A DNA stretch of 64,000 bases from Halobacterium wangiae (GTDB lineage Archaea > Halobacteriota > Halobacteria > Halobacteriales > Halobacteriaceae): positions 1,302,001 to 1,366,000 of the forward strand of contig NZ_CP089588.1 in assembly GCF_021249345.1 (NCBI RefSeq), written 5' to 3'. The translations under genes were made by a program, and so were the position numbers. This document shows, one piece after another, positions 1 through 64,000 of this stretch (positions are counted from its first letter, which is position 1; each line of letters begins with the position of its first letter). Below the pieces are notes generated by a model, which ran no database searches, was not told the DNA's origin, and was given only the letters and a program-made list of their open reading frames with translations.

Positions 1-1
1 C

Positions 2-244
2 CGGACGCGGCTCGCGCCCGAGGAGGAGGACTACCTCGTGATGGACGAGGTGCCCGACGTCTTCCACACGGGCCACGTCCACAAACTCGGCGTCGGCACC
101 TACCACAACGTCCGGATGGTCAACTCCGGCTGCTGGCAGCACCAGACCGAGTTCCAGAAGTCGGTGAACATCGACCCGGACGTCGCCACGGCGCCCATCC
201 TCGACCTGGACACACTCGACGTGACGGTCCGGAAGTTCGTCTGA
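2..244 (+). CDS. polB: DNA polymerase D small subunit (DP1), C-terminal end only
   Basis: The last 80 codons of a gene that begins before the window. The product is the small exonuclease-type subunit of the archaeal replicative polymerase PolD, which pairs with the large DP2 catalytic subunit. The visible part holds the end of the calcineurin-like phosphoesterase domain: a GHVH motif followed by NSGCWQHQTEF and the hydrophobic-acidic tail that closes DP1 proteins. These metal-binding His residues are those expected of the proofreading site. The gene ends in TGA just before a convergent small membrane-protein gene. The N-terminal region is not in the window, so start and domain order cannot be judged. 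Family assignment rests on recognition of the C-terminal motif block. Confidence 0.85.
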   Translation, partial: RTRLAPEEEDYLVMDEVPDVFHTGHVHKLGVGTYHNVRMVNSGCWQHQTEFQKSVNIDPDVATAPILDLDTLDVTVRKFV

Positions 245-247
245 GAG

Positions 248-490
248 TCAGCGCTCCGGCGCCGTGACTCCCCACGAGATGCGGTTCCACAGTCGCTCGT
301 AGCCGTAGTACGTCCCGGTCTTGATGACGTTCGCGGCGACGCCGATGTTCACCGCGTCGGTCGCGCTCCCGGTCACCGCCCAGGCGACCACGATCGTGAC
401 GAGGACCATCAGCGCGCGGTAGAGGAGTGTCTTCACTATCGCGCGGCGTCGCGCCTCGTGGGGCCGCCAGGAGATGTAGTCTCGGAGCAT
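248..490 (-). CDS. DUF2061-type small membrane protein
   Basis: An 80-residue protein starting MLRDYISW at the ATG at 490; an earlier in-frame start at 526 adds a basic stretch lacking family features. After a basic N-terminus (RPHEARRRAIVKT) come two hydrophobic segments, roughly residues 22-38 and 42-60, then a Tyr-rich stretch (TYYGYERLWNRISW). Alternating hydrophobic helices with the ending ERLWNRI are characteristic of the DUF2061 family of predicted inner-membrane proteins, whose function is unknown. It converges with the PolD small subunit gene with only 3 nt between the stop codons. Confidence 0.7.
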   Translation of the reverse strand: MLRDYISWRPHEARRRAIVKTLLYRALMVLVTIVVAWAVTGSATDAVNIGVAANVIKTGTYYGYERLWNRISWGVTAPER

Positions 491-550
491 GGTCGCCGTT
501 GCCCGACTCCTCGGACGGGAACGCAATAACAGGTTCGTCGCCGGTATCGG

Positions 551-4463
<3,913 letters not shown>

Positions 4464-4625
4464 CGCCGTCCACGGACAGCGCCGGATGGATACGTCTTTC
4501 GAACTGTCGACGTACTTACTACAACTCAACTCAAACGGAGTTGAGCCAGTTACGCCGTGGCGTGTCGGTTCTCGAGCAGGATACTCGCGGACGGCATCGA
4601 CGAGTCGCGCTCGCTCAAACGCGTT

Positions 4626-5570
4626 TTAGTCACGAATCTGCTTGTTCTCGTCGACCGCCTCCGAATCGTCGCTTCCACCCCGGGTCGAGACGGTGCGCGC
4701 GCGCTCCACGGCGAACGTCTCGTCGAGGGTGAGCTGGAGTTCGTCGTCGCCGAAGGAGACGACCAGGCTGGCAGCGAACGGCGATTCGCTGGTCACCGTC
4801 GACGACCACCGGTCGGAGAGCAGGTCGGCGACGATCTGCCACACCGGTCGCTCGGCGAGGTTCACGCCGTGCTCCCAGTAGAACGCGACGACCGCGGGGT
4901 GTTCGAGGACGGCGAACGCGATCGGTCCGAACACCGTCTGTCCGCACTGCCGGCACGTGCAGGCGATCACGTGCTGGCCCGTCCCCCCGGTACGCAACTC
5001 CGCGTCGGTGACCCCCGCGCACGTCGGACACGTCCCCTGGACGGCGAGCGAGAAGTCGTGGCGGGCGCGCAGCGACCCGCTCTCCAGGGCGTCACGGGGG
5101 CTCCGGTCGACGGCCGCACTCGGGGGGAGCGTCTGCGAGAACACCCGCGTCCCGCAGTCCGCACACGTCACCGCGAGCTGGTCGGTGTCGTAGGACGCCA
5201 CGAGCGTGGACGCGTCGCAGGCCGGGCACCGGCCCTCGACAGTCAGCGGCTCGAAGGACGGGTCCTCGTTGTACGTCCCCGCGAGCACCGCCCGCACCAC
5301 GCGCTCTCCCGCGGCCGTGAACCGGTAACCGTCCTCGGTCTCCCTGAGGAACGAGCCAACGAGGCGGTCGAGGTGGTAGGCGAACTGGGAGGTCGCCTCC
5401 AGGTCGACGCGGTCGAACAGCTCGGAGAACGACAGGCCGTACGGCTCGCTGGCGTCGGCGACGTCACGCTCGGCCGCCGCGACGGCCCGCAGGATGGCGA
5501 TGCGGTGTTCGTTCCCGAGGATTGCGAACGCCTCCGCGGGGGTCAGTGTCGTCTCGTCGTCCCCTGGCAT
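4626..5570 (-). CDS. HTH regulator with tandem zinc ribbons (ArsR-like N-terminus)
   Basis: A 314-residue protein. Residues 10-100 form a winged-helix domain of ArsR type: AFAILGNEHRIAILRAV as the first helices, QFAYHLDRL as the recognition region and an ETEDGYRFTAAGERV wing. Two zinc-ribbon-like knuckle pairs follow (C115/C118 with C136/C139, and C181/C184 with C204/C209), then a C-terminal domain of about 100 residues. This layout is common in haloarchaeal transcriptional regulators of unknown target. The start is taken at the ATG at 5570 (MPGDDET), directly before the HTH; an in-frame start at 5621 would add 17 residues. It diverges from the class V aminotransferase gene, which it could regulate, but that is inference. 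Confidence 0.8.
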   Translation of the reverse strand: MPGDDETTLTPAEAFAILGNEHRIAILRAVAAAERDVADASEPYGLSFSELFDRVDLEATSQFAYHLDRLVGSFLRETEDGYRFTAAGERVVRAVLAGTYNEDPSFEPLTVEGRCPACDASTLVASYDTDQLAVTCADCGTRVFSQTLPPSAAVDRSPRDALESGSLRARHDFSLAVQGTCPTCAGVTDAELRTGGTGQHVIACTCRQCGQTVFGPIAFAVLEHPAVVAFYWEHGVNLAERPVWQIVADLLSDRWSSTVTSESPFAASLVVSFGDDELQLTLDETFAVERARTVSTRGGSDDSEAVDENKQIRD

Positions 5571-5654
5571 CGGTCTCGACCCGAGGAACGGGACGGGGGG
5601 ATTTCGGCCTTCCGCCGCCACGTCGACTCGGCAGACGTTGCACGCATCCCGCTA

Positions 5655-5661
5655 CCTTATC
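5655..5661 (+). promoter_or_regulatory. TATA-like box of the class V aminotransferase gene
   Basis: CCTTATC lies 24-30 nt before the ATG at 5685, which fits a leaderless haloarchaeal transcript. Confidence 0.5.
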
Positions 5662-5684
5662 CGCGTTCGCGTCGACCCTTCTGT

Positions 5685-6857
5685 ATGCGCGAGGACTTTC
5701 TCCTCTTGAACCCCGGCCCCGTCCCCGTGACGCGGGCGGTCCGAGACGCGATGGCCGAACCGATGGTGTCCCACCGCTCGAAGGCCTTCGAGGCGGTCTA
5801 CGAGCGAGCACAGGACCACCTCGACTACGTATTCGAGCACTCGACGCCGAGCGGGGCCTCGACGTCCGCGGGCGGCACCTCCCTCATCCTCAACGGGACG
5901 GCGACGATGGGGATGGAGGCAGCCGTGGCGAACCTCGCGGACCGCGACAGCGAGGTCGTGTCCGTCGTCAACGGGAAGTTCGGCCGCCGGTTCGCCCGCA
6001 TCGCGGACCGCCACGCCGACGTCACCCGCGTCGAGTTCGATTGGGGCGAACCCGTCCCCGTCGACGCCGTCGCCGAGGCCGTCGACGGGGACACGGACGT
6101 CGTCACGATGGTCCACAACGAGACGAGCACGGGCATCCTCAACCCCGTCGAGGCGGTCGGCGAACTCGCCGAGGAACACGACGCACGCTACGTCGTGGAC
6201 GGCGTGACGAGCATCGGCGGCGACGAGTTCCGCATCGACGACTGGCACGTCGACGTCGCAGTGACGGACGGCCAGAAGGCGCTCGCCGCACCGCCGGGGA
6301 TCAGCGCGCTGTACGTCACCGAGGAGGCGGAGGCCCACCTCGACGGCGAGCACGCGCCGTTCTACGAGGACCTCGACTGGCACCTCCGGAAGGCCGACTC
6401 CCACCAGACGCCGTTCACGAGCGCCGTGCCGTTGTTCCGCGGGCTCGCCGAAGCCGTCTCGGACATCCGCGAGGAGGGGATGCCCGACCGAATCGAGCGC
6501 CACCGCCGTCAGGCCGGGGCGTTCCGCGACGCGTTCCACGCCATGGGCCTGGAGTCGTTCCCCAGGCTGAACGACGACGCCGAGTACTCAAACACGGTCA
6601 CCGCGATCCGCCTCCCCGAGGGCGCCCGCGGCGACGACGCGCCCGCGTTCTTCGACGCCGTGGAGGCCCGGGGCGTCTCCATCAGCGGCGGGCAGGGCCA
6701 CCTCGGCGGCGACATCTTCCGCGTCTCGAACATGGGGAACCTGACGAGCGAACAGCTAATCCGCGGCGTGCGCACCGTCGGCGAGGCGTTTGGCGAGGTC
6801 GGCGTCGACGTGGACACGGAGGCGGCTCTCGACGCCGCACGCGAACGACTGCGGTAG
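5685..6857 (+). CDS. Class V aminotransferase (alanine-glyoxylate / serine-pyruvate type)
   Basis: A 390-residue PLP enzyme of fold type I, class V. It opens MREDFLLLNPGPVPVTRAV, the family signature; ILNGTATMGMEAAVANL is the cofactor phosphate region; YVVDGVTSIGGDEFRIDDW carries the PLP-contacting Asp; and DGQKALAAPPG contains the Schiff-base Lys. Relatives transfer amino groups between alanine or serine and glyoxylate or pyruvate, and some haloarchaeal members are proposed to act on phosphoserine. With serA and serB also in this window but no obvious serC, a part in serine metabolism is a reasonable inference. The open frame runs much further upstream, but TATA spacing and homology support 5685. 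It converges with the MFS gene after 3 nt. Confidence 0.9.
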   Translation: MREDFLLLNPGPVPVTRAVRDAMAEPMVSHRSKAFEAVYERAQDHLDYVFEHSTPSGASTSAGGTSLILNGTATMGMEAAVANLADRDSEVVSVVNGKFGRRFARIADRHADVTRVEFDWGEPVPVDAVAEAVDGDTDVVTMVHNETSTGILNPVEAVGELAEEHDARYVVDGVTSIGGDEFRIDDWHVDVAVTDGQKALAAPPGISALYVTEEAEAHLDGEHAPFYEDLDWHLRKADSHQTPFTSAVPLFRGLAEAVSDIREEGMPDRIERHRRQAGAFRDAFHAMGLESFPRLNDDAEYSNTVTAIRLPEGARGDDAPAFFDAVEARGVSISGGQGHLGGDIFRVSNMGNLTSEQLIRGVRTVGEAFGEVGVDVDTEAALDAARERLR

Positions 6858-6860
6858 GTC

Positions 6861-8027
6861 TCAGGCCGGCGCCTTCTTCGGAGTGAGTTTCACGAGCGCA
6901 GGGAGCGCGAGCGCAGCCAGCACCAGCTCCGCGCCACCCGCGAGCAGGAACGCGTCGGCGAACCCCCACTGCTCGGCGACCCAGCCACCGCCGACGATGC
7001 CCGCGAGGAAGCCCAGCGAGCCCGCGGCGTTGAAGCCGGCCATGCTGACGCCGCGTTCGTCGTCGTCCGCCACGTCGGTGACGAGTGCCATCGTCGCGGG
7101 CGCCATCAGCGCGCCGAGCACGCCGACGACGACCATCCCGCCCTGCGCGAGCAGGAGCGTGGGCGCGAGGCCGACGCCGACGACGGCGAGGCCGTACGTC
7201 GCGGACCCGGCGGCGATGGGGAGCGTGCGGCCGATCCGGTCCGAGAGCCGCCCGAACGGGTACTGGAGGAGCGCGAACGGCGCGAAGAACAGTGCGAGCG
7301 TGAGCCCCGTCTCGCCGGCACCAAGGCCGAACTCCTGGCGGAAGTACAGCGTCCCGACGAGCGCGAAGAAGCCGGCGGTGAACCGGTCGATGAAGCCGAA
7401 CGCGAACGGTACGCCGAGCGCGGGGCGGTCGGCGAGCACGCGGAATCCCTCGCGGAGCGACTCGCCGTGACCCGAGGGCGCGCGGTCGGGGACGCGGAGC
7501 GCGAACAGCCCCACGCCCGTGAGGACGACGCTCCCGGCGACGAGCGGCGCGCGAACCGCGAACTCGGTGAGTTGGCCGCCGACGGGGGCGCCGAGCGCGG
7601 TGCCGAGGCCGATGGCGATGCCGGCGGCGCCCATGTCCTTGCCGTGCTCGTCGGAGAGGTCCATCAGCATCGTCATTGCCAGGGAGAACGCGCCGATGGT
7701 GGCCGCGCCCTGGACCGCCCGGAGTGCGAGCGCGCCCGCGAGGCCGACGTCGAGGGCGGCGAGGGCGGCGTAGCCGAGGCCCCCGCCGACGGCGCCCGCG
7801 GCGATGAACGGGACGCGCCTGCCGGTACGGTCGCTGAGGGCGCCCCAGACGCCCGCGAACGCGACGAACGCGGCGAACTCCGCGGCGAGGAACCACCGGC
7901 TGGCGGTCTCGGGGTCGTCCGCGCGGAACGCCGCGACGAGGTCCGCGGCGCCGGGGTAGAGGAGCACCTGGGCGAACAGCACCGCGAAGACGACGCCCGC
8001 GAGCGAGGCACGCTCCCGCCAGACCAT
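6861..8027 (-). CDS. MFS transporter
   Basis: A 388-residue major facilitator with about 12 hydrophobic helices. The loop 2-3 motif reads GALSDRTGRRVPF, matching the MFS A-motif G-x-x-x-D-R-x-G-R-R, and the second-half copy is GRLSDRIGRTLP. The central loop carries the basic/acidic segment VPDRAPSGHGES. The start at the ATG at 8027 (MVWRERASLAG) places the first helix about ten residues in. The members it most resembles are proton-coupled drug or metabolite exporters, but the substrate is unknown. It lies 53 nt downstream of the P450 gene on the same strand, so cotranscription is likely. Confidence 0.88.
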   Translation of the reverse strand: MVWRERASLAGVVFAVLFAQVLLYPGAADLVAAFRADDPETASRWFLAAEFAAFVAFAGVWGALSDRTGRRVPFIAAGAVGGGLGYAALAALDVGLAGALALRAVQGAATIGAFSLAMTMLMDLSDEHGKDMGAAGIAIGLGTALGAPVGGQLTEFAVRAPLVAGSVVLTGVGLFALRVPDRAPSGHGESLREGFRVLADRPALGVPFAFGFIDRFTAGFFALVGTLYFRQEFGLGAGETGLTLALFFAPFALLQYPFGRLSDRIGRTLPIAAGSATYGLAVVGVGLAPTLLLAQGGMVVVGVLGALMAPATMALVTDVADDDERGVSMAGFNAAGSLGFLAGIVGGGWVAEQWGFADAFLLAGGAELVLAALALPALVKLTPKKAPA

Positions 8028-8080
8028 GCCCGGCGGTTGGCAGCGGTCCGATATGAACGCGGCGGGATTCACCGGGTCGG

Positions 8081-9409
8081 TCAGTCCCGGCGCTCGACGG
8101 TCATCGCCACGCCGTCCACGGGCCGTAGCGTGATGGACGGCCGGAAGGAGAGGTCGTCTTCGGGCCGCAGCCGCCACTCGCGGGCGATGGTGGCGAGCGC
8201 CAACCGCGCCTCCATCAGCGCGAAGCGCTCGCCGACGCAGCACCGCGGCCCGCCGCCGAACGGGAAGTACGCGAACGCGGGGTTCGCGGCCCGCAGGCCG
8301 CCGTCCCATCGCTCTGGCCGGAACGCGAGCGGGTCGTCGTAGAAGCGGTCGTCGCGGTGGAGCGTCCACTGGTGGACGGCCACCGTCGTCCCCTCGGGCA
8401 CCTGGTAGCCGGCGAGTTCGTCGGGTTCGGCGGCCTCGCGCACGAGCTCCCAGACCGGCGGGTACAGCCGCATCCCCTCGGTGACGGTGCGCTCGGTGAC
8501 TTCGAGGTCGGGGAGGTCGGCGAGCGTCGGTGGGCCGTCGAGGGCGTCTACTTCGTCGTGGAGCGCGGCCTCGGCGGGGGGTGTCTCGCCGAGCGCGTGT
8601 AGCGTGTACGTGAGCGCGAGCGCGGTCGTCTCGTGGCCGGCGAGCAGGAGCGTGACGACCTCGTCGCGTACCTGCCGGCGGGAGAGCGGGCGGCCCTCGT
8701 GGTCGGTGGTGTCGAGGAGGCGGCCGACGACGGAACCGTCACCGGGGTCGGACGTTGCGACGATGGCGTCGGCGACGTCGTCGAGGGTGTCGACCGCGCG
8801 CGAGAACTCGCGGTTTCCCGGGGTCGGCAGCCACAGCGGCATGTCGAACGGCCGCCGCATCCCGGTTGCGACCCGGTCCATCACCGTCTCGAGGGCGTTG
8901 CCGACGTCGGCCCGCCACTCCCGGATGTCGACGTCGAACAGCACCTGGGCGACGATCTCGACGGTGAGCGCCATCATGTCGGCGTGGATGTCCCGTGTCT
9001 CCCCGTGCGTCCAGTCCGCTAGCGTGCGCTCGGTGTACGCGACCATCGTATCCGCGGCGTCCGCGAGCACCGCGGGGTGGAACGCGGGTTCGATGGTGTG
9101 GCGCTGGCTCCGCCAGAACTCCCCCTCGCTCGTGAGCAGCCCGTTGCCGAGCGTGGGGCGCAGCGACCGCTGGAACAGTTCGCCCTTGACGTACCGCTCG
9201 TTGTGGCTGGCGAGGACGTGCTCGACGAGCGCCGGGTCGTTCGCGACGTACAGCTCCGCTTGCCCGACGTCGACCGTGGCGAGGGGGCCGTACTCGTCGG
9301 CGACGTCGGTCAGGAACCCGAGGGGGTCCCGGCCGAACGCCAGCCCGTTGCCGAGCATGGGGACCCCGTCGGGCCCTGGCGGCCGCCGGATGGACGCGGT
9401 GTCTCCCAT
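8081..9409 (-). CDS. Cytochrome P450
   Basis: A 442-residue soluble P450 monooxygenase. The I-helix oxygen-binding motif AGHETT is at 257-262, the K-helix ExxR at E311/R314 (EGMR), the PERF-like FRPERW near 363-368, and the heme loop FGGGPRCCVG at 384-393 with C391 as the heme thiolate. There is no membrane anchor; the N-terminus has the PPGPDGVPMLGN proline-rich hinge. Similar proteins occur widely in haloarchaea, often called CYP174-like, with unknown substrates. Electron transfer would need a ferredoxin partner, which is not seen nearby. It is divergent from metY and probably cotranscribed with the following MFS gene. Confidence 0.95.
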   Translation of the reverse strand: MGDTASIRRPPGPDGVPMLGNGLAFGRDPLGFLTDVADEYGPLATVDVGQAELYVANDPALVEHVLASHNERYVKGELFQRSLRPTLGNGLLTSEGEFWRSQRHTIEPAFHPAVLADAADTMVAYTERTLADWTHGETRDIHADMMALTVEIVAQVLFDVDIREWRADVGNALETVMDRVATGMRRPFDMPLWLPTPGNREFSRAVDTLDDVADAIVATSDPGDGSVVGRLLDTTDHEGRPLSRRQVRDEVVTLLLAGHETTALALTYTLHALGETPPAEAALHDEVDALDGPPTLADLPDLEVTERTVTEGMRLYPPVWELVREAAEPDELAGYQVPEGTTVAVHQWTLHRDDRFYDDPLAFRPERWDGGLRAANPAFAYFPFGGGPRCCVGERFALMEARLALATIAREWRLRPEDDLSFRPSITLRPVDGVAMTVERRD

Positions 9410-9482
9410 CGACCAGGAGTACGGGTCGCCCGTCCTTAGTCGTAGCCGCGGCCGCCGGGCAAACGTTGCCGTAACTGACGTG

Positions 9483-9491
9483 CATATTTTA
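9483..9491 (+). promoter_or_regulatory. TATA box of the first metY-type gene
   Basis: CATATTTTA lies 24-32 nt before the ATG at 9515. This is one of the best TATA matches in the window and implies a leaderless or nearly leaderless transcript. Confidence 0.6.
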
Positions 9492-9514
9492 GTGTAGTTC
9501 TATTACCTCTGTAC

Positions 9515-10798
9515 ATGAACGACGCGAGCCACGGGCCGCGCACCCGGAGCGTCCACGCAGGGTACGACCCGGACGCGACGGGCGCCCAGGCGCCGCCCAT
9601 CCACCAGACGACCTCCTACGTCTTCCCCAGCGCCGACGAGGCGGCCGCTCGCTACGCGCTCGACTCCGAATCCGACGTCTACTCTCGCATCTCCAACCCC
9701 ACCGTCTCCGTCCTCGAAGACCGCCTCGCGAGCCTCGAGGGCGGCGTCGACGCCGTTGCCACGAACGCCGGCATGGGCGCCATCGACGCCATCACCACCA
9801 CGCTCGCGGAGAGCGGCCGAAATATCGTCGCCGGCGCGGAGATGTACGGCGGCACCGCGTCGTACTTCTCGCACATCGCCGGCAAGCGGGGCGTCGGCAT
9901 CCGCACGGTGGACGCACTCGACCCCGACGCTGTCGCGGACGCCGTCGACGACGACACCGCGTTCGTCCACGTCGAGACGGTCGCCAACCCCTCGCTCGTC
10001 ACGCCGGACTTCGAGGAACTCGCGGCCGTCGCCCACGAGCGCGCCGTCCCGCTGGTCGTGGACAACACGTTCGCGACCCCCCACCTCTGTCGCCCCATCG
10101 AACACGGCGCGGACGTCGTCTGGGAGTCCACGACGAAGTGGATCCACGGCGCCGGCACCACCCTGGGGGGTGTGGTCGTCGACGGCGGGACGTTCCCGTG
10201 GGACCACCCGGACGCCGACTTCCCCGAACTCTCCGGCGAGAACCCCGCCTACGGCTTCGACTTCACGGAGCGGTTCGGCGAGCGCGCGTTCGCGGCCGCC
10301 GTCCGCCAGCGCGCCGTCCGCTCGTGTGGCACCGGCCAGACCGCCTTCGACGCGTGGCAGACCCTCCAGGGGGTCGAGTCGCTCCCGCTCCGGGTGGAGA
10401 AGCACTGTCGGAACGCCCGCACGCTCGCCGAGGCGCTCCGCGACCAACCCGACGTCGCGTGGGTCTCCTACCCCGGTCTGGCGGACCACCCGACCCACGA
10501 CGCCGCCAGCCAGTATCTGGACGGTGGGTTCGGCGGGATGCTCACGTTCGGGCCCGAGGGCGGCTACGAGGCCGCCAAGGCCGTCTGCGAGGGCGTCGAA
10601 CTCGCCTCCTTCCTCGCGAACGTCGGGGACGCGAAGACGCTCGTCGTCCACCCCGCGAGCACCACGCACGCACAGCTAGACCCCGACGAACAGCGCGAGG
10701 CGGGCGTCGCTCCCGACATGGTGCGCGTCTCCGTCGGCATCGAAGACGTCGACGACGTCGTCGCGGACTTCGAGCAGGCCCTGCGGGGTGCGCACTGA
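9515..10798 (+). CDS. metY: O-acetylhomoserine sulfhydrylase-type PLP enzyme (MetY-like), copy 1
   Basis: A 427-residue enzyme of the Cys/Met metabolism PLP family, expected to join O-acetylhomoserine with sulfide to give homocysteine. Family features: [18 protein letters not shown] at the N-terminus, [22 protein letters not shown] in the substrate loop, and the Schiff-base Lys in [16 protein letters not shown]. Length around 430 residues and the TKWIHG-GT motif fit MetY better than the shorter cystathionine synthases. It ends TGATG, sharing one base with metX, so the two are translationally coupled: MetX makes the activated homoserine that MetY uses. A second paralogue lies just past metX. 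Confidence 0.92.
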
Positions 10799-11979
10799 TG
10801 CCGTCGACGAGCATCGGGCGCTTCGAGTTCGACTGCGGGCAGGCCGTCGAGGACCTCACCGTCGCCTACGAGACGTACGGCGAGTTCACCGGCGAGAACG
10901 CGGTGCTCGTCTGTCACGCGCTCACCGGCAGCCAGCACGTCCGTGGCGGCGAGGGCGGGCAGGGCCGGGGCTGGTGGCACGACGTCGTCGGCCCCGGGAA
11001 GGCCATCGACACGAACCACTACTTCGTCGTCTGCGCGAACGTCCCTGGGTCGTGTTACGGGACCGACGGCCCGTCCAGCGAGGGGCCGGACGGGGAACCG
11101 TGGGGCACCGACTTCCCGCCGGTCACCGTCGGCGACTGGACGCGCAGCCAGCGCCGCCTGCTCGACGAACTCGGCGTCGGACGCCTCCACGCCGTCCTCG
11201 GCGGGAGCGTCGGCGGGATGAACGCCCTCGACTGGGCGCGACGCTACCCCGACGACGTCCGTCGCGTCGCCGCCATCGCCGCCGCGCCGCGCCTCGACGC
11301 CCAGTGTCTGGGCCTGAACGCCGTCGCGCGCCGCGCCATCCGCGGCGACCCGAACTGGAACGGCGGCGACTACTACGACAGCGACCCGCCGGACGGCGGC
11401 CTCGCGATGGCCCGCCAGCTCGGCCACCTGATGTACCTCTCGAAGGACTCGATGGCCCAGAAGTTCGGCCGCCGGACCGCGGGCCGGGAGGCCGGCAGCG
11501 ACCCGTTCCCCACGGACGAGGCGGCCGAGTTCTTCCCCTACCGCGACGTCGAGTCCTACCTCGACTACCAGGCCGAGACGTTCACGGACCGCTTCGACGC
11601 CAACAGCTACCTCTACCTCACGCGGGCGATGGACGACTACGAACTCGCCGAGGGGTACGACTCCGACGCCAGCGCCGTCGGCGCGTTCACCGGCGAGGCG
11701 CTCCTCATGTCGTTCACGGGCGACTGGCACTTCACCGTCGAACAGAGCGAGGGGCTCGCCGAGGCGTTCCGCGAGCGCGACGTCCCCGTCGCCCACCACG
11801 TCGTCGACTCCGACCACGGCCACGACGCGTTCCTCGTCGAACCCGAGTCCGTCGGCCCGCCGCTGAAGGACTTCCTCGCCGAGGGCGTCGCCGGCGCCTC
11901 GGTCACGGACACCGTCGAACACGACGAGGACGACCGCACGCGGTACGCGCCCGTCCACAACAGCCTGTTCTCGGGTTGA
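10798..11979 (+). CDS. metX: Homoserine O-acetyltransferase
   Basis: A 393-residue alpha/beta-hydrolase-fold acyltransferase that activates homoserine with acetyl-CoA for methionine synthesis. The N-terminal ALTGSQHV segment, [14 protein letters not shown], and the nucleophile elbow [12 protein letters not shown] with S137 are all typical. The acid/base pair is in the C-terminal part, with [11 protein letters not shown] supplying the His. The ATG at 10798 overlaps the metY stop by one base. Its place between two metY-type genes makes methionine synthesis the clear role. Confidence 0.96.
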
Positions 11980-12028
11980 AATCGCGACTGTTGTAGCAGA
12001 GACCGGCAGGTACTGCAGGTGACTACCG

Positions 12029-12036
12029 GGCTTAAC
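12029..12036 (+). promoter_or_regulatory. TATA-like box of the second metY-type gene
   Basis: GGCTTAAC lies 24-31 nt before the ATG at 12060, in an 80-nt gap after metX. The second metY-type gene may therefore be transcribed on its own as well as by read-through. Confidence 0.4.
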
Positions 12037-12059
12037 CCGCTGCCGCCCCTCTCGCGAGT

Positions 12060-13349
12060 ATGGCAGACGACTACGGCTTCGACACGAACAGCGTCCACGC
12101 GGGCCAGGACGTCGACCCCACGACAGGGTCGCGGGCACCGCCGATCTACCAGACCACCTCCTACGTCTTCGAGGACAGCGAGGACGCCGCCGCGCAGTTC
12201 GGCCTCGAGAAGCCCGGCTACATCTACTCCCGGCTGATGAACCCGACCGTCGAGACGCTCCAGGAGCGCCTCGCGGCCCTCGAAGGCGGCGTCGGCGCCG
12301 TCGCCACCGCCTCGGGGATGGCGAGCCTCGACCTCGTCACCTTCCTGCTGGCGAGCGCGGGCGACAACGTCGTCGCGTCCAGCGACCTCTACGGCGGGAC
12401 GTACACCTACCTCACGCACAGCGTCGAGCGCCGCGGCGTCACGACGGAGTTCGTCGACGTCCTCGACTACGACGCCTACGAGGACGCCATCGACGAGGAC
12501 ACGGCCTACGTGCTCGTCGAGACCATCGGCAACCCGAGTCTGAAGACGCCCGACCTCGAGCGCATCGCGGACATCGCCCACGACAACGGCGTCCCGCTGC
12601 TGGTCGACAACACGTTCGCGACGCCGTACCTCTGCAACCCCATCGAACACGGCGCCGACATCGTCTGGCACTCGACCACGAAGTGGATCCACGGCGCCGG
12701 GACGACGGTCGGCGGCGCGCTCGTCGACGCGGGCACCTTCCCGTGGGCCGAGCACGCCGAGAAGTACCCCGAAATCGCCGCGGAGAACCCGGCGTACCAC
12801 GGCGTCAACTTCGCCGAGGCGTTCGGCGAGGCGGCGTTCACGTACGCCGGCATCGCGCGCGGTCTGCGCGACCTCGGCAACCAGCAGTCGCCGTTCGACG
12901 CGTGGCAGACCCTCCAGAAACTCGAGTCGCTGCCCCTCCGGATGGAGAAGCACTGCGAGAACGCCCAGCAGATAGCGGAGTACCTCCAGGACCACGACGA
13001 CGTGGCGTGGGTCACCTACCCCGGCCTCGAGGACCACCCGACCCACGACACCGCCACGGAGTACTTCGGCGGCGAGTACGGTGGCATGATCACGTTCGGC
13101 CTCGAGGGCGGCTACGAGGCCGCCCAGGCCACCACGGAGAACACGGAACTGGCGAGCCTGCTGGCGAACGTGGGGGACGCGAAGACGCTCATCATCCACC
13201 CCGCGAGCACCACGCACCAGCAGCTCACCGAGGAGGAACAGGAGAACGCGGGCGTCTCGGGCGACCTGGTGCGGCTCTCGGTCGGTATCGAGGACCCGGC
13301 GGACGTCGTCGCGGACCTCGAAGCCGCCATCGAGGCGGCCTCCCGGTAA
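12060..13349 (+). CDS. O-acetylhomoserine sulfhydrylase-type PLP enzyme (MetY-like), copy 2
   Basis: A 429-residue paralogue of the enzyme encoded at 9515, with the same motif layout: [61 protein letters not shown] and the Schiff-base Lys in [16 protein letters not shown]. The two copies share long identical peptides across the whole length, so they come from a duplication within this lineage or an ancient tandem copy. Both keep the catalytic Lys and PLP-contact residues, so neither looks broken. They may differ in sulfur donor (sulfide or methanethiol) or in the acyl group used; the sequence alone does not say. Confidence 0.9.
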   Translation: MADDYGFDTNSVHAGQDVDPTTGSRAPPIYQTTSYVFEDSEDAAAQFGLEKPGYIYSRLMNPTVETLQERLAALEGGVGAVATASGMASLDLVTFLLASAGDNVVASSDLYGGTYTYLTHSVERRGVTTEFVDVLDYDAYEDAIDEDTAYVLVETIGNPSLKTPDLERIADIAHDNGVPLLVDNTFATPYLCNPIEHGADIVWHSTTKWIHGAGTTVGGALVDAGTFPWAEHAEKYPEIAAENPAYHGVNFAEAFGEAAFTYAGIARGLRDLGNQQSPFDAWQTLQKLESLPLRMEKHCENAQQIAEYLQDHDDVAWVTYPGLEDHPTHDTATEYFGGEYGGMITFGLEGGYEAAQATTENTELASLLANVGDAKTLIIHPASTTHQQLTEEEQENAGVSGDLVRLSVGIEDPADVVADLEAAIEAASR

Positions 13350-13904
13350 CTACTCCCGGAGGCGGTGGACGAGCGAACTCCGCTGTTCGTACGTCTGGTA
13401 GGCGGCGGACGCGACGACGACGCTGAAGACGACGACCGCCCACGTCCCCGCGCTCAGCGCGGCGACGACCGGCACCCCGATCTCCGCGGCGACGACGAGC
13501 AGCACGCCGAGCACGCCCAGCGCGCCGTAGAACTCGCTGTACGCCAGCCCGTACTTCGGCACCACCTCCATGTAGACGCCGAGCGTCGAGGCGTTCGTCG
13601 CGGGCGTCACCTCCTTCGTGTTCTCGTCGTAGTCGACGACGCCCAGCCCAGCGAGCTTCGGCAGGTGGGTCTGCTGGAGGGAGATGTAGACGCTCTGCCG
13701 GACGTCCCGGGGTGGCGGGTCGGCGTCGGCCTCCCTGGCGGCGATGGCCTCCGAGAGCTCCCGCGTCGTCACTGGCTCGCCGGCGTCTCCGAGCAGTTCG
13801 AGGACCATCCGCCGCCGGTCGTTCCTGAGGACGTCGTGGATCTCCCCTTCGGCGAGCTCGCCTCCTGCTCCCCCCGTACCGTCGAAACCGCTGCTCGCTG
13901 TCAA
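13350..13904 (-). CDS. Haloarchaeal HTH protein with C-terminal membrane helices (DUF7344-like)
   Basis: About 184 residues from a TTG at 13904. No in-frame ATG lies at a sensible place, and a TATA-like TTATCGA sits 27-34 nt upstream. The N-terminal half is a winged helix: IHDVLRNDRRRMVLELL, a PVTTRELSEAIAARE helix pair, VYISLQQTHLPKLAGLGVVDYDE as recognition helix and wing. Two hydrophobic segments near residues 120-150 close the protein before a basic tail (SSLVHRLRE). This HTH-plus-two-helices plan is very common in haloarchaea, where such proteins are thought to be membrane-tethered regulators. It converges with the second metY-type gene, the two stop codons abutting. The exact start is uncertain. 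Confidence 0.7.
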   Translation of the reverse strand: MTASSGFDGTGGAGGELAEGEIHDVLRNDRRRMVLELLGDAGEPVTTRELSEAIAAREADADPPPRDVRQSVYISLQQTHLPKLAGLGVVDYDENTKEVTPATNASTLGVYMEVVPKYGLAYSEFYGALGVLGVLLVVAAEIGVPVVAALSAGTWAVVVFSVVVASAAYQTYEQRSSLVHRLRE

Positions 13905-14229
13905 TCTACCCCGTTCTGTGTGCCATCTAGTCGATAAGTGTTTGGTTTGCCACGATACCGAGCGACCCGCACTGCCGAACCGCCGAGAACGCCGGTTAAT
14001 CACCAATTAAGAAAGGGGGGTAGCGTGCAACTGGAGAACGCCCGGGTGCGGAACCACCAGTGTGCCCTGGCCAATTCACCCGGGGCTCCCGCGATCCACC
14101 CGTCGCGGGATTCGGAACGCAGTCTTCTCTTTGGCCGTCACGTCAACGAACAGTGACGTCCCTATTTCCACGTGCTCGCTGGTGAACGTATGTACAACGT
14201 TTAACTCGCGCGCTCAGAATCGTAGCCTG
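13905..14229. other. 325-nt intergenic region with divergent promoters and inverted repeats
   Basis: No convincing gene. It holds the TATA-like TTATCGA (minus strand, 13931-13940) for the HTH gene and a TATA box (14199-14206) for the membrane protein. Between them is a promoter-like CACCAATTAAG around 14000, an 8-bp perfect inverted repeat CCCGGGTG (14041-14048) with CACCCGGG (14077-14084), and a CGTCAC/GTGACG pair near 14135-14157. These could mark a small RNA or an operator, but nothing here proves it. Confidence 0.4.
14199..14206 (+). promoter_or_regulatory. TATA box of the membrane protein gene at 14230
   Basis: GTTTAACT lies 24-31 nt before the ATG at 14230, consistent with leaderless transcription. 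Confidence 0.5.
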
Positions 14230-14946
14230 ATGTCGGGCCAACACGAAGACGCTGACGTATCAACTGAACCGGAAACCGAATCGCCGGCCGTGGGGGAGCG
14301 GCCGCCGGCAGAGCCGTCGATCACGGACCTCGCCACCGACCCGGTGACGAAGGCGTACGTGAAGTTCCTCACGGCCACCTTCGCGCTGGTCGGGGCCGCC
14401 GCGGGTCTCGGTGCGCTGTTCGTCGGCTTCGTCGGGGGTGCACCGCTGACGCCAGAGACCGTCATGAGCCCCACCACGTTCGTCCAGAACTTCGACACGA
14501 TGATGGGGCAGCTGTACGTCAACCGGCTCGCGTTCCAGGCGATGAACGCGGCACCGCTCGTCGCGGGCGTCCTGGGCGTCGCGGGCGGCTTCTACGTCGC
14601 GGGTAACCTCGACGGCTCCGACCGTCACACGTACGTCGCGAGCGCGCTCGGGGGCGGCGTCGGCGCGTTCGCGCTCGTCGTGGTCGTCGGCGTACTCGGC
14701 TCGTTCGCCATCTCCGCCGTGCCGATGCCCCAGCCCACCGAGACGGCCTCGGCGTTCGGCGGCCTCTCCTCGATGGAGACCTCGCAGCTCCAGAGCGCCT
14801 CCGGCGCCATCTCCGCGGTGTACATCGGCGGGACGAAGCTCGCCTTCGACAAGCTGGCGTTCAACGCCGCCGCGATCGGCGTCGGCGTCGGTCTCGTCAG
14901 CGCGGCGGCCGCCTACGTCAGTCGGGAGTACGCGCCGACGTACTGA
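14230..14946 (+). CDS. Haloarchaeal membrane protein of unknown function
   Basis: A 238-residue protein with an acidic cytoplasmic N-terminus of about 40 residues and five to six hydrophobic segments rich in Gly, Ala and Val (approximately residues 48-75, 100-130, 140-165, 190-205 and 215-232). Small-residue repeats such as GVLGVAGGFYVAG and ALGGGVGAFALVVVVGVLGS suggest tight helix packing. A polar loop rich in Ser, Thr and Gln (MPQPTETASAFGGLSSMETSQLQ, in part) probably faces outside. I recognise no functional motif. The ATG at 14230 has a TATA box at leaderless spacing. It converges with serB. Confidence 0.7.
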   Translation: MSGQHEDADVSTEPETESPAVGERPPAEPSITDLATDPVTKAYVKFLTATFALVGAAAGLGALFVGFVGGAPLTPETVMSPTTFVQNFDTMMGQLYVNRLAFQAMNAAPLVAGVLGVAGGFYVAGNLDGSDRHTYVASALGGGVGAFALVVVVGVLGSFAISAVPMPQPTETASAFGGLSSMETSQLQSASGAISAVYIGGTKLAFDKLAFNAAAIGVGVGLVSAAAAYVSREYAPTY

Positions 14947-14987
14947 CGGCACTCCCGCGGGAGTCGACTAGCTCGCCGAGAACACGG

Positions 14988-15626
14988 TCAGCCCAGTAGT
15001 CCCCGCTCGCGGAACAGTTCCTCCAGTTCTCCCATCGATGAGACGGTGACGTCGCAGTGGTCGGCGACCCCCGACTTCGGCTGGAAGCCGACCGCGAAGC
15101 CGGCCTCGTCGAGCATCGGGACGTCGTTGGCGCCGTCGCCCACGGCGATCGCCTCGTCGGTCGTCTCCTCGAACTCCGCGCACGCCTTCCAGAGCGCGTC
15201 GTCCTTCGTCCCCTCGACGAGCGGCCCCTCCACGTCGCCCGTGAGGCCGTCGTCGTCCGTCGGCAGGCGGTTCGCGACCACGCTGTCGGCGTCGGCGCCC
15301 GCCGCGTCGAGGGCCGCCTCGACGCCCGGTGCGAAGCCGCCAGTAAGGACGACGACGGTGACGCCGGCGTCCCGGAGCGACCGGACCAGGTCCCCGGCGC
15401 CGTCCCGGAGGCGGACGTCGCCGTAGACGGCCGCGGCGTCGTCGTTCGAGAGGCCGGCGACGAGACTCGCGCGCTCCCGGAGGCTCTCCGGGTAGGAGAG
15501 TTCCCCGCGCATCGCGCGGTCCGTAATCTCGGCCACCTCGTCGCCGACGCCGTGGCGCGCGGCGAGTCGGTCGAGCATCTCGGAGTCGGCGAGCGTGCCG
15601 TCGAAGTCGAACGCGACCAGAGCCAT
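14988..15626 (-). CDS. serB: Phosphoserine phosphatase
   Basis: A 212-residue HAD-superfamily phosphatase that removes phosphate from phosphoserine in the last step of serine synthesis. Motif I is DFDGTLADSE with nucleophile D7 and acid D9; motif II is VVVLTGGFAPG; motif III is the Lys in GTKDDAL; and motif IV is GDGANDVPML. The four together are the SerB pattern. ATG at 15626 is preferred to the GTG one codon earlier. serA lies 2.5 kb away on the other strand, so the pathway genes are near but not in one operon. Confidence 0.92.
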   Translation of the reverse strand: MALVAFDFDGTLADSEMLDRLAARHGVGDEVAEITDRAMRGELSYPESLRERASLVAGLSNDDAAAVYGDVRLRDGAGDLVRSLRDAGVTVVVLTGGFAPGVEAALDAAGADADSVVANRLPTDDDGLTGDVEGPLVEGTKDDALWKACAEFEETTDEAIAVGDGANDVPMLDEAGFAVGFQPKSGVADHCDVTVSSMGELEELFRERGLLG

Positions 15627-15683
15627 CACGCCGTCGTTCGCGGTGGGGAGGGAAAAACGTCGCTGCCGTGGCAGAGATTGGGG

Positions 15684-16562
15684 CTACGCGTCGGGCGCGT
15701 ACCTGGCGAGCACGTGCTCGCGGCTCTCCACGAGCGCGCCGAGGTGGTCCGCGTCGGCGAGGGCGGAGAACTCACAGTCCGGCAAGGCGTCGGCCACGCG
15801 GCGCGCACCGTCGACGGGGACGTTCGCGTCGTCCTCGCCGTGCCACCACCGCACCTCGCAGTCCACACACTCCAGCGAGAACGCCCAGTCGCGGGTGAAC
15901 TGCCGGGACTCCCGGACGACGCCGGCGCGACTCGCCGCGAGCGCCTCGAGGAAGTCCCGCTTGACGAGTTCGTGGACCGCCGCCGGCAGGTCCTCGCCAC
16001 CGTCGGTCGTGTACTGGGCGACGACGAACGACGGGGGGAGACGGCTGGCCGCCCACGCCTGCCCGCGGAGGAGGCCGCCGAGCAGTAGGGGCGCGCGCTC
16101 CGCGAGTGCCCCGAGCACGCGCTGTGGGGTCGGCGTCTCCTCGCGGAACGACGCGGGAACCCCACCGGAAACGACGTCAACGCCCCGGACGCGGTCGGTG
16201 TTCACCCCGGCCGCCGCGAGGGCGTGTGGGGCGCCCCCGGAGAACGCCACGAGGCCCGCGCTGTCGACGCCGGCGTCGTCGAGGACGGCCGCGAGCAGCG
16301 CCGGGGAATCGGTCTGGTCGGAGGCCGCTCGCGGCGGCGTCCGCCCGTACCCGGGGCGGTCGAAGGAGAGCACGCGGACGCCCCGCGTCCGTGCCTGGTC
16401 GTCGTACAGTTCGGCGAGCAGTCGCGACCCGGGCGTGCCGTGGAGGAACACCACCGGTTCGCCGTCCGGGTCGCCGAACTCCGCGTAGGCGACCGGGCTA
16501 CCATCGACCTCGGCGGTGTGTCGGTCGCGGCGGTCGTCGGTCGTCGCTGACGTCGCGCTCAC
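15684..16562 (-). CDS. Alpha/beta hydrolase
   Basis: A 292-residue alpha/beta-hydrolase. VVFLHGTPGSR is the oxyanion HG motif, SFDRPGYGRTPP the loop after strand 4, and FSGGAPHALA the nucleophile elbow, with Ser in A-F-S-G-G instead of the usual G-x-S-x-G. WWHGEDDANVPVDGAR supplies the acid and LADADHLGAL the catalytic His. The fold is certain; the substrate is not (ester, epoxide or lactone). The start is a GTG at 16562, the only start giving the full N-terminal strand. It is divergent from the Bat-type regulator gene. Confidence 0.85.
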   Translation of the reverse strand: MSATSATTDDRRDRHTAEVDGSPVAYAEFGDPDGEPVVFLHGTPGSRLLAELYDDQARTRGVRVLSFDRPGYGRTPPRAASDQTDSPALLAAVLDDAGVDSAGLVAFSGGAPHALAAAGVNTDRVRGVDVVSGGVPASFREETPTPQRVLGALAERAPLLLGGLLRGQAWAASRLPPSFVVAQYTTDGGEDLPAAVHELVKRDFLEALAASRAGVVRESRQFTRDWAFSLECVDCEVRWWHGEDDANVPVDGARRVADALPDCEFSALADADHLGALVESREHVLARYAPDA

Positions 16563-16613
16563 GCGTCGGGATTGCGGCCCACGACACGAGGACGTTTCGT
16601 CGGATACATCCGG

Positions 16614-16620
16614 TCTTTTA
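16614..16620 (+). promoter_or_regulatory. TATA box of the Bat-type HTH gene
   Basis: TCTTTTA lies 26-32 nt before the GTG at 16646 and supports that GTG as the start. Confidence 0.55.
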
Positions 16621-16645
16621 TGGGGAACGCGGAGCCAGTGCCGGT

Positions 16646-17287
16646 GTGAAACGAGTCGCCTTCGCCGTCGAGTATCCGCCCGAGCTCACCCACCCGCTCC
16701 ACGAGGCGGTCGTGGAGCGCGACGGCGTCTCCCGGGCGGCGGTCCTGACGTGGGGCCCCGTCGGGAGCGCGACGACGCTGACGTGGGTCGACGCGGACCG
16801 CGAGACCACCGCCGCGGTGCTCGACGCCGGGCCGGTCGTCGAGACCAGTCTCGTCGCGGGCGCCGAGGGGACGTACGCGTTCACACGCCAGACGGAGTAC
16901 GCGTTCGCCGACGACCTGCTGGACCTCGTCTCGGTCGCCGACGTGGCCTTCCGCCCACCGCTCGTGTTCCGCGCAGACCGCAGCGCGCGCTTCGAGGCGG
17001 TGGGCGAGTCCGACGCGCTCGGGGCGTTCTACGCCGACCTCTCGTCGTTGCTCGACGTCTCCGTGGACTCGGTCCACGACTTCCGTCGCGGCGACACCCC
17101 GGCGTCGCTGACGACGCGCCAGCGCGCCGCCCTCGACGCGGCGGTCGACCTCGGCTACTACGAGGTGCCACGCGAGGCGTCCGTCGCCGACGTCGCCGTG
17201 GCTCTGGACTGCGCGACGAGCACGGCGGGCGAACTCCTCAGGAAGGCCGAAGCGCACGTGGTGAGGGACGCCACGAGCGGAGCGTAG
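16646..17287 (+). CDS. Bacterio-opsin activator-type HTH regulator
   Basis: A 213-residue protein that ends in the HTH_10 domain of haloarchaeal Bat-type regulators: LTTRQRAALDAAVDLGYYEVPREASVADVAVAL followed in turn by CATSTAGELLRKAEAHVV (read as parts of one domain, about residues 150-205). The first 140 residues form the small-molecule-binding-like domain that usually precedes it, starting KRVAFAVEYPPELTHPLHEAV. It starts at GTG 16646, fixed by a TATA box at leaderless distance and by family alignment. Such proteins regulate varied metabolic genes; its target is unknown, though the hydrolase gene diverging from it is a candidate. Confidence 0.85.
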   Translation: MKRVAFAVEYPPELTHPLHEAVVERDGVSRAAVLTWGPVGSATTLTWVDADRETTAAVLDAGPVVETSLVAGAEGTYAFTRQTEYAFADDLLDLVSVADVAFRPPLVFRADRSARFEAVGESDALGAFYADLSSLLDVSVDSVHDFRRGDTPASLTTRQRAALDAAVDLGYYEVPREASVADVAVALDCATSTAGELLRKAEAHVVRDATSGA

Positions 17288-17412
17288 CGCGGCAAAGGCC
17301 GCCGGAGACGGACGCGAGCGTGGACAGACGCCCCACGTCGCCGCCGAAACGATGCAAGATACTGCCCATCGAAGCCGTCCGAAACCATCGTCAATTCATG
17401 CACGTGCGGAAA

Positions 17413-17419
17413 CCCTTAT
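17413..17419 (+). promoter_or_regulatory. TATA-like box of serA
   Basis: CCCTTAT lies 26-32 nt before the ATG at 17445. Confidence 0.5.
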
Positions 17420-17444
17420 CCCCGAGGGCGCCGACCCACACTGC

Positions 17445-19028
17445 ATGAAGGTACTCGTCACGGACCCCATCGCGGACGCCGGCCTCGACCGGCTCCGGGA
17501 CGCCGGCCACGACGTACAGACGGCCTACGACGCCGAGGGCGACGCGCTGCTCGACGCCGTCGCCGACGCCAACGCACTCGTCGTGCGGTCCGGGACGCAG
17601 GTCACGGACGAACTGTTCGACGCCGCCCCCGACCTCGTCATCGTCGGGCGCGCCGGCATCGGCGTCGACAACATCGACATCGACGCCGCCACCGACCACG
17701 GCGTCATCGTCGCGAACGCGCCGGAGGGCAACGTCCGGGCGGCCGCCGAGCACACCGTCGCGATGGCGTTCGCCACCGCGCGATCGATCCCGCAGGCCCA
17801 CGGCCGGCTCTCGGACGGCGAGTGGGCGAAAGGCGAGTTCCTCGGGACGGAACTCAACGGGAAGACGCTCGGCGTCGTCGGCCTCGGTCGCGTCGGCCAG
17901 GAGGTCGCCAAGCGCCTCGGCAGCCTCGGCATGGACCTCGTCGCCTACGACCCGTACATCGGCGAGGACCGCGCCGAACAGCTCGGCGCCGAACTACTCG
18001 ACTTCGAGGACGTCGTCGAGCGCGCCGACTTCCTCACCGTCCACGTCCCGCTCACGGACGAGACGGAGGGGCTGATCGGCGAGGCGGAACTCGCGGAGAT
18101 GGAGGGCGGCTACGTCGTGAACGTCGCCCGCGGCGGGGTCGTCGACGAGGACGCGCTCGCCGAGGCGGCCGACGACGGGGTCGTCGCCGGCGCCGCCCTC
18201 GACGTGTTCGCCGAGGAACCGCTCTCCGCCGAGTCGCCGCTGCTCGACGCCGAGAACGTCATCGTGACCCCGCACCTCGGCGCGTCCACGGCGGCCGCAC
18301 AGGAGCACGTCGCGACGACCACCGCCGACCAGGTCGTCGCCGCGCTGAACGACGAACCCGTGCTGAACGCGCTGAACGCGCCGAGCGTCGAGGAGAGCGC
18401 GTTCGGCCGCATCGAGCCGTACATCGGCCTCGCGGAGACCGCCGGGAAGGTCGCCGCCCAACTGTTCGACGGCCGCATCGAGCGCGTCGGCGTGCGCTAC
18501 GAGGGCGACATCGCCGAGGAAGACCTCGACCTCGTGACGGCGAGCGCCCAGAAGGGCGTCTTCGAACCCCTCGAGTGGCAGGTGAACGCGGTCAACGCGC
18601 CGCGGGTCGCCGAAGAGCGTGGCATCGAGGTGACCGAGACGAAGACCCGCCAGAGCGAGGACTTCCAGAGTCTCGTCTCCGTCACCGTCGGCAACAGCGA
18701 CGACGACCTCACCGTCTCGGGGACGCTGTTTGCGGGCGACGACCCGCGCCTCGTGAAGATCGACGGCTACCGCGTCGACGCCATCCCGCACGGCCACATG
18801 CTCGCCGCACGCAACCGCGACGAACCCGGCGTCATCGGCTTCATCGGCACCGCGCTCGGCGAGGCCGGCGTCAACATCGCGGGGATGTTCAACGCCCGCG
18901 AGACCATCGGCGGCGAGGCACTCACCGTCTACAACCTCGACGAACCCGTACCAGGAGACGCCCTCGACGCGCTGCTCGCCGACGACCGCATCACGGACGT
19001 GCGGAGCATCGAACTGAACGGCGAGTAG
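17445..19028 (+). CDS. serA: D-3-phosphoglycerate dehydrogenase
   Basis: A 527-residue enzyme that oxidises 3-phosphoglycerate with NAD as the first step of serine synthesis. The Rossmann motif GLGRVG is at 146-151; catalytic Arg and Glu lie in NVARGGVVDEDAL and the following strand, and the His in VIVTPHLGASTAAAQEH. After residue 310 come the ASB (intervening) domain and a C-terminal ACT domain (about 450-527; PGVIGFIGTALGEAGVNIAG), the site of serine feedback in the long form of SerA. The start is the ATG at 17445 (MKVLVTDPIADAG), the family opening. Confidence 0.97.
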   Translation: MKVLVTDPIADAGLDRLRDAGHDVQTAYDAEGDALLDAVADANALVVRSGTQVTDELFDAAPDLVIVGRAGIGVDNIDIDAATDHGVIVANAPEGNVRAAAEHTVAMAFATARSIPQAHGRLSDGEWAKGEFLGTELNGKTLGVVGLGRVGQEVAKRLGSLGMDLVAYDPYIGEDRAEQLGAELLDFEDVVERADFLTVHVPLTDETEGLIGEAELAEMEGGYVVNVARGGVVDEDALAEAADDGVVAGAALDVFAEEPLSAESPLLDAENVIVTPHLGASTAAAQEHVATTTADQVVAALNDEPVLNALNAPSVEESAFGRIEPYIGLAETAGKVAAQLFDGRIERVGVRYEGDIAEEDLDLVTASAQKGVFEPLEWQVNAVNAPRVAEERGIEVTETKTRQSEDFQSLVSVTVGNSDDDLTVSGTLFAGDDPRLVKIDGYRVDAIPHGHMLAARNRDEPGVIGFIGTALGEAGVNIAGMFNARETIGGEALTVYNLDEPVPGDALDALLADDRITDVRSIELNGE

Positions 19029-19065
19029 GGCGAGCAGTTTTGCCGGCCGCGGTCGTTCGTTCACC

Positions 19066-19515
19066 GTGCCCAGCGTCACCGACACGTTCATCGAGAACCG
19101 CGTGCGCGTCCAGCCCGACGACACCAACAACTACGCCTCGGCGCACGGCGGCAACGTCGTCAAGTGGATGGACGAGGTGGGCGCGATGTCCGCGATGCGT
19201 CTCGCCGGCGAGACCTGCGTGACCGCGCGCATCAACAGCCTCGACTTCGAGCGCCCGATCCCGCGCGGCGACATCTGCGTCATCCACTCCTACGCCTACG
19301 CGACGGGGCGTAGCAGCGTCCGGGTCCGCCTGCGCGCGTTCCGCGAGGACCCGCGGTCGGGCGACTCCGAGCAGACGACGAGTTCCTACTTCGTCTTCGT
19401 CGCCGTCGACGAGGAGATGAAGCCGACGCCGGTGCCCGAACTCACCGTCGAGTCGGAGCGCGACCGGCGACTGGAGCAGGCGGCGCTCGCCGGGGAGACC
19501 GAGTCCCGCGACTAG
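19066..19515 (+). CDS. Acyl-CoA thioesterase (hotdog fold)
   Basis: A 149-residue hotdog protein of the YciA/acyl-CoA hydrolase group. ENRVRVQPDDTNNYASAHGGNVVKWMDE carries the N/D-x-x-G-x-x-H-G-G active-site pattern, and CVTARINSLDFERPIPRGD is the typical central strand pair. It should cleave medium or long acyl-CoA esters, as part of lipid or isoprenoid-acid metabolism. The start is GTG at 19066, 37 nt after serA, so it may be cotranscribed. Its stop overlaps the stop of the convergent acetyltransferase gene by three bases. Confidence 0.85.
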   Translation: MPSVTDTFIENRVRVQPDDTNNYASAHGGNVVKWMDEVGAMSAMRLAGETCVTARINSLDFERPIPRGDICVIHSYAYATGRSSVRVRLRAFREDPRSGDSEQTTSSYFVFVAVDEEMKPTPVPELTVESERDRRLEQAALAGETESRD

Positions 19516-20021
19516 TCCCCGTCGAGCAGGCCGTAGACGTGTGCGTCCACGTGGTCGCCGTCGACGTAGTAGTGGTCCCGGAGCGTCCCCTCGCGCTCGA
19601 AGCCGACCGCCTCCAGCACGCGCCGCGACGCCTCATTCGTCGCGAAGACGCGGGCCATCACGCGGTGGAGGCCGCGGTCGTCGAAGGCGTACCGGACGCC
19701 GAGTTCGGCGGCCTCCGTCGCGTACCCCTGGCCCTGTTCGTCTGGCGCGACCCAGTAGCCGAGTTCCGCGCGCCCCATCACGTCCTCGACGTCGAACAGC
19801 CAGAGGAAGCCCACCGGGTCGCCGTCCCGACAGACGAGGAAGTGCACCGCGCCCTCGTCGTCGAGGAAGGACGCGACGTCGCTCGGTCGCTGGGGCCGGT
19901 AGCGCGCGAAGCCGCGCCGGACCGCGGGGTCGTTCCAGTGGTCCTGGACGAACTCGTGGTCCTCGTCGGTGACGGGGTGCAGTGCGAGTCGGTCGCCGTG
20001 GAGGAACGCCGCACCGGGCAT
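19512..20021 (-). CDS. GNAT N-acetyltransferase (RimJ/RimL type)
   Basis: A 169-residue acetyltransferase. The RimJ/RimL class features are LHGDRLALHPVTDEDHEFV at the start, GRAELGYWVAPDEQGQGYATEAA containing the acetyl-CoA loop Q-G-Q-G-Y-A, and the C-terminal NEASRRVLEAVGFEREGTLRD. Substrates in this class are protein N-termini, ribosomal proteins or small amines; none can be chosen here. The ATG at 20021 is preceded at 24-32 nt by a TATA-like TTTTAAGC. Its stop overlaps the thioesterase stop. Confidence 0.87.
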   Translation of the reverse strand: MPGAAFLHGDRLALHPVTDEDHEFVQDHWNDPAVRRGFARYRPQRPSDVASFLDDEGAVHFLVCRDGDPVGFLWLFDVEDVMGRAELGYWVAPDEQGQGYATEAAELGVRYAFDDRGLHRVMARVFATNEASRRVLEAVGFEREGTLRDHYYVDGDHVDAHVYGLLDGD

Positions 20022-20044
20022 CGCCCGAACGTCGGCCGACAGAC

Positions 20045-20053
20045 CGCTTAAAA
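20045..20053 (-). promoter_or_regulatory. TATA-like box of the GNAT gene
   Basis: Minus-strand TTTTAAGCG lies 24-32 nt before the ATG at 20021, fitting a leaderless transcript. Confidence 0.5.
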
Positions 20054-20109
20054 CCCCGGTGCCGACCGAAACCCCGCCGCTGAAATACGCGCTCCCCGTC
20101 CCTCCGACA

Positions 20110-21285
20110 GTGACCGAGCGCACGACCGAGGAGCGCCTCGTGACCGGCTACGCCGGCCGGTTGCTCGTCGGGGCGTCCGTGGGCTGGCTGGCGATCCAGG
20201 CGGGCCGGCTCGTGCTGTCGCCGATGCTCCCGCAGGTGACCGCCGACCTCCAGATCTCCGACGCCCAGGCCGGTGTCGCGTTCAGCCTGCTGTGGGGACT
20301 GTACGCGCTCCTCCAGTACCCGAGCGGCCGCCTCTCGGATGCGCTCTCCCGGAAGACGCTGCTCACGACCGGCCTCGCGCTCGTCGCCGTCGGGTTCACC
20401 GCGCTCGCCGCCGCGCCCTCCTACGCCTTCTTCCTGCTGGGTGCGGCGGTCGTCGGTCTCGGTGCGGGGCTCTACCCGACCGCCGCCCGTGCGCTCGTCT
20501 CCGACCTCTACTCCGAGAAGCAGGGCCGCGCGTTCGGCCTCCACACGGCCTCCGGCGACCTCGGCGGCGTCGCGGCCGCGGGACTCGGTGCGACCGTACT
20601 CGCGGTGGCGACGTGGCGCGCCGCGTTCGTCCCCGTCGTCGCCGTCGCCCTCGTCGTCCTCGCCTCGCTGCACACCTGGAGCCGCGAGGAGTACGTCTTC
20701 GAGCGACGCGCGCTGGACGTCCGGCAGACGCTCGGGCGCCTGTTCGGCACGCCGCGGTTCCGCGGCCTCCTCGTCGCCTACGCGCTCTACGCGTTCACGT
20801 GGCAGGCCACCGCGGCGTTCCTCCCGACGTTCCTCAACACCGGCAAGGGGTTCGGGCAGGGCGTCGGTAGCGCGGCGTTCGCGGCGCTGTTCGCCGTCGG
20901 TGCAGTCGTCAAACCGACCGCCGGAACGCTCTCGGACTACGTCCCGCGGCGCACGCTCACCGTCTCCAGTCTCCTGCTCGGCGCGGCGTCGCTGGCGGCC
21001 GTCGTGCTCGCCCAGCAGCCGCTGTTCGCCGTCATCGCCGTCGTCGCGTTCGCCGCGGGGCTGATGTCGTTCCCGCCGGTGATGCAGTCGTACCTGATGG
21101 ACTCGTTCCCCGCGGACTCCGCGGGCGGCGACCTGGGCGCGATGCGCACCGTCTACATCGGTCTCGGGGCGCTCGGCCCGACGTACGTCGGTACCGTCGC
21201 CACGCTCGCGGACTACCGACTCGCGTTCTGGGGACTGGTCGCCGCCCTCCTCGTCTGCGCGGGTCTGGTCGCCGCGACCACCTAG
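20110..21285 (+). CDS. MFS transporter
   Basis: A 391-residue major facilitator with 12 predicted helices. The loop 2-3 A-motif is GRLSDALSRKTLL and its second-half counterpart GTLSDYVPRRTLT. GLGAGLYPTAARALVSDLY resembles the helix 4-5 region of sugar phosphate or nitrate-type carriers, but the substrate is not assignable. The start is GTG at 20110, giving a short cytoplasmic tail before helix 1. It is divergent from the acetyltransferase gene and converges with thrC. Confidence 0.85.
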   Translation: MTERTTEERLVTGYAGRLLVGASVGWLAIQAGRLVLSPMLPQVTADLQISDAQAGVAFSLLWGLYALLQYPSGRLSDALSRKTLLTTGLALVAVGFTALAAAPSYAFFLLGAAVVGLGAGLYPTAARALVSDLYSEKQGRAFGLHTASGDLGGVAAAGLGATVLAVATWRAAFVPVVAVALVVLASLHTWSREEYVFERRALDVRQTLGRLFGTPRFRGLLVAYALYAFTWQATAAFLPTFLNTGKGFGQGVGSAAFAALFAVGAVVKPTAGTLSDYVPRRTLTVSSLLLGAASLAAVVLAQQPLFAVIAVVAFAAGLMSFPPVMQSYLMDSFPADSAGGDLGAMRTVYIGLGALGPTYVGTVATLADYRLAFWGLVAALLVCAGLVAATT

Positions 21286-21294
21286 CGCGTGAGC

Positions 21295-22542
21295 TCAGAG
21301 CGCGTCGAGGACGCCGTCGGCGTCGGCTGGCACAGGCGTCGGGTCGCCGCCCGCGGCGGCCGCCGCGTCCGGGTCCTTCAGCAGGTGGCCCGTGGTGAGG
21401 CAGACGACCCGCTCGTCGGCGTCGACCTCGCCGCGCTCGCGGAGCGCCAGCAGGCCCGCGACGCTCGCCGCGGACGCCGGCTCGACGCCCACGCCGTCCT
21501 CGGCGAGCATCCGTTGGGCCTCCGTAATCTCCTCGTCGGAGACGGCGACCGCCGTGCCGCCCGTCTCGTAGATGCCGGGGAGCGCCTTCGGCGCGTTCAC
21601 CGGGTTGCCGATGCGGATGGCGGTCGCCCGCGTCTCCACGTCGTCCCAGCGCTCGACGTGGTCGCTGCCGGCCTCGACGGCCTCGACCATCGGCGCGGCG
21701 CCCGCGGCCTGCACGCCCGTCAGTTTCGGCATCTCCGCCTCGCTCATCTCGCCCGCCGCGACGAGTTCGCGGAAACACTTGTACAGCGCCGCCGTGTTCC
21801 CCGCGTTCCCGACGGGGAGGACGACGCGGTCAGGCCACTCGCCGGTCGCGTCCCGCGACTGTTCGAGAATCTCGAGGCCGATGGTCTTCTGGCCTTCGAG
21901 GCGGAACGGGTTCAGCGAGTTCAGCAGGTACGCCTCCCCTCGGTCCGCGAGTTCGGCGACGACGTCGAGGCAGTCGTCGAAGTTGCCGTCCACCTCGCAG
22001 ATGCGTGCGCCGTGGAGCGCCGCCTGCGCGACCTTCCCGGCCGCCACCTTCCCGGCGGGCAGGAGCACGAGCACCGGGGTGTCGGCTCGCGCGCCGTAGG
22101 CCGCCAGCGCCGCGCTCGTGTTCCCCGTGGAGGCGCAGGCGAGTCGCCCGACGCCGAGTTCGTCGGCGACGCGGACGCCGACGGTCATCCCGCGATCCTT
22201 GAAACTCCCCGTCGGGTTCATCCCCTCGTGTTTCACGCGGAGGTCCGCCACGTCCGCCCGCTCCGCGATCTTCGGCACCTCGTACAGCGGCGTGTTCCCC
22301 TCGGAGATGGAGACGCCCGTCTCGAAGGGGAGCGCCGCGCGGTAGCGCCAGACGCCCGCGCCCTCGAACTCGTCGAACGTCGGGTAGTGGGCGTACCGCG
22401 CCTCGAGGAGGCCGTCGCAGTCGGGACAGCGGTACACTACGTCGTCGAACGGCGCGAGCGTCGCGCCACACTCCACGCACGCGAGCCAGACGCCGTCGTC
22501 GGCGACGGCCGGCGCGTCGCCGCCCAGCGAGAGGTCGGTCAT
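21295..22542 (-). CDS. thrC: Threonine synthase
   Basis: A 415-residue PLP enzyme of fold type II that converts O-phosphohomoserine to threonine. It has the zinc-ribbon-like N-terminus of the archaeal type (CVECGATL and CPDCDGLL), ISEGNTPLYEVPK, the Schiff-base Lys in NPTGSFKDRGM, the ASTGNTSAALAAYG phosphate loop, and PVGNAGN. The start is the ATG at 22542, with a TATA-like box 24-31 nt upstream. With homoserine also feeding metX in this window, it is the competing branch from homoserine. Confidence 0.95.
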   Translation of the reverse strand: MTDLSLGGDAPAVADDGVWLACVECGATLAPFDDVVYRCPDCDGLLEARYAHYPTFDEFEGAGVWRYRAALPFETGVSISEGNTPLYEVPKIAERADVADLRVKHEGMNPTGSFKDRGMTVGVRVADELGVGRLACASTGNTSAALAAYGARADTPVLVLLPAGKVAAGKVAQAALHGARICEVDGNFDDCLDVVAELADRGEAYLLNSLNPFRLEGQKTIGLEILEQSRDATGEWPDRVVLPVGNAGNTAALYKCFRELVAAGEMSEAEMPKLTGVQAAGAAPMVEAVEAGSDHVERWDDVETRATAIRIGNPVNAPKALPGIYETGGTAVAVSDEEITEAQRMLAEDGVGVEPASAASVAGLLALRERGEVDADERVVCLTTGHLLKDPDAAAAAGGDPTPVPADADGVLDAL

Positions 22543-22565
22543 GGTCACGTCTCGGAGGTGGACAC

Positions 22566-22573
22566 ACAAATAC
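22566..22573 (-). promoter_or_regulatory. TATA-like box of thrC
   Basis: Minus-strand GTATTTGT lies 24-31 nt before the ATG at 22542. Confidence 0.45.
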
Positions 22574-22620
22574 GGGCCGGGTGGTGCGGGTTTTGCCAGC
22601 TACTGGCTGTCGGGTCGACG

Positions 22621-22631
22621 CGAAAAAATTG
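22621..22631 (-). terminator. Oligo-T terminator of the zinc-ribbon gene
   Basis: On the minus strand a run of six T (A6 at 22623-22628) preceded by AA follows the stop of the gene at 22643 by about 12 nt. T runs after a gene are the usual archaeal stop signal. Confidence 0.5.
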
Positions 22632-22642
22632 GGGGTCGTCGC

Positions 22643-22912
22643 TCAGTGAGAGACCGCGTCGCAGGTCCAGCCGGGGTCGTCGCCCGTGTGTTCGATCAGG
22701 TCCGAGCGGCAGGCCGGGCAGTAGTCGGGCGTGAACGAGACGTTCCGGGGGACGTACACCGCGCCGCCACACTCCACGCACGCGTCGGGTTCGACGGTCA
22801 CACAGTCGCTACAGAGGTGGAAGTCGTCGACTGTGAGGTCGCGCAGGGGTTCGAGTTGTTTGTCCAGGGTGTACTCGTCGATGACCGCCTGACAGTTGTG
22901 GCACGGTTTCAT
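22643..22912 (-). CDS. Small protein with four CxxC zinc knuckles
   Basis: An 89-residue protein with four CxxC pairs at C4/C7, C34/C37, C45/C48 and C65/C68, enough for two zinc sites. There is no catalytic motif and no membrane helix. Small multi-CxxC proteins abound in haloarchaea and are often RNA- or protein-binding; this one I cannot name. The start is the ATG at 22912 (MKPCHNC). Just upstream of it is the perfect palindrome CCCCTAGGGG (22920-22929), and the gene ends at a T6 run. Confidence 0.75.
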   Translation of the reverse strand: MKPCHNCQAVIDEYTLDKQLEPLRDLTVDDFHLCSDCVTVEPDACVECGGAVYVPRNVSFTPDYCPACRSDLIEHTGDDPGWTCDAVSH

Positions 22913-22919
22913 GGCGATG

Positions 22920-22929
22920 CCCCTAGGGG
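22920..22929. repeat. Perfect 10-bp palindrome before the zinc-ribbon gene
   Basis: CCCCTAGGGG starts 8 nt upstream of the ATG at 22912, so it would lie in any 5' leader or act as an operator. Function unknown. Confidence 0.4.
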
Positions 22930-23003
22930 GATGGGACCACGTCACATATGCTTACCCCCCGAGGCAACGACAGTCCGGCGATTCTCGGACGACGCAGTCG
23001 ACA

Positions 23004-23390
23004 CTACCGGGCGACGGTGTCGTCCGCTTCGAACGCCTCGATGCGCCCGTGGACGTAGTCCGCCCAGGCGCCGAGTTCCTCGTGCATCCGGGACCGCAAC
23101 TCCGGCAGCGGGACCGCCTCGTAACAGAACATCTCGCCGCCGTGGTCGAGGATCACCCTGTGTCGCTCCGCGATGTCCTTCTCGTGGAGTCGGATGAGCG
23201 CTCGCGCGACCGTCGAGCGGTCGCGGTCCAGGCCGTCGGCGAGTTCGCCCGCGCTCGCCTCACCCGTCGCGCGCAACGCGAGGTAGGTCTCGACGTCCCG
23301 CTCGTGGAGGCCGAAGACGCACTGGAGGATGTCGCCGAACTCCGGTTCCTCGACGAGCATCAGCGCTCGCAGGGTCGGCTCGTCGGACAT
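23004..23390 (-). CDS. Winged-helix transcriptional regulator (TrmB/MarR-like)
   Basis: A 128-residue DNA-binding protein. After an acidic N-terminal tail, GLHERDVETYLALRATGEASAGELADGLDRDRSTVARALIRLHEKDI forms helices 1-3 and the recognition helix of a TrmB/MarR winged helix (about residues 26-75, given here in pieces of one domain), and ERHRVILDHGGEMFCYEAVP is the wing. The C-terminal helix RMHEELGAWADYVHGRIEAF likely dimerises. The start is the ATG at 23390; a TATA-like TTTACAG lies about 25-32 nt upstream. It is divergent from the small membrane protein gene, the obvious candidate target. Confidence 0.82.
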   Translation of the reverse strand: MSDEPTLRALMLVEEPEFGDILQCVFGLHERDVETYLALRATGEASAGELADGLDRDRSTVARALIRLHEKDIAERHRVILDHGGEMFCYEAVPLPELRSRMHEELGAWADYVHGRIEAFEADDTVAR

Positions 23391-23464
23391 ACTGAACTGT
23401 TCGACGAGGACCACTGTAAACCCTGCCTCGGGTGTGCATCCGGCGTACACGCCCGCAGTAGCGG

Positions 23465-23470
23465 TTTATC
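23465..23470 (+). promoter_or_regulatory. TATA box of the small membrane protein gene
   Basis: TTTATC lies 23-28 nt before the ATG at 23493. Confidence 0.5.
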
Positions 23471-23492
23471 GGGGATAGTCGTGTGTTACCGT

Positions 23493-23951
23493 ATGGCAAC
23501 GAAGACAGCAGGCGCCACGGCGGTCGCAACGAACTGGCCGAACTGGGTACGCGGCGTCCTCGCGGGCGTCGTCGGGGGCATCGCCTTCGGGGTGATGATG
23601 ACGGTGATGATGACGCCGGTGATAGAGAACGCGATTCCGGCCCTCTACGGTCTCTCCGGTGGCACCGCGGGCTGGGTGCTCCACGTCGGTCACAGCGCGG
23701 TGTTCGGCGTCGTGTTCGCGGCGCTCGCGACCGCGGGTGGGATCCACGACCTCGGTCGAACCACGCTCGTGGGCGCCGTCTACGGGGTCGTCCTGTGGGC
23801 AGTGTTCGCGGCCGTCGTGATGCCGGTGTGGCTCCAGGCGGTCGGCTTCGGCGCTGCGCCAGCCGTCCCGAACGTGAACCCACAGAGCCTCGTCGGTCAC
23901 GTCGTCTACGGGGTCGTCCTGGGCGTCGTCTACGCCGGCGTCACGGAGTAG
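23493..23951 (+). CDS. Small four-helix membrane protein of unknown function
   Basis: A 152-residue protein with four hydrophobic segments, approximately residues 20-45, 58-80, 88-112 and 128-150. Conserved-looking features are Gly-rich helix starts (GVLAGVVGGIAFGVMM), a Met-rich stretch (MMTVMMTPVIE) and two His in or near membranes (VLHVGHSAVFGVVF and SLVGHVVYGVVLG). The internal resemblance of the two halves suggests a duplicated two-helix unit. I recognise no named family. It lies opposite an HTH regulator with a shared 102-nt promoter region. Confidence 0.7.
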   Translation: MATKTAGATAVATNWPNWVRGVLAGVVGGIAFGVMMTVMMTPVIENAIPALYGLSGGTAGWVLHVGHSAVFGVVFAALATAGGIHDLGRTTLVGAVYGVVLWAVFAAVVMPVWLQAVGFGAAPAVPNVNPQSLVGHVVYGVVLGVVYAGVTE

Positions 23952-23958
23952 GCGCCGT

Positions 23959-24840
23959 TCAGTCGACGAGTTCGACGAGCAGCGCCTTCTGGGCGTGCAG
24001 GCGGTTCTCGGCCTGCTGCCAGACGACGGAGTTCGAGCCGTCGATGACGCCCGCGGTCACCTCCTCGCCGCGGTGGGCGGGGAGGCAGTGCATGAACGCC
24101 GCGTCGCCGAGCAGCGCCTCGTCCACCTGGAACCCCTCGAAGGCGTCGAGGCGGCTCGCGCGCTCGTCCTCGTCGCCCATGCTCACCCAGACGTCCGTGT
24201 AGACGACGTCGGCGTCCGCTGTCGCGGCCTCGGGGTCGTGGCCGACGGTGACGTCGCCGTACGAGTCGGCGCGCGAGAGCACCGACTCCTCGAACGGGTA
24301 CCCCTCGGGGGTGGCGGCGCGCACGTCGTAGCCCATCATCGCCGCGCCGACGAGGAACGACGCGGCGACGTTGTTGGCGTCGCCGACCCACGCGACGGTT
24401 CCCGTCTCGCCGACGACCTCGCGGAGCGTCAGCAGGTCGGCGAGCGTCTGGGCGGGGTGGGCGTCGTCGGTCAGCCCGTTCACCACTGGCGCACGGGAGT
24501 TCGCGGCCAGCGTCTCCAGGTCGTCGTGGTCGAAGACGCGGGCCATCACGGCGTCCGCGTACCGGCCGAGCACCTGCGCGGTGTCCGCGACCGGTTCGCC
24601 GCGTCCGAGCTGGATGTCGTCCTCCCCGAGGAAGACGGCGTGGCCGCCGAGCTGGGTCATCCCCACCTCGAAGCTGACCCGGGTCCGCGTCGACGGTTTC
24701 TCGAACAGCATCGCGAGCGTTCGGCCGGCGAGCGCGGTGTGGGGGATGCCGTCGGCCTGCGCGCGCTTCAGCGCGGCCGCGTCGTCGAGGACGTTCGCTA
24801 GCTGTTCGGGGGTCAGGTCGTCGATTCTCAGGAAGTGCAT
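23959..24840 (-). CDS. argF: Ornithine carbamoyltransferase
   Basis: A 293-residue enzyme that carbamoylates ornithine to citrulline. The carbamoyl-phosphate motif STRT is in KPSTRTRVSFEVG, HPAQTLADLLT contains the HPxQ signature, and FMHCLPAHRGEEV the catalytic Cys loop. The ATG at 24840 overlaps the previous gene by 13 nt; the frame remains open far upstream, but MHFLRIDDLTPEQ is the family start. It is the last gene of the lysW-argF operon. The product is used by ArgG and ArgH, encoded just upstream on the same strand. Confidence 0.96.
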   Translation of the reverse strand: MHFLRIDDLTPEQLANVLDDAAALKRAQADGIPHTALAGRTLAMLFEKPSTRTRVSFEVGMTQLGGHAVFLGEDDIQLGRGEPVADTAQVLGRYADAVMARVFDHDDLETLAANSRAPVVNGLTDDAHPAQTLADLLTLREVVGETGTVAWVGDANNVAASFLVGAAMMGYDVRAATPEGYPFEESVLSRADSYGDVTVGHDPEAATADADVVYTDVWVSMGDEDERASRLDAFEGFQVDEALLGDAAFMHCLPAHRGEEVTAGVIDGSNSVVWQQAENRLHAQKALLVELVD

Positions 24841-25838
24841 AATCTCTGGGCTGCCGTCGTCAGTACTGCGACCCCGCGGTCGAAGGCCGCGAGGTCGATG
24901 CGTTCGTCGGGCGCGTGGTCGAGCGCGGAGTCGCCGGGGCCGTACGTGGCGACGGGGCAGTCCCACGCCGCCGCGTAGTGGTTCGCGTCGCTCGTCCCGG
25001 TCTTCCGGAGGTGCGTGGGCTCGCCGCCCGCTTGCCGGATGCCGGCGCGGAGCGCGCCCGCGACCGGCGTCCGGGGGCTCGAGACGACCGGCGGAATCGC
25101 CTCGTTCCAGGTCACCGTCCCGTGGTCGGTGCAGTCCGCGACGGTCGCCTGGACGTCGCCCGCGGTCGTCCCGGGCGGCAGGCGGAACTCCACCGCCACG
25201 GTCGCCTCGACGCGCTCCCCGTCCGCGGAGAGCCCGCCGTCGAAGGTGACGGGTTTGACCGTCACCGACTCGAAGACGGAGTCTCCGGACTCGAAAGCGG
25301 CCTGCACGCGCTCGGTCCACGCGGTGGCGCGCTGGACGGCGTTCGGCTCCGGGCGCGAGGAGTGGCCGCTCGGCGTCGCTACCTCGTAGGTGCCCCGCAC
25401 GAGGCCGCGGTAGCCCAGCGCGATGGCGTCCCAGCCGGAGGGTTCGCCGTTCACCACGGCGTCGGGTTCGTCGCGGGTCTCGACGAGGTGGCGCGCGCCC
25501 GCCGACGTGGTCTCCTCCTCGACGACGCCCGCGAACGCCGCGCCGGTCTCGACGCTCGCCGCGGCCATCGCCGCGAGCGGGCCGGTGGCGTCGACGCTGC
25601 CCCGGCCCCACAGCTCGCCGTCCTCTTCGCGCACCGCTATCTCTCCCGGCACGGTGTCGACGTGGCTCGTCAGGAGGACCGCGTCGTCGCCGGGTGCGCG
25701 GACGTTGCCCGCGTCGTCGGTCCACGCCTCGCGCCCGGCGTCCTCGAAGTAGTCCACGAGAACGCCCGCAGCCGCGCCCTCTGCACCCGAAACAGAGGGG
25801 GTCGAGACGAGGTCCCGGAGGAGTTCGCGTGGCGTCAC
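24828..25838 (-). CDS. argE: LysW-carried ornithine (or lysine) hydrolase
   Basis: A 336-residue M20-family metallopeptidase, the LysK/ArgE homologue that frees ornithine from the LysW carrier. Metal ligands: His and Asp in LLTSHVDTVPGE, Asp in GRGSVDATGP, Glu pair in GVVEEETTSAG; GHSSRPEPN is the typical dimer-domain His motif. It belongs to the carrier-protein pathway rather than to bacterial acetylornithine deacetylase because lysW and argX are in the same operon. It overlaps argF by 13 nt and argD by 4 nt. Confidence 0.9.
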   Translation of the reverse strand: MTPRELLRDLVSTPSVSGAEGAAAGVLVDYFEDAGREAWTDDAGNVRAPGDDAVLLTSHVDTVPGEIAVREEDGELWGRGSVDATGPLAAMAAASVETGAAFAGVVEEETTSAGARHLVETRDEPDAVVNGEPSGWDAIALGYRGLVRGTYEVATPSGHSSRPEPNAVQRATAWTERVQAAFESGDSVFESVTVKPVTFDGGLSADGERVEATVAVEFRLPPGTTAGDVQATVADCTDHGTVTWNEAIPPVVSSPRTPVAGALRAGIRQAGGEPTHLRKTGTSDANHYAAAWDCPVATYGPGDSALDHAPDERIDLAAFDRGVAVLTTAAQRLCTS

Positions 25839-26947
25839 AGCGTCGCCTCCAGCGCGTCCACCACGCGGTCGGCGTCCACCTCGTCGACTGTCAGCGGCGG
25901 TAAGAGGCGCACTACCGTCCGGCCCGCGGGGAGCGCGAGAATCCCGTGTTCCAGTGCGAGCGACCGCAGTGCACGAGTCGCCCCCCGTTTCACCTCGACA
26001 CCGACCAGCAGGCCGGCGCCGCGCACGTCGCGCACCGGGAGGTCCGCGAGTTCCGCCTGGAGGTGCTCGCCGACCGCCGCCGCGTTCGCCGCCAGTTCCT
26101 CGTCCTCGATGACGTCAAGGGTGGCGAGCGCCGCGGCGCACGGGACGGGGCCGCCGGAGAACGTCGAGCCGTGGTCGCCCGAATCATCCGCTATCCAGTC
26201 GGCACACAGCGTCGCGCCGATGGGGAGGCCGCTGCCGAGGCCCTTCGCCACGGTGAGCACGTCGGGTTCGACGCCGGCGCGCTCGCAGGCCCACAGCTCG
26301 CCCGTGCGACCGAGGCCGGTCTGAATCTCGTCGAAGACGAGCGCCGCGCCCGTCTCGTCGCAGGCCTCGCGGGCGGCCTGCAGGTAGTCGTCGGACGCCG
26401 CGTGGACGCCGCCCTCGCCCTGTATCGGTTCGAGCAGGACGGCCGCAGTGTCGTCGTCCACCGCGTCGCGGAGTGCGTCCGCGTCGCCGTAGTCGACGAA
26501 CTCCACGTGGTCGGGCACGGCGAACCCGTCCCTGTACTGCTGCTTCCACGTCGCCGCGAGCGACCCGAGCGTGCGGCCGTGGAACGCGCGCTTGGCGGCG
26601 ACGACGTTCTCGCGGCCGGTGGCGTGGCGGGCGAACTTCAGTGCCGCCTCGTTGGCCTCCGTGCCGGAGTTGCAGAGCCAGACGTTCGAGCAGTCCCCCG
26701 GCCCGAGTTCGGCGAGGCGGTCGTACAGCGCGGTGCGCGTCGGCGTCGGGTACGACCCCTGGACGAACAGCAGGTCAGCGGCCTGCTCCTGGACGGCCGA
26801 CACCACGTCGGGGTGGCAGTGACCGGCGGGCGCGCAGGCGTAGGAGGCGCCGAAGTCGAGGTACTCGGTGCCACCATTGTCGTACAGGGTGACGCCGTCG
26901 CCGGACTCGATCTCGATGGGTTTCTCGCCGAAGACGAAGCCGCTCAT
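25835..26947 (-). CDS. argD: LysW-carried glutamate semialdehyde aminotransferase
   Basis: A 370-residue class III PLP aminotransferase of the ArgD/LysJ group, which turns the LysW-bound semialdehyde into LysW-ornithine. Motifs: NSGTEANEAALKFAR (PLP phosphate), AFHGRTLGSLAATWK, VLLEPIQGEGGVH, LVFDEIQTGLGRTG with the PLP Asp, and the Schiff-base Lys in LTVAKGLGSGLPIG. ATGA overlaps with both neighbours (25835-25838 and 26944-26947) show tight coupling in the operon. Confidence 0.94.
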   Translation of the reverse strand: MSGFVFGEKPIEIESGDGVTLYDNGGTEYLDFGASYACAPAGHCHPDVVSAVQEQAADLLFVQGSYPTPTRTALYDRLAELGPGDCSNVWLCNSGTEANEAALKFARHATGRENVVAAKRAFHGRTLGSLAATWKQQYRDGFAVPDHVEFVDYGDADALRDAVDDDTAAVLLEPIQGEGGVHAASDDYLQAAREACDETGAALVFDEIQTGLGRTGELWACERAGVEPDVLTVAKGLGSGLPIGATLCADWIADDSGDHGSTFSGGPVPCAAALATLDVIEDEELAANAAAVGEHLQAELADLPVRDVRGAGLLVGVEVKRGATRALRSLALEHGILALPAGRTVVRLLPPLTVDEVDADRVVDALEATL

Positions 26948-27759
26948 ACTGCCTCCGGGTCGAAGCGCGTTCCCGCGCCGTCGAGTGCGCGCACGACGGG
27001 GTCGCGGCTGTTCGCGTCCGCCACGACCACCGACTCCGCACCGCTCTCCAGTGCCTCCGTCGCCGCGAGCACCTTCTTCGACATGAACCCCTCGGCGGCC
27101 GCCTCGGCGGCCGCGAGGTCCGCTGGCGTCAACACCTCCTCGATGAGCGAGTCCGGGTCCTCGGGGTCCTCGTAGACGCCCGCGACGTCCGTCAGCACGA
27201 CCAGCGTCGCGTCGAGCGCGCCGGCGACGGCGGCGGCCGCGCGGTCCGCGTCCGCGTTGACTGCGACCCCGTCGTCGGCGAGCATCGGCACCGAGACGAC
27301 GGGCACGTAGCCTGCGTCCAGTTGCGTCTGCAGGAGGTCCGTGTTCACGGCCTCGATCTTCCCGGAGTGGTCGCCGCGACGGATCTTCTTCTTGCCGTCC
27401 TCGACGACCTTCACCGCGGACTTCCGCGGCCCCGTCAGGAGGCTGCCGTCGACGCCGTTGAGGCCCACCGCGGGCACGCCGGCGTTCTCGAAGGCCGCGA
27501 CGAGGTCGGTGTTCACCTTCCCCATCGCCATCGTGAACACGTTCATCGTCTCCGCGTCCGTGAACCGGCCGGTCATCCCCGAGGGCGACTCGACGTACTC
27601 CGGCTCCGTCCCGAAGTCGTCGAGCGCGTCGTCGACCGCCGTCGACCCGCCGTGGACGACGACCACGTCCTCGTCGTTCACCGTGAGGTGCGCGACGTCC
27701 GTGACTGCGCCCGCGGGGTCGACGGCACGTGCGCCACCGATTTTCACGACAACAGTCAC
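26944..27759 (-). CDS. argB: LysW-carried glutamate (acetylglutamate-type) kinase
   Basis: A 271-residue amino acid kinase of the ArgB/LysZ group that phosphorylates the side-chain carboxylate of LysW-bound glutamate. The N-terminal strand and Gly-rich loop are VVVKIGGARAV; VVVHGGSTAVDDAL is the second phosphate loop; VNADADRAAAAVAGAL the nucleotide side. The start is a GTG at 27759 that overlaps argC by 4 nt; no ATG is available before the kinase strand. A Lys-rich KKKIRRGDHSGKIEAVN loop is characteristic of LysZ-type members. Confidence 0.93.
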   Translation of the reverse strand: MTVVVKIGGARAVDPAGAVTDVAHLTVNDEDVVVVHGGSTAVDDALDDFGTEPEYVESPSGMTGRFTDAETMNVFTMAMGKVNTDLVAAFENAGVPAVGLNGVDGSLLTGPRKSAVKVVEDGKKKIRRGDHSGKIEAVNTDLLQTQLDAGYVPVVSVPMLADDGVAVNADADRAAAAVAGALDATLVVLTDVAGVYEDPEDPDSLIEEVLTPADLAAAEAAAEGFMSKKVLAATEALESGAESVVVADANSRDPVVRALDGAGTRFDPEAV

Positions 27760-28823
27760 GGGCTCCCCACCGGGTGCATCCCGAGCTGGTTCAGCCCCGC
27801 CGTCTCCTCGAAACCGAGCGCGAGGTTCGCGGCGTGGACGGCCTGGCCGGCCGACCCCTTGACCACGTTGTCGATGGCGGAGAACGCGACGATGCGGCCG
27901 TTGTCCGCGTCCAGTTCGAAGCCGACCTCGGCGTCGTTCGTGCCGGCGACCACCTTCGGTTCGGGGTAGCGGTAGACGCCGCTCCCCCCGGCGACCGTGC
28001 GGACGAACGGCTCGTCGTCGTACGTCTCGCGGTACGCGCCCCACAGGTCGCCCTTCGAGGGAACGTCTTCTGGGAACACGTGACAGGTTGCGGCCGCGCC
28101 GCGCACCATGTCGACGGCGTGCGCCGTGAACGACACCGAGAGGCCGAGTTCCTGTTCGATCTCCGCCTCGTGGCGGTGGCCGGTCGGCGCGTACGGGCGA
28201 ACGACGCCGGAGCGCTCGGCGTGCGAGGACGCCGCCCCGCCGCCGGCGCCGCCCTCCGAGGAACCGACCTTCACGTCGACGACGACGTGGGCGTCCTCGA
28301 GGATGCCCGCCTCGTGCAGCGGGAGCAGCCCCAGAATCGTCGCCGTGGCGTTGCAGCCCCCGCCAGCGATCAGGTCCGCGCCCGGGAGCTCCTCGCGGGA
28401 GATCTCGGGGAGCGCGTACACGGAGTCGTCGAGGTGTTCGGGCGCGCTGTGGCCGTCGTACCACTCGTCGTACTGCGCCTCGGTCTCGAGACGGAAGTCC
28501 GCGCTCAGGTCGACGACGTTGTCGGCGGCGTCCTGCCACGCGTCGACGTGTGCCATCGCGATGCCGTGGGGCGCCGCGGCGAACAGCACGTCGACGGAGT
28601 CGAGGTCCGTCGGCTGCGTGAACCGGAGGTCGAGGCCGCGCAGGTTCGGGTGGACGCTGCCCACCGTCTTGTTCGCGTACTCGCGGCTGGTCGCCTGCGT
28701 CACCTCGAACTCGGGGTGGCCCGCGAGCAGGCGCAGCAGTTCGCCGCCCGCGAACCCGCTCGCGCCGACGACCGTCGCGGTCGCCGTCGCCGTGTCGGTC
28801 GAATCGTCGGTCGTCGTCGCCAT
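27756..28823 (-). CDS. argC: LysW-carried glutamyl-phosphate reductase
   Basis: A 355-residue NADPH-dependent dehydrogenase of the ArgC/LysY group. It opens with a low-complexity Thr/Ala stretch, then TVVGASGFAGGELLRLL as the dinucleotide loop. Catalytic Cys is in IAGGGCNATATIL, and HAVDMVRGA holds the active-site His. Length and motifs match ArgC. The ATG at 28823 shares one base with the argX stop, and the gene overlaps argB by 4 nt. Confidence 0.94.
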   Translation of the reverse strand: MATTTDDSTDTATATATVVGASGFAGGELLRLLAGHPEFEVTQATSREYANKTVGSVHPNLRGLDLRFTQPTDLDSVDVLFAAAPHGIAMAHVDAWQDAADNVVDLSADFRLETEAQYDEWYDGHSAPEHLDDSVYALPEISREELPGADLIAGGGCNATATILGLLPLHEAGILEDAHVVVDVKVGSSEGGAGGGAASSHAERSGVVRPYAPTGHRHEAEIEQELGLSVSFTAHAVDMVRGAAATCHVFPEDVPSKGDLWGAYRETYDDEPFVRTVAGGSGVYRYPEPKVVAGTNDAEVGFELDADNGRIVAFSAIDNVVKGSAGQAVHAANLALGFEETAGLNQLGMHPVGSP

Positions 28824-29689
28824 TAGGCGGTCACCTCCACCTGCGAGGCGGCCTTCGTCTCCAGCCAGTCCACGACAGTGGCGGGGACGTCGACGTCCGT
28901 CGCCTCGTTCAGCGCCTTGAACTCGACGGTGTGGTTGACCTCGTGGACGGTGTAGCCGTCGCCCGTCTCCATGAGATCCACTCCCAGCAGTCCGCCACCC
29001 ACCGCGTCACTCGCCGTCTTCACGAGTTCGGCAACCTCGTCGTTCACGACGAAGTCGTCGGTCTGGGCGCCCTTCGCGGCGTTCGTCAGCCAGTGGTCGT
29101 CCGAGCGGGTCATCGCGGCGAGCGGTTCGCCGTCCGTAGCGACCACGCGGATGTCCCGGCCAGGCTTCTCGACGAACTCCTGGACGTAGAAGACGCTGTG
29201 CTCGTAGTGGCCCAGCGTCGCCTTGTGCTCGAGGATAGCCTCGGCGGCCGCCCGCGACTCGACTTTCGCCATGAGGCGGCCCCACGAGCCCACGACGGGC
29301 TTGAGGACGCAGGGGTAGCCGTAGCTCTCGATGGCTTCGAGCGCGCTGTCGGTGGTGAACGCGACGGTGGTGTCGGGCGTGGGGACGCCCGCGTCCGCGA
29401 GTGCGAGACTCGTCTTCGCCTTGTCGGCGCAGAGTGCGGCCGTCTCGGCGCTGTTCACGACGGGGACGCCGTAGGACTCGCAGAACTCCGTGAGGTACGT
29501 CGAGCGACTCGTCGCGAGACAGCGGTCGACCACGACGTCGCAGTCCGCCAGCGGGGCGTCGGTGCCGTCGAGGGCGAAGCCGTGCTTGCGCACGTCCACC
29601 TTCTCGACGTCGTGGCCGCGCTCGCGGAGCTCGTTCAGCAGGAGCTTCTCGTCCTGGCGGATCCGCGAGTACAGCAGACCGAACTGCAA
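28823..29689 (-). CDS. argX: Glutamate-LysW ligase (ATP-grasp, ArgX/LysX family)
   Basis: A 288-residue RimK-like ATP-grasp ligase that attaches glutamate (or aminoadipate) by its amino group to the C-terminal Glu of LysW. Features: LLYSRIRQDEKLLLNEL at the N-terminus, YPCVLKPVVGSWGR as the ATP lid, VQEFVEKPGRDIRVV, and metal-binding VHEVNHTVEFK. The start is a TTG at 29689, one base after the lysW stop; no ATG or GTG precedes the conserved N-terminus. Whether it uses only glutamate or both substrates cannot be read, but the arg context favours glutamate. Confidence 0.93.
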   Translation of the reverse strand: MQFGLLYSRIRQDEKLLLNELRERGHDVEKVDVRKHGFALDGTDAPLADCDVVVDRCLATSRSTYLTEFCESYGVPVVNSAETAALCADKAKTSLALADAGVPTPDTTVAFTTDSALEAIESYGYPCVLKPVVGSWGRLMAKVESRAAAEAILEHKATLGHYEHSVFYVQEFVEKPGRDIRVVATDGEPLAAMTRSDDHWLTNAAKGAQTDDFVVNDEVAELVKTASDAVGGGLLGVDLMETGDGYTVHEVNHTVEFKALNEATDVDVPATVVDWLETKAASQVEVTA

Positions 29690-29690
29690 C

Positions 29691-29855
29691 TCACTCCCCC
29701 CAGTCTTCGGCGAGCTCGGGCGCTTTGTCCAGTGTCAGAGGGTCGTCGTCGACGACCTCCAGTTCGGTGCCACAGGTGCCACAGTCGACGATCTCTCCAA
29801 CTTCCGCGTCGTCGTGGAGGGCCACGTCGGCCCCGCACTCGGTGCAGGCAGTCAT
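29691..29855 (-). CDS. lysW: LysW/ArgW amino-group carrier protein
   Basis: A 54-residue protein that holds the growing arginine precursor. It has the zinc site C4/C7 (TACTECG) and C25/C28 (VDCGTCG), a very acidic middle (EVVDDDPL), and ends in EDWGE at 50-54, the exact LysW C-terminal motif whose last Glu is the attachment point. It is encoded directly before argX, with one base between. It is too small to appear in many gene lists. The ATG at 29855 has a TATA-like box at leaderless distance. Confidence 0.95.
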   Translation of the reverse strand: MTACTECGADVALHDDAEVGEIVDCGTCGTELEVVDDDPLTLDKAPELAEDWGE

Positions 29856-29880
29856 TACGACTCACCGTTCCACCCGGTAG

Positions 29881-29889
29881 TACTTAAGC
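29881..29889 (-). promoter_or_regulatory. TATA-like box of the lysW-argX-C-B-D-E-F operon
   Basis: Minus-strand GCTTAAGTA lies 26-34 nt before the lysW ATG at 29855. It is in an AT-rich stretch, 29880-29930, unusual for this genome. Confidence 0.5.
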
Positions 29890-30003
29890 TAATCGAACTT
29901 GTCAAAGAGATTATAATAACTACAGCGCCGGCTAACGACGCGAGAACGCGCAAGAATTGCGGACAGCCGAAACCGAACCATGCTCAAAGAGTTGATAGTA
30001 ATT

Positions 30004-30016
30004 GCCCCGGAGGGGC
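30004..30016 (-). terminator. Hairpin after argH
   Basis: On the minus strand GCCCC-TCC-GGGGC lies 58 nt past the argH stop and is followed by an AT-rich stretch (AATTACTATC). It may end the argG-argH transcript; there is no long T run, so confidence is low. Confidence 0.35.
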
Positions 30017-30073
30017 GGTCGCGGTCGTCGGACGGCGGTGGCGACTGCGTCCGCGGTACGCTGGGCAGCGACC

Positions 30074-31525
30074 TCACGCATACGTCGCCACCTCCGCGTC
30101 GAGTGCGTCCGTCGCCGCCTCCAGCGCCTCCCAGCGCTCCGCGACGGCCGTCTGGTCGGCCTCGATGCCGCCGAGTACGTTCGCGAGCGCGTCGCGGACC
30201 GCGTCGGGAGCGGGACCGCCCGTCGAGTCGCGCTGTGCGACACTCTCCACCGGGTCGAGCGCCGCCGCCACGAGTTCGGGGTCGACGAGTTCAGACAGCG
30301 ACTCGCCGGTGACCTCGCGGGCGGCGGCGTCCACCGCGTCGAGGTCGGCGCCCGTCTCAGACGCCGCTGCAACAATCTCGTGCGCCGTCCGGAACGGCAG
30401 TCCAGCGGCGGCGAGCGCGTCGGCCACGCCCGTCGCCGTCGAGAAGTCCTCGCCCGCCGCGTCTGCCAGTGCCTCCGCGGGCCAGTCGGCGGTCGCGACC
30501 GCGCCCGCGGCGACCTCGGTGGCCTCCGAGACGAAGTCGGTCGCGTGCCACACGTGTACCGTCGCGCGCTGCAGGTCGCGGTTGTACGCGCGCGGGAGCC
30601 CCTTCAGCGTCGTCGCGAGCGCCTGGTAGGCGCCGACGGCGTCGCCCGCCGTCGCGCGCACGAGTTCCAGAGTGTCCGGGTTCTTCTTCTGGGGCATGAT
30701 CGAGGACGTCGACGCGTAGTCGTCGTCCAGGTCGACGAACCCGCGGTTCGCGAAGAACACGAGGTCCTCCGCGAGGCCCGAGCAGGTCACCGCGACCGAC
30801 GACAGCGCCGCGACGGATTCGAGCAGGAAGTCACGGCTCGCCGCCGCGTCCGTCGCGTTCGTCACCACGCCGTCGAAGCCCAGGAGGTCGGCGGTGCGCT
30901 CGCGGTCGACGTTGAACGTCGTGCCCGCGAACGCCGCACCGCCGAGCGGCGACTCGTTCGTGCGGTCGTAGGCGTCCAGCAGGCGCGCCGCGTCGCGGCC
31001 GAGCGTCCCCTCGTAGGAGAGCGCCCAGTGCGCGACGGTCGTCGGCTGGGCGGGCTGGAGGTGCGTGTAGCCGGGCATCACCGTCTCGGCCTCCGCCTCG
31101 GCCACCGCGGCCAGCGACTCGCGGAGCGCGAGAACCGAATCGAGCGCCGCCAGCAGGTCCTCGCGCAGGCGGTAGCGGATGCAGGCCGCGACCTCGTCGT
31201 TGCGGGAGCGTGCGGTGTGCATCTTCCCGCCGACGCGCCCGACGCGCTCGACGACGGCCGTCTCGATGGCCTCGTGGACGTCCTCGCCGTCCGGGAGCGC
31301 GTCGAAGCCCGCCGCCTCGACGTCGTCAAGCGCCCCGAGAATCTTGGCCGCCTCGTCGTCCGCGACGATTCCCTGTTCGGCGAGCATCACGACGTGCGCG
31401 CGGTCCACCGCGAGGTCCGCGGCGAAGATGCGCGCGTCGCCGTCGAGCGAGGAGAGGAACGACCGCGCGGGGCCGCCGCTGAAGCGGTCGCGGCGCACCA
31501 CCGTGCCGTCGTCCTCCTCGCTCAT
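30074..31525 (-). CDS. argH: Argininosuccinate lyase
   Basis: A 483-residue fumarase/aspartase-superfamily enzyme that splits argininosuccinate into arginine and fumarate. Signature regions: HTARSRNDEVAACIRYRLR (C1 loop), PGYTHLQPAQPTTVAHW (C2), and SSIMPQKKNPDTLELVRA, the catalytic Ser loop. The ATG at 31525 overlaps the argG stop by 4 nt, so the two are coupled. It is transcribed toward the lysW operon with a 218-nt gap. Confidence 0.96.
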   Translation of the reverse strand: MSEEDDGTVVRRDRFSGGPARSFLSSLDGDARIFAADLAVDRAHVVMLAEQGIVADDEAAKILGALDDVEAAGFDALPDGEDVHEAIETAVVERVGRVGGKMHTARSRNDEVAACIRYRLREDLLAALDSVLALRESLAAVAEAEAETVMPGYTHLQPAQPTTVAHWALSYEGTLGRDAARLLDAYDRTNESPLGGAAFAGTTFNVDRERTADLLGFDGVVTNATDAAASRDFLLESVAALSSVAVTCSGLAEDLVFFANRGFVDLDDDYASTSSIMPQKKNPDTLELVRATAGDAVGAYQALATTLKGLPRAYNRDLQRATVHVWHATDFVSEATEVAAGAVATADWPAEALADAAGEDFSTATGVADALAAAGLPFRTAHEIVAAASETGADLDAVDAAAREVTGESLSELVDPELVAAALDPVESVAQRDSTGGPAPDAVRDALANVLGGIEADQTAVAERWEALEAATDALDAEVATYA

Positions 31526-32745
31526 TCGTCGCTCTCCTCGTTGTCGCCACCGTCCGGCTTCAGTTCGGGCTTGCTCGCGTTCGCGAGGCGGGACTGGAAG
31601 CCGTGGTACTTCGCGACGCCCGTCGCGTCCTCCTGGGCGATGCCGGCCACCGTCTCCGTGTCGAAGGAGGCGGCGTCCGCGGAGTAGACCGCGTGCTCGC
31701 TCTCGCGGGCGACCGGGCGGGCCTGCCCGCCCTCGAACTTCACCGTCACCGTGCCCGTCACCTTCTGCTGGGTCTCGTCGACGAACGCGTCGAGCGCCGC
31801 GACGAGCGGGTGGTCGGCGAGCCCCTCGTAGGCCTTCTGGGCCCACTGCTGGTCGACCTGCTGTTTGAAGTCGCGTTCGTCCTTCGTGAGCACGAGCCCC
31901 TCAAGGGCCTCGTGGGCGGCCAGCAGCGTGGTCGCTGCGGGGTGTTCGTAGTTCTCGCGCACCTTCAGGCCGAGCATGCGGTCCTCCATCAGGTCCGTGC
32001 GACCCACGCCGTAGCTCCCGGCGAGGTCGTTGAGGTACTCGATCAGGGGAACCGGATCCATCTCGTCGCCGTTCACGGAGACGGGGACGCCGTTCTGGAA
32101 GCCAATCTCCACGGTCTCGGTGTCGCCCGTCGGGGCGTCCGTCCAGTCGTAGATGTCCCCAGTCGGCTGGTAGCCCGGGTCCTCCAGGTCGCCGCCCTCG
32201 ACGGAGCGACTCCAGAGGTTCGTGTCGATGCTCCACTCGCCGTCGTTGCCGGCCTCCACGGGGAGGCCCTTCTCCGCGGCGTACTCGATCTCCCACTCGC
32301 GCGTGAGGCCGAGTTCGCGGACCGGTGCGAGCACCTCCAGGTCGCTCGCGCGCCACACCGCCTCGAAGCGCAACTGGTCGTTGCCCTTCCCGGTGCAGCC
32401 GTGGGCGACCGCCGCACAGCCCTCTTCCTCGGCGACCGCCAGGATCGCCTCGGCGATGACCGGGCGCGCGAGCGCCGTCCCGAGCGGGTAGCCCTGGTAG
32501 GTCGCGTTCGCCTTCACCGCGTCGAAGCAGCGCTCGGCGAACTCGGCGTTCGCGTCGACGACGAAGTGCTCGACGCCGAGCGCGTCGGCCGTCTCGTGGG
32601 CCTCCGCGAACTCCGAGTCGGGCTGGCCGACGTCAACCGTGACGCCGATGACCTCGTCGTAACCGTACTCCTCTTTCAACAGCGGTACGCAGACCGTCGT
32701 GTCGAGCCCACCCGAGAAGGCGAGCGCGACTTTCTGTCCTGTCAT
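31522..32745 (-). CDS. argG: Argininosuccinate synthase
   Basis: A 407-residue ATP-dependent ligase that joins citrulline and aspartate. The PP-loop is ALAFSGGLDTTVCVPLL, GCTGKGNDQLRFE contains the citrulline-contacting Gly-Asn-Asp, and ARPVIAEAILAVA follows. The acidic C-terminal tail (GGDNEESDE) is a haloarchaeal addition. Upstream is a pair of 8-bp direct repeats with 11-bp spacing (32789-32807), a possible operator. No clear TATA box sits at leaderless distance, so this mRNA may have a leader. Confidence 0.96.
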   Translation of the reverse strand: MTGQKVALAFSGGLDTTVCVPLLKEEYGYDEVIGVTVDVGQPDSEFAEAHETADALGVEHFVVDANAEFAERCFDAVKANATYQGYPLGTALARPVIAEAILAVAEEEGCAAVAHGCTGKGNDQLRFEAVWRASDLEVLAPVRELGLTREWEIEYAAEKGLPVEAGNDGEWSIDTNLWSRSVEGGDLEDPGYQPTGDIYDWTDAPTGDTETVEIGFQNGVPVSVNGDEMDPVPLIEYLNDLAGSYGVGRTDLMEDRMLGLKVRENYEHPAATTLLAAHEALEGLVLTKDERDFKQQVDQQWAQKAYEGLADHPLVAALDAFVDETQQKVTGTVTVKFEGGQARPVARESEHAVYSADAASFDTETVAGIAQEDATGVAKYHGFQSRLANASKPELKPDGGDNEESDE

Positions 32746-32788
32746 GTGATGTGATTACCGCGACGCTCGAACGCTGGTGCAACCGACC

Positions 32789-32807
32789 GAGAACTGGGGG
32801 AGAACTG
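32789..32807. promoter_or_regulatory. Tandem 8-bp repeat upstream of argG
   Basis: GAGAACTG occurs twice (32789-32796 and 32800-32807), 11 bp apart, so both faces align on one side of the helix. It lies 44-62 bp upstream of argG, where an arginine repressor or activator might bind. Only suggestive. Confidence 0.3.
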
Positions 32808-33009
32808 TAGTGGGGTCAGGGGGACCCCGGTCGTCGCGGCGTGCGTCGAGCGGCGGCCGCGCGGCTCCCGGCGGGAGTGCCCGTGCTGGGAGCCGGCGAC
32901 GTCATTGTACGCTACCGAACTGGTCCCGCGGGCTTAAGCGTTGCTCTCCGCCCGACGCTTGCCGCGAACGGCCAGAATGCTCATGGGCGTCGTCTTGCAA
33001 CGGTCGGCC

Positions 33010-33204
33010 ATGACACGTTCCCGGGCTGCACTGGACACCGACAGCCTGCTCAAGATCGTCCTCCTGCTCGTCGTCGTGTGGCTCGTCCTCGAGATCGTCG
33101 AGGCGATTCTGGGCACGCTGGCGACCATCTTCGAAGTCTTCCAGCCGGTGATCGGTATCGTGCTCGTCGTGCTCATCGTGCTGTGGCTGCTCGACCGCAT
33201 CTAA
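33010..33204 (+). CDS. Small haloarchaeal membrane protein (DUF7554-like)
   Basis: A 64-residue protein with a basic start (MTRSRAAL), a TDSLLKIVLLLVVVWLVLEIV segment leading into a first membrane helix, a short EAILGTLATIFEV link and a second very hydrophobic helix ending WLLDRI. Two helices with charged ends, no catalytic residues. It is a widely seen haloarchaeal small membrane protein of unknown function. ATG 33010 is chosen over earlier in-frame starts because those add a basic GC-rich stretch unlike the family. Confidence 0.65.
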   Translation: MTRSRAALDTDSLLKIVLLLVVVWLVLEIVEAILGTLATIFEVFQPVIGIVLVVLIVLWLLDRI

Positions 33205-33241
33205 CGTCAGCGCTTTCACGCTCCGGTCCCGACTGGACAGC

Positions 33242-33769
33242 GTGTACAGCGTGAACGCGCCGGTTCCCCCGGCGGTGAACGAGCTCGCCGACGACCTCCG
33301 TCCGGCGCTCTCGGCGTTCGCCCGCGTCCGCGAGTGGCACGAGCGCACCCTCCTCCTGAAGCGCGTCCCCGCCGACGACCGGAAGGAACTCCGGACCGCC
33401 TGGCAGACCGCGAAGGACGCGCTCCGGGGCGCGCCCGCCGTCGAAGCCCGCGTCTCCGAGGTCGACACGTTCGACGACCCGCCGAACGGGTCGAGTCCCG
33501 TCGTCTACCTCGCCGTCGAGAGCCCCGGCATCCACGAGCTCCACGCCCGCCTCTGCGAGGTGTTCGAACCCGTCCCGATACTGGAGGGCGGCGACGACTA
33601 CGACCCTCACGTCACGCTCGCCCGCGACGCCGACGGCTTCCGGGGCCGCCGCGCCGTCGAGAACGTCCGCGGACGGGAGGTCGGCCCGGTCACGTGGACC
33701 ATCGAGGAACTCGAACTGTACGACGCCCGCCACGGCGAGCGCGTGGATTCGATTTCGTTGCCTGCGTAG
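33242..33769 (+). CDS. 2H phosphoesterase (2'-5' RNA ligase superfamily)
   Basis: A 175-residue protein of the 2H fold. The second catalytic motif is canonical (PHVTLAR, H123/T125). The first is atypical: the expected H-x-T is read as H33-E-R-T, with one extra residue, in EWHERTLLLKR. It has the expected domain between (VVYLAVESPGIHELHARL). Members open or make 2',3'-cyclic phosphate or 2'-5' bonds in RNA. A second, canonical family member (ThpR) is at 56099. The start is GTG 33242. Followed directly by structured element A. Confidence 0.78.
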   Translation: MYSVNAPVPPAVNELADDLRPALSAFARVREWHERTLLLKRVPADDRKELRTAWQTAKDALRGAPAVEARVSEVDTFDDPPNGSSPVVYLAVESPGIHELHARLCEVFEPVPILEGGDDYDPHVTLARDADGFRGRRAVENVRGREVGPVTWTIEELELYDARHGERVDSISLPA

Positions 33770-33811
33770 GTGGCTGTGTGCTGTTCTTGCGGTCGGAGAC
33801 AATGGTCATAT

Positions 33812-34031
33812 CTCGAAAGCCCCGGCCCGCTCGATGCTCCGGGGCTCGCTGTGCTCCTCGCTCCCGGTGGTCGCTGCGGTGCTTCCTTCGCCCGGGAGCA
33901 GTCGACCGGCCCGCCCCTTTCAGTCCTGCCCGGTACCGGCTACCTAACTGGCCAACGGGAGGACTGAATGGGGCGGCCAGGTACGGGAAGCACAGCGAGC
34001 CGCGCGACCGTACCTGGCCGGGGCTTTCGAG
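33812..34031. repeat. Structured element A (four-way-junction inverted repeat)
   Basis: A 220-nt element in a 304-nt gap between the 2H gene and the helicase gene. P1: 16-bp perfect ends, 33812-33827 with 34016-34031 (CGAAAGCCCCGGCC core). P2: 33824-33840 with 33895-33911 (small bulges). P3: 33911-33927 with 33960-33976, 17 bp with one mismatch (CCGCCCCTTTCAGTCCT). P4: 33975-33986 with 34008-34019, 12 bp perfect (GGCCAGGTACGG). A further perfect 13-bp pairing joins the tips of P2 and P4: 33843-33855 (GGCTCGCTGTGCT) with 33989-34001. The same plan is found in element B. Could be an RNA, a DNA cruciform, or a mobile repeat. No coding frame of note. The rest of the gap holds nothing else I can see. 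Confidence 0.8.
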
Positions 34032-34073
34032 GTGGTGTTCTGACGACCAACTAACGAACCTGATACAGACGAT

Positions 34074-36260
34074 TCACGGACTGGGCGGGTCGCCGTCGTA
34101 GGCGTCCAGGTCGCCGTAGAAGTTGAGCATCGAGAACCGCAGTTTCTCGGGGTCGATGTCGACGAGTTCCTGGCGGTCCTCGGGTGGGAACGTCGGGTTG
34201 ACGCTGTACTTGCGCATCTCCGTCCGGCTGCCGGACGTGTACCGGCGGTCGACCAGCATCCGGACGCCGAAGTCCTCGGGCGACCGGATGACGCGCCCGA
34301 TGGCCTGCCGGGTCTTGCGGACGGTCGGGATCTCGACGGCGTACCGCCAGCCGGGGTCCTCGGTGCGCCGCGCGCCCTCGCGGTCGCCGAACGCGCGGTC
34401 GTAGGCGTCCTGGACGGCCTCCGCGCGGGCGTCGAGGTGTGGGTAGGGGACGCCGACGACGGCGACCGTGCGGGCGTCATCGGCGTCGAAGCTCACGCCC
34501 TCCGCGAGCGTCCCCCACAGCGAGGTGAACAGCGCGCCGTTCCGGTCGGCGACGAACGACTGTCTGAGGTCCTCGGCGGCGACGCCGGGTTCGTCGAGGT
34601 ATCTGGCAGCCTCCACGTCGGACAACAGGTCGTGGTAGCGCTCTGCTTCCGCGTAACTCGGGAAGAAGAACAGGCAGTTCCCGGGCGTGAACCGCACCGC
34701 GTCCCGGAGGACGTCGGCGACCTCTCGCTGGACGCCGCGGTCGTCGCGCTTCGAGGCGAACAGTGGCTCGGTGTCGACGGCGAACGTGCGGCGACGCTCC
34801 GCGGGGAACTGGAGGCCGAACGCCATCTCCACGGGGTCCTCGAGGCCGAGGACGTCACCGACGACATCGAACGGCCGGAGCGTCGCGCTCATCAGCACGC
34901 TCGCGTGGACCGCGTCGAAGAGGTCCGTCGTCACCTCCCGCGGGATGCAGGTGTACAGCTCCGCGCGGCCGTACACCTCCTCGGTGCCCTCGTCGCGGCG
35001 CACCGCCGCGGTCGGGTACTGGCCGAGTTCGTCGCCGTCCTCGACGTACGTCTCGACGAACTCCGCCGCCTGCAGGACGAAGCACTCCCGCCGCGTGGTG
35101 GTCTCGCCGTTCCGGTATGCCTCCTCGTACTCCTCTTTCAGGTACTCGCCGAGTGCGAGCGCGTCGTCGACGTCCTCGTGGATGCCCGGACCGGTGTACT
35201 GCTGGAGGAACGCCAGCGTCAGGTCGTCCCGCCGGTGCTCGTTGGCGACCGGGACGTCCTCCCAGTTCGGCCCGACCTCGGACTTCGCGCGGGGCGGTCC
35301 GGCGCCGCCCGGTCCGAACGACTCCTCGTACGTCTCGACGAGCGCGTCGCGGAACGCCGAGACGATGCGCTCGGCCGCGGCAGCGCGGTCCTGGTTCACC
35401 TCCTCCAGTTCCGAGAGCGCGCTGTCGAGGCTGTTCTCGGTGAGCGTCCTGGCCGCGTGGTCGCGGGCGGCGTCCTCGATGTTGTGGGCCTCGTCGAACA
35501 CCACCACGACGTCCTCGGGGTCCCGGCCCAGCCAGCGGAAGAACTGTGCGCGGATGCCGGGGTCGAGCAGGTGGTGGTAGTTGCAGACCGCGAGGTCGAC
35601 GCCCTCCATCCCGTCCTTCAACAGCTCGTAGCCGCAGAGGCCGGCCTCCTCGGCGTAGTCGTAGATGTCCTCGGGCGTCCGGACGTCGTCGTACAGCCAG
35701 CCGTAGAACTCGTCGTTGTCGCCCGCGAGGTTCTCGTAGTAGCGCTCGCAGACGTTCCCCTCGCGGAGGTCCTCGAGGTCCGCCTCCACGGACTCGAGTT
35801 CGTCGAGGACCGCCTGGCGGGCGTCGGCCGCGTCGGCGTCGCCGCCCTGGCTCTCCTCCAGGAGCGCCTGCTGGCGCTCCTCTAGCTGGCGCTTGTCGCG
35901 TTCGGTGTCGACGAGTTCGTGGGTGTTGTCCCGGAGCACCTGGCACTCCTCGTAGTCGACGTCGATGTGGCACATCGACCCCTTCCCCTTGAACACGACG
36001 GCCCGGATGGGTTCGGCGTCGTGGATCTCCCGGGCCTCCCGGACGAACTGGCGCATCTGCTGGTGGACGTTCGTCGTGATGACCACCGTCTTGTCGGTCT
36101 CGCGGGCGTGTGCGAGCGCCGGCGCGAGTGCCGCGAGCGTCTTTCCCGTCCCGCAGGCCCCCTCGAACAGCACGTCCCGGCCGGTGTCGAGGGCGTCCCG
36201 GATCTCGTCCATCGCCGCCCGCTGGTTGTCGTACGGCGAGGGCTTCGGGAAGAACTGCAT
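34074..36260 (-). CDS. Rad3/XPD-like ATP-dependent DNA helicase
   Basis: A 728-residue SF2 helicase of the Rad3/DinG group. Walker A is FEGACGTGKTLAALAP and the DEAH box VVFDEAHNIEDAARD. Between motifs I and II are Cys in GSMCHIDVDY, GNVCERYYENL and AGLCGYELL, plus ECQVL, in the arrangement of a 4Fe-4S domain. C-terminal motifs VLMSATLRPFD (III), SLWGTLAEGVSFD (V) and RQAIGRVIRSPEDFG (VI) follow. Such proteins unwind DNA 5' to 3' in repair. The start is ATG 36260 (MQFFPKPSPYDNQR); an earlier GTG/ATG would add a non-conserved tail. Confidence 0.92.
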   Translation of the reverse strand: MQFFPKPSPYDNQRAAMDEIRDALDTGRDVLFEGACGTGKTLAALAPALAHARETDKTVVITTNVHQQMRQFVREAREIHDAEPIRAVVFKGKGSMCHIDVDYEECQVLRDNTHELVDTERDKRQLEERQQALLEESQGGDADAADARQAVLDELESVEADLEDLREGNVCERYYENLAGDNDEFYGWLYDDVRTPEDIYDYAEEAGLCGYELLKDGMEGVDLAVCNYHHLLDPGIRAQFFRWLGRDPEDVVVVFDEAHNIEDAARDHAARTLTENSLDSALSELEEVNQDRAAAAERIVSAFRDALVETYEESFGPGGAGPPRAKSEVGPNWEDVPVANEHRRDDLTLAFLQQYTGPGIHEDVDDALALGEYLKEEYEEAYRNGETTTRRECFVLQAAEFVETYVEDGDELGQYPTAAVRRDEGTEEVYGRAELYTCIPREVTTDLFDAVHASVLMSATLRPFDVVGDVLGLEDPVEMAFGLQFPAERRRTFAVDTEPLFASKRDDRGVQREVADVLRDAVRFTPGNCLFFFPSYAEAERYHDLLSDVEAARYLDEPGVAAEDLRQSFVADRNGALFTSLWGTLAEGVSFDADDARTVAVVGVPYPHLDARAEAVQDAYDRAFGDREGARRTEDPGWRYAVEIPTVRKTRQAIGRVIRSPEDFGVRMLVDRRYTSGSRTEMRKYSVNPTFPPEDRQELVDIDPEKLRFSMLNFYGDLDAYDGDPPSP

Positions 36261-36372
36261 GTACTCCTCGGGTGGGTCGCTCGCGGCCACGATAGGGCCG
36301 GGTTGGTCGGCACGGCGTATAAACGTCCGCCTCGACGCACCGGGCGTCACGACCGGCCGGACGCCCGGGCGC

Positions 36373-37320
36373 TCAGCGCCCGTCTTCCGGTTCGACGTAC
36401 ACCTTCGTGATGCTGGGGTTCGCCGCCTTGAGCGCGTCCTTGAGCGCCGTGATGGTGTCCTCCATCTCCCGGGTCTCGAGGCCGTGGACGAACTCGACGT
36501 CTGCGGTCACCACGATGTCGTTGGGTCCGAAGAAGACGGTCCGCAGGTCGACGAGGGACTGGACGCCGTCGAAGTCCCCTACGACCGTCCGGAGTCTGTC
36601 CTCCTCCCCCTCCGCGATGCTCTCGCCGAGCAACAGACGCTTGTTCTCCCACGCGAGCGCCACCGCGAAGAACATCAGCAGGACGCCGATGGCCAGCGCC
36701 GCCGCGGCGTCGTAGACGTGGTTCCCGGTCTGCTCGGTGAGGAAGATGCCCACGAGCGCCAGCAGCAGGCCGAGGAGGGCGACGGTGTCCTCCGTGAGCG
36801 CGGTCAACGTCGTGGTGTCGCTCGTGCGCCGGAACGCCTGCCGGAAACTCCCCCAGCCGTGCTCGTCCATCTGGCGTTTCATCTCCTCGTAGGCCTTCTT
36901 GAACGCGTACGTCTCGAAGGCGACACCGCCCATGAGGACCGAGTAGTTCACCCACACGCCGGGGAACTGGTAGCCGAGCAGTTCCGCCTGTCGCGAGAGC
37001 ACCCGGCCGTGGCCCGTGAGCGCGTCGTAGCCGTGTTTCGCCGACTCCCAGCCCGCAATTCCGAACAGCATCACGCTGACGAGGAAGGAGTAGAAGAACT
37101 GCGCCTTCCCGAACCCGAACGGGTGCGAGCGGGTCGCGCTCCGCTCGCCGTACCGCAGTCCGATGAGCAGGAACACCTGGTTGCCGGTGTCCGAGATGGA
37201 GTGGTACGTCTCCGAGAGCATCGCGGGGCTCTGGGTCACGAGAAACCCGAGGAACTTCAGCACCGCGATAGCCCCGTTGGCGAACAGTGCGGCGATAACG
37301 ACGGACTTGCTGCCGGCCAT
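36373..37320 (-). CDS. Cation diffusion facilitator (CDF) transporter
   Basis: A 315-residue CDF antiporter, about six membrane helices plus a cytoplasmic C-terminal ferredoxin-like domain (about residues 215-315). The first metal site is H40-x-x-x-D44 in ETYHSISDTGNQ. The second site is not HxxxD: the aligned region reads ALTEDTVALLG, with E177 and D178, as in the ZnT9-like subgroup. The long loop KKAYEEMKRQMDEHGWGSFRQ (in part) is also a feature of that subgroup. Substrate could be Zn, Co, Mn or Fe. ATG 37320 gives a short N-terminus before helix 1. Confidence 0.9.
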   Translation of the reverse strand: MAGSKSVVIAALFANGAIAVLKFLGFLVTQSPAMLSETYHSISDTGNQVFLLIGLRYGERSATRSHPFGFGKAQFFYSFLVSVMLFGIAGWESAKHGYDALTGHGRVLSRQAELLGYQFPGVWVNYSVLMGGVAFETYAFKKAYEEMKRQMDEHGWGSFRQAFRRTSDTTTLTALTEDTVALLGLLLALVGIFLTEQTGNHVYDAAAALAIGVLLMFFAVALAWENKRLLLGESIAEGEEDRLRTVVGDFDGVQSLVDLRTVFFGPNDIVVTADVEFVHGLETREMEDTITALKDALKAANPSITKVYVEPEDGR

Positions 37321-37418
37321 TGTCCGCGGTTCGGCCGGACGACACTAAGTAGTAGCCCCTGTCCGGTGGCGAGCGGACGCTCGTAACACTCTCGGGTCGC
37401 TGGGTCGTAGCCCGATTC

Positions 37419-37931
37419 ATGATCGCCGTGTTGTCGGACACGCACAGCCGGGACGGGCACGCACTCGCCGGCCGAGCGCGCGAGGCGGTGCGCGAGGCGG
37501 ACCTCGTGGTCCACGCGGGTGACTTCACCACCGAACGGGCCCTCGACGCGTTCCACGAGGCGAGCGAGCGCCTGCTCGCGGTCCACGGGAACGCCGACGA
37601 CCCGACCGTCCAGGACCGTCTGCCGGCCACCCGGACGCTCGCCGCAGGTGGGCTGACGGTCGCGGTGACACACCGGCAGCGCGGTGGCGCAACCGCACTG
37701 GGGCTGTTCGGCCGGGAGCGCGGCGCCGACCTCGTCGTGTCCGGGCACACGCACCGACCGGCAGTGACCGAGACGCCCGACGCGACGCTGTTGAATCCTG
37801 GGAGTCACGCGGACCCGCGCGGCAATCCGGCGGCACACGCCGAGTTGTACCCCGTGAAGCGTGGCGTACGTGGCGAGATTCGGAGTCGCGATGGGTCCGT
37901 GTTACGAGAGTTCCGTGTGGAGGGCGGGTAG
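37419..37931 (+). CDS. Metallophosphoesterase (YfcE/MJ0936 type)
   Basis: A 170-residue calcineurin-like phosphodiesterase. Metal ligands appear in order as LSDTHSRDG, VVHAGDFTTE, VHGNADD, THRQRGG and SGHTHRP, the complete YfcE pattern (D-x-H, G-D, G-N-x-D, H, G-H-T-H). Such enzymes hydrolyse phosphodiesters in vitro; the cell substrate is unknown. It is divergent from the CDF gene. Confidence 0.92.
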   Translation: MIAVLSDTHSRDGHALAGRAREAVREADLVVHAGDFTTERALDAFHEASERLLAVHGNADDPTVQDRLPATRTLAAGGLTVAVTHRQRGGATALGLFGRERGADLVVSGHTHRPAVTETPDATLLNPGSHADPRGNPAAHAELYPVKRGVRGEIRSRDGSVLREFRVEGG

Positions 37932-38008
37932 CGCCAGCGGGGGCTGGCAGGCCGGGTCGGCCTGTACCCCACAGTACGCAACAGGGTGTCAAGTAGGCGA
38001 CGTACACT

Positions 38009-38016
38009 CAAAAAAC
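38009..38016 (-). terminator. Oligo-T terminator of the HTH membrane protein gene
   Basis: On the minus strand a run of six T (A6 at 38010-38015) lies 5 nt after the stop of the gene at 38021, the usual archaeal termination signal. Confidence 0.55.
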
Positions 38017-38020
38017 TGTT

Positions 38021-38674
38021 TTAGCTACGGTAGAACCACGCGACGGCGACGAGGGAGAACACGAGCAGGCCGCCGAGGAAGAACGTGAGCCCGACCGGGA
38101 GCGCCGCCGCCCCCTGGCTCGCCGCGTCGGCCGCGGTGCGCGCGGGTTCCTGGTTCTCCGCGACGAACCCCGAGACGGTGCTGGTCGTCTGCGCCGCACC
38201 GCCCGCGTCGCCCGTCTCGGTCCCGGGAGCCGACAGCCCGCTCCCGAACAGGCGCTGGACGAGCAGGCTCGCGACGCCGAGCACGCCGACGCCGCCGAGC
38301 AGGCTTGTGAGCGCCGTCTGGACGTTCTCGCCCTCCTCCTCGCTGCCGGCGAACAGGACGACGGGGGCGTCGCAGGGAGCGTAGACGCTCATCTCGCGGC
38401 CCTTCGCGGAGTAGCGCGTGTCGCACTCCTCGATGAGGTCGGCCTCCTGGAGGTTCTGGAGGTGGTACTGGGCGTTCTGGAGCGACGTGTCGACGTCCTC
38501 GACGAGCTCCGACGGCGTGGCGGGGCGGTCGTGGAGGGCGGCGTAGAGACTCCGGGCCGTCCCGGAGGAGAGCGCCGACAACAATCGGTCTGCGTCGTCG
38601 GAGTCGACACCGACCACGCGGGGTTCGCCCTCGGGGTCGGCCGTCTCCGAACGGGAGGGCAGCAGGCCGGACAT
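38021..38674 (-). CDS. ArsR-like HTH protein with membrane helices
   Basis: A 217-residue protein. Residues 25-95 are a winged helix: LLSALSSGTARSLYAALHD, PATPSELVEDVDTSLQNAQYHLQNLQEADLIEE (two parts of the domain, with the recognition helix SLQNAQYHL), and the KGREMSVYAP wing. A hydrophobic stretch near residues 120-140 (LTSLLGGVGVLGVASLLV) and a C-terminal helix (GLTFFLGGLLVFSLVAVAWFY) flank a Ser/Thr/Ala-rich linker. Probably a membrane-attached regulator. ATG 38674 is chosen; GTG two codons earlier is possible. Ends at a T6 run. Confidence 0.78.
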   Translation of the reverse strand: MSGLLPSRSETADPEGEPRVVGVDSDDADRLLSALSSGTARSLYAALHDRPATPSELVEDVDTSLQNAQYHLQNLQEADLIEECDTRYSAKGREMSVYAPCDAPVVLFAGSEEEGENVQTALTSLLGGVGVLGVASLLVQRLFGSGLSAPGTETGDAGGAAQTTSTVSGFVAENQEPARTAADAASQGAAALPVGLTFFLGGLLVFSLVAVAWFYRS

Positions 38675-38781
38675 GACCACCCCTTTGAGGTGGAGTACAA
38701 TGAGTTTTGTCTTGACAGGCGGGCGAACCTTCGGCGACGCGCCGGCGAAACCCCTATTGTCTCGGGGCGGGACCTCAACGT

Positions 38782-38910
38782 ATGGTGGAGTTCGGCCCCG
38801 TGTTCTACGCCCTCGCGGCCGCAGTGCTGCTGTTCGTGTTCTTCATGTTCATGTTTATCCGGCGGACGTTCACCGGGTTCAAGGAGGGCATGGACCAGGG
38901 GAAACGCTAG
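38782..38910 (+). CDS. 42-residue single-helix membrane protein
   Basis: A very short gene: MVEFGPVFYALAAAVLLFVF opens one hydrophobic helix continuing through FMFMFI, then a basic tail RRTFTGFKEGMDQGKR. Such haloarchaeal micro-proteins (DUF7859-like) occur widely; the role is unknown. ATG at 38782 and TAG ending at 38910; this stop overlaps the TAG of the convergent threonine aldolase gene. Length, hydrophobic pattern and clean tail-to-tail fit support it as real. Confidence 0.7.
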   Translation: MVEFGPVFYALAAAVLLFVFFMFMFIRRTFTGFKEGMDQGKR

Positions 38911-39923
38911 CAGGCGCGCTCGACGGCCGCGACGGCGTCGGCAACGTCCGACTCGCTCACGTCGAGGTGGGTACAGAACCGCACCGTGTACTCGCCGAAC
39001 TCCGAGCCCTGCACGCCCTCGTCCTCGCAGCGTTCGATGAACTCGGCCGCGGTGAGCCCCGTCTCCGTGGTGTCGACGAGCACGATGTTCGAGTCTGGGG
39101 TGGGGACGGACAGCCCCTCGACGGCGTCGAGGTCGGCGGCCAGTCGGCGCGCGTTCTCGTGGTCGACGTCGAGTCGGTCGCGGTTCTCCAGTGCGAGCAG
39201 CCCCGGCGCCGCGATGACTCCCGCCTGTCGCATCCCGCCGCCCATCAGTTTCCGCGTGCGGCGAGCGCGCTCAACGAACGCCTCGCTCCCGGCGAGCATC
39301 GAGCCGACGGGTGCGCCCAGCCCCTTCGAGAGGCAGAACATCACCGAGTCTGCCGGCGCGAGGAGTTCCGCGGGGTCGACGTCGAGTGCGGTGGCGGCGT
39401 TGAACACGCGCGCACCGTCGACGTGGACGGGGAGGTCGAGGTCGTGGGCGGCGTCGGCGGCGGCCGCGAGTTCCTCGCCCGGGACCGCGACGCCACCCTT
39501 CGCGTTGTGCGTGTTCTCCAGGCAGAGCAGCCCGGTGCCCGGCCGGTGGAGTTCCTCCTCGACGTAGCCCTCGCGGACCTGCTCGGGGGTCGGACAGCCG
39601 TTCGCGCCGCCGTCGTACGTCCGTACCTGTAGCTGGGAGTGCTGGGCGAACCCGCCGAGTTCGTACTTGTAGACGTGGCTCTCGTGCTCGACGAGTGCCT
39701 CCTGGCCGCGCTCGGTGTGGACGCGCGCGGCGATCTGGTTGCCCATCGTCCCCGTGGGGACGTACAGTGCGGCGTCCATCCCGACGGCGTCGGCGGCGCG
39801 CGCCTCGAGTTCGTTGACGGTCGGGTCCTCGCCGTAGACGTCGTCGCCCACGTCGGCGTCCGCCGCGGCCTGCCGCATCCGTTCGCTGGGCGTCGTCACC
39901 GTGTCGCTGCGGAGGTCTATCAC
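38907..39923 (-). CDS. Low-specificity L-threonine aldolase
   Basis: A 338-residue PLP enzyme that splits threonine or allo-threonine to glycine and acetaldehyde. IDLRSDTVTTPSERM is the conserved N-terminus; DVYGEDPTVNELE, PTGTMGNQIA, ENTHNAKGG, LPVHVDGARVFNAA and the Schiff-base Lys in MFCLSKGLGAPVGS follow. The start is a GTG at 39923; the frame is open for about 1.5 kb further, but that is a shadow of the aminopeptidase gene. It offers a glycine source alongside the serine genes. Confidence 0.93.
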   Translation of the reverse strand: MIDLRSDTVTTPSERMRQAAADADVGDDVYGEDPTVNELEARAADAVGMDAALYVPTGTMGNQIAARVHTERGQEALVEHESHVYKYELGGFAQHSQLQVRTYDGGANGCPTPEQVREGYVEEELHRPGTGLLCLENTHNAKGGVAVPGEELAAAADAAHDLDLPVHVDGARVFNAATALDVDPAELLAPADSVMFCLSKGLGAPVGSMLAGSEAFVERARRTRKLMGGGMRQAGVIAAPGLLALENRDRLDVDHENARRLAADLDAVEGLSVPTPDSNIVLVDTTETGLTAAEFIERCEDEGVQGSEFGEYTVRFCTHLDVSESDVADAVAAVERAC

Positions 39924-40037
39924 GCCACTCTCTGCGCACTGGAGGGACAAAAGTGGGACCGTCGCGGCAGCTCTTTTCCTGTCTGTGACATGTACTGTTC
40001 CGAAAAACCCTTCAGAACCGTTCTGCCACTGTACTCC

Positions 40038-41147
40038 ATGGATCCCCGGATTCGGAGGCACGCGGAGATCATCGTCGACCGAGCCATCGACCTGCAACCC
40101 GACGAGAACGTCGTCGTGAGCATGCCGCCGGTGGCCGAAGACCTCGCCGTCGCGCTGTACGAGCAGATCGGCGAGGTCGGCGCGAACCCGATGATGGTCG
40201 CCCGCGGTGACCGCGGCATCGGCACCGACCGCGCGGCCCGCGCGTACCTCCGGGCAGTAGACGAGGACGACCTCACCGCACCGGAACACCTGCTGAAGCT
40301 GTTCGAGCACGCGGACGCGGCCGTCGTCGCCCGCCCCCACGAGAACGTCACCGAGCAGAGCGACGTCAGCACGGAGAAGGGCGCGGCCTACGGTCGCGCG
40401 TACCGCGAGGTGTTGAACGCCCGCCTCGAGACGAAGTGGTGTCTCACGCAGCACCCCGCGCCCGCCGACGCCCAGCTCGCGGGCATGTCCACGGAGGCCT
40501 ACGAGGACTTCGTCTGGAGCGCCGTCAACAAGGACTGGGACGCCGTCGAGGCCCACCAGGAGCAGATGGTCGAGATCCTCGACCCCGCCGACGAGGTCCA
40601 CATCGTCTCGGGTGAGGAGACGGACGTCACGATGAGCGTGAAGGACATGATCACGCTCAACGACTGCGGGTCGAACAACATCCCCGCGGGCGAGGTGTTC
40701 ACCGCGCCCGTCCCCGACAGCGTCGAGGGCGAGGTGCTCTTCGACAAGCCGGTCTACCACCAGGCCCGCGAGGTCCAGGGCGCGTGGCTGAAGTTCGAGG
40801 GCGGCGAGGTCGTCGACTTCTCCGCCGAGCAGAACGAGGCGGTCCTCGAGGGCATCCTCACCACCGACGAGGGCTCGAACCGTCTCGGCGAACTGGGCAT
40901 CGGGATGAACCGCGACATCGACCGCTTCACGTACAACATGCTGTTCGACGAGAAGATGGGCGACACCGTCCACATGGCGCTGGGCCGTGCGTACCCCGCG
41001 ACGGTCGGCGAGGGCGTCGAGCAGAACGACTCCGCGAAGCACGTCGACATGATCGTGGACATGAGCGAGGACTCGTTCATCGAGGTTGACGGCGAGGTCG
41101 TCCAGCGCGACGGCACGTTCGTGTTCGAGGACGGGTTCGAGGGGTAG
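40038..41147 (+). CDS. M29-family aminopeptidase
   Basis: A 369-residue metallo-aminopeptidase of the AmpS/PepS (M29, thermophilic aminopeptidase) family. Typical features: MDPRIRRHAEIIVDRAIDLQ at the start, the substrate strand GSNNIPAGEVFTAPV, the metal ligands in DKPVYHQAREV, LGELGIGMNRDI and HMALGRAYP, and a final MIVDMSEDSFIEVDGEVV. It removes N-terminal residues from peptides. ATG 40038 is the family start. Confidence 0.92.
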   Translation: MDPRIRRHAEIIVDRAIDLQPDENVVVSMPPVAEDLAVALYEQIGEVGANPMMVARGDRGIGTDRAARAYLRAVDEDDLTAPEHLLKLFEHADAAVVARPHENVTEQSDVSTEKGAAYGRAYREVLNARLETKWCLTQHPAPADAQLAGMSTEAYEDFVWSAVNKDWDAVEAHQEQMVEILDPADEVHIVSGEETDVTMSVKDMITLNDCGSNNIPAGEVFTAPVPDSVEGEVLFDKPVYHQAREVQGAWLKFEGGEVVDFSAEQNEAVLEGILTTDEGSNRLGELGIGMNRDIDRFTYNMLFDEKMGDTVHMALGRAYPATVGEGVEQNDSAKHVDMIVDMSEDSFIEVDGEVVQRDGTFVFEDGFEG

Positions 41148-41461
41148 CGCGGTTCGGAGCGAGCGGGGAGCGAAGTGAACCCCCTCGAAAACGTGAGCGC
41201 CGTCAGCAGCGAACAGTAGCGCGGCCCGACTTCGTCGCGCCGTAGTGCAGTTCTCGCCGTACGTCCGAAACCTGTAGAGCCGTGGTGATTGTCGTACACG
41301 GTTCTCACCCGCGGAAATCTGCCACAAAGGGTTTACTACGACTGTTCGGCGCGAATTCGGCCGAATCCGGTGTTCCATCGCTGTAGCGGCGCTCTCCGAC
41401 CTTGTTATGGTATCACTTGACAAGCGGTAATTTAAGTCAGTGGCGTGTGTACGACTGTCAC
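41148..41461. other. 314-nt intergenic region without a clear gene
   Basis: No frame here looks coding. It holds the TATA box of the zinc-finger gene at its right end and an isolated promoter-like AAAGGGTTTACT around 41325-41337, which would start a transcript near 41360. A CGAATTCGGCCGAATCCGG motif near 41350 has a repeated CGAAT. Nothing more can be said. Confidence 0.3.
41429..41436 (+). promoter_or_regulatory. TATA box of the small zinc-finger gene
   Basis: AATTTAAG lies 26-33 nt before the GTG at 41462 and supports that start. Confidence 0.6.
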
Positions 41462-41611
41462 GTGCCCAAGCTCGATTGCCCGGACTGTGGTCGTGGCATC
41501 GCGATGCACGAACTCGAAACGCGAACCGTCGCCCAGACCACTGGCTTCGAGACGAGCTACCGCTGCCCGTTCTGCCGCACTGACTTCGAGGAAGTCAAGC
41601 AGTTGATGTAG
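41462..41611 (+). CDS. 49-residue two-CxxC zinc-finger protein
   Basis: Starts at GTG 41462 (VPKLDCPDCGRGIAM) and has C6/C9 and C35/C38, one zinc ribbon, with a charged linker. No other motif. Such DUF7838-like micro-proteins occur in many haloarchaea. Leaderless TATA spacing supports the GTG start over an in-frame ATG at 41402, which would add 20 residues out of family. Confidence 0.7.
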   Translation: MPKLDCPDCGRGIAMHELETRTVAQTTGFETSYRCPFCRTDFEEVKQLM

Positions 41612-41704
41612 GACGGGCCCGGTCCGGCTTCGCCCCTTTGCGTAGTCGCTGGCTCTTCACTCGCGTGCCGGTATTGGTCGTGTTGTGCGGAAGCGGACAG
41701 CGTT

Positions 41705-41832
41705 CGCGGCCGAAGCCGCGATTCACTGCGCGAGCGGAGCGAGCGCAGAGGTTTTTAGCGTAGCTTTTTACTTCAACGGGTTTCCTCGCTCGCTCCGCTC
41801 GCTGCGGGAACCCGTCTCGCAAAAAGCTACAC
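41705..41832. repeat. Inverted repeats and two-way T-run terminator beside tRNA-Arg
   Basis: A perfect 10-bp inverted repeat GTAGCTTTTT (41760-41769) with AAAAAGCTAC (41821-41830) encloses a second stem, ACGGGTTT (41776-41783) with GAACCCGT (41808-41815; one mismatch). Each arm carries a T5 run in the outward reading direction, so it can end transcription from the tRNA (minus) and from the zinc-finger gene (plus). Beside it are hairpins CGCGGC-CGAA-GCCGCG (41705-41720) and CTGCGC/GCGCAG (about 41725-41748). Confidence 0.5.
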
Positions 41833-41906
41833 GGGCACGAGGGGATTCGAACCCCCGGCCGTCTGGTTAGAAGCCAGACGCTCTGTCCGAACTGAGCTAC
41901 GTGCCC
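41833..41906 (-). tRNA. tRNA-Arg(UCU)
   Basis: A complete 74-nt cloverleaf on the minus strand. The acceptor stem is GGGCACG/CGTGCCC; the D-arm starts GCTCAGTTCGG; the anticodon arm is GTCTGG-CTTCTAA-CCAGAC with anticodon TCT; and the T-arm is GGGGG-TTCGAAT-CCCCT. No intron and no encoded CCA. It reads AGA and AGG codons. A T5 run follows 3 nt after the 3' end. Confidence 0.95.
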
Positions 41907-41962
41907 TCGGCAACTGGTACAGCGGGCGTCCCTAAAAACCGACTGGATACGTCGCTCCGGGG

Positions 41963-43171
41963 TCAGTCGGCCGGCTGGCCGTCGCCGACGGCCGCGTCGC
42001 TCCCGGGGCGCTCCCAGGCGAAGACGAGACTCCCGGCGACGAGGAAGCAGCCGCCGAGGCCGGCGATGGCGACCAGCGGCGTGGTGGCGTCCGCGACGGC
42101 GCCGGCGAGCGGCTTCAGCGGGAGGCGGGCGAGCGCGTACACCATCGACGCGGCGCTCAGGACGGTCGCGCGGCCGGCCGCACCGGCGTGGTCGTTGACG
42201 TAGCCGCTGGCGATGGGCGCTACCGCCGTGCGCGCGGACTTCATCAGGAAGAAGACGGGGAGGGCGGCGACGGGGAGCAGCAGGGGGACGACGAAGAACG
42301 CGCCGACGAGGCCGGGGACGAGGACCAGCGCCCACTGCGTCGAGAGCAGTTCCTCGACGTCGCCCGCGAAGTAGCTCGTGACGGCGGCGAGGACGGTGAA
42401 GCCGGCGTACAGCGGACCGAGCGCGGTCTCCGAGAGACCAGCAGGACCGGTGGCGATGGGCTGGATGAACTCGTCGGCGGCGTTGACGATCCCGAAGAAC
42501 AGCGCGAGGTAGAGCACGGTCGAGCGCAGCGGTGGGTTCGTCAGCTGCTCCCTGAGCACGGGGGGCGCGTCGAGGACCGTGAACGTCTCGCCGTCCTGCT
42601 GGTGGTTCGTCTCGGGCATCGAGAGGAGGACCGGGATAGAACTGGCCAGCAGCAGGCCGCCCGCGAGGAACGGCAGCCGGGGGTCGTAGCTGTACAGCGC
42701 GCCGGCGGCGAGCATCGTCGCGGCGCTCAGCCACTGGTTGACCGAGCCGCCGCGCCCGCGAACGCGCGTGAACTCGCCCTCGTCGAGTCGTTCCTCGAGC
42801 GTCTCGTACAGCCACGCGTCGCCGCTGCCCGAGCGGAACGCGAGGCCGAGCGCCCACAGCACCCAGAGGACGGCGAACGCGAGGAACGTCTCCGCGACGA
42901 GGAAGCCGAGCACGGAGAGCGCGAGCAGCACCGACCCGACGAGGAGGCTGTTCCGCCGGCCGATGCGGTCGCCGGCGTAGCCGGTCGGCACCTCACCGAC
43001 GACGACGAACGCCGCCGAGATGCTGCCGAGCAGTCCGATCTGCGTGTAGTTCAGCCCGCGGTCGAGCAGGAAGATAGTGAACACGGGCCAGAAGAAGCCG
43101 AACGTCGCAGTCGCCTGGTAGAGGTAGTACTTCAGGATGATCCGCGGCGGCAACCGCTCCCGGCTCAGCAT
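41963..43171 (-). CDS. MFS transporter
   Basis: A 402-residue major facilitator with about 12 helices. The A-motif is GYAGDRIGRRNSLLVG in loop 2-3; the first helix reads YYLYQATATFGFFWPVFTIFL. The GDAWLYETLEERLDEGEFTRVRGRG region (in part) between helices 4 and 5 is typical of a haloarchaeal and actinobacterial MFS group. Substrate unknown. It starts at ATG 43171 and ends just before tRNA-Arg, transcribed toward it. Confidence 0.87.
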   Translation of the reverse strand: MLSRERLPPRIILKYYLYQATATFGFFWPVFTIFLLDRGLNYTQIGLLGSISAAFVVVGEVPTGYAGDRIGRRNSLLVGSVLLALSVLGFLVAETFLAFAVLWVLWALGLAFRSGSGDAWLYETLEERLDEGEFTRVRGRGGSVNQWLSAATMLAAGALYSYDPRLPFLAGGLLLASSIPVLLSMPETNHQQDGETFTVLDAPPVLREQLTNPPLRSTVLYLALFFGIVNAADEFIQPIATGPAGLSETALGPLYAGFTVLAAVTSYFAGDVEELLSTQWALVLVPGLVGAFFVVPLLLPVAALPVFFLMKSARTAVAPIASGYVNDHAGAAGRATVLSAASMVYALARLPLKPLAGAVADATTPLVAIAGLGGCFLVAGSLVFAWERPGSDAAVGDGQPAD

Positions 43172-43370
43172 CGTCGCAGCTCACCGGAGCGGGCTCCTTG
43201 CTGCGGCACGTCCATGCTCGACGCTGTGTGCGACTCGCCCAAAAGGGTTCGCTGACGGAGAAATAAGTTGGGTGGTTGTTACGTTCGCTCGTCCCGGGAT
43301 TCGCACGGCCGGCAGGTCGCGAGCGACTACATCGAAGCACACAGGTAGCGGGCGCTACTGCCCTCGGACA

Positions 43371-43916
43371 ATGAGAGTCATCGGGACCGTGGGGATGCCG
43401 GGCAGCGGCAAGAGCGAGGCTGCCACCGTCGCCGAGGAACTCGGCGTGCCGGTCCTCGTCATGGGCGACGTCATCCGGCAGGAGTGCCGGGACCGGGGGC
43501 TGGACCCCGCCCAGCACCACGGCCGCATCGCGCAGGCGCTCCGCGAGGAGAACGGGCCGGCAGCCATCGCCGAGCGCTCGCTCCCCGTCCTCGAGGAGTA
43601 CCTCGAAGACAGCGACGTCGTGCTCGTCGACGGCATCCGGTCGGCCGTGGAGGTCGAGCGCTTCCGGGAGGCGTTCGGCGAGGAGTTCACGCTCGTCCAC
43701 GTCTCGGCCCCCTACGAGGTGCGCAGAGGTCGCATCGAGAACCGGGGCCGTCCGGGTGACACCGACGGCGAGAGCCTCGCCGCCCGCGAGGAGCGCGAGC
43801 GCGGGTTCGGGATGGACGAGGCCATCGAGCGAGCGGACGTCGAGATCGAGAACACGGACTCCCTGGCGGCGTTCCACGAGACGGTCGCCGACCTGCTCGT
43901 GGGTGAGACGGCGTGA
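43371..43916 (+). CDS. UPF0200 P-loop kinase-like protein
   Basis: A 181-residue nucleotide-binding protein, MRVIGTVGMPGSGKSEAATVAEEL carrying Walker A (GMPGSGKS). VLVMGDVIRQECRDRG and VVLVDGIRSAVEVERFR match the UPF0200 family, which is often annotated as dephospho-CoA kinase-like because of fold, but the archaeal role is not settled. It overlaps the UPF0201 gene by 4 nt (GTGA), as commonly seen in euryarchaea. Confidence 0.87.
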   Translation: MRVIGTVGMPGSGKSEAATVAEELGVPVLVMGDVIRQECRDRGLDPAQHHGRIAQALREENGPAAIAERSLPVLEEYLEDSDVVLVDGIRSAVEVERFREAFGEEFTLVHVSAPYEVRRGRIENRGRPGDTDGESLAAREERERGFGMDEAIERADVEIENTDSLAAFHETVADLLVGETA

Positions 43917-44332
43917 GCGACGTCGTCTACAGCGTGGACGTCCGCGTGACCGCGCCGGTCAACCCGACGGAGGTCACCGACCGCGTCGCCGACGCAGTGA
44001 CGAACCTCTTCCCGACGGCGGACGTCGAACAAGAGAGCAGTCGCGTGGTCGCCGAGGGCCACTCGGTCGAGGCGTTCCGCGACCGCCTCTTCGAACAGCA
44101 GATCCTCGACACAGCGCGCCAGCAGTTCTACGCGAACGTGACCAGCGAGGGGTTCAGCTTCGACCTGAAGAAGCAGGCGGCGTTCAACGGGACGGTGAAC
44201 TTCGCCGTCGGAAATCCGGACGAACTCGGCGACATCCACGTCGAGGTGACCGTCCACGAACCCGACGTCGAGTCGTTCGTCGACTACTTCGCGCCCGAGA
44301 CCGAGGAGGGCGAACCGGTCGACGGCACGTAG
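43913..44332 (+). CDS. UPF0201 family protein (predicted RNA-binding)
   Basis: A 139-residue protein. VDVRVTAPVNPTEVTDRVADAVTNLFP and FRDRLFEQQILDTARQQFY (parts of one domain) match UPF0201, which has an L5/RNA-binding-like fold and is thought to act in RNA metabolism. It starts at a GTG overlapping the UPF0200 stop by 4 nt, so the pair is coupled. Confidence 0.85.
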   Translation: MSDVVYSVDVRVTAPVNPTEVTDRVADAVTNLFPTADVEQESSRVVAEGHSVEAFRDRLFEQQILDTARQQFYANVTSEGFSFDLKKQAAFNGTVNFAVGNPDELGDIHVEVTVHEPDVESFVDYFAPETEEGEPVDGT

Positions 44333-44344
44333 GCAGTTCTTCTC

Positions 44345-45529
44345 TCAGTTCCGCTCGCGGAGCAGCGACCGGTCGACGGCCGCGACGTCGTCGAGGCCAC
44401 AGAGCCCGAGCGTCAGGTCGAGGTCCGCGAGCAGGTTCGCACAGACCTCCTCGACGCCGTCCGCGCCCTCCAGCGCGAGACCGTAGGCGTAGGGGCGCCC
44501 GAACAGGACGGCGTCCGCGCCGAGTGCCAGCGCGACGAGCACGTCCGCCCCGCGCCGGATCCCGGAGTCGAACAGCACGGGCACCTCGTCGCCGACTGCC
44601 GCGACGACCTCGGGGAGCATCTCGAGGGCTGGCACGGCGTTGTCGACCTGCCGGCCGCCGTGGTTGGAGACGACGACGGAGTCCGCGCCGGCGTCCACCG
44701 CCGCCCGGGCGTCGTCGGGGTGGAGGACGCCCTTCGGGACGACCGGGAGGTCAGTCTGCTCGCAGAGGCCGGCGAGGTCGTCCCACGTCAGGCTGGGGTT
44801 GCCGAACACGTCGACGAACTCCTTGATGGCGACGAGTTCGTTCTCCTCGGGCGGGGTCGAGAGCCGGTCGCGGAACGCGGGGTCATCGAGGTAGTTCGCG
44901 ATGCCCTCGCCGTCGAGGAACGGGAGGTAGGCGCCGTCGACGTCGCGCTCGCGCCAGGAGAGCAGGGGCGTGTCGAGCGTGACGACGAGCGCGTCGTAGC
45001 CCGCCTCCTCGGCCCGGGAGACGAAGGAGTCCGCGACGTCCTGGTCGGCGCTCCAGTACAGCTGGAACCACTTCGGCGCGTCGCCCAGTTCCTCGGCGAG
45101 TTCCTCGAGGGTCGTGTCGGAGGCTGAACTCACGACCAGCGGGAGGCCCAGTTCCTTGGCTGCTCTCGCCGTCCCCCGCTCGCCGTCCTCGTGGAGGATG
45201 GACTGCACGCCGATGGGCGCGAGCAGGACGGGCGCGTCGTAGCTGTCCCCGAACAGTTCGACCGAGAGGTCGCGTTCGCCGACGTCTCGGAGCATTCGGG
45301 GGACGAGGCGATACGCCTCGAAGGCGGCGTCGTTGGCGCGCTTGGTGCGCTCGGCGCCCGCCGCGCCCGCGACGTAGCCGTAGGCGTCCTCGTCGAGCGT
45401 CTCCAGCGCGCGTGCCTCCAGTTCCTCGAAGCCGACGGGGAGGTCGGGCGTGATCCCCGCCATCCCCTGCATGTAGACGTCGACCTGCCGGCTCGGGCCG
45501 GGCTGGTCGGGTGTGCCATCGTCTGCCAT
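44345..45529 (-). CDS. FMN-dependent alpha-hydroxy acid oxidase (lactate 2-monooxygenase type)
   Basis: A 394-residue FMN enzyme with a TIM barrel. AYGYVAGAAGAERTKRAND is the substrate entry motif, LLAPIGVQSILHEDGE the FMN strand, YDALVVTLDTPLLSWRERD the barrel's middle, VVSNHGGRQVDNAVPALEML contains the catalytic His, and LFDSGIRRGADVLVALALGADAV (shown in parts) the FMN phosphate site. It oxidises lactate, glycolate or a similar acid. The ATG at 45529 is preferred to one at 45559. Confidence 0.9.
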   Translation of the reverse strand: MADDGTPDQPGPSRQVDVYMQGMAGITPDLPVGFEELEARALETLDEDAYGYVAGAAGAERTKRANDAAFEAYRLVPRMLRDVGERDLSVELFGDSYDAPVLLAPIGVQSILHEDGERGTARAAKELGLPLVVSSASDTTLEELAEELGDAPKWFQLYWSADQDVADSFVSRAEEAGYDALVVTLDTPLLSWRERDVDGAYLPFLDGEGIANYLDDPAFRDRLSTPPEENELVAIKEFVDVFGNPSLTWDDLAGLCEQTDLPVVPKGVLHPDDARAAVDAGADSVVVSNHGGRQVDNAVPALEMLPEVVAAVGDEVPVLFDSGIRRGADVLVALALGADAVLFGRPYAYGLALEGADGVEEVCANLLADLDLTLGLCGLDDVAAVDRSLLRERN

Positions 45530-45559
45530 ACAGTGGGTGTCGCCACCTCCACACTTCAA

Positions 45560-46117
45560 TCACACGAGCAGTTCGACGACCCCGAACAGGACGAGCACGC
45601 CGAGCACGTCGCAGACGTTCGTGACGACGGGGATCACCACGTCGTCGGGGTCGAGTTCGAAGCGGTAGGCGGCGTACGTCGCGGCGACGGTGACGACGAC
45701 GGCGAGGACCGCGAGCGCGGCCCCCGAGAGGGAGGCGACGACGACCACTGTGCCGACCCCGAGGTCGGCGCCCTGCGTCAGGGTGGCGAGCGCCCACGCG
45801 CCGACGCCGACGACGGGGAACAGCGTGAGCGCGAGCGCGACGGTGGCGACGGCGTTGCCCGCCAACTGGTCGTCGGTCGGGTCGAACGAGAGCGTCCCGA
45901 GGTGGAACGCCGTCGAGAGCCGCGAGGCGAGGATGCTCCCGAGGTTGCCCGCGGTGCCGATGGTGACCGGGACGAGCACCAGCAGCGAGGGGTTGGCGAG
46001 CAGCGTCGCCTCGAAGGAGCCGAGCACGAGCCCGCTGCCGACCTCGACGACCGTCAGCGCGAGCAACACGGGCAGCGTGGCCCGCGTGATGGCCGCGACG
46101 CTCCACTCTCGGCGCAC
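45560..46117 (-). CDS. MgtE/SLC41-type cation transporter, half-protein B
   Basis: A 185-residue membrane protein of about five helices, equal to one MgtE membrane domain. LVPVTIGTAGNLGSILASRLSTAFHLG is its version of the family signature (shown as one family motif: GN, ASRLST and HLG). The start is a GTG directly after the TGA of the upstream half (46118), with no gap. It has no N-terminal CBS or MgtE-N domain. Pairs with the next gene. Confidence 0.8.
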   Translation of the reverse strand: MRREWSVAAITRATLPVLLALTVVEVGSGLVLGSFEATLLANPSLLVLVPVTIGTAGNLGSILASRLSTAFHLGTLSFDPTDDQLAGNAVATVALALTLFPVVGVGAWALATLTQGADLGVGTVVVVASLSGAALAVLAVVVTVAATYAAYRFELDPDDVVIPVVTNVCDVLGVLVLFGVVELLV

Positions 46118-46690
46118 TCAGCCACCTCCCACGACGACCCTGACCGCGACCACGAGGAACGCGAGGCCGAACACGTCGCCGGTCGTCGTCACGAGCGGGC
46201 CGACGAGCGTGTCGGGGTTGTGGCCGCGCCGGAACCCGACGAAGACGACGGCAACGACGGCGACAGTGAGCGCGACGCCGGAGAGCAACCCGGCGACGAA
46301 CGCCACACCGACGAGCGTCCAGACGCCGGCGACCGGCCGGCCGAGCAGGACGAGCGTGAGGAAGGCGACGAGCGCGGCGAAGACACTCGCGATCAGGCCG
46401 TTCGACATCGCCGCCGCGGCCGCCGCTCGCAGGCGTTCGTCGCCGGCGGCGACGTTCGGTTCGACGACACCCTGGTGGAGGCCGGTGGCGAGGCGCGCGC
46501 CGAACGCGCCGTAGACGTTCCCGCGGGTCGCCAGCAGCGCGGGAACGAGCACGAGTAGCCCCTCCACCACGCGGAGCTGGACGCGCATCCCGCCGAGGAC
46601 GACCCCCGCGAACAGGCCGCCGACCACGCTCGCGGCCAGCGCCGGGGCGGCCTCCCGGTAGGCGTCGACGGCGACCGCGCGCACGCTCAT
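46118..46690 (-). CDS. MgtE/SLC41-type cation transporter, half-protein A
   Basis: A 190-residue membrane protein with about five helices; LVPALLATRGNVYGAFGARL followed by ATGLHQG is the family motif (GN, ARLAT and H-x-G), matching that in the next gene. The two halves are paralogous and together make the two-domain unit of SLC41 or an MgtE dimer, so a Mg2+ or other divalent ion carrier as a hetero-oligomer is likely. ATG 46690 (MSVRAVAVDAYREA) is chosen over 46738. Confidence 0.8.
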   Translation of the reverse strand: MSVRAVAVDAYREAAPALAASVVGGLFAGVVLGGMRVQLRVVEGLLVLVPALLATRGNVYGAFGARLATGLHQGVVEPNVAAGDERLRAAAAAAMSNGLIASVFAALVAFLTLVLLGRPVAGVWTLVGVAFVAGLLSGVALTVAVVAVVFVGFRRGHNPDTLVGPLVTTTGDVFGLAFLVVAVRVVVGGG

Positions 46691-46738
46691 GGCCGACCGG
46701 ACGCACCGTGCGGGGAAAAAACCCGACGGCGCCCGCAC

Positions 46739-47656
46739 TCACTCGGGTTCCGTGCGGAGGAGGTAGACGAGCGCGCCGGCACCGCCGACGACCACGGCGC
46801 CAGCGATCCACGCCGCCAGGTTCGGGCGAGAGTCGCCGTGCCGGCCCGTCCGGCCGTCGAGGAAGACGGCGAGGGGCGCCAGCACCCACGCGTGGACGAA
46901 CACCGCTAGACCGAGTTCGAACGTGGGGTCGAAGGCGGCGAGCACGAGTCCCGCGGCGAACGCGGCGACGACGCCGACGAGGACGTCGCGCCAGACGTGG
47001 GTGGCGCTCTCGGGGTCGTCGACGACGGCCGCCTTCCGGACGAGGTAGGCGACGGCGACGGCGACGTTCACCACCGGCACGAGTCCACCCACCGCCCACG
47101 GGAGCGCTCGCGGCGACCAGGTCGCGTCGTGGGTCTGCCAGGCGTCGTAGCCCAGCGAGAGCGCGAGCACGACCGCGGTCGTCAGACCGAGCGCGAGCGC
47201 CGGGACGGTCGCGCCGGTGCGGAACGCGACGAACCCGGCCAGCCCCGCGAGGACGCCGGCCGCGACGACCACCTCGGTCAGCGAGTGGGTGTCCTCCCGG
47301 GCCGGTTCGGCGTCCTCGCGGAGCGCACGCGTCTCGTCCACGTCCACCGCGTAGTCACCACCCTCACCAGTGAGCACGACGCGCTCCCCGGTGAGCGACT
47401 GTGGACCGGCGGTGCCGTGACCGACGGCGTCGAGGAGTCGCGCGAGTCGACTCGAGGCGTGTCCCCCGGTCGGCCACGCCTCGTACACGCGGACCGTCTC
47501 GCCGTCGTCGAGTTCCACGGCGAGCGCGAGCGCGTGGTTCGCGTCGACGTCGACCGGGTAGTCGTGCGAGACGGTGCTGGCGTCGACGCGCGTCGCTCGC
47601 CGAACCACGCCAGTCACGCGGCGCCCCGCCCGCCCGGTCGGTCCCCTGTGGCGCAT
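46739..47656 (-). CDS. Haloarchaeal multi-helix membrane protein of unknown function
   Basis: A 305-residue protein. The first 130 residues are a soluble mixed domain (DASTVSHDYPVDVDANHALAL, then GERVVLTGEGGDYAVDVDET), followed by about six membrane helices from residue 130 to 300. The third loop, LPWAVGGLVPVVNVAVAVAYLVRKA (shown as a run of one helix), is Val/Ala rich. I recognise no named family. It lies 47 nt from ffh and reads in the same direction, so it may share its transcript. Confidence 0.65.
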   Translation of the reverse strand: MRHRGPTGRAGRRVTGVVRRATRVDASTVSHDYPVDVDANHALALAVELDDGETVRVYEAWPTGGHASSRLARLLDAVGHGTAGPQSLTGERVVLTGEGGDYAVDVDETRALREDAEPAREDTHSLTEVVVAAGVLAGLAGFVAFRTGATVPALALGLTTAVVLALSLGYDAWQTHDATWSPRALPWAVGGLVPVVNVAVAVAYLVRKAAVVDDPESATHVWRDVLVGVVAAFAAGLVLAAFDPTFELGLAVFVHAWVLAPLAVFLDGRTGRHGDSRPNLAAWIAGAVVVGGAGALVYLLRTEPE

Positions 47657-47703
47657 TCACACGAGATTTCGCGACCGGGGGCAAAACACTACTGGCCGGC
47701 GGG

Positions 47704-49080
47704 TCAGAACATGCCGCCGAAGCCGCCACCGCCGCCGCCGCCCTGCATCTTCTTCATCATCCGCTGCATGTCGCCGTCGCCCATCCCCTGGAACTGCTTC
47801 ATTGTGCGGGCCATCATCTTGTGCTGGTCGAGCAGCTCCTTCACCGTCTCCTCGGACTGCCCGGACCCCTTCGCGATGCGTTTGACCTGCGAGGCGCCCA
47901 CGGAGCGCGGGTTCGCCATCTCCGCCTCGGTCATCGAGTCCATGATGACCTCGAAGTTCCGCATCCGGTCCTGGGTGACGTCCATCGCGTTGTCCGGCAG
48001 TTCGTCCATCAGCCCGCCACCCATCCCCGGGATCATGTCCATCACCTGGTCGAGGGGGCCCATGTTGTCCATCGCCTGCATCTGCTTGCGCATGTCGTGG
48101 AGCGTGAACTCCCCCTTCATCATGTCCTCGGGGTCCCAGTCGTCCTCGCCCTCCTGGGTCTCCTGCATCGCGCGCTCGACGCGCTCGGTGAGCTGCTTGA
48201 GGTCCCCCATCCCGAGCAGCCGGGAGATGAAGCTGTCCGGCTCGAAGCGCTCGACGTCCTGGACCGTCTCGCCGGTCCCCAGGAACGCGATGGTCGACCC
48301 CGTCTCGTTGACCGCGGTGAGCGCCCCGCCACCCTTCGCCGTCCCGTCGAGTTTCGTGATGGCGACGCCGTCGATGCCGATGGACTCGTCGAACTGCTTG
48401 GCCTGGTCTTTCGCGCCCTGGCCGATGGCGGCGTCGAGGACGAGCAGACTGCGGTCGGGGTCGACGGTCCGTTCTATCTCCTCGATCTCGCTAATGAGGT
48501 CGTCCTCCAGCGCGTGACGACCCGCCGTGTCCACGATGTGGACGTCGGCGTCCGTCGTGGCCTCGAGGCCGTCCCGGGCGATCTGGACGGGGTCCTCGCC
48601 GTCGGGGTCGCCGTAGAACTCCACCTCCGCGCGCTCGGTCATCTCCTTGGCCTGGTCGTAGGCGCCCGGCCGGAACGTGTCCGTCTGGATGACCGCGGGG
48701 CGCAGCCCCTTCTTCGAGAACCACCACGCCATCTTCGCCGCGGTGGTCGTCTTCCCGGAGCCCTGCAGGCCCGCCAGGAGGATGGTCTGGTCCTCCAGGG
48801 GGATGTTCGTCGAGTCACCGACGAGGTCGACGAGTTCCTCGTAGACGATGCGGAGGACGTGGTCGCGGGCGGACGTGCCGCTGGGCGGCTCCTCGTCGAG
48901 GGCGCGCTCCTTGATGCTGTCCGAGAGGTCCATGACGAGGCTCACGTCGACGTCGGCCTGGAGCAGCGAGCGCTGGATCTCCTTGACCACGTTGTCGACG
49001 TCCTCCTCGGAGATCCGGGACTTCCCGCGGAGCGTGTCGAGGGTGCCCCGTAGGGAACTCCCGAGGTCGTCGAGTACCAT
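47704..49080 (-). CDS. ffh: Signal recognition particle 54 kDa GTPase
   Basis: A 458-residue SRP54 protein that binds signal sequences and 7S RNA. N domain residues 1-95; G domain with [15 protein letters not shown] (G1), [21 protein letters not shown] (G3), [11 protein letters not shown] (G4 with TKLD); and a Met-rich M domain (about 300-440) ending in a Gly-rich tail [12 protein letters not shown]. The G4 Lys is present here, in contrast with FtsY at 52022. Confidence 0.97.
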
Positions 49081-49136
49081 TGTTGCCCGGAAGTAGACGG
49101 CGACCCCCTAAGAGCCTTGTTCCATGGGTCGCCCCG

Positions 49137-51449
49137 TCAGTCCTCGTCGCCGTGTATCGCCCGCCACACGGTCTCGTCGGTCACTGGCATGTCGAGGTGA
49201 CTGACGCCAAACGGTTCGAGGGCGTCCACGACGGCGTTCACGACGGCCGGCGGGGCGGCGATGGTGCCGCCCTCGCCGATGCCCTTCACGCCGAGTTCGT
49301 TCCGGGGGCTCGGCGTCTCTGTCGTCCGTGTCTCGACGTCCGGCAGGTCGCCGGCCGTCGGGACGCCGTACTCCTGGAGGCCGGCCGTGTGGAGCGAGCC
49401 GTTCTCGCCGTAGACGGCGTGTTCGGAGCGCGCCTGCCCAATTCCCTGTGCGACGCCGCCGTGTATCTGGCCCTCGACGAGCGTCGGGTTCACCTGCACG
49501 CCGCAGTCGTCGTGAGCCACGTAGCGTTCGATCTCGACCTCGCCGGTCTCCGCGTCGACGGCGACCACGGCGGCGTGCGCGCCGAACGGGTACGTCGAGT
49601 CCGCGAGTTCGTAGAACGTCGTCGCCTCCAGGCCCGGGTCGGGGTCGCCGGACCCGTAGGCGGCGCTGGCGACGTCCGCGAGCGACACCGACCGCTCCGG
49701 CGCGCCGCGCACGTGCCACTCGCCGTCGTCCACGACCACGTCCTCGACTGGGGCTTCGAGTTCGCTCGCCGCGGCGTTCCGTACCTTCTCTGCGACCTCG
49801 CGGGCGCTCTCGGCGACGGCGTTCCCGCCGACGACGGTGCTGCGACTCCCGAACGTCCCCGTGCCCTGTGGCACCTGGTCGGTGTCGCCCTCGTGAACGG
49901 CGACGTCCTCGTAGGCGACCCCGAGTTCGTCCGCGACGATCTGAGCGTACGTCGTCGCGTGGCCCTGGCCGTGAGAGTGCGTTCCCGCGGCCACCTGCAC
50001 GCTCCCGTCCGGGTGGACACGGACCACTCCGCTCTCGAAGCCACTGCCCGCGTCTTCCACGTGGCAGGCGACCCCGACGCCGACGTAGCGGCCGTCTTCC
50101 CGCTCCCGGGCGTCGAGTATGTCGTCGATGGGGCCGAGCGCCTCGTCGAGCGCCCGCTCGTAGTCTCCGGAGTCGAGTGTGACGCCGGTCGCCGTCTCGT
50201 GCGGGAAGTCGTCTGGCGAGATCAGGTTCCGCCGCCGGAGCTCCACGGGGTCGACGCCGAGTTCGCGCGCCGCCGCGTCGACCAGGCGCTCGGTGACGTA
50301 GATGGCCTCGGGGCGGCCCGCGCCGCGGTAGGCGTGCACGGGCGCGGTGTTCGTGAACACGACCGTCGTCTCGCAGTGGACCGCGGGCACGTCGTAGACG
50401 TTCGGGAGCAGTTGCCCGTAGTGGGCCGCGATGGCCGGCCCGACGTCGACGGCGTACGCGCCGGCGTTCGCCGTGGTGTCCGCCCGGATGCCGCGGATGG
50501 TGCCGTCGTCGTCCACGGCGATTTCGGCGTGCGTTCGGTGGTCGCGGCCGTGGGTCCCGGCGCGGCAGTTGCCGCTGCGCGTCGCCGTCCACTTCACGGG
50601 CCGGTCGAGCTGCATCGTCGCCCACGCCGCCACTGACTCTCCCGGATACGTCCGGCCCTTGTGGCCGAACCCGCCGCCGACGTCCGGCGAGACGACGCGC
50701 AGGTCGCGCTCCGCGAGGCCGAGGATGTGCGCGAGGTTGCCGCGCTGCCCGTGGGGGTTCTGGCAGGCCAGGGTCACCGTGAGCCGTCCGTCGGCGTCGT
50801 CCCGACGGGCGAGCGCCGCCCGGGGTTCCATCGCCGTCGGCAGCACGCGGTTGTTCTCCAGGTCCAGTTCGACCACGCGGTCGGCGGCCGCGAACGCCGC
50901 CTCGGTCGCCGCCTCGTCACCGACCGCTCCCCGGACCGCGACGTTGTCCGTCGCGTCCTCGAACAGGGCTGGCGCGTCCGGGTCGGTGGCTGCCCCGGGG
51001 TCCACCACGACGTCGAGTGCGTCGTAGCTCACGGCGACGTCGCGGGCGGCGGTGCTGGCGGCGGCCCGGCTCTCGGCCACCACGGCGGCGACCGGCTGGC
51101 CGTCGTAGCGCACGCGGCCGTCTGCCAGCACCGGCTGTCCGGACGGGTCGCAGTCGAGGGCAGACCCGGCCACCGGGAGGCGACCCGGCGCGTCCGACGC
51201 CGCGATATCCGCCCACGTGTACACCGCGAGCACGTCGTCGTGTTCGAGGGCTCCGCTCGCGTCGACGTCCTCGACGTCTGCGTGGCCGCGCTGGCTCCGC
51301 ACGAGCGCGAGGTGGGCTTGCCCGGGCGCGTCCAGGTCGTCGGTGTACGCCGCGTTCCCGGTGACGAGCGCGGCGTCCTCGCGGCGCGGCACTCGCTCGC
51401 CGACCAGTCGGGAGGACTCCCGGGGCGCGTCGGGGTCGCGATTCGGCAT
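49137..51449 (-). CDS. Xanthine dehydrogenase-family molybdopterin-binding subunit (CoxL-like form II), orphan
   Basis: A 770-residue molybdenum hydroxylase large subunit. LVGERVPRREDAALVTGNAAYTDDL (in part) opens the family; GGGFGHKG at 258-265 binds molybdopterin; AYRGAGR at 373-379 is the form II CoxL signature; and GVKGIGEGGTIAAPPAVVN contains the catalytic Glu. The companion FAD (medium) and 2Fe-2S (small) subunit genes are not next to it; its neighbours are ffh and an unrelated hypothetical gene. The substrate may be a purine, an aldehyde or an aromatic, not necessarily CO. ATG 51449. Confidence 0.9.
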   Translation of the reverse strand: MPNRDPDAPRESSRLVGERVPRREDAALVTGNAAYTDDLDAPGQAHLALVRSQRGHADVEDVDASGALEHDDVLAVYTWADIAASDAPGRLPVAGSALDCDPSGQPVLADGRVRYDGQPVAAVVAESRAAASTAARDVAVSYDALDVVVDPGAATDPDAPALFEDATDNVAVRGAVGDEAATEAAFAAADRVVELDLENNRVLPTAMEPRAALARRDDADGRLTVTLACQNPHGQRGNLAHILGLAERDLRVVSPDVGGGFGHKGRTYPGESVAAWATMQLDRPVKWTATRSGNCRAGTHGRDHRTHAEIAVDDDGTIRGIRADTTANAGAYAVDVGPAIAAHYGQLLPNVYDVPAVHCETTVVFTNTAPVHAYRGAGRPEAIYVTERLVDAAARELGVDPVELRRRNLISPDDFPHETATGVTLDSGDYERALDEALGPIDDILDAREREDGRYVGVGVACHVEDAGSGFESGVVRVHPDGSVQVAAGTHSHGQGHATTYAQIVADELGVAYEDVAVHEGDTDQVPQGTGTFGSRSTVVGGNAVAESAREVAEKVRNAAASELEAPVEDVVVDDGEWHVRGAPERSVSLADVASAAYGSGDPDPGLEATTFYELADSTYPFGAHAAVVAVDAETGEVEIERYVAHDDCGVQVNPTLVEGQIHGGVAQGIGQARSEHAVYGENGSLHTAGLQEYGVPTAGDLPDVETRTTETPSPRNELGVKGIGEGGTIAAPPAVVNAVVDALEPFGVSHLDMPVTDETVWRAIHGDED

Positions 51450-51583
51450 GTCCCGGGGTTGCACGCCGCGCCTAAAGGCTGTTTCCTGAACTCGATTCGA
51501 GTCGCCCGGTTCGTGGCACGGACGGTCGGCGCACACTGGCCCGTAGCGGCACGTTCAACCCGCTCGCGCCCATAGGCCCGCTC

Positions 51584-52018
51584 GTGTCACCCGTCCACGC
51601 CACGCGAGCGCTCGTCGACGTGCTCTGTGAACTCGCGGCGGACGCCGACCCGAACTCGCTGTCGGTGCGACTGGCAGCGACGCCGGCGGCCGACCTCCGC
51701 CCCACGGACGGCGCGCTCACCGGTGTCGACCCGGAGACCCCGGTGCTCTCGGACTTCTACTTCCCGGACGCCGGCGACGCGCTCACCAACGTCTTCGGCG
51801 TGGACCTCGCGACCCCGACCGGCCAGACCGCCGGCCGGTTCGCGTCCCACCCCGACGGCAACCCCGAGGTCTCCATCACGGACGACCTCCACGCACAGCT
51901 ACTCGTCGCAGTCCCACCGTGGGAGACGGAGAACGTCCGCGCGTACGACCGCAACGGCACCGCTCGCGACCTGGTGCTGGTAGACGCGGAAGCGCCGGAA
52001 CCGGACGCCCTGGGCTGA
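51584..52018 (+). CDS. Haloarchaeal conserved hypothetical protein
   Basis: A 144-residue acidic protein from GTG 51584 (MSPVHATRALVDVLCELAAD). Predicted mixed alpha/beta, with DFYFPDAGDALTNVFGVDLATP in the middle and an AQLLVAVPPWETENVRAYDRNG tail (two separate parts). No known catalytic motif, no membrane helix. It converges with ftsY, 3 nt between stops. Confidence 0.6.
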   Translation: MSPVHATRALVDVLCELAADADPNSLSVRLAATPAADLRPTDGALTGVDPETPVLSDFYFPDAGDALTNVFGVDLATPTGQTAGRFASHPDGNPEVSITDDLHAQLLVAVPPWETENVRAYDRNGTARDLVLVDAEAPEPDALG

Positions 52019-52021
52019 CCG

Positions 52022-53200
52022 TCAGTCGGCCAGCAGGTCCTCGACCATCGCCTCGGGGTCGAACTTCTGGAGGTCGTCGTACCCCTGTCCGGTGCCCAGG
52101 AAGAGAATGGGTTTGCCAGTGACTTGCGCGACGGAGATGGCCGCGCCACCCTGGCTGTCGGCGTCCGCCATCGTCAGAATCGTGCCGTCGACCTCGGCCG
52201 CGGAGTTGAACTCGCGGGCGCGGTTCACCGCGTCCTGGCCCGCCACCGCCTCGTCGACGAACAGCGTGAGGTCGGGGTCGACGACGCGCCCGAGTTTCTC
52301 CAGCTGACTCATCAGGTCGTTGGAGGTGTGCAGGCGGCCCGCCGTGTCCCCGAGCACGACGTCGACGTCGTTAGCCTCGGCGTACTCCACGGCGTCGTAG
52401 ATGACCGCCGTCGGGTCGCCGCCCTGCTCGTGGCTGATGAGTTTCAGCCCGAGGTTGTCCGCGTGCTCCTGGATCTGCTCGTTCGCGCCGGCACGGTACG
52501 TGTCGCCGTTGGCCAGCACGGTCGAGTAGCCGCGGTCCTCGAGGTACTTCCCGAGTTTCGCGATGGAGGTCGTCTTCCCGACGCCGTTGACGCCCGTGAA
52601 GACGACGGTGACGGGCTTCTCGGCGGCCGCGATGGCCTCGTCGAAGTCGAAGTGCCCCACGTCGATGACCGACAGCAGGGCGTCCCGGAGCGCCTCCTCG
52701 ACGAGTTCGTCCGTGCTCTCCGTGAACTTCCGCTCCTCGCCGACGAGGTCCTCGTGGATGGTCTCGACGATCTCGTCGGCGACGCTCATCTCCACGTCGC
52801 TCTCCAGCAGCGCGAACTCCAGGTTCCGGAGCGGTTCCTCGAGGTCGTCCTCGTGGATCCTGACGCGCCCCTTCGCGAACGAGGTGGCCGAACTCAGGAA
52901 GCCGCCGTTGCCGGAATCGTCGGCGGCTTCGTCTGCGTCGTCACTCTCACCGGCGTCGCCATCGTCACCGGCCTCGGCGTCCGCCGCCGCTTCATCGTCG
53001 GACGCCGCGTCCGTGGACGCCTCGGGTTCGGCTGGCTCCTCGGTCTCAGCCGTCTCCTCGGCGACTCCGTCCTCCGCTTCCTCCGTCTCGGTTTCTTCCG
53101 GCGCCGCGGCTTCGTCGTCGAGTTCCTCGGCGCTCTCCTCGGCGACCTCCTCGGCGTCCTCCCGGAAGTCCGAGAGCTTGTCCTTCAGACCGTCGAACAT
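52022..53200 (-). CDS. ftsY: SRP receptor GTPase FtsY
   Basis: A 392-residue SRP receptor. The N-terminal 100 residues form a very acidic region (EEVAEESAEELDDEAAAPEE in part) that likely replaces a membrane anchor. The NG domain has GVNGVGKTTSIAKLG (G1), GDTYRAGANEQ, DTAGRLHTSND (G3) and FLGTGQGYDDL (G5). The G4 motif, TKxD in nearly all SRP GTPases, reads T343-M-A-D346 here, from an ATG codon at 52169-52171 where AAG is expected. All else looks normal, and the frame is intact. Confidence 0.95.
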   Translation of the reverse strand: MFDGLKDKLSDFREDAEEVAEESAEELDDEAAAPEETETEEAEDGVAEETAETEEPAEPEASTDAASDDEAAADAEAGDDGDAGESDDADEAADDSGNGGFLSSATSFAKGRVRIHEDDLEEPLRNLEFALLESDVEMSVADEIVETIHEDLVGEERKFTESTDELVEEALRDALLSVIDVGHFDFDEAIAAAEKPVTVVFTGVNGVGKTTSIAKLGKYLEDRGYSTVLANGDTYRAGANEQIQEHADNLGLKLISHEQGGDPTAVIYDAVEYAEANDVDVVLGDTAGRLHTSNDLMSQLEKLGRVVDPDLTLFVDEAVAGQDAVNRAREFNSAAEVDGTILTMADADSQGGAAISVAQVTGKPILFLGTGQGYDDLQKFDPEAMVEDLLAD

Positions 53201-53204
53201 GCCC

Positions 53205-53666
53205 TTATTCGCCGTTCTGCTGCTGCTCCTGGGCCTGCATCTGCTGCTGCATCATCTGCTGCTGGGCCTGCTGAGCCTGCTGTTCGAGCGAGGACTGCTC
53301 CTCCTCGACCGTCGAGATCTCCTCGCGGACGTCCTCGATGCGCTCGTCGACGGCGCCCTTCTTCTCCTCGAGGACATCGACGGCGTCGTCGCTGGTCTGC
53401 TCCGCGGCGTAGCCGCCGCCGAGGCTGACGACGACCTCGTCGATGTCCTCGATCTCGGCGCGCACGTACGCGTCGCCGCCGAGGGGGACCTGCACCGTCG
53501 ACCCCGTCTCGAGGACGTCGAGGGCCTCCTTGGCCTCCTCGATCTCGGCCTTCTCGGCCTGGAGCGCCTCGATGTCGCCTTTCAGCTCCTCTTTCTCCTC
53601 TTCGAGGGCCTGAATTTCCTGGGACAATTGCTGCAGTTGCTGTTGACCGCCGCCTCCAAGACTCAT
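53205..53666 (-). CDS. pfdA: Prefoldin alpha subunit
   Basis: A 153-residue protein of two long coiled coils joined by a beta hairpin region (VQVPLGGDAYVRAEIEDIDEVVVSLG, in part). The C-terminal coil is rich in Gln (QQAQQAQQQMMQQQMQAQ). It caps unfolded proteins and hands them to the thermosome. ATG 53666; its stop is 4 nt before ftsY, so the two are probably cotranscribed. Confidence 0.93.
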   Translation of the reverse strand: MSLGGGGQQQLQQLSQEIQALEEEKEELKGDIEALQAEKAEIEEAKEALDVLETGSTVQVPLGGDAYVRAEIEDIDEVVVSLGGGYAAEQTSDDAVDVLEEKKGAVDERIEDVREEISTVEEEQSSLEQQAQQAQQQMMQQQMQAQEQQQNGE

Positions 53667-53792
53667 GGGGGAAAATCCGGGAGCGAGCGGGAAGTATCTT
53701 CTCATCCAAACACTGCAGGGGGCGTCGTGTCGCCTCCGATCTGGCGAATCGCCGATTTCCGCCGGCTCCCGTGGTCACCACCGCACTCCCCG

Positions 53793-54821
53793 TCAGCGGG
53801 GCGTGATGCCGACGCCGCTGGCGAGCAGTTCGTGGGAGCGCAGCGCGTCCTCGTGGTCGGCGACGACGTGCTGGATCATCACTTCCTCGACGCCGACGCG
53901 GTCGGCGAGCTGCGCCAGTAGACCGTCGAGCGTGTCCGGACTCCCGGAGATCGCTCGCGGCCACTCGTCGGCGTCCAGCGTCGCCGGCGTCGGCTCGGGG
54001 ACGCCGCCGAGTTCGTCGACAGCCTCCTCGACCGAGGGCGTGGTGCCGACCTCGCCCCGCTTCATCCGCCTGTAGGACGCCTCGGCCACGGCTCGCTGTC
54101 GCGCCGCTTCCTCGTCGGTCTCCGCACAGACGGCGTTCACCGCGACCATCGCCTCGGGGTCGTCGACGCCGCCGGCCAGCCGCGACGGCTGGAACTGCTC
54201 GCGGTACGTCTCGACGGAGTGCTCGGCGAACTGCGGCCGGATGAACGCCGCGAAACAGAACGGCAGGCCGAGTTCGGCCGCGATAGCCGCGCTGGCGGGA
54301 CTCGACCCGAGCACCCACGGGGCGGGCGTCGCTTCGCCGGAGCGCGGGATTGTGAGGTCGCTGTAGGCGTGTTCGTCAGGGTAGTCGTCGTAGAGGTGGT
54401 TGACGACGGCCTCGACCTTCTCCGCGTGGTCCTCGTCCGGGTTCTGGACGTGGCGCTCGGTCCCGAGCGCGCTGTCGGCCGCCGGCGACCCGTTCGCTCG
54501 CCCTAGACCGGCGTCGACGCGGCCGGGTGCGAGCGCGTCCAGGGCGCCGAACTGTTCGGCGACCTTGAACGGGCTGTAGTGGTTGAGCAGCACCGCCCCC
54601 GACCCCAGGCGTATCGCGTCGGTCTCGGCGGCGAGGTGACCGAGCAGCACCTCGGGCGTCGTCCCCGCGATGCGGTCGGCCATCCCGTGGTGTTCGGCCA
54701 CCCAGAACCGCTCGTACCCGAGTCGTTCGGCCTGTTGTGCGGCCTCGACGGTGTTCTCGTAGGCGTCGGCCGCGGTGCCGTCGTCGGGGACTGGCGAGAG
54801 GTCGACGACAGAGAGGTCCAT
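53793..54821 (-). CDS. LLM-class flavin-dependent oxidoreductase (luciferase-like)
   Basis: A 342-residue luciferase-like monooxygenase. DLSPVPDDGTAADAYENTVEAAQQAERLGYERFWVAEHHG (in pieces of one domain) is the YwqJ/bacterial luciferase-family start; FWVAEHHGM is the flavin motif. ALAPGRVDAGLGRANGSP and PWVLGSSPASAAIAAELGLPF follow. Uses FMN or F420. It sits between tif6 and pfdA in a place where ribosomal genes often continue. Confidence 0.88.
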   Translation of the reverse strand: MDLSVVDLSPVPDDGTAADAYENTVEAAQQAERLGYERFWVAEHHGMADRIAGTTPEVLLGHLAAETDAIRLGSGAVLLNHYSPFKVAEQFGALDALAPGRVDAGLGRANGSPAADSALGTERHVQNPDEDHAEKVEAVVNHLYDDYPDEHAYSDLTIPRSGEATPAPWVLGSSPASAAIAAELGLPFCFAAFIRPQFAEHSVETYREQFQPSRLAGGVDDPEAMVAVNAVCAETDEEAARQRAVAEASYRRMKRGEVGTTPSVEEAVDELGGVPEPTPATLDADEWPRAISGSPDTLDGLLAQLADRVGVEEVMIQHVVADHEDALRSHELLASGVGITPR

Positions 54822-54945
54822 GTCCCGCCTCGGGGACTGCGCTGGAAAACGGTTCGGCTACCAGCAGTTCCCCGGTGACACCGCCGAAGCGGTACGTCCG
54901 GCGCCGTCGCTGTGTACGTCCCAGAGTGTCCGCGAGAAACCGCCT

Positions 54946-55611
54946 TCAGTCGATGTAGCCGAGCGCGTCGTCGATGCGACCGAGCTCCGGGCCGGTGGTG
55001 TCCTGGCCGACGACGTAGCCGTTCTCGTTGGCGACCAGACCGGAGCCGACGAGCGGCGCGCCGTAGTTGATGGTGCCGATGTCCGCGTGGACGCCGAGCG
55101 CGTCCTCGATGGCGTCGAGCTCCTCGTCCGTGGACTTCGGGTGGCAGAGCACGCCGTCGTTCGTCGCGACGGCGGCGGTGCCGACGGTGTTGACGCCCGC
55201 GAGGCGCCCGCGGGTCACGGGCACGTCGAGGGCGTCCTCGACGGCCTCCACGGCGTCCCGGGAGAGCTCGGAGTGGACGTAGGCGCCGTTGTCGTTGGCG
55301 ACGACGACGTTCCCGGCGGCGTTCACGCGGCCGGGGAGTTCGCCGACCGGGACGCCAACCTGGTCGTCCACGCGGTCGAGTTCGCGCTGCCGGACGCGGC
55401 TACTGACGAGCAGTCCGTTGCCGTTGCCGGCGACGAGCGAGCCGACGGTCGTCGACCCGCCGATGGTCGTCTCGACGGCGGGGACGCCGAGCTCCTCGGC
55501 GACGTCGGCGGTCAGTTCGTCGTCGAGGTCCGGGCGGACGAGGACGCAGTCGTCGGTGGCACGGGCGAAGACACCGACGTACGGGGACCCGATGAAAGCA
55601 GCGCGAAGCAA
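54946..55611 (-). CDS. tif6: Translation initiation factor 6 (aIF6)
   Basis: A 221-residue protein made of five repeats of a beta-alpha unit, the pentein fold that binds the large ribosomal subunit and blocks joining. It opens [20 protein letters not shown]; repeats include [16 protein letters not shown] and [17 protein letters not shown]. The start is TTG 55611; no ATG fits. It follows rpl31e by 3 nt. The order rpl39e-rpl31e-tif6 is widespread in archaea. Confidence 0.95.
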
Positions 55612-55614
55612 ACT

Positions 55615-55893
55615 TTACTCTTCGTGCTCGGCTTCGACGACCGTCTCGCCGTCTTCGACGAAGCGGGCCGCGTGGACGCGGAGCTTCCGCGGCGGGTGTT
55701 TCTGGCCGCGCTCCCACACCACTTCGTTGATGGAGGGGTCGAGGCGGACGTCCTCGGTGTCGACGGCGAAGTGCTTCGCGAGGTGTTCGCGCACGATGGT
55801 CATCGCCTGCCCTGCCTGCTCGTGCTTGGGCACCTTCGTCACGTCGCGGAGCGGTACGGTGACGATGCGCTCCTCGAAGTCGTTCGCGCTCAT
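55615..55893 (-). CDS. rpl31e: 50S ribosomal protein L31e
   Basis: A 92-residue ribosomal protein. SANDFEERIVTVPLRDVTKVP and DPSINEVVWERGQKHPPRKLRV (separate blocks) match archaeal L31e, which lines the exit tunnel. The acidic tail is haloarchaeal. ATG 55893 shares one base with the rpl39e stop (TAATG). Confidence 0.96.
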   Translation of the reverse strand: MSANDFEERIVTVPLRDVTKVPKHEQAGQAMTIVREHLAKHFAVDTEDVRLDPSINEVVWERGQKHPPRKLRVHAARFVEDGETVVEAEHEE

Positions 55894-56045
55894 TATTCGT
55901 CGGTGTCGTTACGCCGCCAGTTGCGGCGCTTGGGGTTTCGCTGGACCTCGCGGTTCGTCTTCATCATGACCCACGCCGGCACGCGGCTGTTCTGCCGCTC
56001 GAGCTTCGCCAGGCGCTTCTTCGTGGCCTTCGACTTCTTACCCAT
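55893..56045 (-). CDS. rpl39e: 50S ribosomal protein L39e
   Basis: A 50-residue very basic protein: [20 protein letters not shown] continues [20 protein letters not shown] and ends [10 protein letters not shown]. It lies in the wall of the exit tunnel. Starts at ATG 56045; its stop overlaps the rpl31e start by one base. First gene of the rpl39e-rpl31e-tif6 operon. Confidence 0.97.
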
Positions 56046-56098
56046 AGTACCCGCTTCTACCTCCGCCGACGTTAAAACCTTGTTCTTCTGAGGCCGGC

Positions 56099-56656
56099 TC
56101 AGAGCCGGACTACGCGCACCGTCTCGTAGTTCGGCCCGTCGGGGGTGAGCGTGCTCTCCGTGAGCCGGACCTCGGAGACGCGTGCTGTTCCGACCTCGGG
56201 GTGGCGCTCCCGCACGACGTCCTGGACGAGGTCCTTCCCGCCGGCGTGCTCCATCCGTGCGAGCGTGACGTGGGGCGTGAACTCGTGGTCCTCACGCTCG
56301 AAGCCGAGTTCCTCGACGTACACTCGCTCGACGGCCTCGTGGAGTGCGGTCAGTTCCGCGCTGCCGTCGCCGACGCCGAGCCACACCACCGAGATGTAGT
56401 CCAGACTCGGGAACACGCCCAGTCCCTCGAACGTGGCGTCGAACGGCTCGACGTCCGCAGCCTCGACGGCGGTACCGAGTGCGTCGCCGACCGCCTCCTC
56501 GCGCGCTTCCGGGACGTCGCCGAGGAACTTCAGGGTGACGTGGGTCTGCTCGGGGTCGACGAAGTTCAGCCCGCTCGCGTCAGCGAGTTCGTCCTGCACG
56601 TCCCCCAGTGCGTCGGCGAGCGCGTCGGGCAGGTCGACGCTGACGAACAGCCGCAT
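56099..56656 (-). CDS. thpR: RNA 2',3'-cyclic phosphodiesterase
   Basis: A 185-residue 2H enzyme with both motifs intact: H39-V-T41 in THVTLKFLG and H129-V-T131 in PHVTLARM. It opens [17 protein letters not shown], the family start. It hydrolyses 2',3'-cyclic phosphates on RNA. The other 2H gene at 33242 has only one canonical motif. Confidence 0.93.
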
Positions 56657-56679
56657 ACCCGACGTTCGGCGTGCGTTGC

Positions 56680-56686
56680 CCTTAAC
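56680..56686 (+). promoter_or_regulatory. TATA-like box of the TPR gene
   Basis: CCTTAAC lies 25-31 nt before the ATG at 56711. Confidence 0.4.
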
Positions 56687-56710
56687 CCCCCGCCTCTCTT
56701 ATCCGCTCGC

Positions 56711-57445
56711 ATGACCGACCGAGAGGACCACGACCACGAATTCTCCGAGGGGCAGGGGTTCGACGACCCCTACGAGGGGTTCGACCTCGACCCGCCCGAG
56801 CTGGAAGTCGACCCGTCGCAGGTCGACCCGGTCGACACGCGCGTCGTCACGGACACCCTCGACGAGCGTGTCACGCAGAACGACGACGTCGACGCCGACG
56901 AACTCGTCGACGTCGGCCTGAGCTACCTCGGCATCAACCGCCACGAGCAGGCCGTCGACGCCTTCGAGCGCGCCGCCCGGTTCACCGACGACGAGGACCT
57001 CGAACAGGAGGCGTGGGTGAACAAGGGCATCGCCCACGGCCAGCTGGAGGAGTGGGACGACGCCGTCGGAGCCCACCGCGAGGCGCTGTTCGTCGCCGAG
57101 GACGGCGACTTCGAGGCCGAGGCCCACACGAACCTCGCGTACGCGCTCTGGGAACTCGGCGAGGACGAGCAGGCCTACGACCACGCCGAGAAGGCCGTCC
57201 GCGCGAACGAACGGCTCCCGCAGGCGTGGTACAACCTCGGGTTCATCGAGAACGAGAGCGCCCGCCACGAACAGGCCCTCGACGCCCTGGACAACGCCAT
57301 CCGCCTGGGCTTCCAGCAGGCCGACGTCTACGAGGAGAAGACCCGCGCGCTCGAGGCGCTCGGCCGCGACGAGGAGGCCCAGCAGGTCGCCGAACACGCC
57401 GAGGAACTCCGCGAGGCCAAGGAGCGCGACCTCGTCCAGGAATGA
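56711..57445 (+). CDS. TPR-repeat protein
   Basis: A 244-residue protein with an acidic N-terminus of about 60 residues followed by four TPR units (about 65-100, 103-140, 142-175, 177-210), e.g. GLSYLGINRHEQAVDAFERAA and AWYNLGFIENESARHEQALDA (two separate units), each with the W-LG-Y-A-F-A-P type pattern. A scaffold role. Its TGA overlaps the next ATG by 4 nt. Confidence 0.85.
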   Translation: MTDREDHDHEFSEGQGFDDPYEGFDLDPPELEVDPSQVDPVDTRVVTDTLDERVTQNDDVDADELVDVGLSYLGINRHEQAVDAFERAARFTDDEDLEQEAWVNKGIAHGQLEEWDDAVGAHREALFVAEDGDFEAEAHTNLAYALWELGEDEQAYDHAEKAVRANERLPQAWYNLGFIENESARHEQALDALDNAIRLGFQQADVYEEKTRALEALGRDEEAQQVAEHAEELREAKERDLVQE

Positions 57446-57732
57446 TCCTCACCGAACGACGGACCGACCGCGGCCTGCTCGTCACCGCCTGTGACGCGGA
57501 CGTGCTCGGCGAGACGTTCGAGAACGGCGAGGTGGAGTTCACGGTCAACGAGGAGTTCTACGGCGGCGACGAGGCCGACGAGGCCACCGTCCGGGACTCG
57601 CTCGCTCGCGCGAACGTCGCCAACCTCGTCGGCGACGCCGTCGTCGACATCGCCATCGAGGAGGGCTACGTCGAGGAGGGCAACGTTCTGGACCTCGACG
57701 GAACCGTTCACGCCCAGTTCATGCGTCTGTAG
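57442..57732 (+). CDS. DUF424 family protein
   Basis: A 96-residue protein. LLVTACDADVLGETFENGEVEFTVNEEFYGG (one domain, in part), then ANVANLVGDAVVDIAIEEGYV, is the DUF424 pattern found in euryarchaea, often beside translation genes. Function unknown. Starts at ATG 57442, coupled to the TPR gene. Followed by structured element B. Confidence 0.85.
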   Translation: MILTERRTDRGLLVTACDADVLGETFENGEVEFTVNEEFYGGDEADEATVRDSLARANVANLVGDAVVDIAIEEGYVEEGNVLDLDGTVHAQFMRL

Positions 57733-57789
57733 TTCCGTTCTGGCTGGGATTCGGTGGTTTCTGCTTCTGGGTGCAGTTCTACGACGTGT

Positions 57790-58037
57790 AGAAAGCCCCG
57801 GCCGTCTCGGGTCGAGGGGCTCGCTGCGCGCGCTCCCTTCGGTCGCGTGCTTGCGTCGCCCGTCTTCCCCGAGACGGCCGCCCCTTTCATTCCCACCCAC
57901 TAACGGCTAGCCAGCTGACAACGGGCGGATTGAAAGGGGCGAGGCTGTGGACGATGGCAGGCGACGCTAGCACCGAAACGACCGGGGGGAGTGAGGAACG
58001 CAGCGAGCCTCCCGAGTCCACAGCCCCGGGGCTTTCT
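57790..58037. repeat. Structured element B (four-way-junction inverted repeat)
   Basis: A 248-nt relative of element A in the 408-nt gap before sufS. P1: 57790-57801 with 58026-58037, 12 bp perfect (AGAAAGCCCCGG). P2: 57801-57810 with 57869-57878, 10 bp perfect (GCCGTCTCGG). P3: 57880-57893 with 57927-57940 (GCCCCTTTCA core, one mismatch). P4: 57943-57952 with 58016-58025, 10 bp perfect (GGCTGTGGAC). Long-range: 57818-57828 (GGCTCGCTGCG) with 57999-58009, 11 bp perfect. P2 and P4 sequences differ from element A but pair here too. The remaining 57733-57789 and 58038-58140 hold no gene that I can see. Confidence 0.8.
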
Positions 58038-58140
58038 GGGTAGTGTAACTGCCCACAAAGCCGACTTCGCTCTATCCAACTACTCCCCATCTTCCCCGGC
58101 ACCGAAGGACAGTTGAAGCCGGACTCCCTACCTCCGAGCA

Positions 58141-59382
58141 ATGAAAGCGAGCGAACAGGCGCCGCTCGACGTCGAGGCTATCCGCGAGGACTTCCCCATC
58201 CTCGAGCGCGAGGTGGCCGACGGGAAGGGCCTCGTCTACCTCGACAACGCGGCGACCGCACAGACGCCCGACCAGGTCGTCGACGTCATCGCGGACTACT
58301 ACCGCACGTACAACGCGAACGTCCACCGCGGCATCCACCAGTTGAGCCAGGAGGCCTCGGTCGCCTACGAGGACGCCCACGACCGGGTCGCGGAGTTCGT
58401 CGGCGCCGACGGCCGCGAGGAGATGGTGTTCACGAAGAACACCACGGAGTCCGAGAACCTCGTCGCGGGCGCGTGGGGGCTGAACGAACTCGGCCCCGGC
58501 GACGAGGTCGTGCTCACGGAGATGGAACACCACGCCTCCCTCGTCACGTGGCAGCAGGTCGCCAAACGGACGGGCGCCGAGGTGAAGTACATCCCCGTCG
58601 ACGAGGACGGCTACCTCGACATGGACGCCGCGGCGGAGCTGATCACCGACGACACCCAGCTCGTCAACGCTGTCCACGTCTCGAACACGCTCGGCACCGT
58701 CAACCCCGTCGCCGACCTCGCGGACCTCGCCCACGACCACGACGCGCTGTTCTTCGTCGACGGCGCGCAGGCGGCTCCCACCCGCCCCGTGGACGTCGAG
58801 GCGATGGACGCGGACTTCTACGCGTTCTCCGGGCACAAGATGCTCGGCCCGACCGGCATCGGCTGCCTGTACGGCAAGCGCCACCTCCTCGAGGAGATGG
58901 AGCCCCACCTCTACGGCGGCATGATGATCAACCGCGTCACCTTCGAGGAGTCGACGTGGGCGGACCTCCCCTGGAAGTACGAGGCCGGAACGCCGGTCAT
59001 CGCGCAGGGCATCGCGCTCGCGGCGGCCGTCGACTACCTCGACGACGTCGGGATGGAGCGCATCCAGGCCCACGAGGAACACCTCACCGAGTACGCCTAC
59101 GAGCAACTCGACGCCGACGACGTCGACATCCTCGGCCCGCCGGGCGACGACCGCGGCGCCGTCGTCTCGTTCAATGTCGACGGCATCCACGCCCACGACC
59201 TCTCGACCATCCTCAACGACCACGGCGTCGCCATCCGCGCTGGCGACCACTGCACGCAGCCGCTCCACCAGAAACTCGGCATCCCGGCGTCCACGCGCGC
59301 CTCCTTCTACCTCTACAACACGAAGGAGGAGGTCGACGCGCTCGTCGAGGGCGTCGAGGCCGCTCGTGAGATTTTCCACTGA
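58141..59382 (+). CDS. sufS: Cysteine desulfurase SufS
   Basis: A 413-residue class V PLP enzyme that takes sulfur from cysteine for Fe-S clusters. It has VYLDNAATAQTP at the start, EMEHHASLVTWQQ, the Schiff-base Lys K233 in SGHKMLGPTGIG, and the catalytic C371 in IRAGDHCTQPLHQ on the short SufS-type loop. Followed at 61 nt by sufU, its sulfur acceptor. Confidence 0.96.
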   Translation: MKASEQAPLDVEAIREDFPILEREVADGKGLVYLDNAATAQTPDQVVDVIADYYRTYNANVHRGIHQLSQEASVAYEDAHDRVAEFVGADGREEMVFTKNTTESENLVAGAWGLNELGPGDEVVLTEMEHHASLVTWQQVAKRTGAEVKYIPVDEDGYLDMDAAAELITDDTQLVNAVHVSNTLGTVNPVADLADLAHDHDALFFVDGAQAAPTRPVDVEAMDADFYAFSGHKMLGPTGIGCLYGKRHLLEEMEPHLYGGMMINRVTFEESTWADLPWKYEAGTPVIAQGIALAAAVDYLDDVGMERIQAHEEHLTEYAYEQLDADDVDILGPPGDDRGAVVSFNVDGIHAHDLSTILNDHGVAIRAGDHCTQPLHQKLGIPASTRASFYLYNTKEEVDALVEGVEAAREIFH

Positions 59383-59443
59383 GCGGGTCCCGTCTCTGCC
59401 GCGCGGAACGCTTTTAGGTCGTTCTGCCCTACCAGCAGCCAAG

Positions 59444-59863
59444 ATGAGTATGGGCTCGGACATGTACCGGCAGCAGATTCTGGACCACTACCGAAACCCC
59501 CGGAACCACGGCGAACTCGGCGACCCGACGTTCAGCCACGAGGGGTACAACCCCTCCTGTGGCGACGAACTGGAGTTCGACGTGGTCCTCGAGGACGACG
59601 GCGAGACCATCGAGCGCGTGGCGTTCCGCGGCGAGGGCTGTGCCATCAGCCAGGCGTCGGCGAGCATGCTCTCCCAGGAGCTCCCGGGGATGACCCTCGA
59701 CGAGGTCGCCGACCTCGACCGCGACGACGTCCTCGAGTTGCTCGGCGTCGAGGTGACGCCGATGCGCATCAAGTGTGCGGTGCTCGCGGAGAAGGTCGTC
59801 CAGGACGGCGCACGGATCTACGAGGGCGAGGCGGACGTCGACCAGACGACGACCGAGGACTGA
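59444..59863 (+). CDS. sufU: Fe-S cluster scaffold / sulfur acceptor SufU
   Basis: A 139-residue IscU-fold protein. The ligands are C39 (NPSCGD with D41), C66 (GEGCAIS) and C111 (RIKCAVL). The 18-21 residue insertion between the first two Cys areas fits the SufU rather than IscU type. It opens MSMGSDMYRQQILDHYRNPR. Paired with SufS as in Gram-positive bacteria. ATG 59444. Confidence 0.94.
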   Translation: MSMGSDMYRQQILDHYRNPRNHGELGDPTFSHEGYNPSCGDELEFDVVLEDDGETIERVAFRGEGCAISQASASMLSQELPGMTLDEVADLDRDDVLELLGVEVTPMRIKCAVLAEKVVQDGARIYEGEADVDQTTTED

Positions 59864-59908
59864 GGCCGCGGGCCGCGCTTTCTTCCGTTTTCGTCGCCTA
59901 CGTCTGGT

Positions 59909-60313
59909 ATGGTCGGACAGCCGACTGTCCCTGGGTTCGTCCTCGGCGCGCTGGTCGGCGCCGTCGCCACGGCCGCCGGGTCGTACTTCGTGTTCTGGCG
60001 GCGCCAGCGCGCGGCGACCGCACGACTCCGCGTCGCGCTCGCCCACGAGTTACAGTCACTGGACTACCTCGACGACCTCGTCGAGTCGGGGGCGTACGAG
60101 GCCGTGACGACGGCCGTCGAGACGCCGGTCGTCTACGAGGCGAACGCGGACGAACTGGGCCACCTCTCCGAGCGCGAAGTCGCGGCCCTCGTGGAGTTCT
60201 ACGCGTCGCTCTACTGGTTGCGGGACCTCCAGGACCCGGAGGACAAGAAGGCACGGATCGACGACGTCGTCGTGAAGCGCCGGGCCGCCCTGGACGCCGT
60301 CGAGGGCGCCTGA
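59909..60313 (+). CDS. Single-helix membrane-anchored protein of unknown function
   Basis: A 134-residue protein. One N-terminal helix (VPGFVLGALVGAVATAAGSY) is followed by a basic anchor (WRRQRAATARLR) and a soluble helical domain of about 95 residues (LAHELQSLDYLDDLVESGAY and VAALVEFYASLYWLRDLQD, separate parts). No catalytic motif; I cannot name it. It lies 46 nt past sufU on the same strand. Confidence 0.6.
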   Translation: MVGQPTVPGFVLGALVGAVATAAGSYFVFWRRQRAATARLRVALAHELQSLDYLDDLVESGAYEAVTTAVETPVVYEANADELGHLSEREVAALVEFYASLYWLRDLQDPEDKKARIDDVVVKRRAALDAVEGA

Positions 60314-60363
60314 CGCCACAGACGGGCGGCGAGCACGAACTCGCCGTCATCCTCGCGGGCAAA

Positions 60364-60372
60364 CACTTTTAG
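60364..60372 (+). promoter_or_regulatory. TATA box of the first lipoprotein gene
   Basis: CACTTTTAG lies 26-34 nt before the ATT at 60398, the same distance as between the paralogue's TATA box and its ATG. Confidence 0.55.
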
Positions 60373-60397
60373 TCTCTACCCGCGCAGTCGAACCCGT

Positions 60398-61126
60398 ATT
60401 CCCTCCAGACGGCTCGCAGCGGCTCTCGCAGCGATGGTACTGCTCTCCGGCTGTTCGATGCTCCCCGGCGGCGGGGGTGGTGGCGGCGACGTGGAGCCGG
60501 ACGGCCCGGCGTACCACTCCTTCTCGTTCGCCTCCGATACCGGTGGTGCGGCGTTCGAGGCGACGCTGACCGTCGAGAAGGACGGGTCCGTGATCCACGA
60601 GGAGACGGTGTCCAGCGACGGCAGCCGGACGTTCGCAGAACTGGGCCAGGTCGAGGAGCCGGGGCCGTACACGGTGACGGTGAACACGACGATTCCGGCC
60701 GCCGGCAGCGGGAACACGAGCAAACGGGCGGAGTTGAACGGGACGCTGGGGACCGAGACGGTCGTCGACGTGACCTACCTCGGAATCTCCTTCGAGTCCC
60801 ACTCACTGCCAGAACAGGAGATGGCGGAGCCGCTGTACTTCAAGAAGGACATCCCCATGGAGATCGCCTCGACCGTCGTCGTGTCCTACGAGGGCGAGAC
60901 TGTGTTCTCGGACACCGTCGAGCGGCAGGGTACGGAGGCAGTCGAGCTCGCCGACCTCCCCGAGACCGGCGTCTACCACGTGGCGGTCAGCGGGTCGCAC
61001 GGCGAGCGCTGGGAGAATCGGACGGTCGTCCTCTCCGACCCGGGGGAGAAACTGTTCGTCGGCCTCGACGGCGACACGCCGGAGATAACCGTCTACGCGC
61101 CGGGTGAGGGGCCGTCGCGGCAGTGA
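60398..61126 (+). CDS. Tat-type lipoprotein, copy 1 (ATT at the expected start)
   Basis: Probably 242 residues from an ATT codon at 60398. The paralogue at 62278 begins ATG-CCC-TCC; here the same place reads ATT-CCC-TCC, and the first ATG in frame is at 60434, which would drop the twin-Arg part of the signal (SRRLAAALAA) and leave only MVLLSGC. The lipobox LLSGC with Gly-rich linker follows, then two to three beta-sandwich modules ([34 protein letters not shown]). A TATA box sits 26-34 nt before the ATT. Either a rare AUU start, or a start-codon mutant. Confidence 0.75.
   Translation: MPSRRLAAALAAMVLLSGCSMLPGGGGGGGDVEPDGPAYHSFSFASDTGGAAFEATLTVEKDGSVIHEETVSSDGSRTFAELGQVEEPGPYTVTVNTTIPAAGSGNTSKRAELNGTLGTETVVDVTYLGISFESHSLPEQEMAEPLYFKKDIPMEIASTVVVSYEGETVFSDTVERQGTEAVELADLPETGVYHVAVSGSHGERWENRTVVLSDPGEKLFVGLDGDTPEITVYAPGEGPSRQ
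60401..60471 (+). repeat. 71-bp direct repeat, left copy (flanking radA)
   Basis: Differs from 62281-62351 at only two adjacent positions (CT for TC). It encodes the signal peptide and lipobox of lipoprotein copy 1. See the paired repeat. Confidence 0.9.
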
Positions 61127-61129
61127 CCG

Positions 61130-62161
61130 CTACTCCGGCTTGAGGCCGCCGTCCTGGACGCGCATGACGGCTTCGCCGTCTGCGAGGTTCGGCGCGTCGA
61201 CGAGCTTCACGATGCGCTTGTCGTTCTTCGACTTCCGCAGGTACATGCGGAACGTAGACTTGTGCCCGAGGATGTTGCCACCGATGGGCTTCGTCGGGTC
61301 GCCGAAGAACGAGTCGGGGTTGGACTGCACCTGGTTCGTGACGACGACGGCGGCGTTGAACAGGTTACCGACCTTGTCGAGGTCGTGGAGGTGTTTGTTG
61401 AGCTTCTGCTGACGGTCCGCGAGTTCGCCACGGCCGACGTACTCCGCGCGGAAGTGCGCAGTCAGCGAGTCCACGCAGAGCAGGCGGACGGGGTACTCGT
61501 CGTCCTCGAACTCGCCCGCGATCTCCTGGGCCTTCTCGGCGAGGAGCATCTGGTGGTTGGAGTTGAACCCCTTCGCGACGTGGATCTTGTCGAGGAAGCT
61601 CTGGACGAGTTCCTCCATCGCCTCCTCGTCGTCGGGGGTCCCCTCGATCTCGCGCTGGTCCATCGCGGCCTGGAGCTGCTCCTCGGAGAGGCCACGCACC
61701 ATGTCGTCGATGCGCTCCGGGCGGAACGTGTCCTCGGAGTCGATGAAGACGGCGCGACCGTGGAGGCCGCCGTGCTCCTGGGGGAGCTGGATGTTGACGG
61801 AGAGCTGGTGAGTCACCTGGGACTTGCCGGCGCCGAACTCGCCGTACACCTCGGTGATCGACTGGGTCTCGACGCCGCCGCCGAGCATCTCGTCGATCTC
61901 GGGGACGTTCCACGAGAGCTTCCCGATCTGTTCGCGGCGTTCGAGCACCGTCGCGCCGGTCTCGAAGCCACCGACGTCGGCGGCCTCGCGGGCGGCCTGG
62001 ACGACGTCCGCGGCGGTGCTGTCGCCGACGTCGGCGGCGTTCGCGAGTTCGCCGGACGACGCGACGGCGAGACTCTGGAACGACTCGAATCCGTTCTCTC
62101 GGAGTTTCTCTGCGGTTGCGGGACCGACACCGGGGAGTTCCTCGAGGTCTGCTTCGGGCAT
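61130..62161 (-). CDS. radA: DNA repair and recombination protein RadA
   Basis: A 343-residue archaeal RecA/Rad51 recombinase that forms filaments on single-stranded DNA. The N-terminal HhH domain ([17 protein letters not shown]) is at about 9-60. Walker A is GEFGAGKSQ (107-115) and Walker [37 protein letters not shown] (in parts) is the L2 region. No intein. ATG 62161 has a TATA box at 62187-62193. It lies between the two copies of the lipoprotein gene, opposite in direction. Confidence 0.98.
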
Positions 62162-62186
62162 GTACTCCTGGCTTGGCCCCTCCACC

Positions 62187-62193
62187 GTATAAA
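62187..62193 (-). promoter_or_regulatory. TATA box of radA
   Basis: Minus-strand TTTATAC, 26-32 nt before the radA ATG at 62161; one of the best TATA matches in the window. Confidence 0.65.
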
Positions 62194-62244
62194 GGCTCGT
62201 ATACACCGGACTGAAAGTGAAACTGGGGGTCGGAGGCAGGGGTA

Positions 62245-62252
62245 CCTTTATT
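62245..62252 (+). promoter_or_regulatory. TATA box of the second lipoprotein gene
   Basis: CCTTTATT lies 26-33 nt before the ATG at 62278. Confidence 0.6.
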
Positions 62253-62277
62253 GCTGTCGTCCAACTCCTCTGTGCCG

Positions 62278-63009
62278 ATGCCCTCCAGACGGCTCGCAGC
62301 GGTCCTCGCAGCGATGGTACTGCTCTCCGGCTGTTCGATGCTCCCCGGCGGTGGCGGCGAGCAGACCACGACGCTCGACTCTCCGGACCGCCACGAACTC
62401 GTCTTCGCCTCCGAGACCGGCGGCCACGAGTACGAGGCGACGGTGACCGTCGAACGGGACGGCGAGCAACTCCTCTCGGAGACCGTCGCCTCCGACGGCG
62501 ACGGCCTGTACGCGGAACTCGCGACGTTCGACGAGCCGGGGCCGTACACGGTGACGGTGGACACGACGCTCCCCGACGCGGGCGGGGAGAACGAGCGCGT
62601 GCAGTTCGAGACGGACGGCGACCTCGGGAACGCGACCGCCGTCCACCTCGACTACCAGGACGTCGAGCACGCGACGTTCGAACTGCCCCGCCGCGACCTC
62701 GAACACGAACTCGGCGTGCAGTCGGATCACACGTCCATCGACGGGCCACAGCCGACGGAGGTCCACTTCCGCGTGGAGCACCGCGGCGAGCAGGTGGCCA
62801 CCGAGACGACGACCGTCCAGGGGAGCGAACTCACGCGGTCCGTCGACCTCGCGGAGACCGGCGTCTACAACGTCGCAGTCCGCATCGACGACACGTGGGC
62901 GAACGACACCGTCGTCGTCACCACGCCCGCCCAGCACGTCGCGGTCACCGTCAACGACCACGGCGACGACGCGACCATCGAGGTCCAGCAGCCGTTCCAG
63001 TGGAACTGA
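62278..63009 (+). CDS. Tat-type lipoprotein, copy 2
   Basis: A 243-residue protein with [20 protein letters not shown] as Tat signal and lipobox, a Gly-rich linker, and beta-sandwich modules ([49 protein letters not shown]) matching copy 1 in order. Twin Arg at 4-5 and Cys at 19. Surface lipoprotein of unknown function. ATG 62278 with TATA box. Divergent from radA. Confidence 0.82.
62281..62351 (+). repeat. 71-bp direct repeat, right copy (flanking radA)
   Basis: Same as 60401-60471 save two adjacent bases. The repeats are 1.88 kb apart with radA in between, and are more alike than the rest of the two genes. Confidence 0.9.
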
Positions 63010-63037
63010 CGGCGGACCGCCCCGGTCGTGACGGGCG

Positions 63038-63044
63038 ACTTAAC
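63038..63044 (+). promoter_or_regulatory. TATA-like box of the NMD3 gene
   Basis: ACTTAAC lies 25-31 nt before the ATG at 63069. Confidence 0.45.
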
Positions 63045-63068
63045 ACGGTCGGCGGCCTACGGCGCGGT

Positions 63069-64000
63069 ATGACCGACGCAGGGACCTCTTTCTGCCCGCG
63101 CTGTGGCGACCCCATCGCCGAGGACGGCGACGGGGCCACTCGCCGCGAGCGCTCGCTCTGTGACGCCTGCTACTTCTCCGACTTCGACCTCGTGGACGCG
63201 CCCGACCGCATCGAGGTCCGGGTGTGTGCGCGCTGTGGCGCCGTCTACCGCGGCAACCGCTGGGTGGACGTCGGCGCCATGGACTACACGGACGTCGCCA
63301 TCGAGGAGACCAGCGAAGCCCTCGGCGTCCACGTCGAGGCCGAGGACGTCGAGTGGGAGGTGCGCCCGGAGCAACTCGACGAGAACTCCATCAGGATGCA
63401 CTGTTTCTTCTCGGGGACCGTCCGCGGCACCGTCCAGACCGAGGAGGTCGTCGTGCCAGTGAAGGTGAGCCGCCAGACGTGCACGCGCTGTGGCCGCATC
63501 GCCGGGGATTACTACGCCTCGACGGTGCAGGTGCGGGCGAACGGCCGCGACCCGACCAGCGAGGAGACCGACCGCGCGGAGGAACTCGCCCACAGCATCG
63601 TCGCCGACATGGAGTCGACGGGCGACCGGAACGCATTCGTCACGGAGATCACGGACGCCGAGTCCGGCATCGACATCAAGCTCTCGACGAACAAGATCGG
63701 GCTGAAGCTCTCCCGGAAACTCGTCGAGGAGTTCGGCGGCGGCTTCGAGGACCACGAGACGCTCGTCACTGAGGACGAGGACGGCAACGAGGTGTACCGG
63801 GTGACGTACGCGGTCCGCTTCCCGGAGTTCAAGCCCGGCGACGTCATCGACCTCGCGGACGACGACGGCGGCCCGGTGCTCGTGCGTTCCGTGCGTGGGA
63901 ACCTGAAGGGCGTCCGGGTCACCACCGGCGAGCCGTACGAGGCGAGCTACGAGGACGGCGACAGTCCCGAGGCCCGGAAACTCGGCGCCCGCGAGGACGC
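63069..64000 (+). CDS. NMD3-family ribosome biogenesis protein (runs off the window)
   Basis: About 310 residues of a gene that continues past the window. The archaeal NMD3 homologue has an N-terminal zinc-ribbon set (CPRCGDP, CDACYF, CARCGAVY, CTRCGRIAG), then the OB/SH3-like domains. In eukaryotes NMD3 exports 60S subunits; in archaea it likely helps maturation or binding of tRNA-like sites. The last visible part, FPEFKPGDVIDLADDDGGPV, is the SH3-like section. ATG 63069 with a TATA box at 25-31 nt. Confidence 0.92.
   Translation, partial: MTDAGTSFCPRCGDPIAEDGDGATRRERSLCDACYFSDFDLVDAPDRIEVRVCARCGAVYRGNRWVDVGAMDYTDVAIEETSEALGVHVEAEDVEWEVRPEQLDENSIRMHCFFSGTVRGTVQTEEVVVPVKVSRQTCTRCGRIAGDYYASTVQVRANGRDPTSEETDRAEELAHSIVADMESTGDRNAFVTEITDAESGIDIKLSTNKIGLKLSRKLVEEFGGGFEDHETLVTEDEDGNEVYRVTYAVRFPEFKPGDVIDLADDDGGPVLVRSVRGNLKGVRVTTGEPYEASYEDGDSPEARKLGARED

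Follow-up and report, generated by a model that had tools for sequence, protein, structure and literature searches.

The 220-base element at positions 33812-34031 of the window (the whole 64,000-nt stretch of Halobacterium wangiae DNA analysed here) lies in the gap between two convergent genes and contains several inverted repeats, which raises the question of whether it is a structured RNA in its own right, a DNA palindrome or one slot of an interspersed repeat. The original prediction, made from the letters alone, described this element (element A) as a four-way junction held together by a kissing or pseudoknot contact, and rightly kept open that it might be a cruciform or a mobile non-autonomous repeat. 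Element A consists of two copies of a single hairpin unit of ~118 nt, inverted and placed tail to tail, and the repeat most likely derives from non-autonomous mobile DNA with ongoing swapping of units, rather than from a one-off four-way-junction RNA.

Anatomy of element A and its unit

Element A is intergenic and non-coding, and its position between convergent genes, one for a member of the 2'-5' RNA ligase superfamily and one for a helicase (table 1), is as originally described. All pairings listed for it are present in the sequence. An inverted-repeat search recovered a perfect 16-nt repeat (33812-33827/34016-34031, 100%), a 26-nt repeat (33905-33930/33957-33982, 85%), a 13-nt repeat (33974-33986/34008-34020, 100%) and a 28-nt repeat (33840-33867/33977-34004, 79%) within which lies the perfect 13-bp contact 33843-33855/33989-34001; mismatches interrupt the pairing of the first arm (33824-33840/33895-33911). 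The RNA folding energy is -145.5 kcal/mol (z = -8.4 versus shuffles) and DNA folding gives z = -9.3 on both strands, with 0 shuffles as good in either case, placing the fold 8-9 standard deviations beyond shuffled sequence.

The four-way junction does not survive as the anatomy of the element. Since A consists of two inverted copies of one unit, its minimum-energy fold, as RNA and as DNA, is an imperfect long hairpin formed by unit 1 (left half) pairing with unit 2 (right half); the 13-bp contact and the pairing of the first arm are therefore alternatives to each other rather than contacts made at the same time. The supposed kissing or pseudoknot contact is a match between two unit loops that are inverted copies of each other, and single-unit copies, which have no third arm, are common. 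The 16-bp terminal repeats are a perfect inverted repeat, as claimed, but they are two unit starts and not the ends of the element; the true cassette boundary lies ~45-50 bp further out. When used as a query, element A finds matches, on both strands, at about fifteen sites of its own chromosome, and these copies are of full (two-unit) and single-unit types. Element B, at 57789-58038 of the window, is a complete unit pair.

Table 1. Features of elements A and B and of the genes flanking A, with positions in the window.
Feature	Position	Strand	Basis
Upstream convergent gene, 2'-5' RNA ligase superfamily	33242-33769	+	PF13563, E 3.5e-16
A left outer spacer, hypervariable, ~45 nt from stop codon to GAAAG	33770-33811		Absent at empty H. 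salinarum site
A left 'terminal inverted repeat', the start of unit 1 (CTCGAAAGCCCCGGCC)	33812-33827		Inverted-repeat search, other copies
A unit 1, complete ~118-nt hairpin unit (GAAAGCCCC...GCCCCTTTCAGTCC)	33813-33932	+	Model R1, 102.1 bits, E 2.6e-21
A centre, meeting point of two unit tails	33933-33954		Sequence; palindromic tail CCGGTTG/CAACCGG in other copies
A unit 2, short inverted copy, 76 nt, inner hairpin deleted	33955-34030	-	Model R1, 67.0 bits, E 1.1e-12
A right 'terminal inverted repeat', the start of unit 2	34016-34031		Inverted-repeat search, other copies
A right outer spacer, hypervariable, ~45 nt	34032-34073		Absent at empty H. salinarum site
Downstream convergent gene, DEAD_2/Helicase_C_2 helicase	34074-36290	-	PF06733, PF13307
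Element B, unit 1	57789-57899	+	Model R1, 111.8 bits
Element B, unit 2	57921-58038	-	Model R1, 115.4 bits

The ~118-nt unit consists of GAAAGCCCC, variable paired stems and GCCCCTTTCAGTCC. Its start (ACCTC-GAAAG-CCCC) and tail (GCCCC-TTTC-AGTCCCACCCG) are fixed and its inner loop (CTCGCTGYGC/GTGCTTRCKTCG) is conserved, while the two stems vary in sequence and keep their pairing. The outer helix GAAAG/CTTTC is followed in nearly every unit by an unpaired CCC/CCC stretch. Covariation was measured in an alignment of 37 units from Halobacterium and other genera, in which the ends and the internal loop are fixed, with a hand-written structure; RNAalifold independently returned nearly identical pairs. 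Paired cells amount to 92.2%, versus 38-46% with the partner slid, and double-sided changes occur at 19 of the 28 pairs. There are 193 doubly changed cells versus 65 in shuffles, although some of these counts reflect inherited types and not independent events. Additional large hairpins stand between the stems of five units (L019, L034, L036, L144 and L145), where the inner loop region seems to tolerate nested palindromes.

The composition of the stems bears on whether this compensation acts on RNA or DNA. G-U makes up 3 of 402 standard pairs (0.7%) in the main variable stem, where A-C mismatches are commoner, and 5.4% in the second stem, mostly in one column; haloarchaeal tRNAs taken from the same sequences have 25 of 349 (7.2%). 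The scarcity of G-U in the main stem favours a DNA-level hairpin or palindrome over RNA and, short of proof, is an argument against selection for an RNA fold having been the principal force.

Distribution and genomic position

A covariance model of the unit (R1) was run across haloarchaeal genomes, a kind of search that the original prediction had proposed. Homologues do keep the pairing, one of the conditions on which that prediction had staked its structural claim. It finds 35 units in this chromosome, 5-53 in each of the other Halobacterium genomes and 0 in H. salinarum DSM 3754 (G007). At least one unit is present in 166 of 194 Halobacteria genomes, covering 57 of 65 genera, and units also occur on haloarchaeal megaplasmids. 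The earlier view that A belongs to no named RNA family is upheld by the Rfam covariance models, none of which matches A at the gathering threshold and of which only chance miRNA models appear below it. No match to A was found in a phage collection, nor to one exact 18-nt tail pattern in viral contigs. Searches of the haloarchaeal PATE, IS6 and MITE literature, and for the sequence itself, gave no description of this repeat, and the family is, as far as we could find, previously unnamed.

Gene context was assigned with a codon-usage gene finder made for this analysis, which gave the expected genes of the window. Units are intergenic in divergent, tandem and convergent arrangements and in both orientations, with no preference for 3'-UTRs or 5'-UTRs. 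A 3'-UTR element oriented with the upstream gene was rejected on the mixed orientation and on the many units before start codons. In Halobacterium, the GAAAG outer end lies a median of 48 nt after the stop codon (n = 55) or 96.5 nt before the start codon (n = 100); the distances vary much more in other genera. Control intergenic lengths in this genome are broad and shorter (medians of 27 nt convergent, 61 nt tandem and 145 nt divergent) and do not suffice to explain the near-fixed spacing as a by-product of normal intergenic length.

Where slots are orthologous, conservation covers the part near the promoter, whereas the ~46 nt beside the unit are, by eye, unrelated in sequence and near-equal in length. 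We rejected this outer spacer as a guide or a virus-derived memory, its matches being confined to its own or orthologous loci and to chance stretches of 16-21 nt, and a de novo motif search within it gave nothing stronger than in control windows. The word CTAG, which is rare in this genome (0.45 per kb), is over-represented on the outer side only, 44-58 nt beyond the unit start (27 of 167 non-redundant flanks versus 3.5 expected), and could represent a target or a former terminus. Its offsets from GAAAG are mostly -59, -56, -53, -50, -47 and -44, a single phase modulo 3 (about 24 of 30) that may be partly due to orthology. At one further locus (L170, G000:C1:2244391-2244506), the TGA stop of the neighbouring gene apparently falls within the unit tail (GAGTGACCAACTGCCCG), so the element may supply a stop codon.

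Shared slots, unit exchange and mobility

At least two Halobacterium species share each of 33 intergenic slots, so that units occupy positions passed on by descent within the genus. The comparison of the homologous gap, also proposed originally, shows slot A filled in six species and empty in H. salinarum, where only ~6 nt separate the two stop codons; gaps at other slots are likewise compact there. What is extra relative to H. salinarum is the element together with ~45-55 nt on each side, and in most stop-class cases the neighbouring protein ends within a few residues of its H. salinarum orthologue. At the L195/L045/L326 slot, the upstream protein ends in RIRD or similar when the slot is filled and in RIVEE in H. 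salinarum; insertion at the stop codon apparently rewrote its last residues. At L233 (G000:C1:1700001-1720000), compared with L292 and L297, the unit of G001 and G002 seems to have been lost from G000 with a tail-like GGTCAACCACCG and a spacer-like stretch kept, possibly a precise loss of the unit.

Mean flank identity at shared slots is 87%, versus 75% for the best unit and 68% for random units. Units at different places can be 90-99% alike, and their homology is confined to the unit, ending at -5 to +2 and at about +104 to +124. At one slot, G004 and G011 have orthologous outer flanks and an orthologous centre, but the unit on the left in G004 matches the one on the right in G011 at 99% identity. 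An in-place inversion of the core was rejected because in the alignment the centre keeps its orientation and a single unit has been replaced. Replacement of a unit between intact flanks, together with homology limited to the unit, points to ectopic gene conversion via the conserved unit ends. This is the simplest account of the swapping; insertion by transposition into spacers that already existed would leave a similar picture but is a less economical explanation.

Signs of transposition come from five young copies in G010 and G011 (L325, L332, L333, L335 and L337), each a complete mobile element with GGYAGTGTTCAGATAAG inverted repeats and one unit inside. Their IS6-type ends are intact, at -50, and four of them (L325, L333, L335 and L337) have target duplications (TSDs) of 8 bp, the length that IS6 elements generate (PMC7986276). 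The GGYAGTGTTCAGATAAG repeats also bound a ~690-bp IS in G004, G010 and G011, whose protein matches DDE_Tnp_IS240. G011 holds 39 exact AGTGTTCAGATAAG sites; the IS6-type inverted repeat is highly expanded there, with unit-carrying MITEs, and is absent in most sister species. Copies in two other families (L053 and L368) have intact or near-intact IS6-type ends at -57 and -52. On the outer side of old copies, a weak IS6-end signal can be detected (48 best hits in the expected window versus 30.1 +/- 5.8 permuted, with 1 of 300 permutations as high); the inner side of old single-unit copies has no residual IS6 TIR, and A itself has neither an IS6 TIR nor a recognisable target duplication. IS6 transposition accounts for the young copies and is a possible account of A and the other old copies.

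Other partners were sought without success. The Y1/RAYT transposase (PF01797) is absent from six unit-bearing genomes (G003, G005, G006, G008, G009 and G012), and a RAYT/REP partnership was rejected on the finding that the Y1_Tnp count does not follow the unit count. A scan of 30 TnpB loci and two Y1 loci gave no real match to the unit, and IS605/TnpB ends were accordingly rejected as its source.

Comparison with known repeats and origin of the family

Several known systems share parts of this anatomy. As in REP/BIME (RAYT) families, the repeats are short intergenic palindromic hairpins, single or in inverted pairs, in many copies and with no coding capacity; the unit here differs in its ~118-nt length, two variable covarying stems, class-wide spread and lack of a Y1/RAYT partner that tracks it. 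The PATEs of Haloquadratum walsbyi have no TIR, near-terminal palindromes, a variable end of 20-50 bp and a terminal oligonucleotide (PMC3119063). The haloarchaeal unit likewise has no TIR and a near-terminal palindrome, and its hypervariable outer side, with CTAG in 27 of 167 flanks versus 3.5 expected, may correspond to the variable PATE end and its terminal oligonucleotide, but PATE palindromes resemble IS605/TnpB ends and the TnpB loci examined carry no unit. Two examples of IS6-family MITEs, of 227 and 336 bp, are noted in the literature (PMC7986276), and the young G010/G011 copies resemble them in their IS6-type TIRs and 8-bp TSDs, whereas A and nearly all old copies have no recognisable IS6 ends. 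The small mobile repeats (SMRs) of Haloquadratum are ~110 bp long, with prominent inverted repeats, no target duplication and an unknown mobiliser, and SMR-A targets PATE/IS605 palindromes (PMC3119063). Compared by description and not by sequence, SMRs and the unit are alike in size, in their inverted repeats and in having neither a target duplication nor a known mobiliser; the unit differs in occupying gene borders and not PATE/IS605 palindromes. The family thus behaves in a REP/BIME- or MITE-like way, but the tests for a defining partner came out negative for RAYT-REP, for IS605-PATE and, in the case of A, for IS6-MITE.

It is probable that element A is a slot of an ancient, class-wide, REP/BIME-like family of mobile-derived interspersed palindromic repeats in haloarchaea. 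Slots would first have arisen by transposition, with the transposase acting in trans, after which the polyploid haloarchaea would have kept units similar and well paired via ectopic gene conversion, possibly assisted by hairpin-templated repair, by selection for a DNA hairpin or cruciform, or by both. Element A would then extrude or fold as single-stranded DNA of the REP/BIME or MITE type and not as a dedicated RNA.

A host function under selection would also be compatible with the way in which units have persisted in shared slots from species to species with their structure intact. One such reading, possible though doubtful, is that the unit is a class-wide functional DNA hairpin (or RNA) selected at gene borders, with module swapping rewriting the sequence while the fold and the spacing to promoter or stop stay fixed. 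A DNA architectural or insulator element, BIME-like and either a cruciform or a protein-binding site, under purifying selection at particular slots, would explain the 33 shared slots with pairing kept, the fixed Halobacterium spacing (48 nt from the stop, 96.5 nt from the start) against broad control intergenic lengths, and the Watson-Crick-only compensation; it is rather unlikely in view of the complete absence of the family from H. salinarum, the range of 5-53 units between species, the looser spacing in other genera and the capacity of gene conversion and hairpin repair to maintain pairing without selection. Strong covariation with a conserved internal loop, class-wide conservation and retention at the same slots would suit a structured non-coding RNA acting in cis or in trans, with transcribed units and the hairpin as functional product. 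Against this, units show no orientation bias to genes and lie as often upstream of divergent promoters as after stops, the covarying main stem nearly lacks G-U, no promoter-like motif stands at a fixed place before the unit, Rfam gives no match and H. salinarum lives without the family, and we consider such an RNA quite unlikely.

Among readings based on transposition, that in which all copies are decayed IS6-family MITEs draws on the intact ends at -50 in young copies, the near-intact ends at -57 and -52 (L053 and L368) and the weak outer signal that old copies retain at the same offset (48 versus 30.1 +/- 5.8). We hold it to be rather improbable: the inner side of single-unit copies retains no TIR, the word that best marks the outer boundary is CTAG (27 versus 3.5 expected) and not an IS6 end, and IS6 elements may have captured a pre-existing unit. 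The resemblance in anatomy to Haloquadratum PATEs (PMC3119063) and the enrichment of CTAG on the outer side only would instead agree with a PATE/REP-like element that a Y1 (HUH) transposase mobilises in single-stranded form, CTAG serving as the target tetranucleotide on one side, but a Y1_Tnp count that does not track units, six unit-bearing genomes with no such gene and the absence of units from the examined TnpB loci make this distinctly improbable. A bidirectional transcription terminator would suit the position of A, between convergent genes and ~45 nt from each stop, and is very unlikely for a family in which most copies are not between convergent genes and many lie between divergent promoters.

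A hairpin module that occurs in 57 of the 65 sampled genera, and that can reach dozens of copies in a genome, has stood without an Rfam entry or a description that we could find. In combining compensatory change with a main stem almost free of G-U and with the swapping of whole units, it provides a natural case in which to test whether covariation is always a sign of RNA. The unit can also serve to trace ectopic gene conversion in polyploid archaea, and it calls for caution in RNA searches based on covariation.

Follow-up and report, generated by a model that had tools for sequence, protein, structure and literature searches.

In bacteria, REPINs are doublets of REP sequences, with units of 20–40 nt, that are moved by RAYT, and for insertion sequences of the IS6 family the ends alone suffice for the reaction. 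IS6 elements produce 8-bp duplications and carry a cTGTt motif in their ends, and two IS6-family MITEs, of 227 and 336 bp, are mentioned as ISfinder entries (PMC7986276). Among the haloarchaea, the PATEs of Haloquadratum walsbyi lack both terminal inverted repeats and target duplications and have palindromes in common with IS605 elements, while the SMR-A elements, of about 110 bp, insert into PATEs (PMC3119063). Here we analyse 64,000 nt of Halobacterium wangiae DNA (the window), in which a first-pass annotation, made without database searches, had proposed two structured intergenic elements, A and B, with a shared fold of helices P1 to P4 and a long-range pairing. Element B is one copy of a mobile DNA repeat of 250–350 bases that is common across haloarchaea. 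The repeat consists of two copies, in inverted orientation, of a single 119-nt unit, a long hairpin whose helices covary and whose unpaired loop bases are invariant.

Anatomy and distribution of the repeat

Element B lies, as first described, in the 408-nt gap between a DUF424 open reading frame (end at 57732) and sufS (start at 58141), and its core, with P1, P2, P3 and P4 all present, runs from P1 to P1' (57791–58036). We built a covariance model, R1, on the 119-nt unit, and with this model both halves of B are found as separate units: the left unit, or P2 arm (57783–57894, minus strand), reads outward to the left and scores 107.2 bits (E = 4.3e-20), and the right unit, or P4 arm (57926–58044, plus strand), reads outward to the right and scores 114.2 bits (E = 1.6e-21). 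The P2 stem (57800–57811 with 57868–57879) forms 12 of 12 pairs and the P4 stem (57941–57952 with 58016–58027) 11 of 12. Between them the two units are linked by P3, a central palindrome (57881–57939; CCCCTTTCATTCC...GGATTGAAAGGGG) that is conserved in sequence and shows no covariation; P1, also conserved in sequence, is GAAAGCCCC on the left (57791–57799) and, as its inverted repeat, GGGGCTTTC on the right (58028–58036).

Element A, the second copy in the window (33815–34028), lies between two convergent genes, one LigT-like and the other for a DinG-like helicase, names that, like DUF424 and sufS, were inferred from the sequences. Its left unit (33807–33927, minus strand) scores 100 bits and its right unit (33960–34036, plus strand), in which the loop of the P4 arm is shortened, 64.3 bits; R1 marks exactly these four arms in the window, two of A and two of B, at 64–114 bits. 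Full pairing of P2 and P4 had been claimed for both copies; B comes close to this, with a single unpaired position in P4, but A's P2 pairs at only about 9 of 12 positions; likewise the loop pieces CTAAC and CAACGGG do occur in both P3 loops, but CTAAC is placed differently in A and B. The similarity of the two copies is far above chance, since the P3 motif occurs four times in the window against 0.1 expected and about 20 related loci, intact or broken and with fragments counted, are present in the genome, and the view that position is not tied to one gene is borne out. Elsewhere in the window, two genes have an 80-nt lipoprotein-like start in common (60398–60477 and 62278–62357; 94% identical).

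A degenerate P3 pattern matched at least 120 stretches in a species-level genome collection, with titles nearly all haloarchaeal, and these stretches, together with the genus Halobacterium, yielded 114 copies in which P1 could be parsed at both ends, spread over many haloarchaeal genera. Among 247 sampled genomes of the phylum Halobacteriota, R1 matched 38 of the 43 Halobacteriales genomes and none of the roughly 204 others. Copy number differs widely from genus to genus; since the phylum scan scored no more than 14 candidates in each genome, the copy numbers that it gives are lower bounds. The element has no match in Rfam 15 at the gathering score, at which the sole match in the window is a tRNA, and we found no description of the core in the open-access literature searched. 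A viral origin was rejected, the P3 pattern having no match in IMG/VR and the full element none in a phage collection.

The arms vary in two further ways. Small tandem hairpins with variable stems, e.g. GTCGTTCGAGAGAGC...GCTCTCTCGTGATGACGAAAGACG...CGTCTTTCGAACCAC, are nested at particular points of the arms, inside loops or at the P3/P4 junction, in L049 (which has a 212-nt left arm), L058, L140, L145 and other copies, and recall the SMR elements found in PATEs. In nine copies a whole arm is absent (P2 in L050, L059, L131 and L133; P4 in L032, L045, L048, L080 and L098), cut almost exactly at the stem base with 3–6 nt left, in what is apparently a precise loss of the hairpin.

Covariation and strand sense of the arms

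The covariation of P2 and P4 had been proposed from A and B alone, on the understanding that pairing at chance level in a wider alignment would speak against it. No such chance-level pairing appeared in the 114-copy set, where the signal was very strong: 100 distinct P2 stems paired with their own arms at 10.72 of 12 positions, compared with 5.57 when arms were swapped with those of other copies, and 107 P4 stems did so at 10.41 of 12 compared with 5.39. When the arms were turned to one sense, mutual information revealed nested helices along the whole arm. Covariance analysis on many copies, as suggested in the first-pass annotation, was carried out on 44 diverse units: their 30 pairs were formed in 93.7% of cases, whereas shuffling gave 68.3% and slid controls no more than 46.5%, 25 of the 30 had changed on both sides, and the covariation score of 0.584 (0.169 shuffled) was reached by none of 500 shuffles. 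Helix covariation beyond chance, by which structured RNA is tested in general, is thus present in the arms.

Not all of the arm varies. Several unpaired bases of the internal loops are invariant or nearly so (A46 and A49 in 44 of 44 units; A54, C87 and A88 in 43 of 44), and position 8 of the stem keeps a conserved T-A pair. Covariation in combination with invariant unpaired loops cannot be due to chance and speaks against a mechanism that does no more than perfect palindromes, and because the stems vary in sequence yet stay paired, it appears that something reads the shape of the hairpin. Compensation can also be followed at single sites. The half element at the B site of the nearest relative (G001) has a P2 stem that differs from that of the window genome at positions 2 and 6, each change being matched in the opposite arm; the site being orthologous, this is compensation by descent and goes beyond mere difference between copies. 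At the A site the element is present in several Halobacterium species, its arms differing yet paired; the P4 stem reads GGCCAGGTACGG, GGCGGGCTACGG or GGATGGCTACGG, with the complement present for each, and this too is compensation by descent.

The shared fold stands for P2 and P4 but not for P1, P3 and the long-range helix, in which covariation was looked for and none was seen, and in which a copy's own partners have no advantage. P3 pairs within copies (12.55) as it does between them (12.51), the extensions of P1 agree within a genome to the same degree whether they come from one copy or from different copies, and the L2/L4 match scores 21.0 within a copy as against 22.4 between different copies. 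Since a copy's own L2/L4 match is no better than a foreign one, the long-range pairing can be put down to the complementarity of two inverted hairpin copies, and P1 and P3 are best described, on present alignments, as conserved sequences at the ends and in the middle of an inverted dimer.

Mismatches in the stems carry information on strand. Read on the same strand, imperfect P2 stems have 30 A·C and 11 G·T oppositions, whereas imperfect P4 stems have 35 G·T and 11 A·C, a pattern that one functional cloverleaf transcript would not produce; given this preference of P2 and P4 for opposite strands, and the lack of covariation in P1, P3 and the long-range helix, we rejected a single RNA cloverleaf. 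P2 and P4 are one and the same hairpin, placed on opposite strands. Once all stems are read in the sense that the units share, G·T outnumbers A·C by 65 to 22 (p = 4e-6), and when all 30 pairs of the 44 aligned units are counted, by 35 to 18 (p = 0.03). This excess in one sense suggests that the unit is single-stranded in action: it seems to act as a single strand running outward from the centre, once per strand of the element, either as RNA or as single-stranded DNA.

Mobility, flanks and gene surroundings

At least in its Halonotius form, the element is inserted as a self-contained unit of 339 bp and duplicates 8 bp of the target. The copy in Halonotius roseus (L053), with ends GATACTGTTCAG and CTAAACACGGCC, is flanked by two copies of CAACGATC, an exact 8-bp duplication, and two sister genomes (L230, L231) are uninterrupted at this site, with a single CACCGATC; exact 8-bp duplications also accompany L075 and L076. 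The same Halonotius genome contains an IS6-type insertion sequence (L211) of ~700 bp, with a 213-aa transposase, which carries GTGTTCAGATAAG close to either end and is flanked by direct repeats of CTAGTACC. This end core, GTGTTCAGATAAG, is present in L044 and L060 as well, and the sharing of ends with an autonomous IS6-type element was found for Halonotius roseus only. Halonotius-type copies are 307–339 bp long, have defined ends and are too small for a transposase gene, and so in their shortness, shared ends, 8-bp duplication and empty site they correspond to IS6-family MITEs.

Most copies, A and B included, are without IS6 ends. No such ends were seen beside A or B, no target duplication is demonstrable for B, and PF13610 (the IS6-type transposase) has no match in their own genome, so that the window copies have neither the ends nor the transposase of an IS6-family MITE; we assign them to the core family that they share with the Halonotius form, and not to the IS6 MITEs. 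Because the IS6 reaction requires only the ends, movement alone is insufficient to account for the conserved interior, which must be kept for another reason.

Presence and absence at orthologous sites also speak for mobility. At one Haloarcula site examined in 24 genomes, two genomes carry the full element, two a half and one a remnant, and the rest have none, and in Halobacterium the B site has a full copy in the window genome, the left half in the nearest relative and nothing in 11 others. In two genomes (G004, G011) hisG is joined through an element to the LigT side of the A site, and hisG in the window genome is accompanied by a separate element, at 1,422,030; these joins place copies at rearrangement junctions in Halobacterium.

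In other lineages a different flank predominates, with CTAG about 40–58 nt outside P1. Throughout the flanks of L031–L167, from ~8 to 53 nt outside P1 on both sides and read toward P1, a purine recurs at every third base; CTAG, otherwise rare in these flanks, lies at 40, 43, 46, 49, 52, 55 or 58 nt, nearly always in one phase modulo 3. The frame leading outward from P1 ('GFLAV...', often stopping at CTAG) is open more often than other frames. A short peptide encoded in this direction was considered and rejected, its third-position composition being unlike that of haloarchaeal genes and its residues unconserved. The left flank of L068 contains tandem 45-nt direct repeats with the P1 motif AACAGCCAGAAAGCCCC in each, and P1-motif spacings in other copies are mostly 45, 48 or 54 nt.

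Half elements also occur on four haloarchaeal plasmids (L169, L170, L171 and L174; about 2450–3110), one per plasmid, each beyond a conserved stretch of several hundred bases that precedes an SSB-like gene, with an HNH-repeat endonuclease gene following in three of the four. Rfam gave no noteworthy match in these plasmid regions, and a general link to the SSB-like gene was rejected, as a shared plasmid backbone accounts for it.

Explanations and comparison with known systems

We think it probable, if by no means assured, that B is one copy of a haloarchaea-wide, MITE-like non-autonomous mobile element with an inverted hairpin dimer as its interior, served in trans both by transposases and by a hairpin-reading protein. 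The transposases would move the element via its outer ends, which resemble those of IS6 in some lineages and belong to a second type, bounded by CTAG, in other lineages, whereas none were recognised in Halobacterium; the protein would recognise the interior hairpins as a single strand, whether as RNA or as extruded or single-stranded DNA. Such recognition, acting through the invariant internal-loop bases, would keep the interior hairpins in place, and as the 12-bp stem needs only to be a stem, its sequence could drift freely. Counting against this explanation are the missing IS6-type ends and transposase in the window's own genome, the lack of a demonstrable target duplication for B and the insufficiency of movement to account for the interior; in addition, no hairpin-reading protein was found, and a host function would equally be compatible with an element that persists at the A site in several species. 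That the 119-nt hairpin is a structured mobile core, read as a single strand, taken up between unrelated transposon ends and kept for a putative binding protein, is possible, and we put it forward tentatively. A host benefit, with the core as a structured RNA or regulatory element (a small RNA, an insulator or a promoter-side element) carried by mobile ends, seems unlikely to us. Its appeal lies in the RNA-like anatomy (several helices, invariant internal loops, tolerance of G·T), in the A-site element maintained with paired arms in several species, and in rather constant distances to genes (median distances of 98 nt upstream of starts and 59 nt downstream of stops, and few copies, 5 of 61, between facing 3' ends, all from simple gene calls); however, orthologous sites show presence and absence, halves and remnants, copy number varies by genus, the unit points to gene starts, gene ends and plasmid genes without distinction, and the orientation bias may reflect longer upstream gaps.

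Mutation might, without selection, keep the stems paired if template switching during replication copied one arm onto the other. Long palindromes are known to promote template switching, the element is just such a palindrome, and its stems are nearly perfect despite wholesale differences in sequence; but the internal loops are unpaired and invariant in all copies and have not been perfected, for which reason we rejected template switching as the sole cause; the conserved T-A pair at stem position 8 also speaks against it, and the bias of G·T over A·C would not be expected from it. We therefore consider this account very improbable, while template switching may assist compensatory change. Most improbable, in our estimate, is a REPIN-like element that a hairpin-reading Y1 (TnpA/RAYT-type) transposase would move as single-stranded DNA, even though the inverted dimer of hairpin units, the solo halves as remnants, the single-strand preference and two Y1 transposase matches in B's own genome speak for it. 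A Halonotius genome with at least 17 P3 matches (G061) has no Y1 match, 14 of 22 tnpA/tnpB loci have no sequence in common with the element and the remainder match it over short, partial stretches only, for which reason we also rejected an origin from IS605/TnpB ends, and the clean insertion has an 8-bp duplication; we know of no Y1 enzyme that makes a target duplication of this kind.

The preferred reading, a mobile element with a hairpin-dimer interior, bears on how such repeats are interpreted: a structured motif absent from Rfam, with an unusually clear covariation signal, spans most of an archaeal order, and strong covariation in a dispersed repeat need not imply a host RNA gene. An unannotated intergenic repeat thereby becomes testable, the question being which reader the hairpin has, and whether it is read as RNA or as DNA. 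Like the IS6-family MITEs, Halonotius-type copies are short, lack a transposase gene and have IS6-type ends and 8-bp duplications; the element differs in its covarying inverted hairpin-dimer interior, a comparison in which the 336-bp ISfinder entry is known here by length alone. With REPINs it shares two inverted hairpin units per intergenic element and solo units as remnants, but its unit is ~119 nt, the copy-rich Halonotius genome holds no Y1 (RAYT-type) partner and insertion brings an 8-bp duplication. PATEs and SMRs are likewise numerous, transposase-free palindromic elements of haloarchaea in which small hairpin elements are nested in larger ones; unlike the IS605-derived PATEs, the element has the P1 inverted repeat, and most tnpA/tnpB loci are unmatched by it. 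From the RNA families of Rfam 15, which it resembles in its covarying helices and conserved internal loops, it is set apart in that it matches no family, has its unit palindromically doubled and is mobile.
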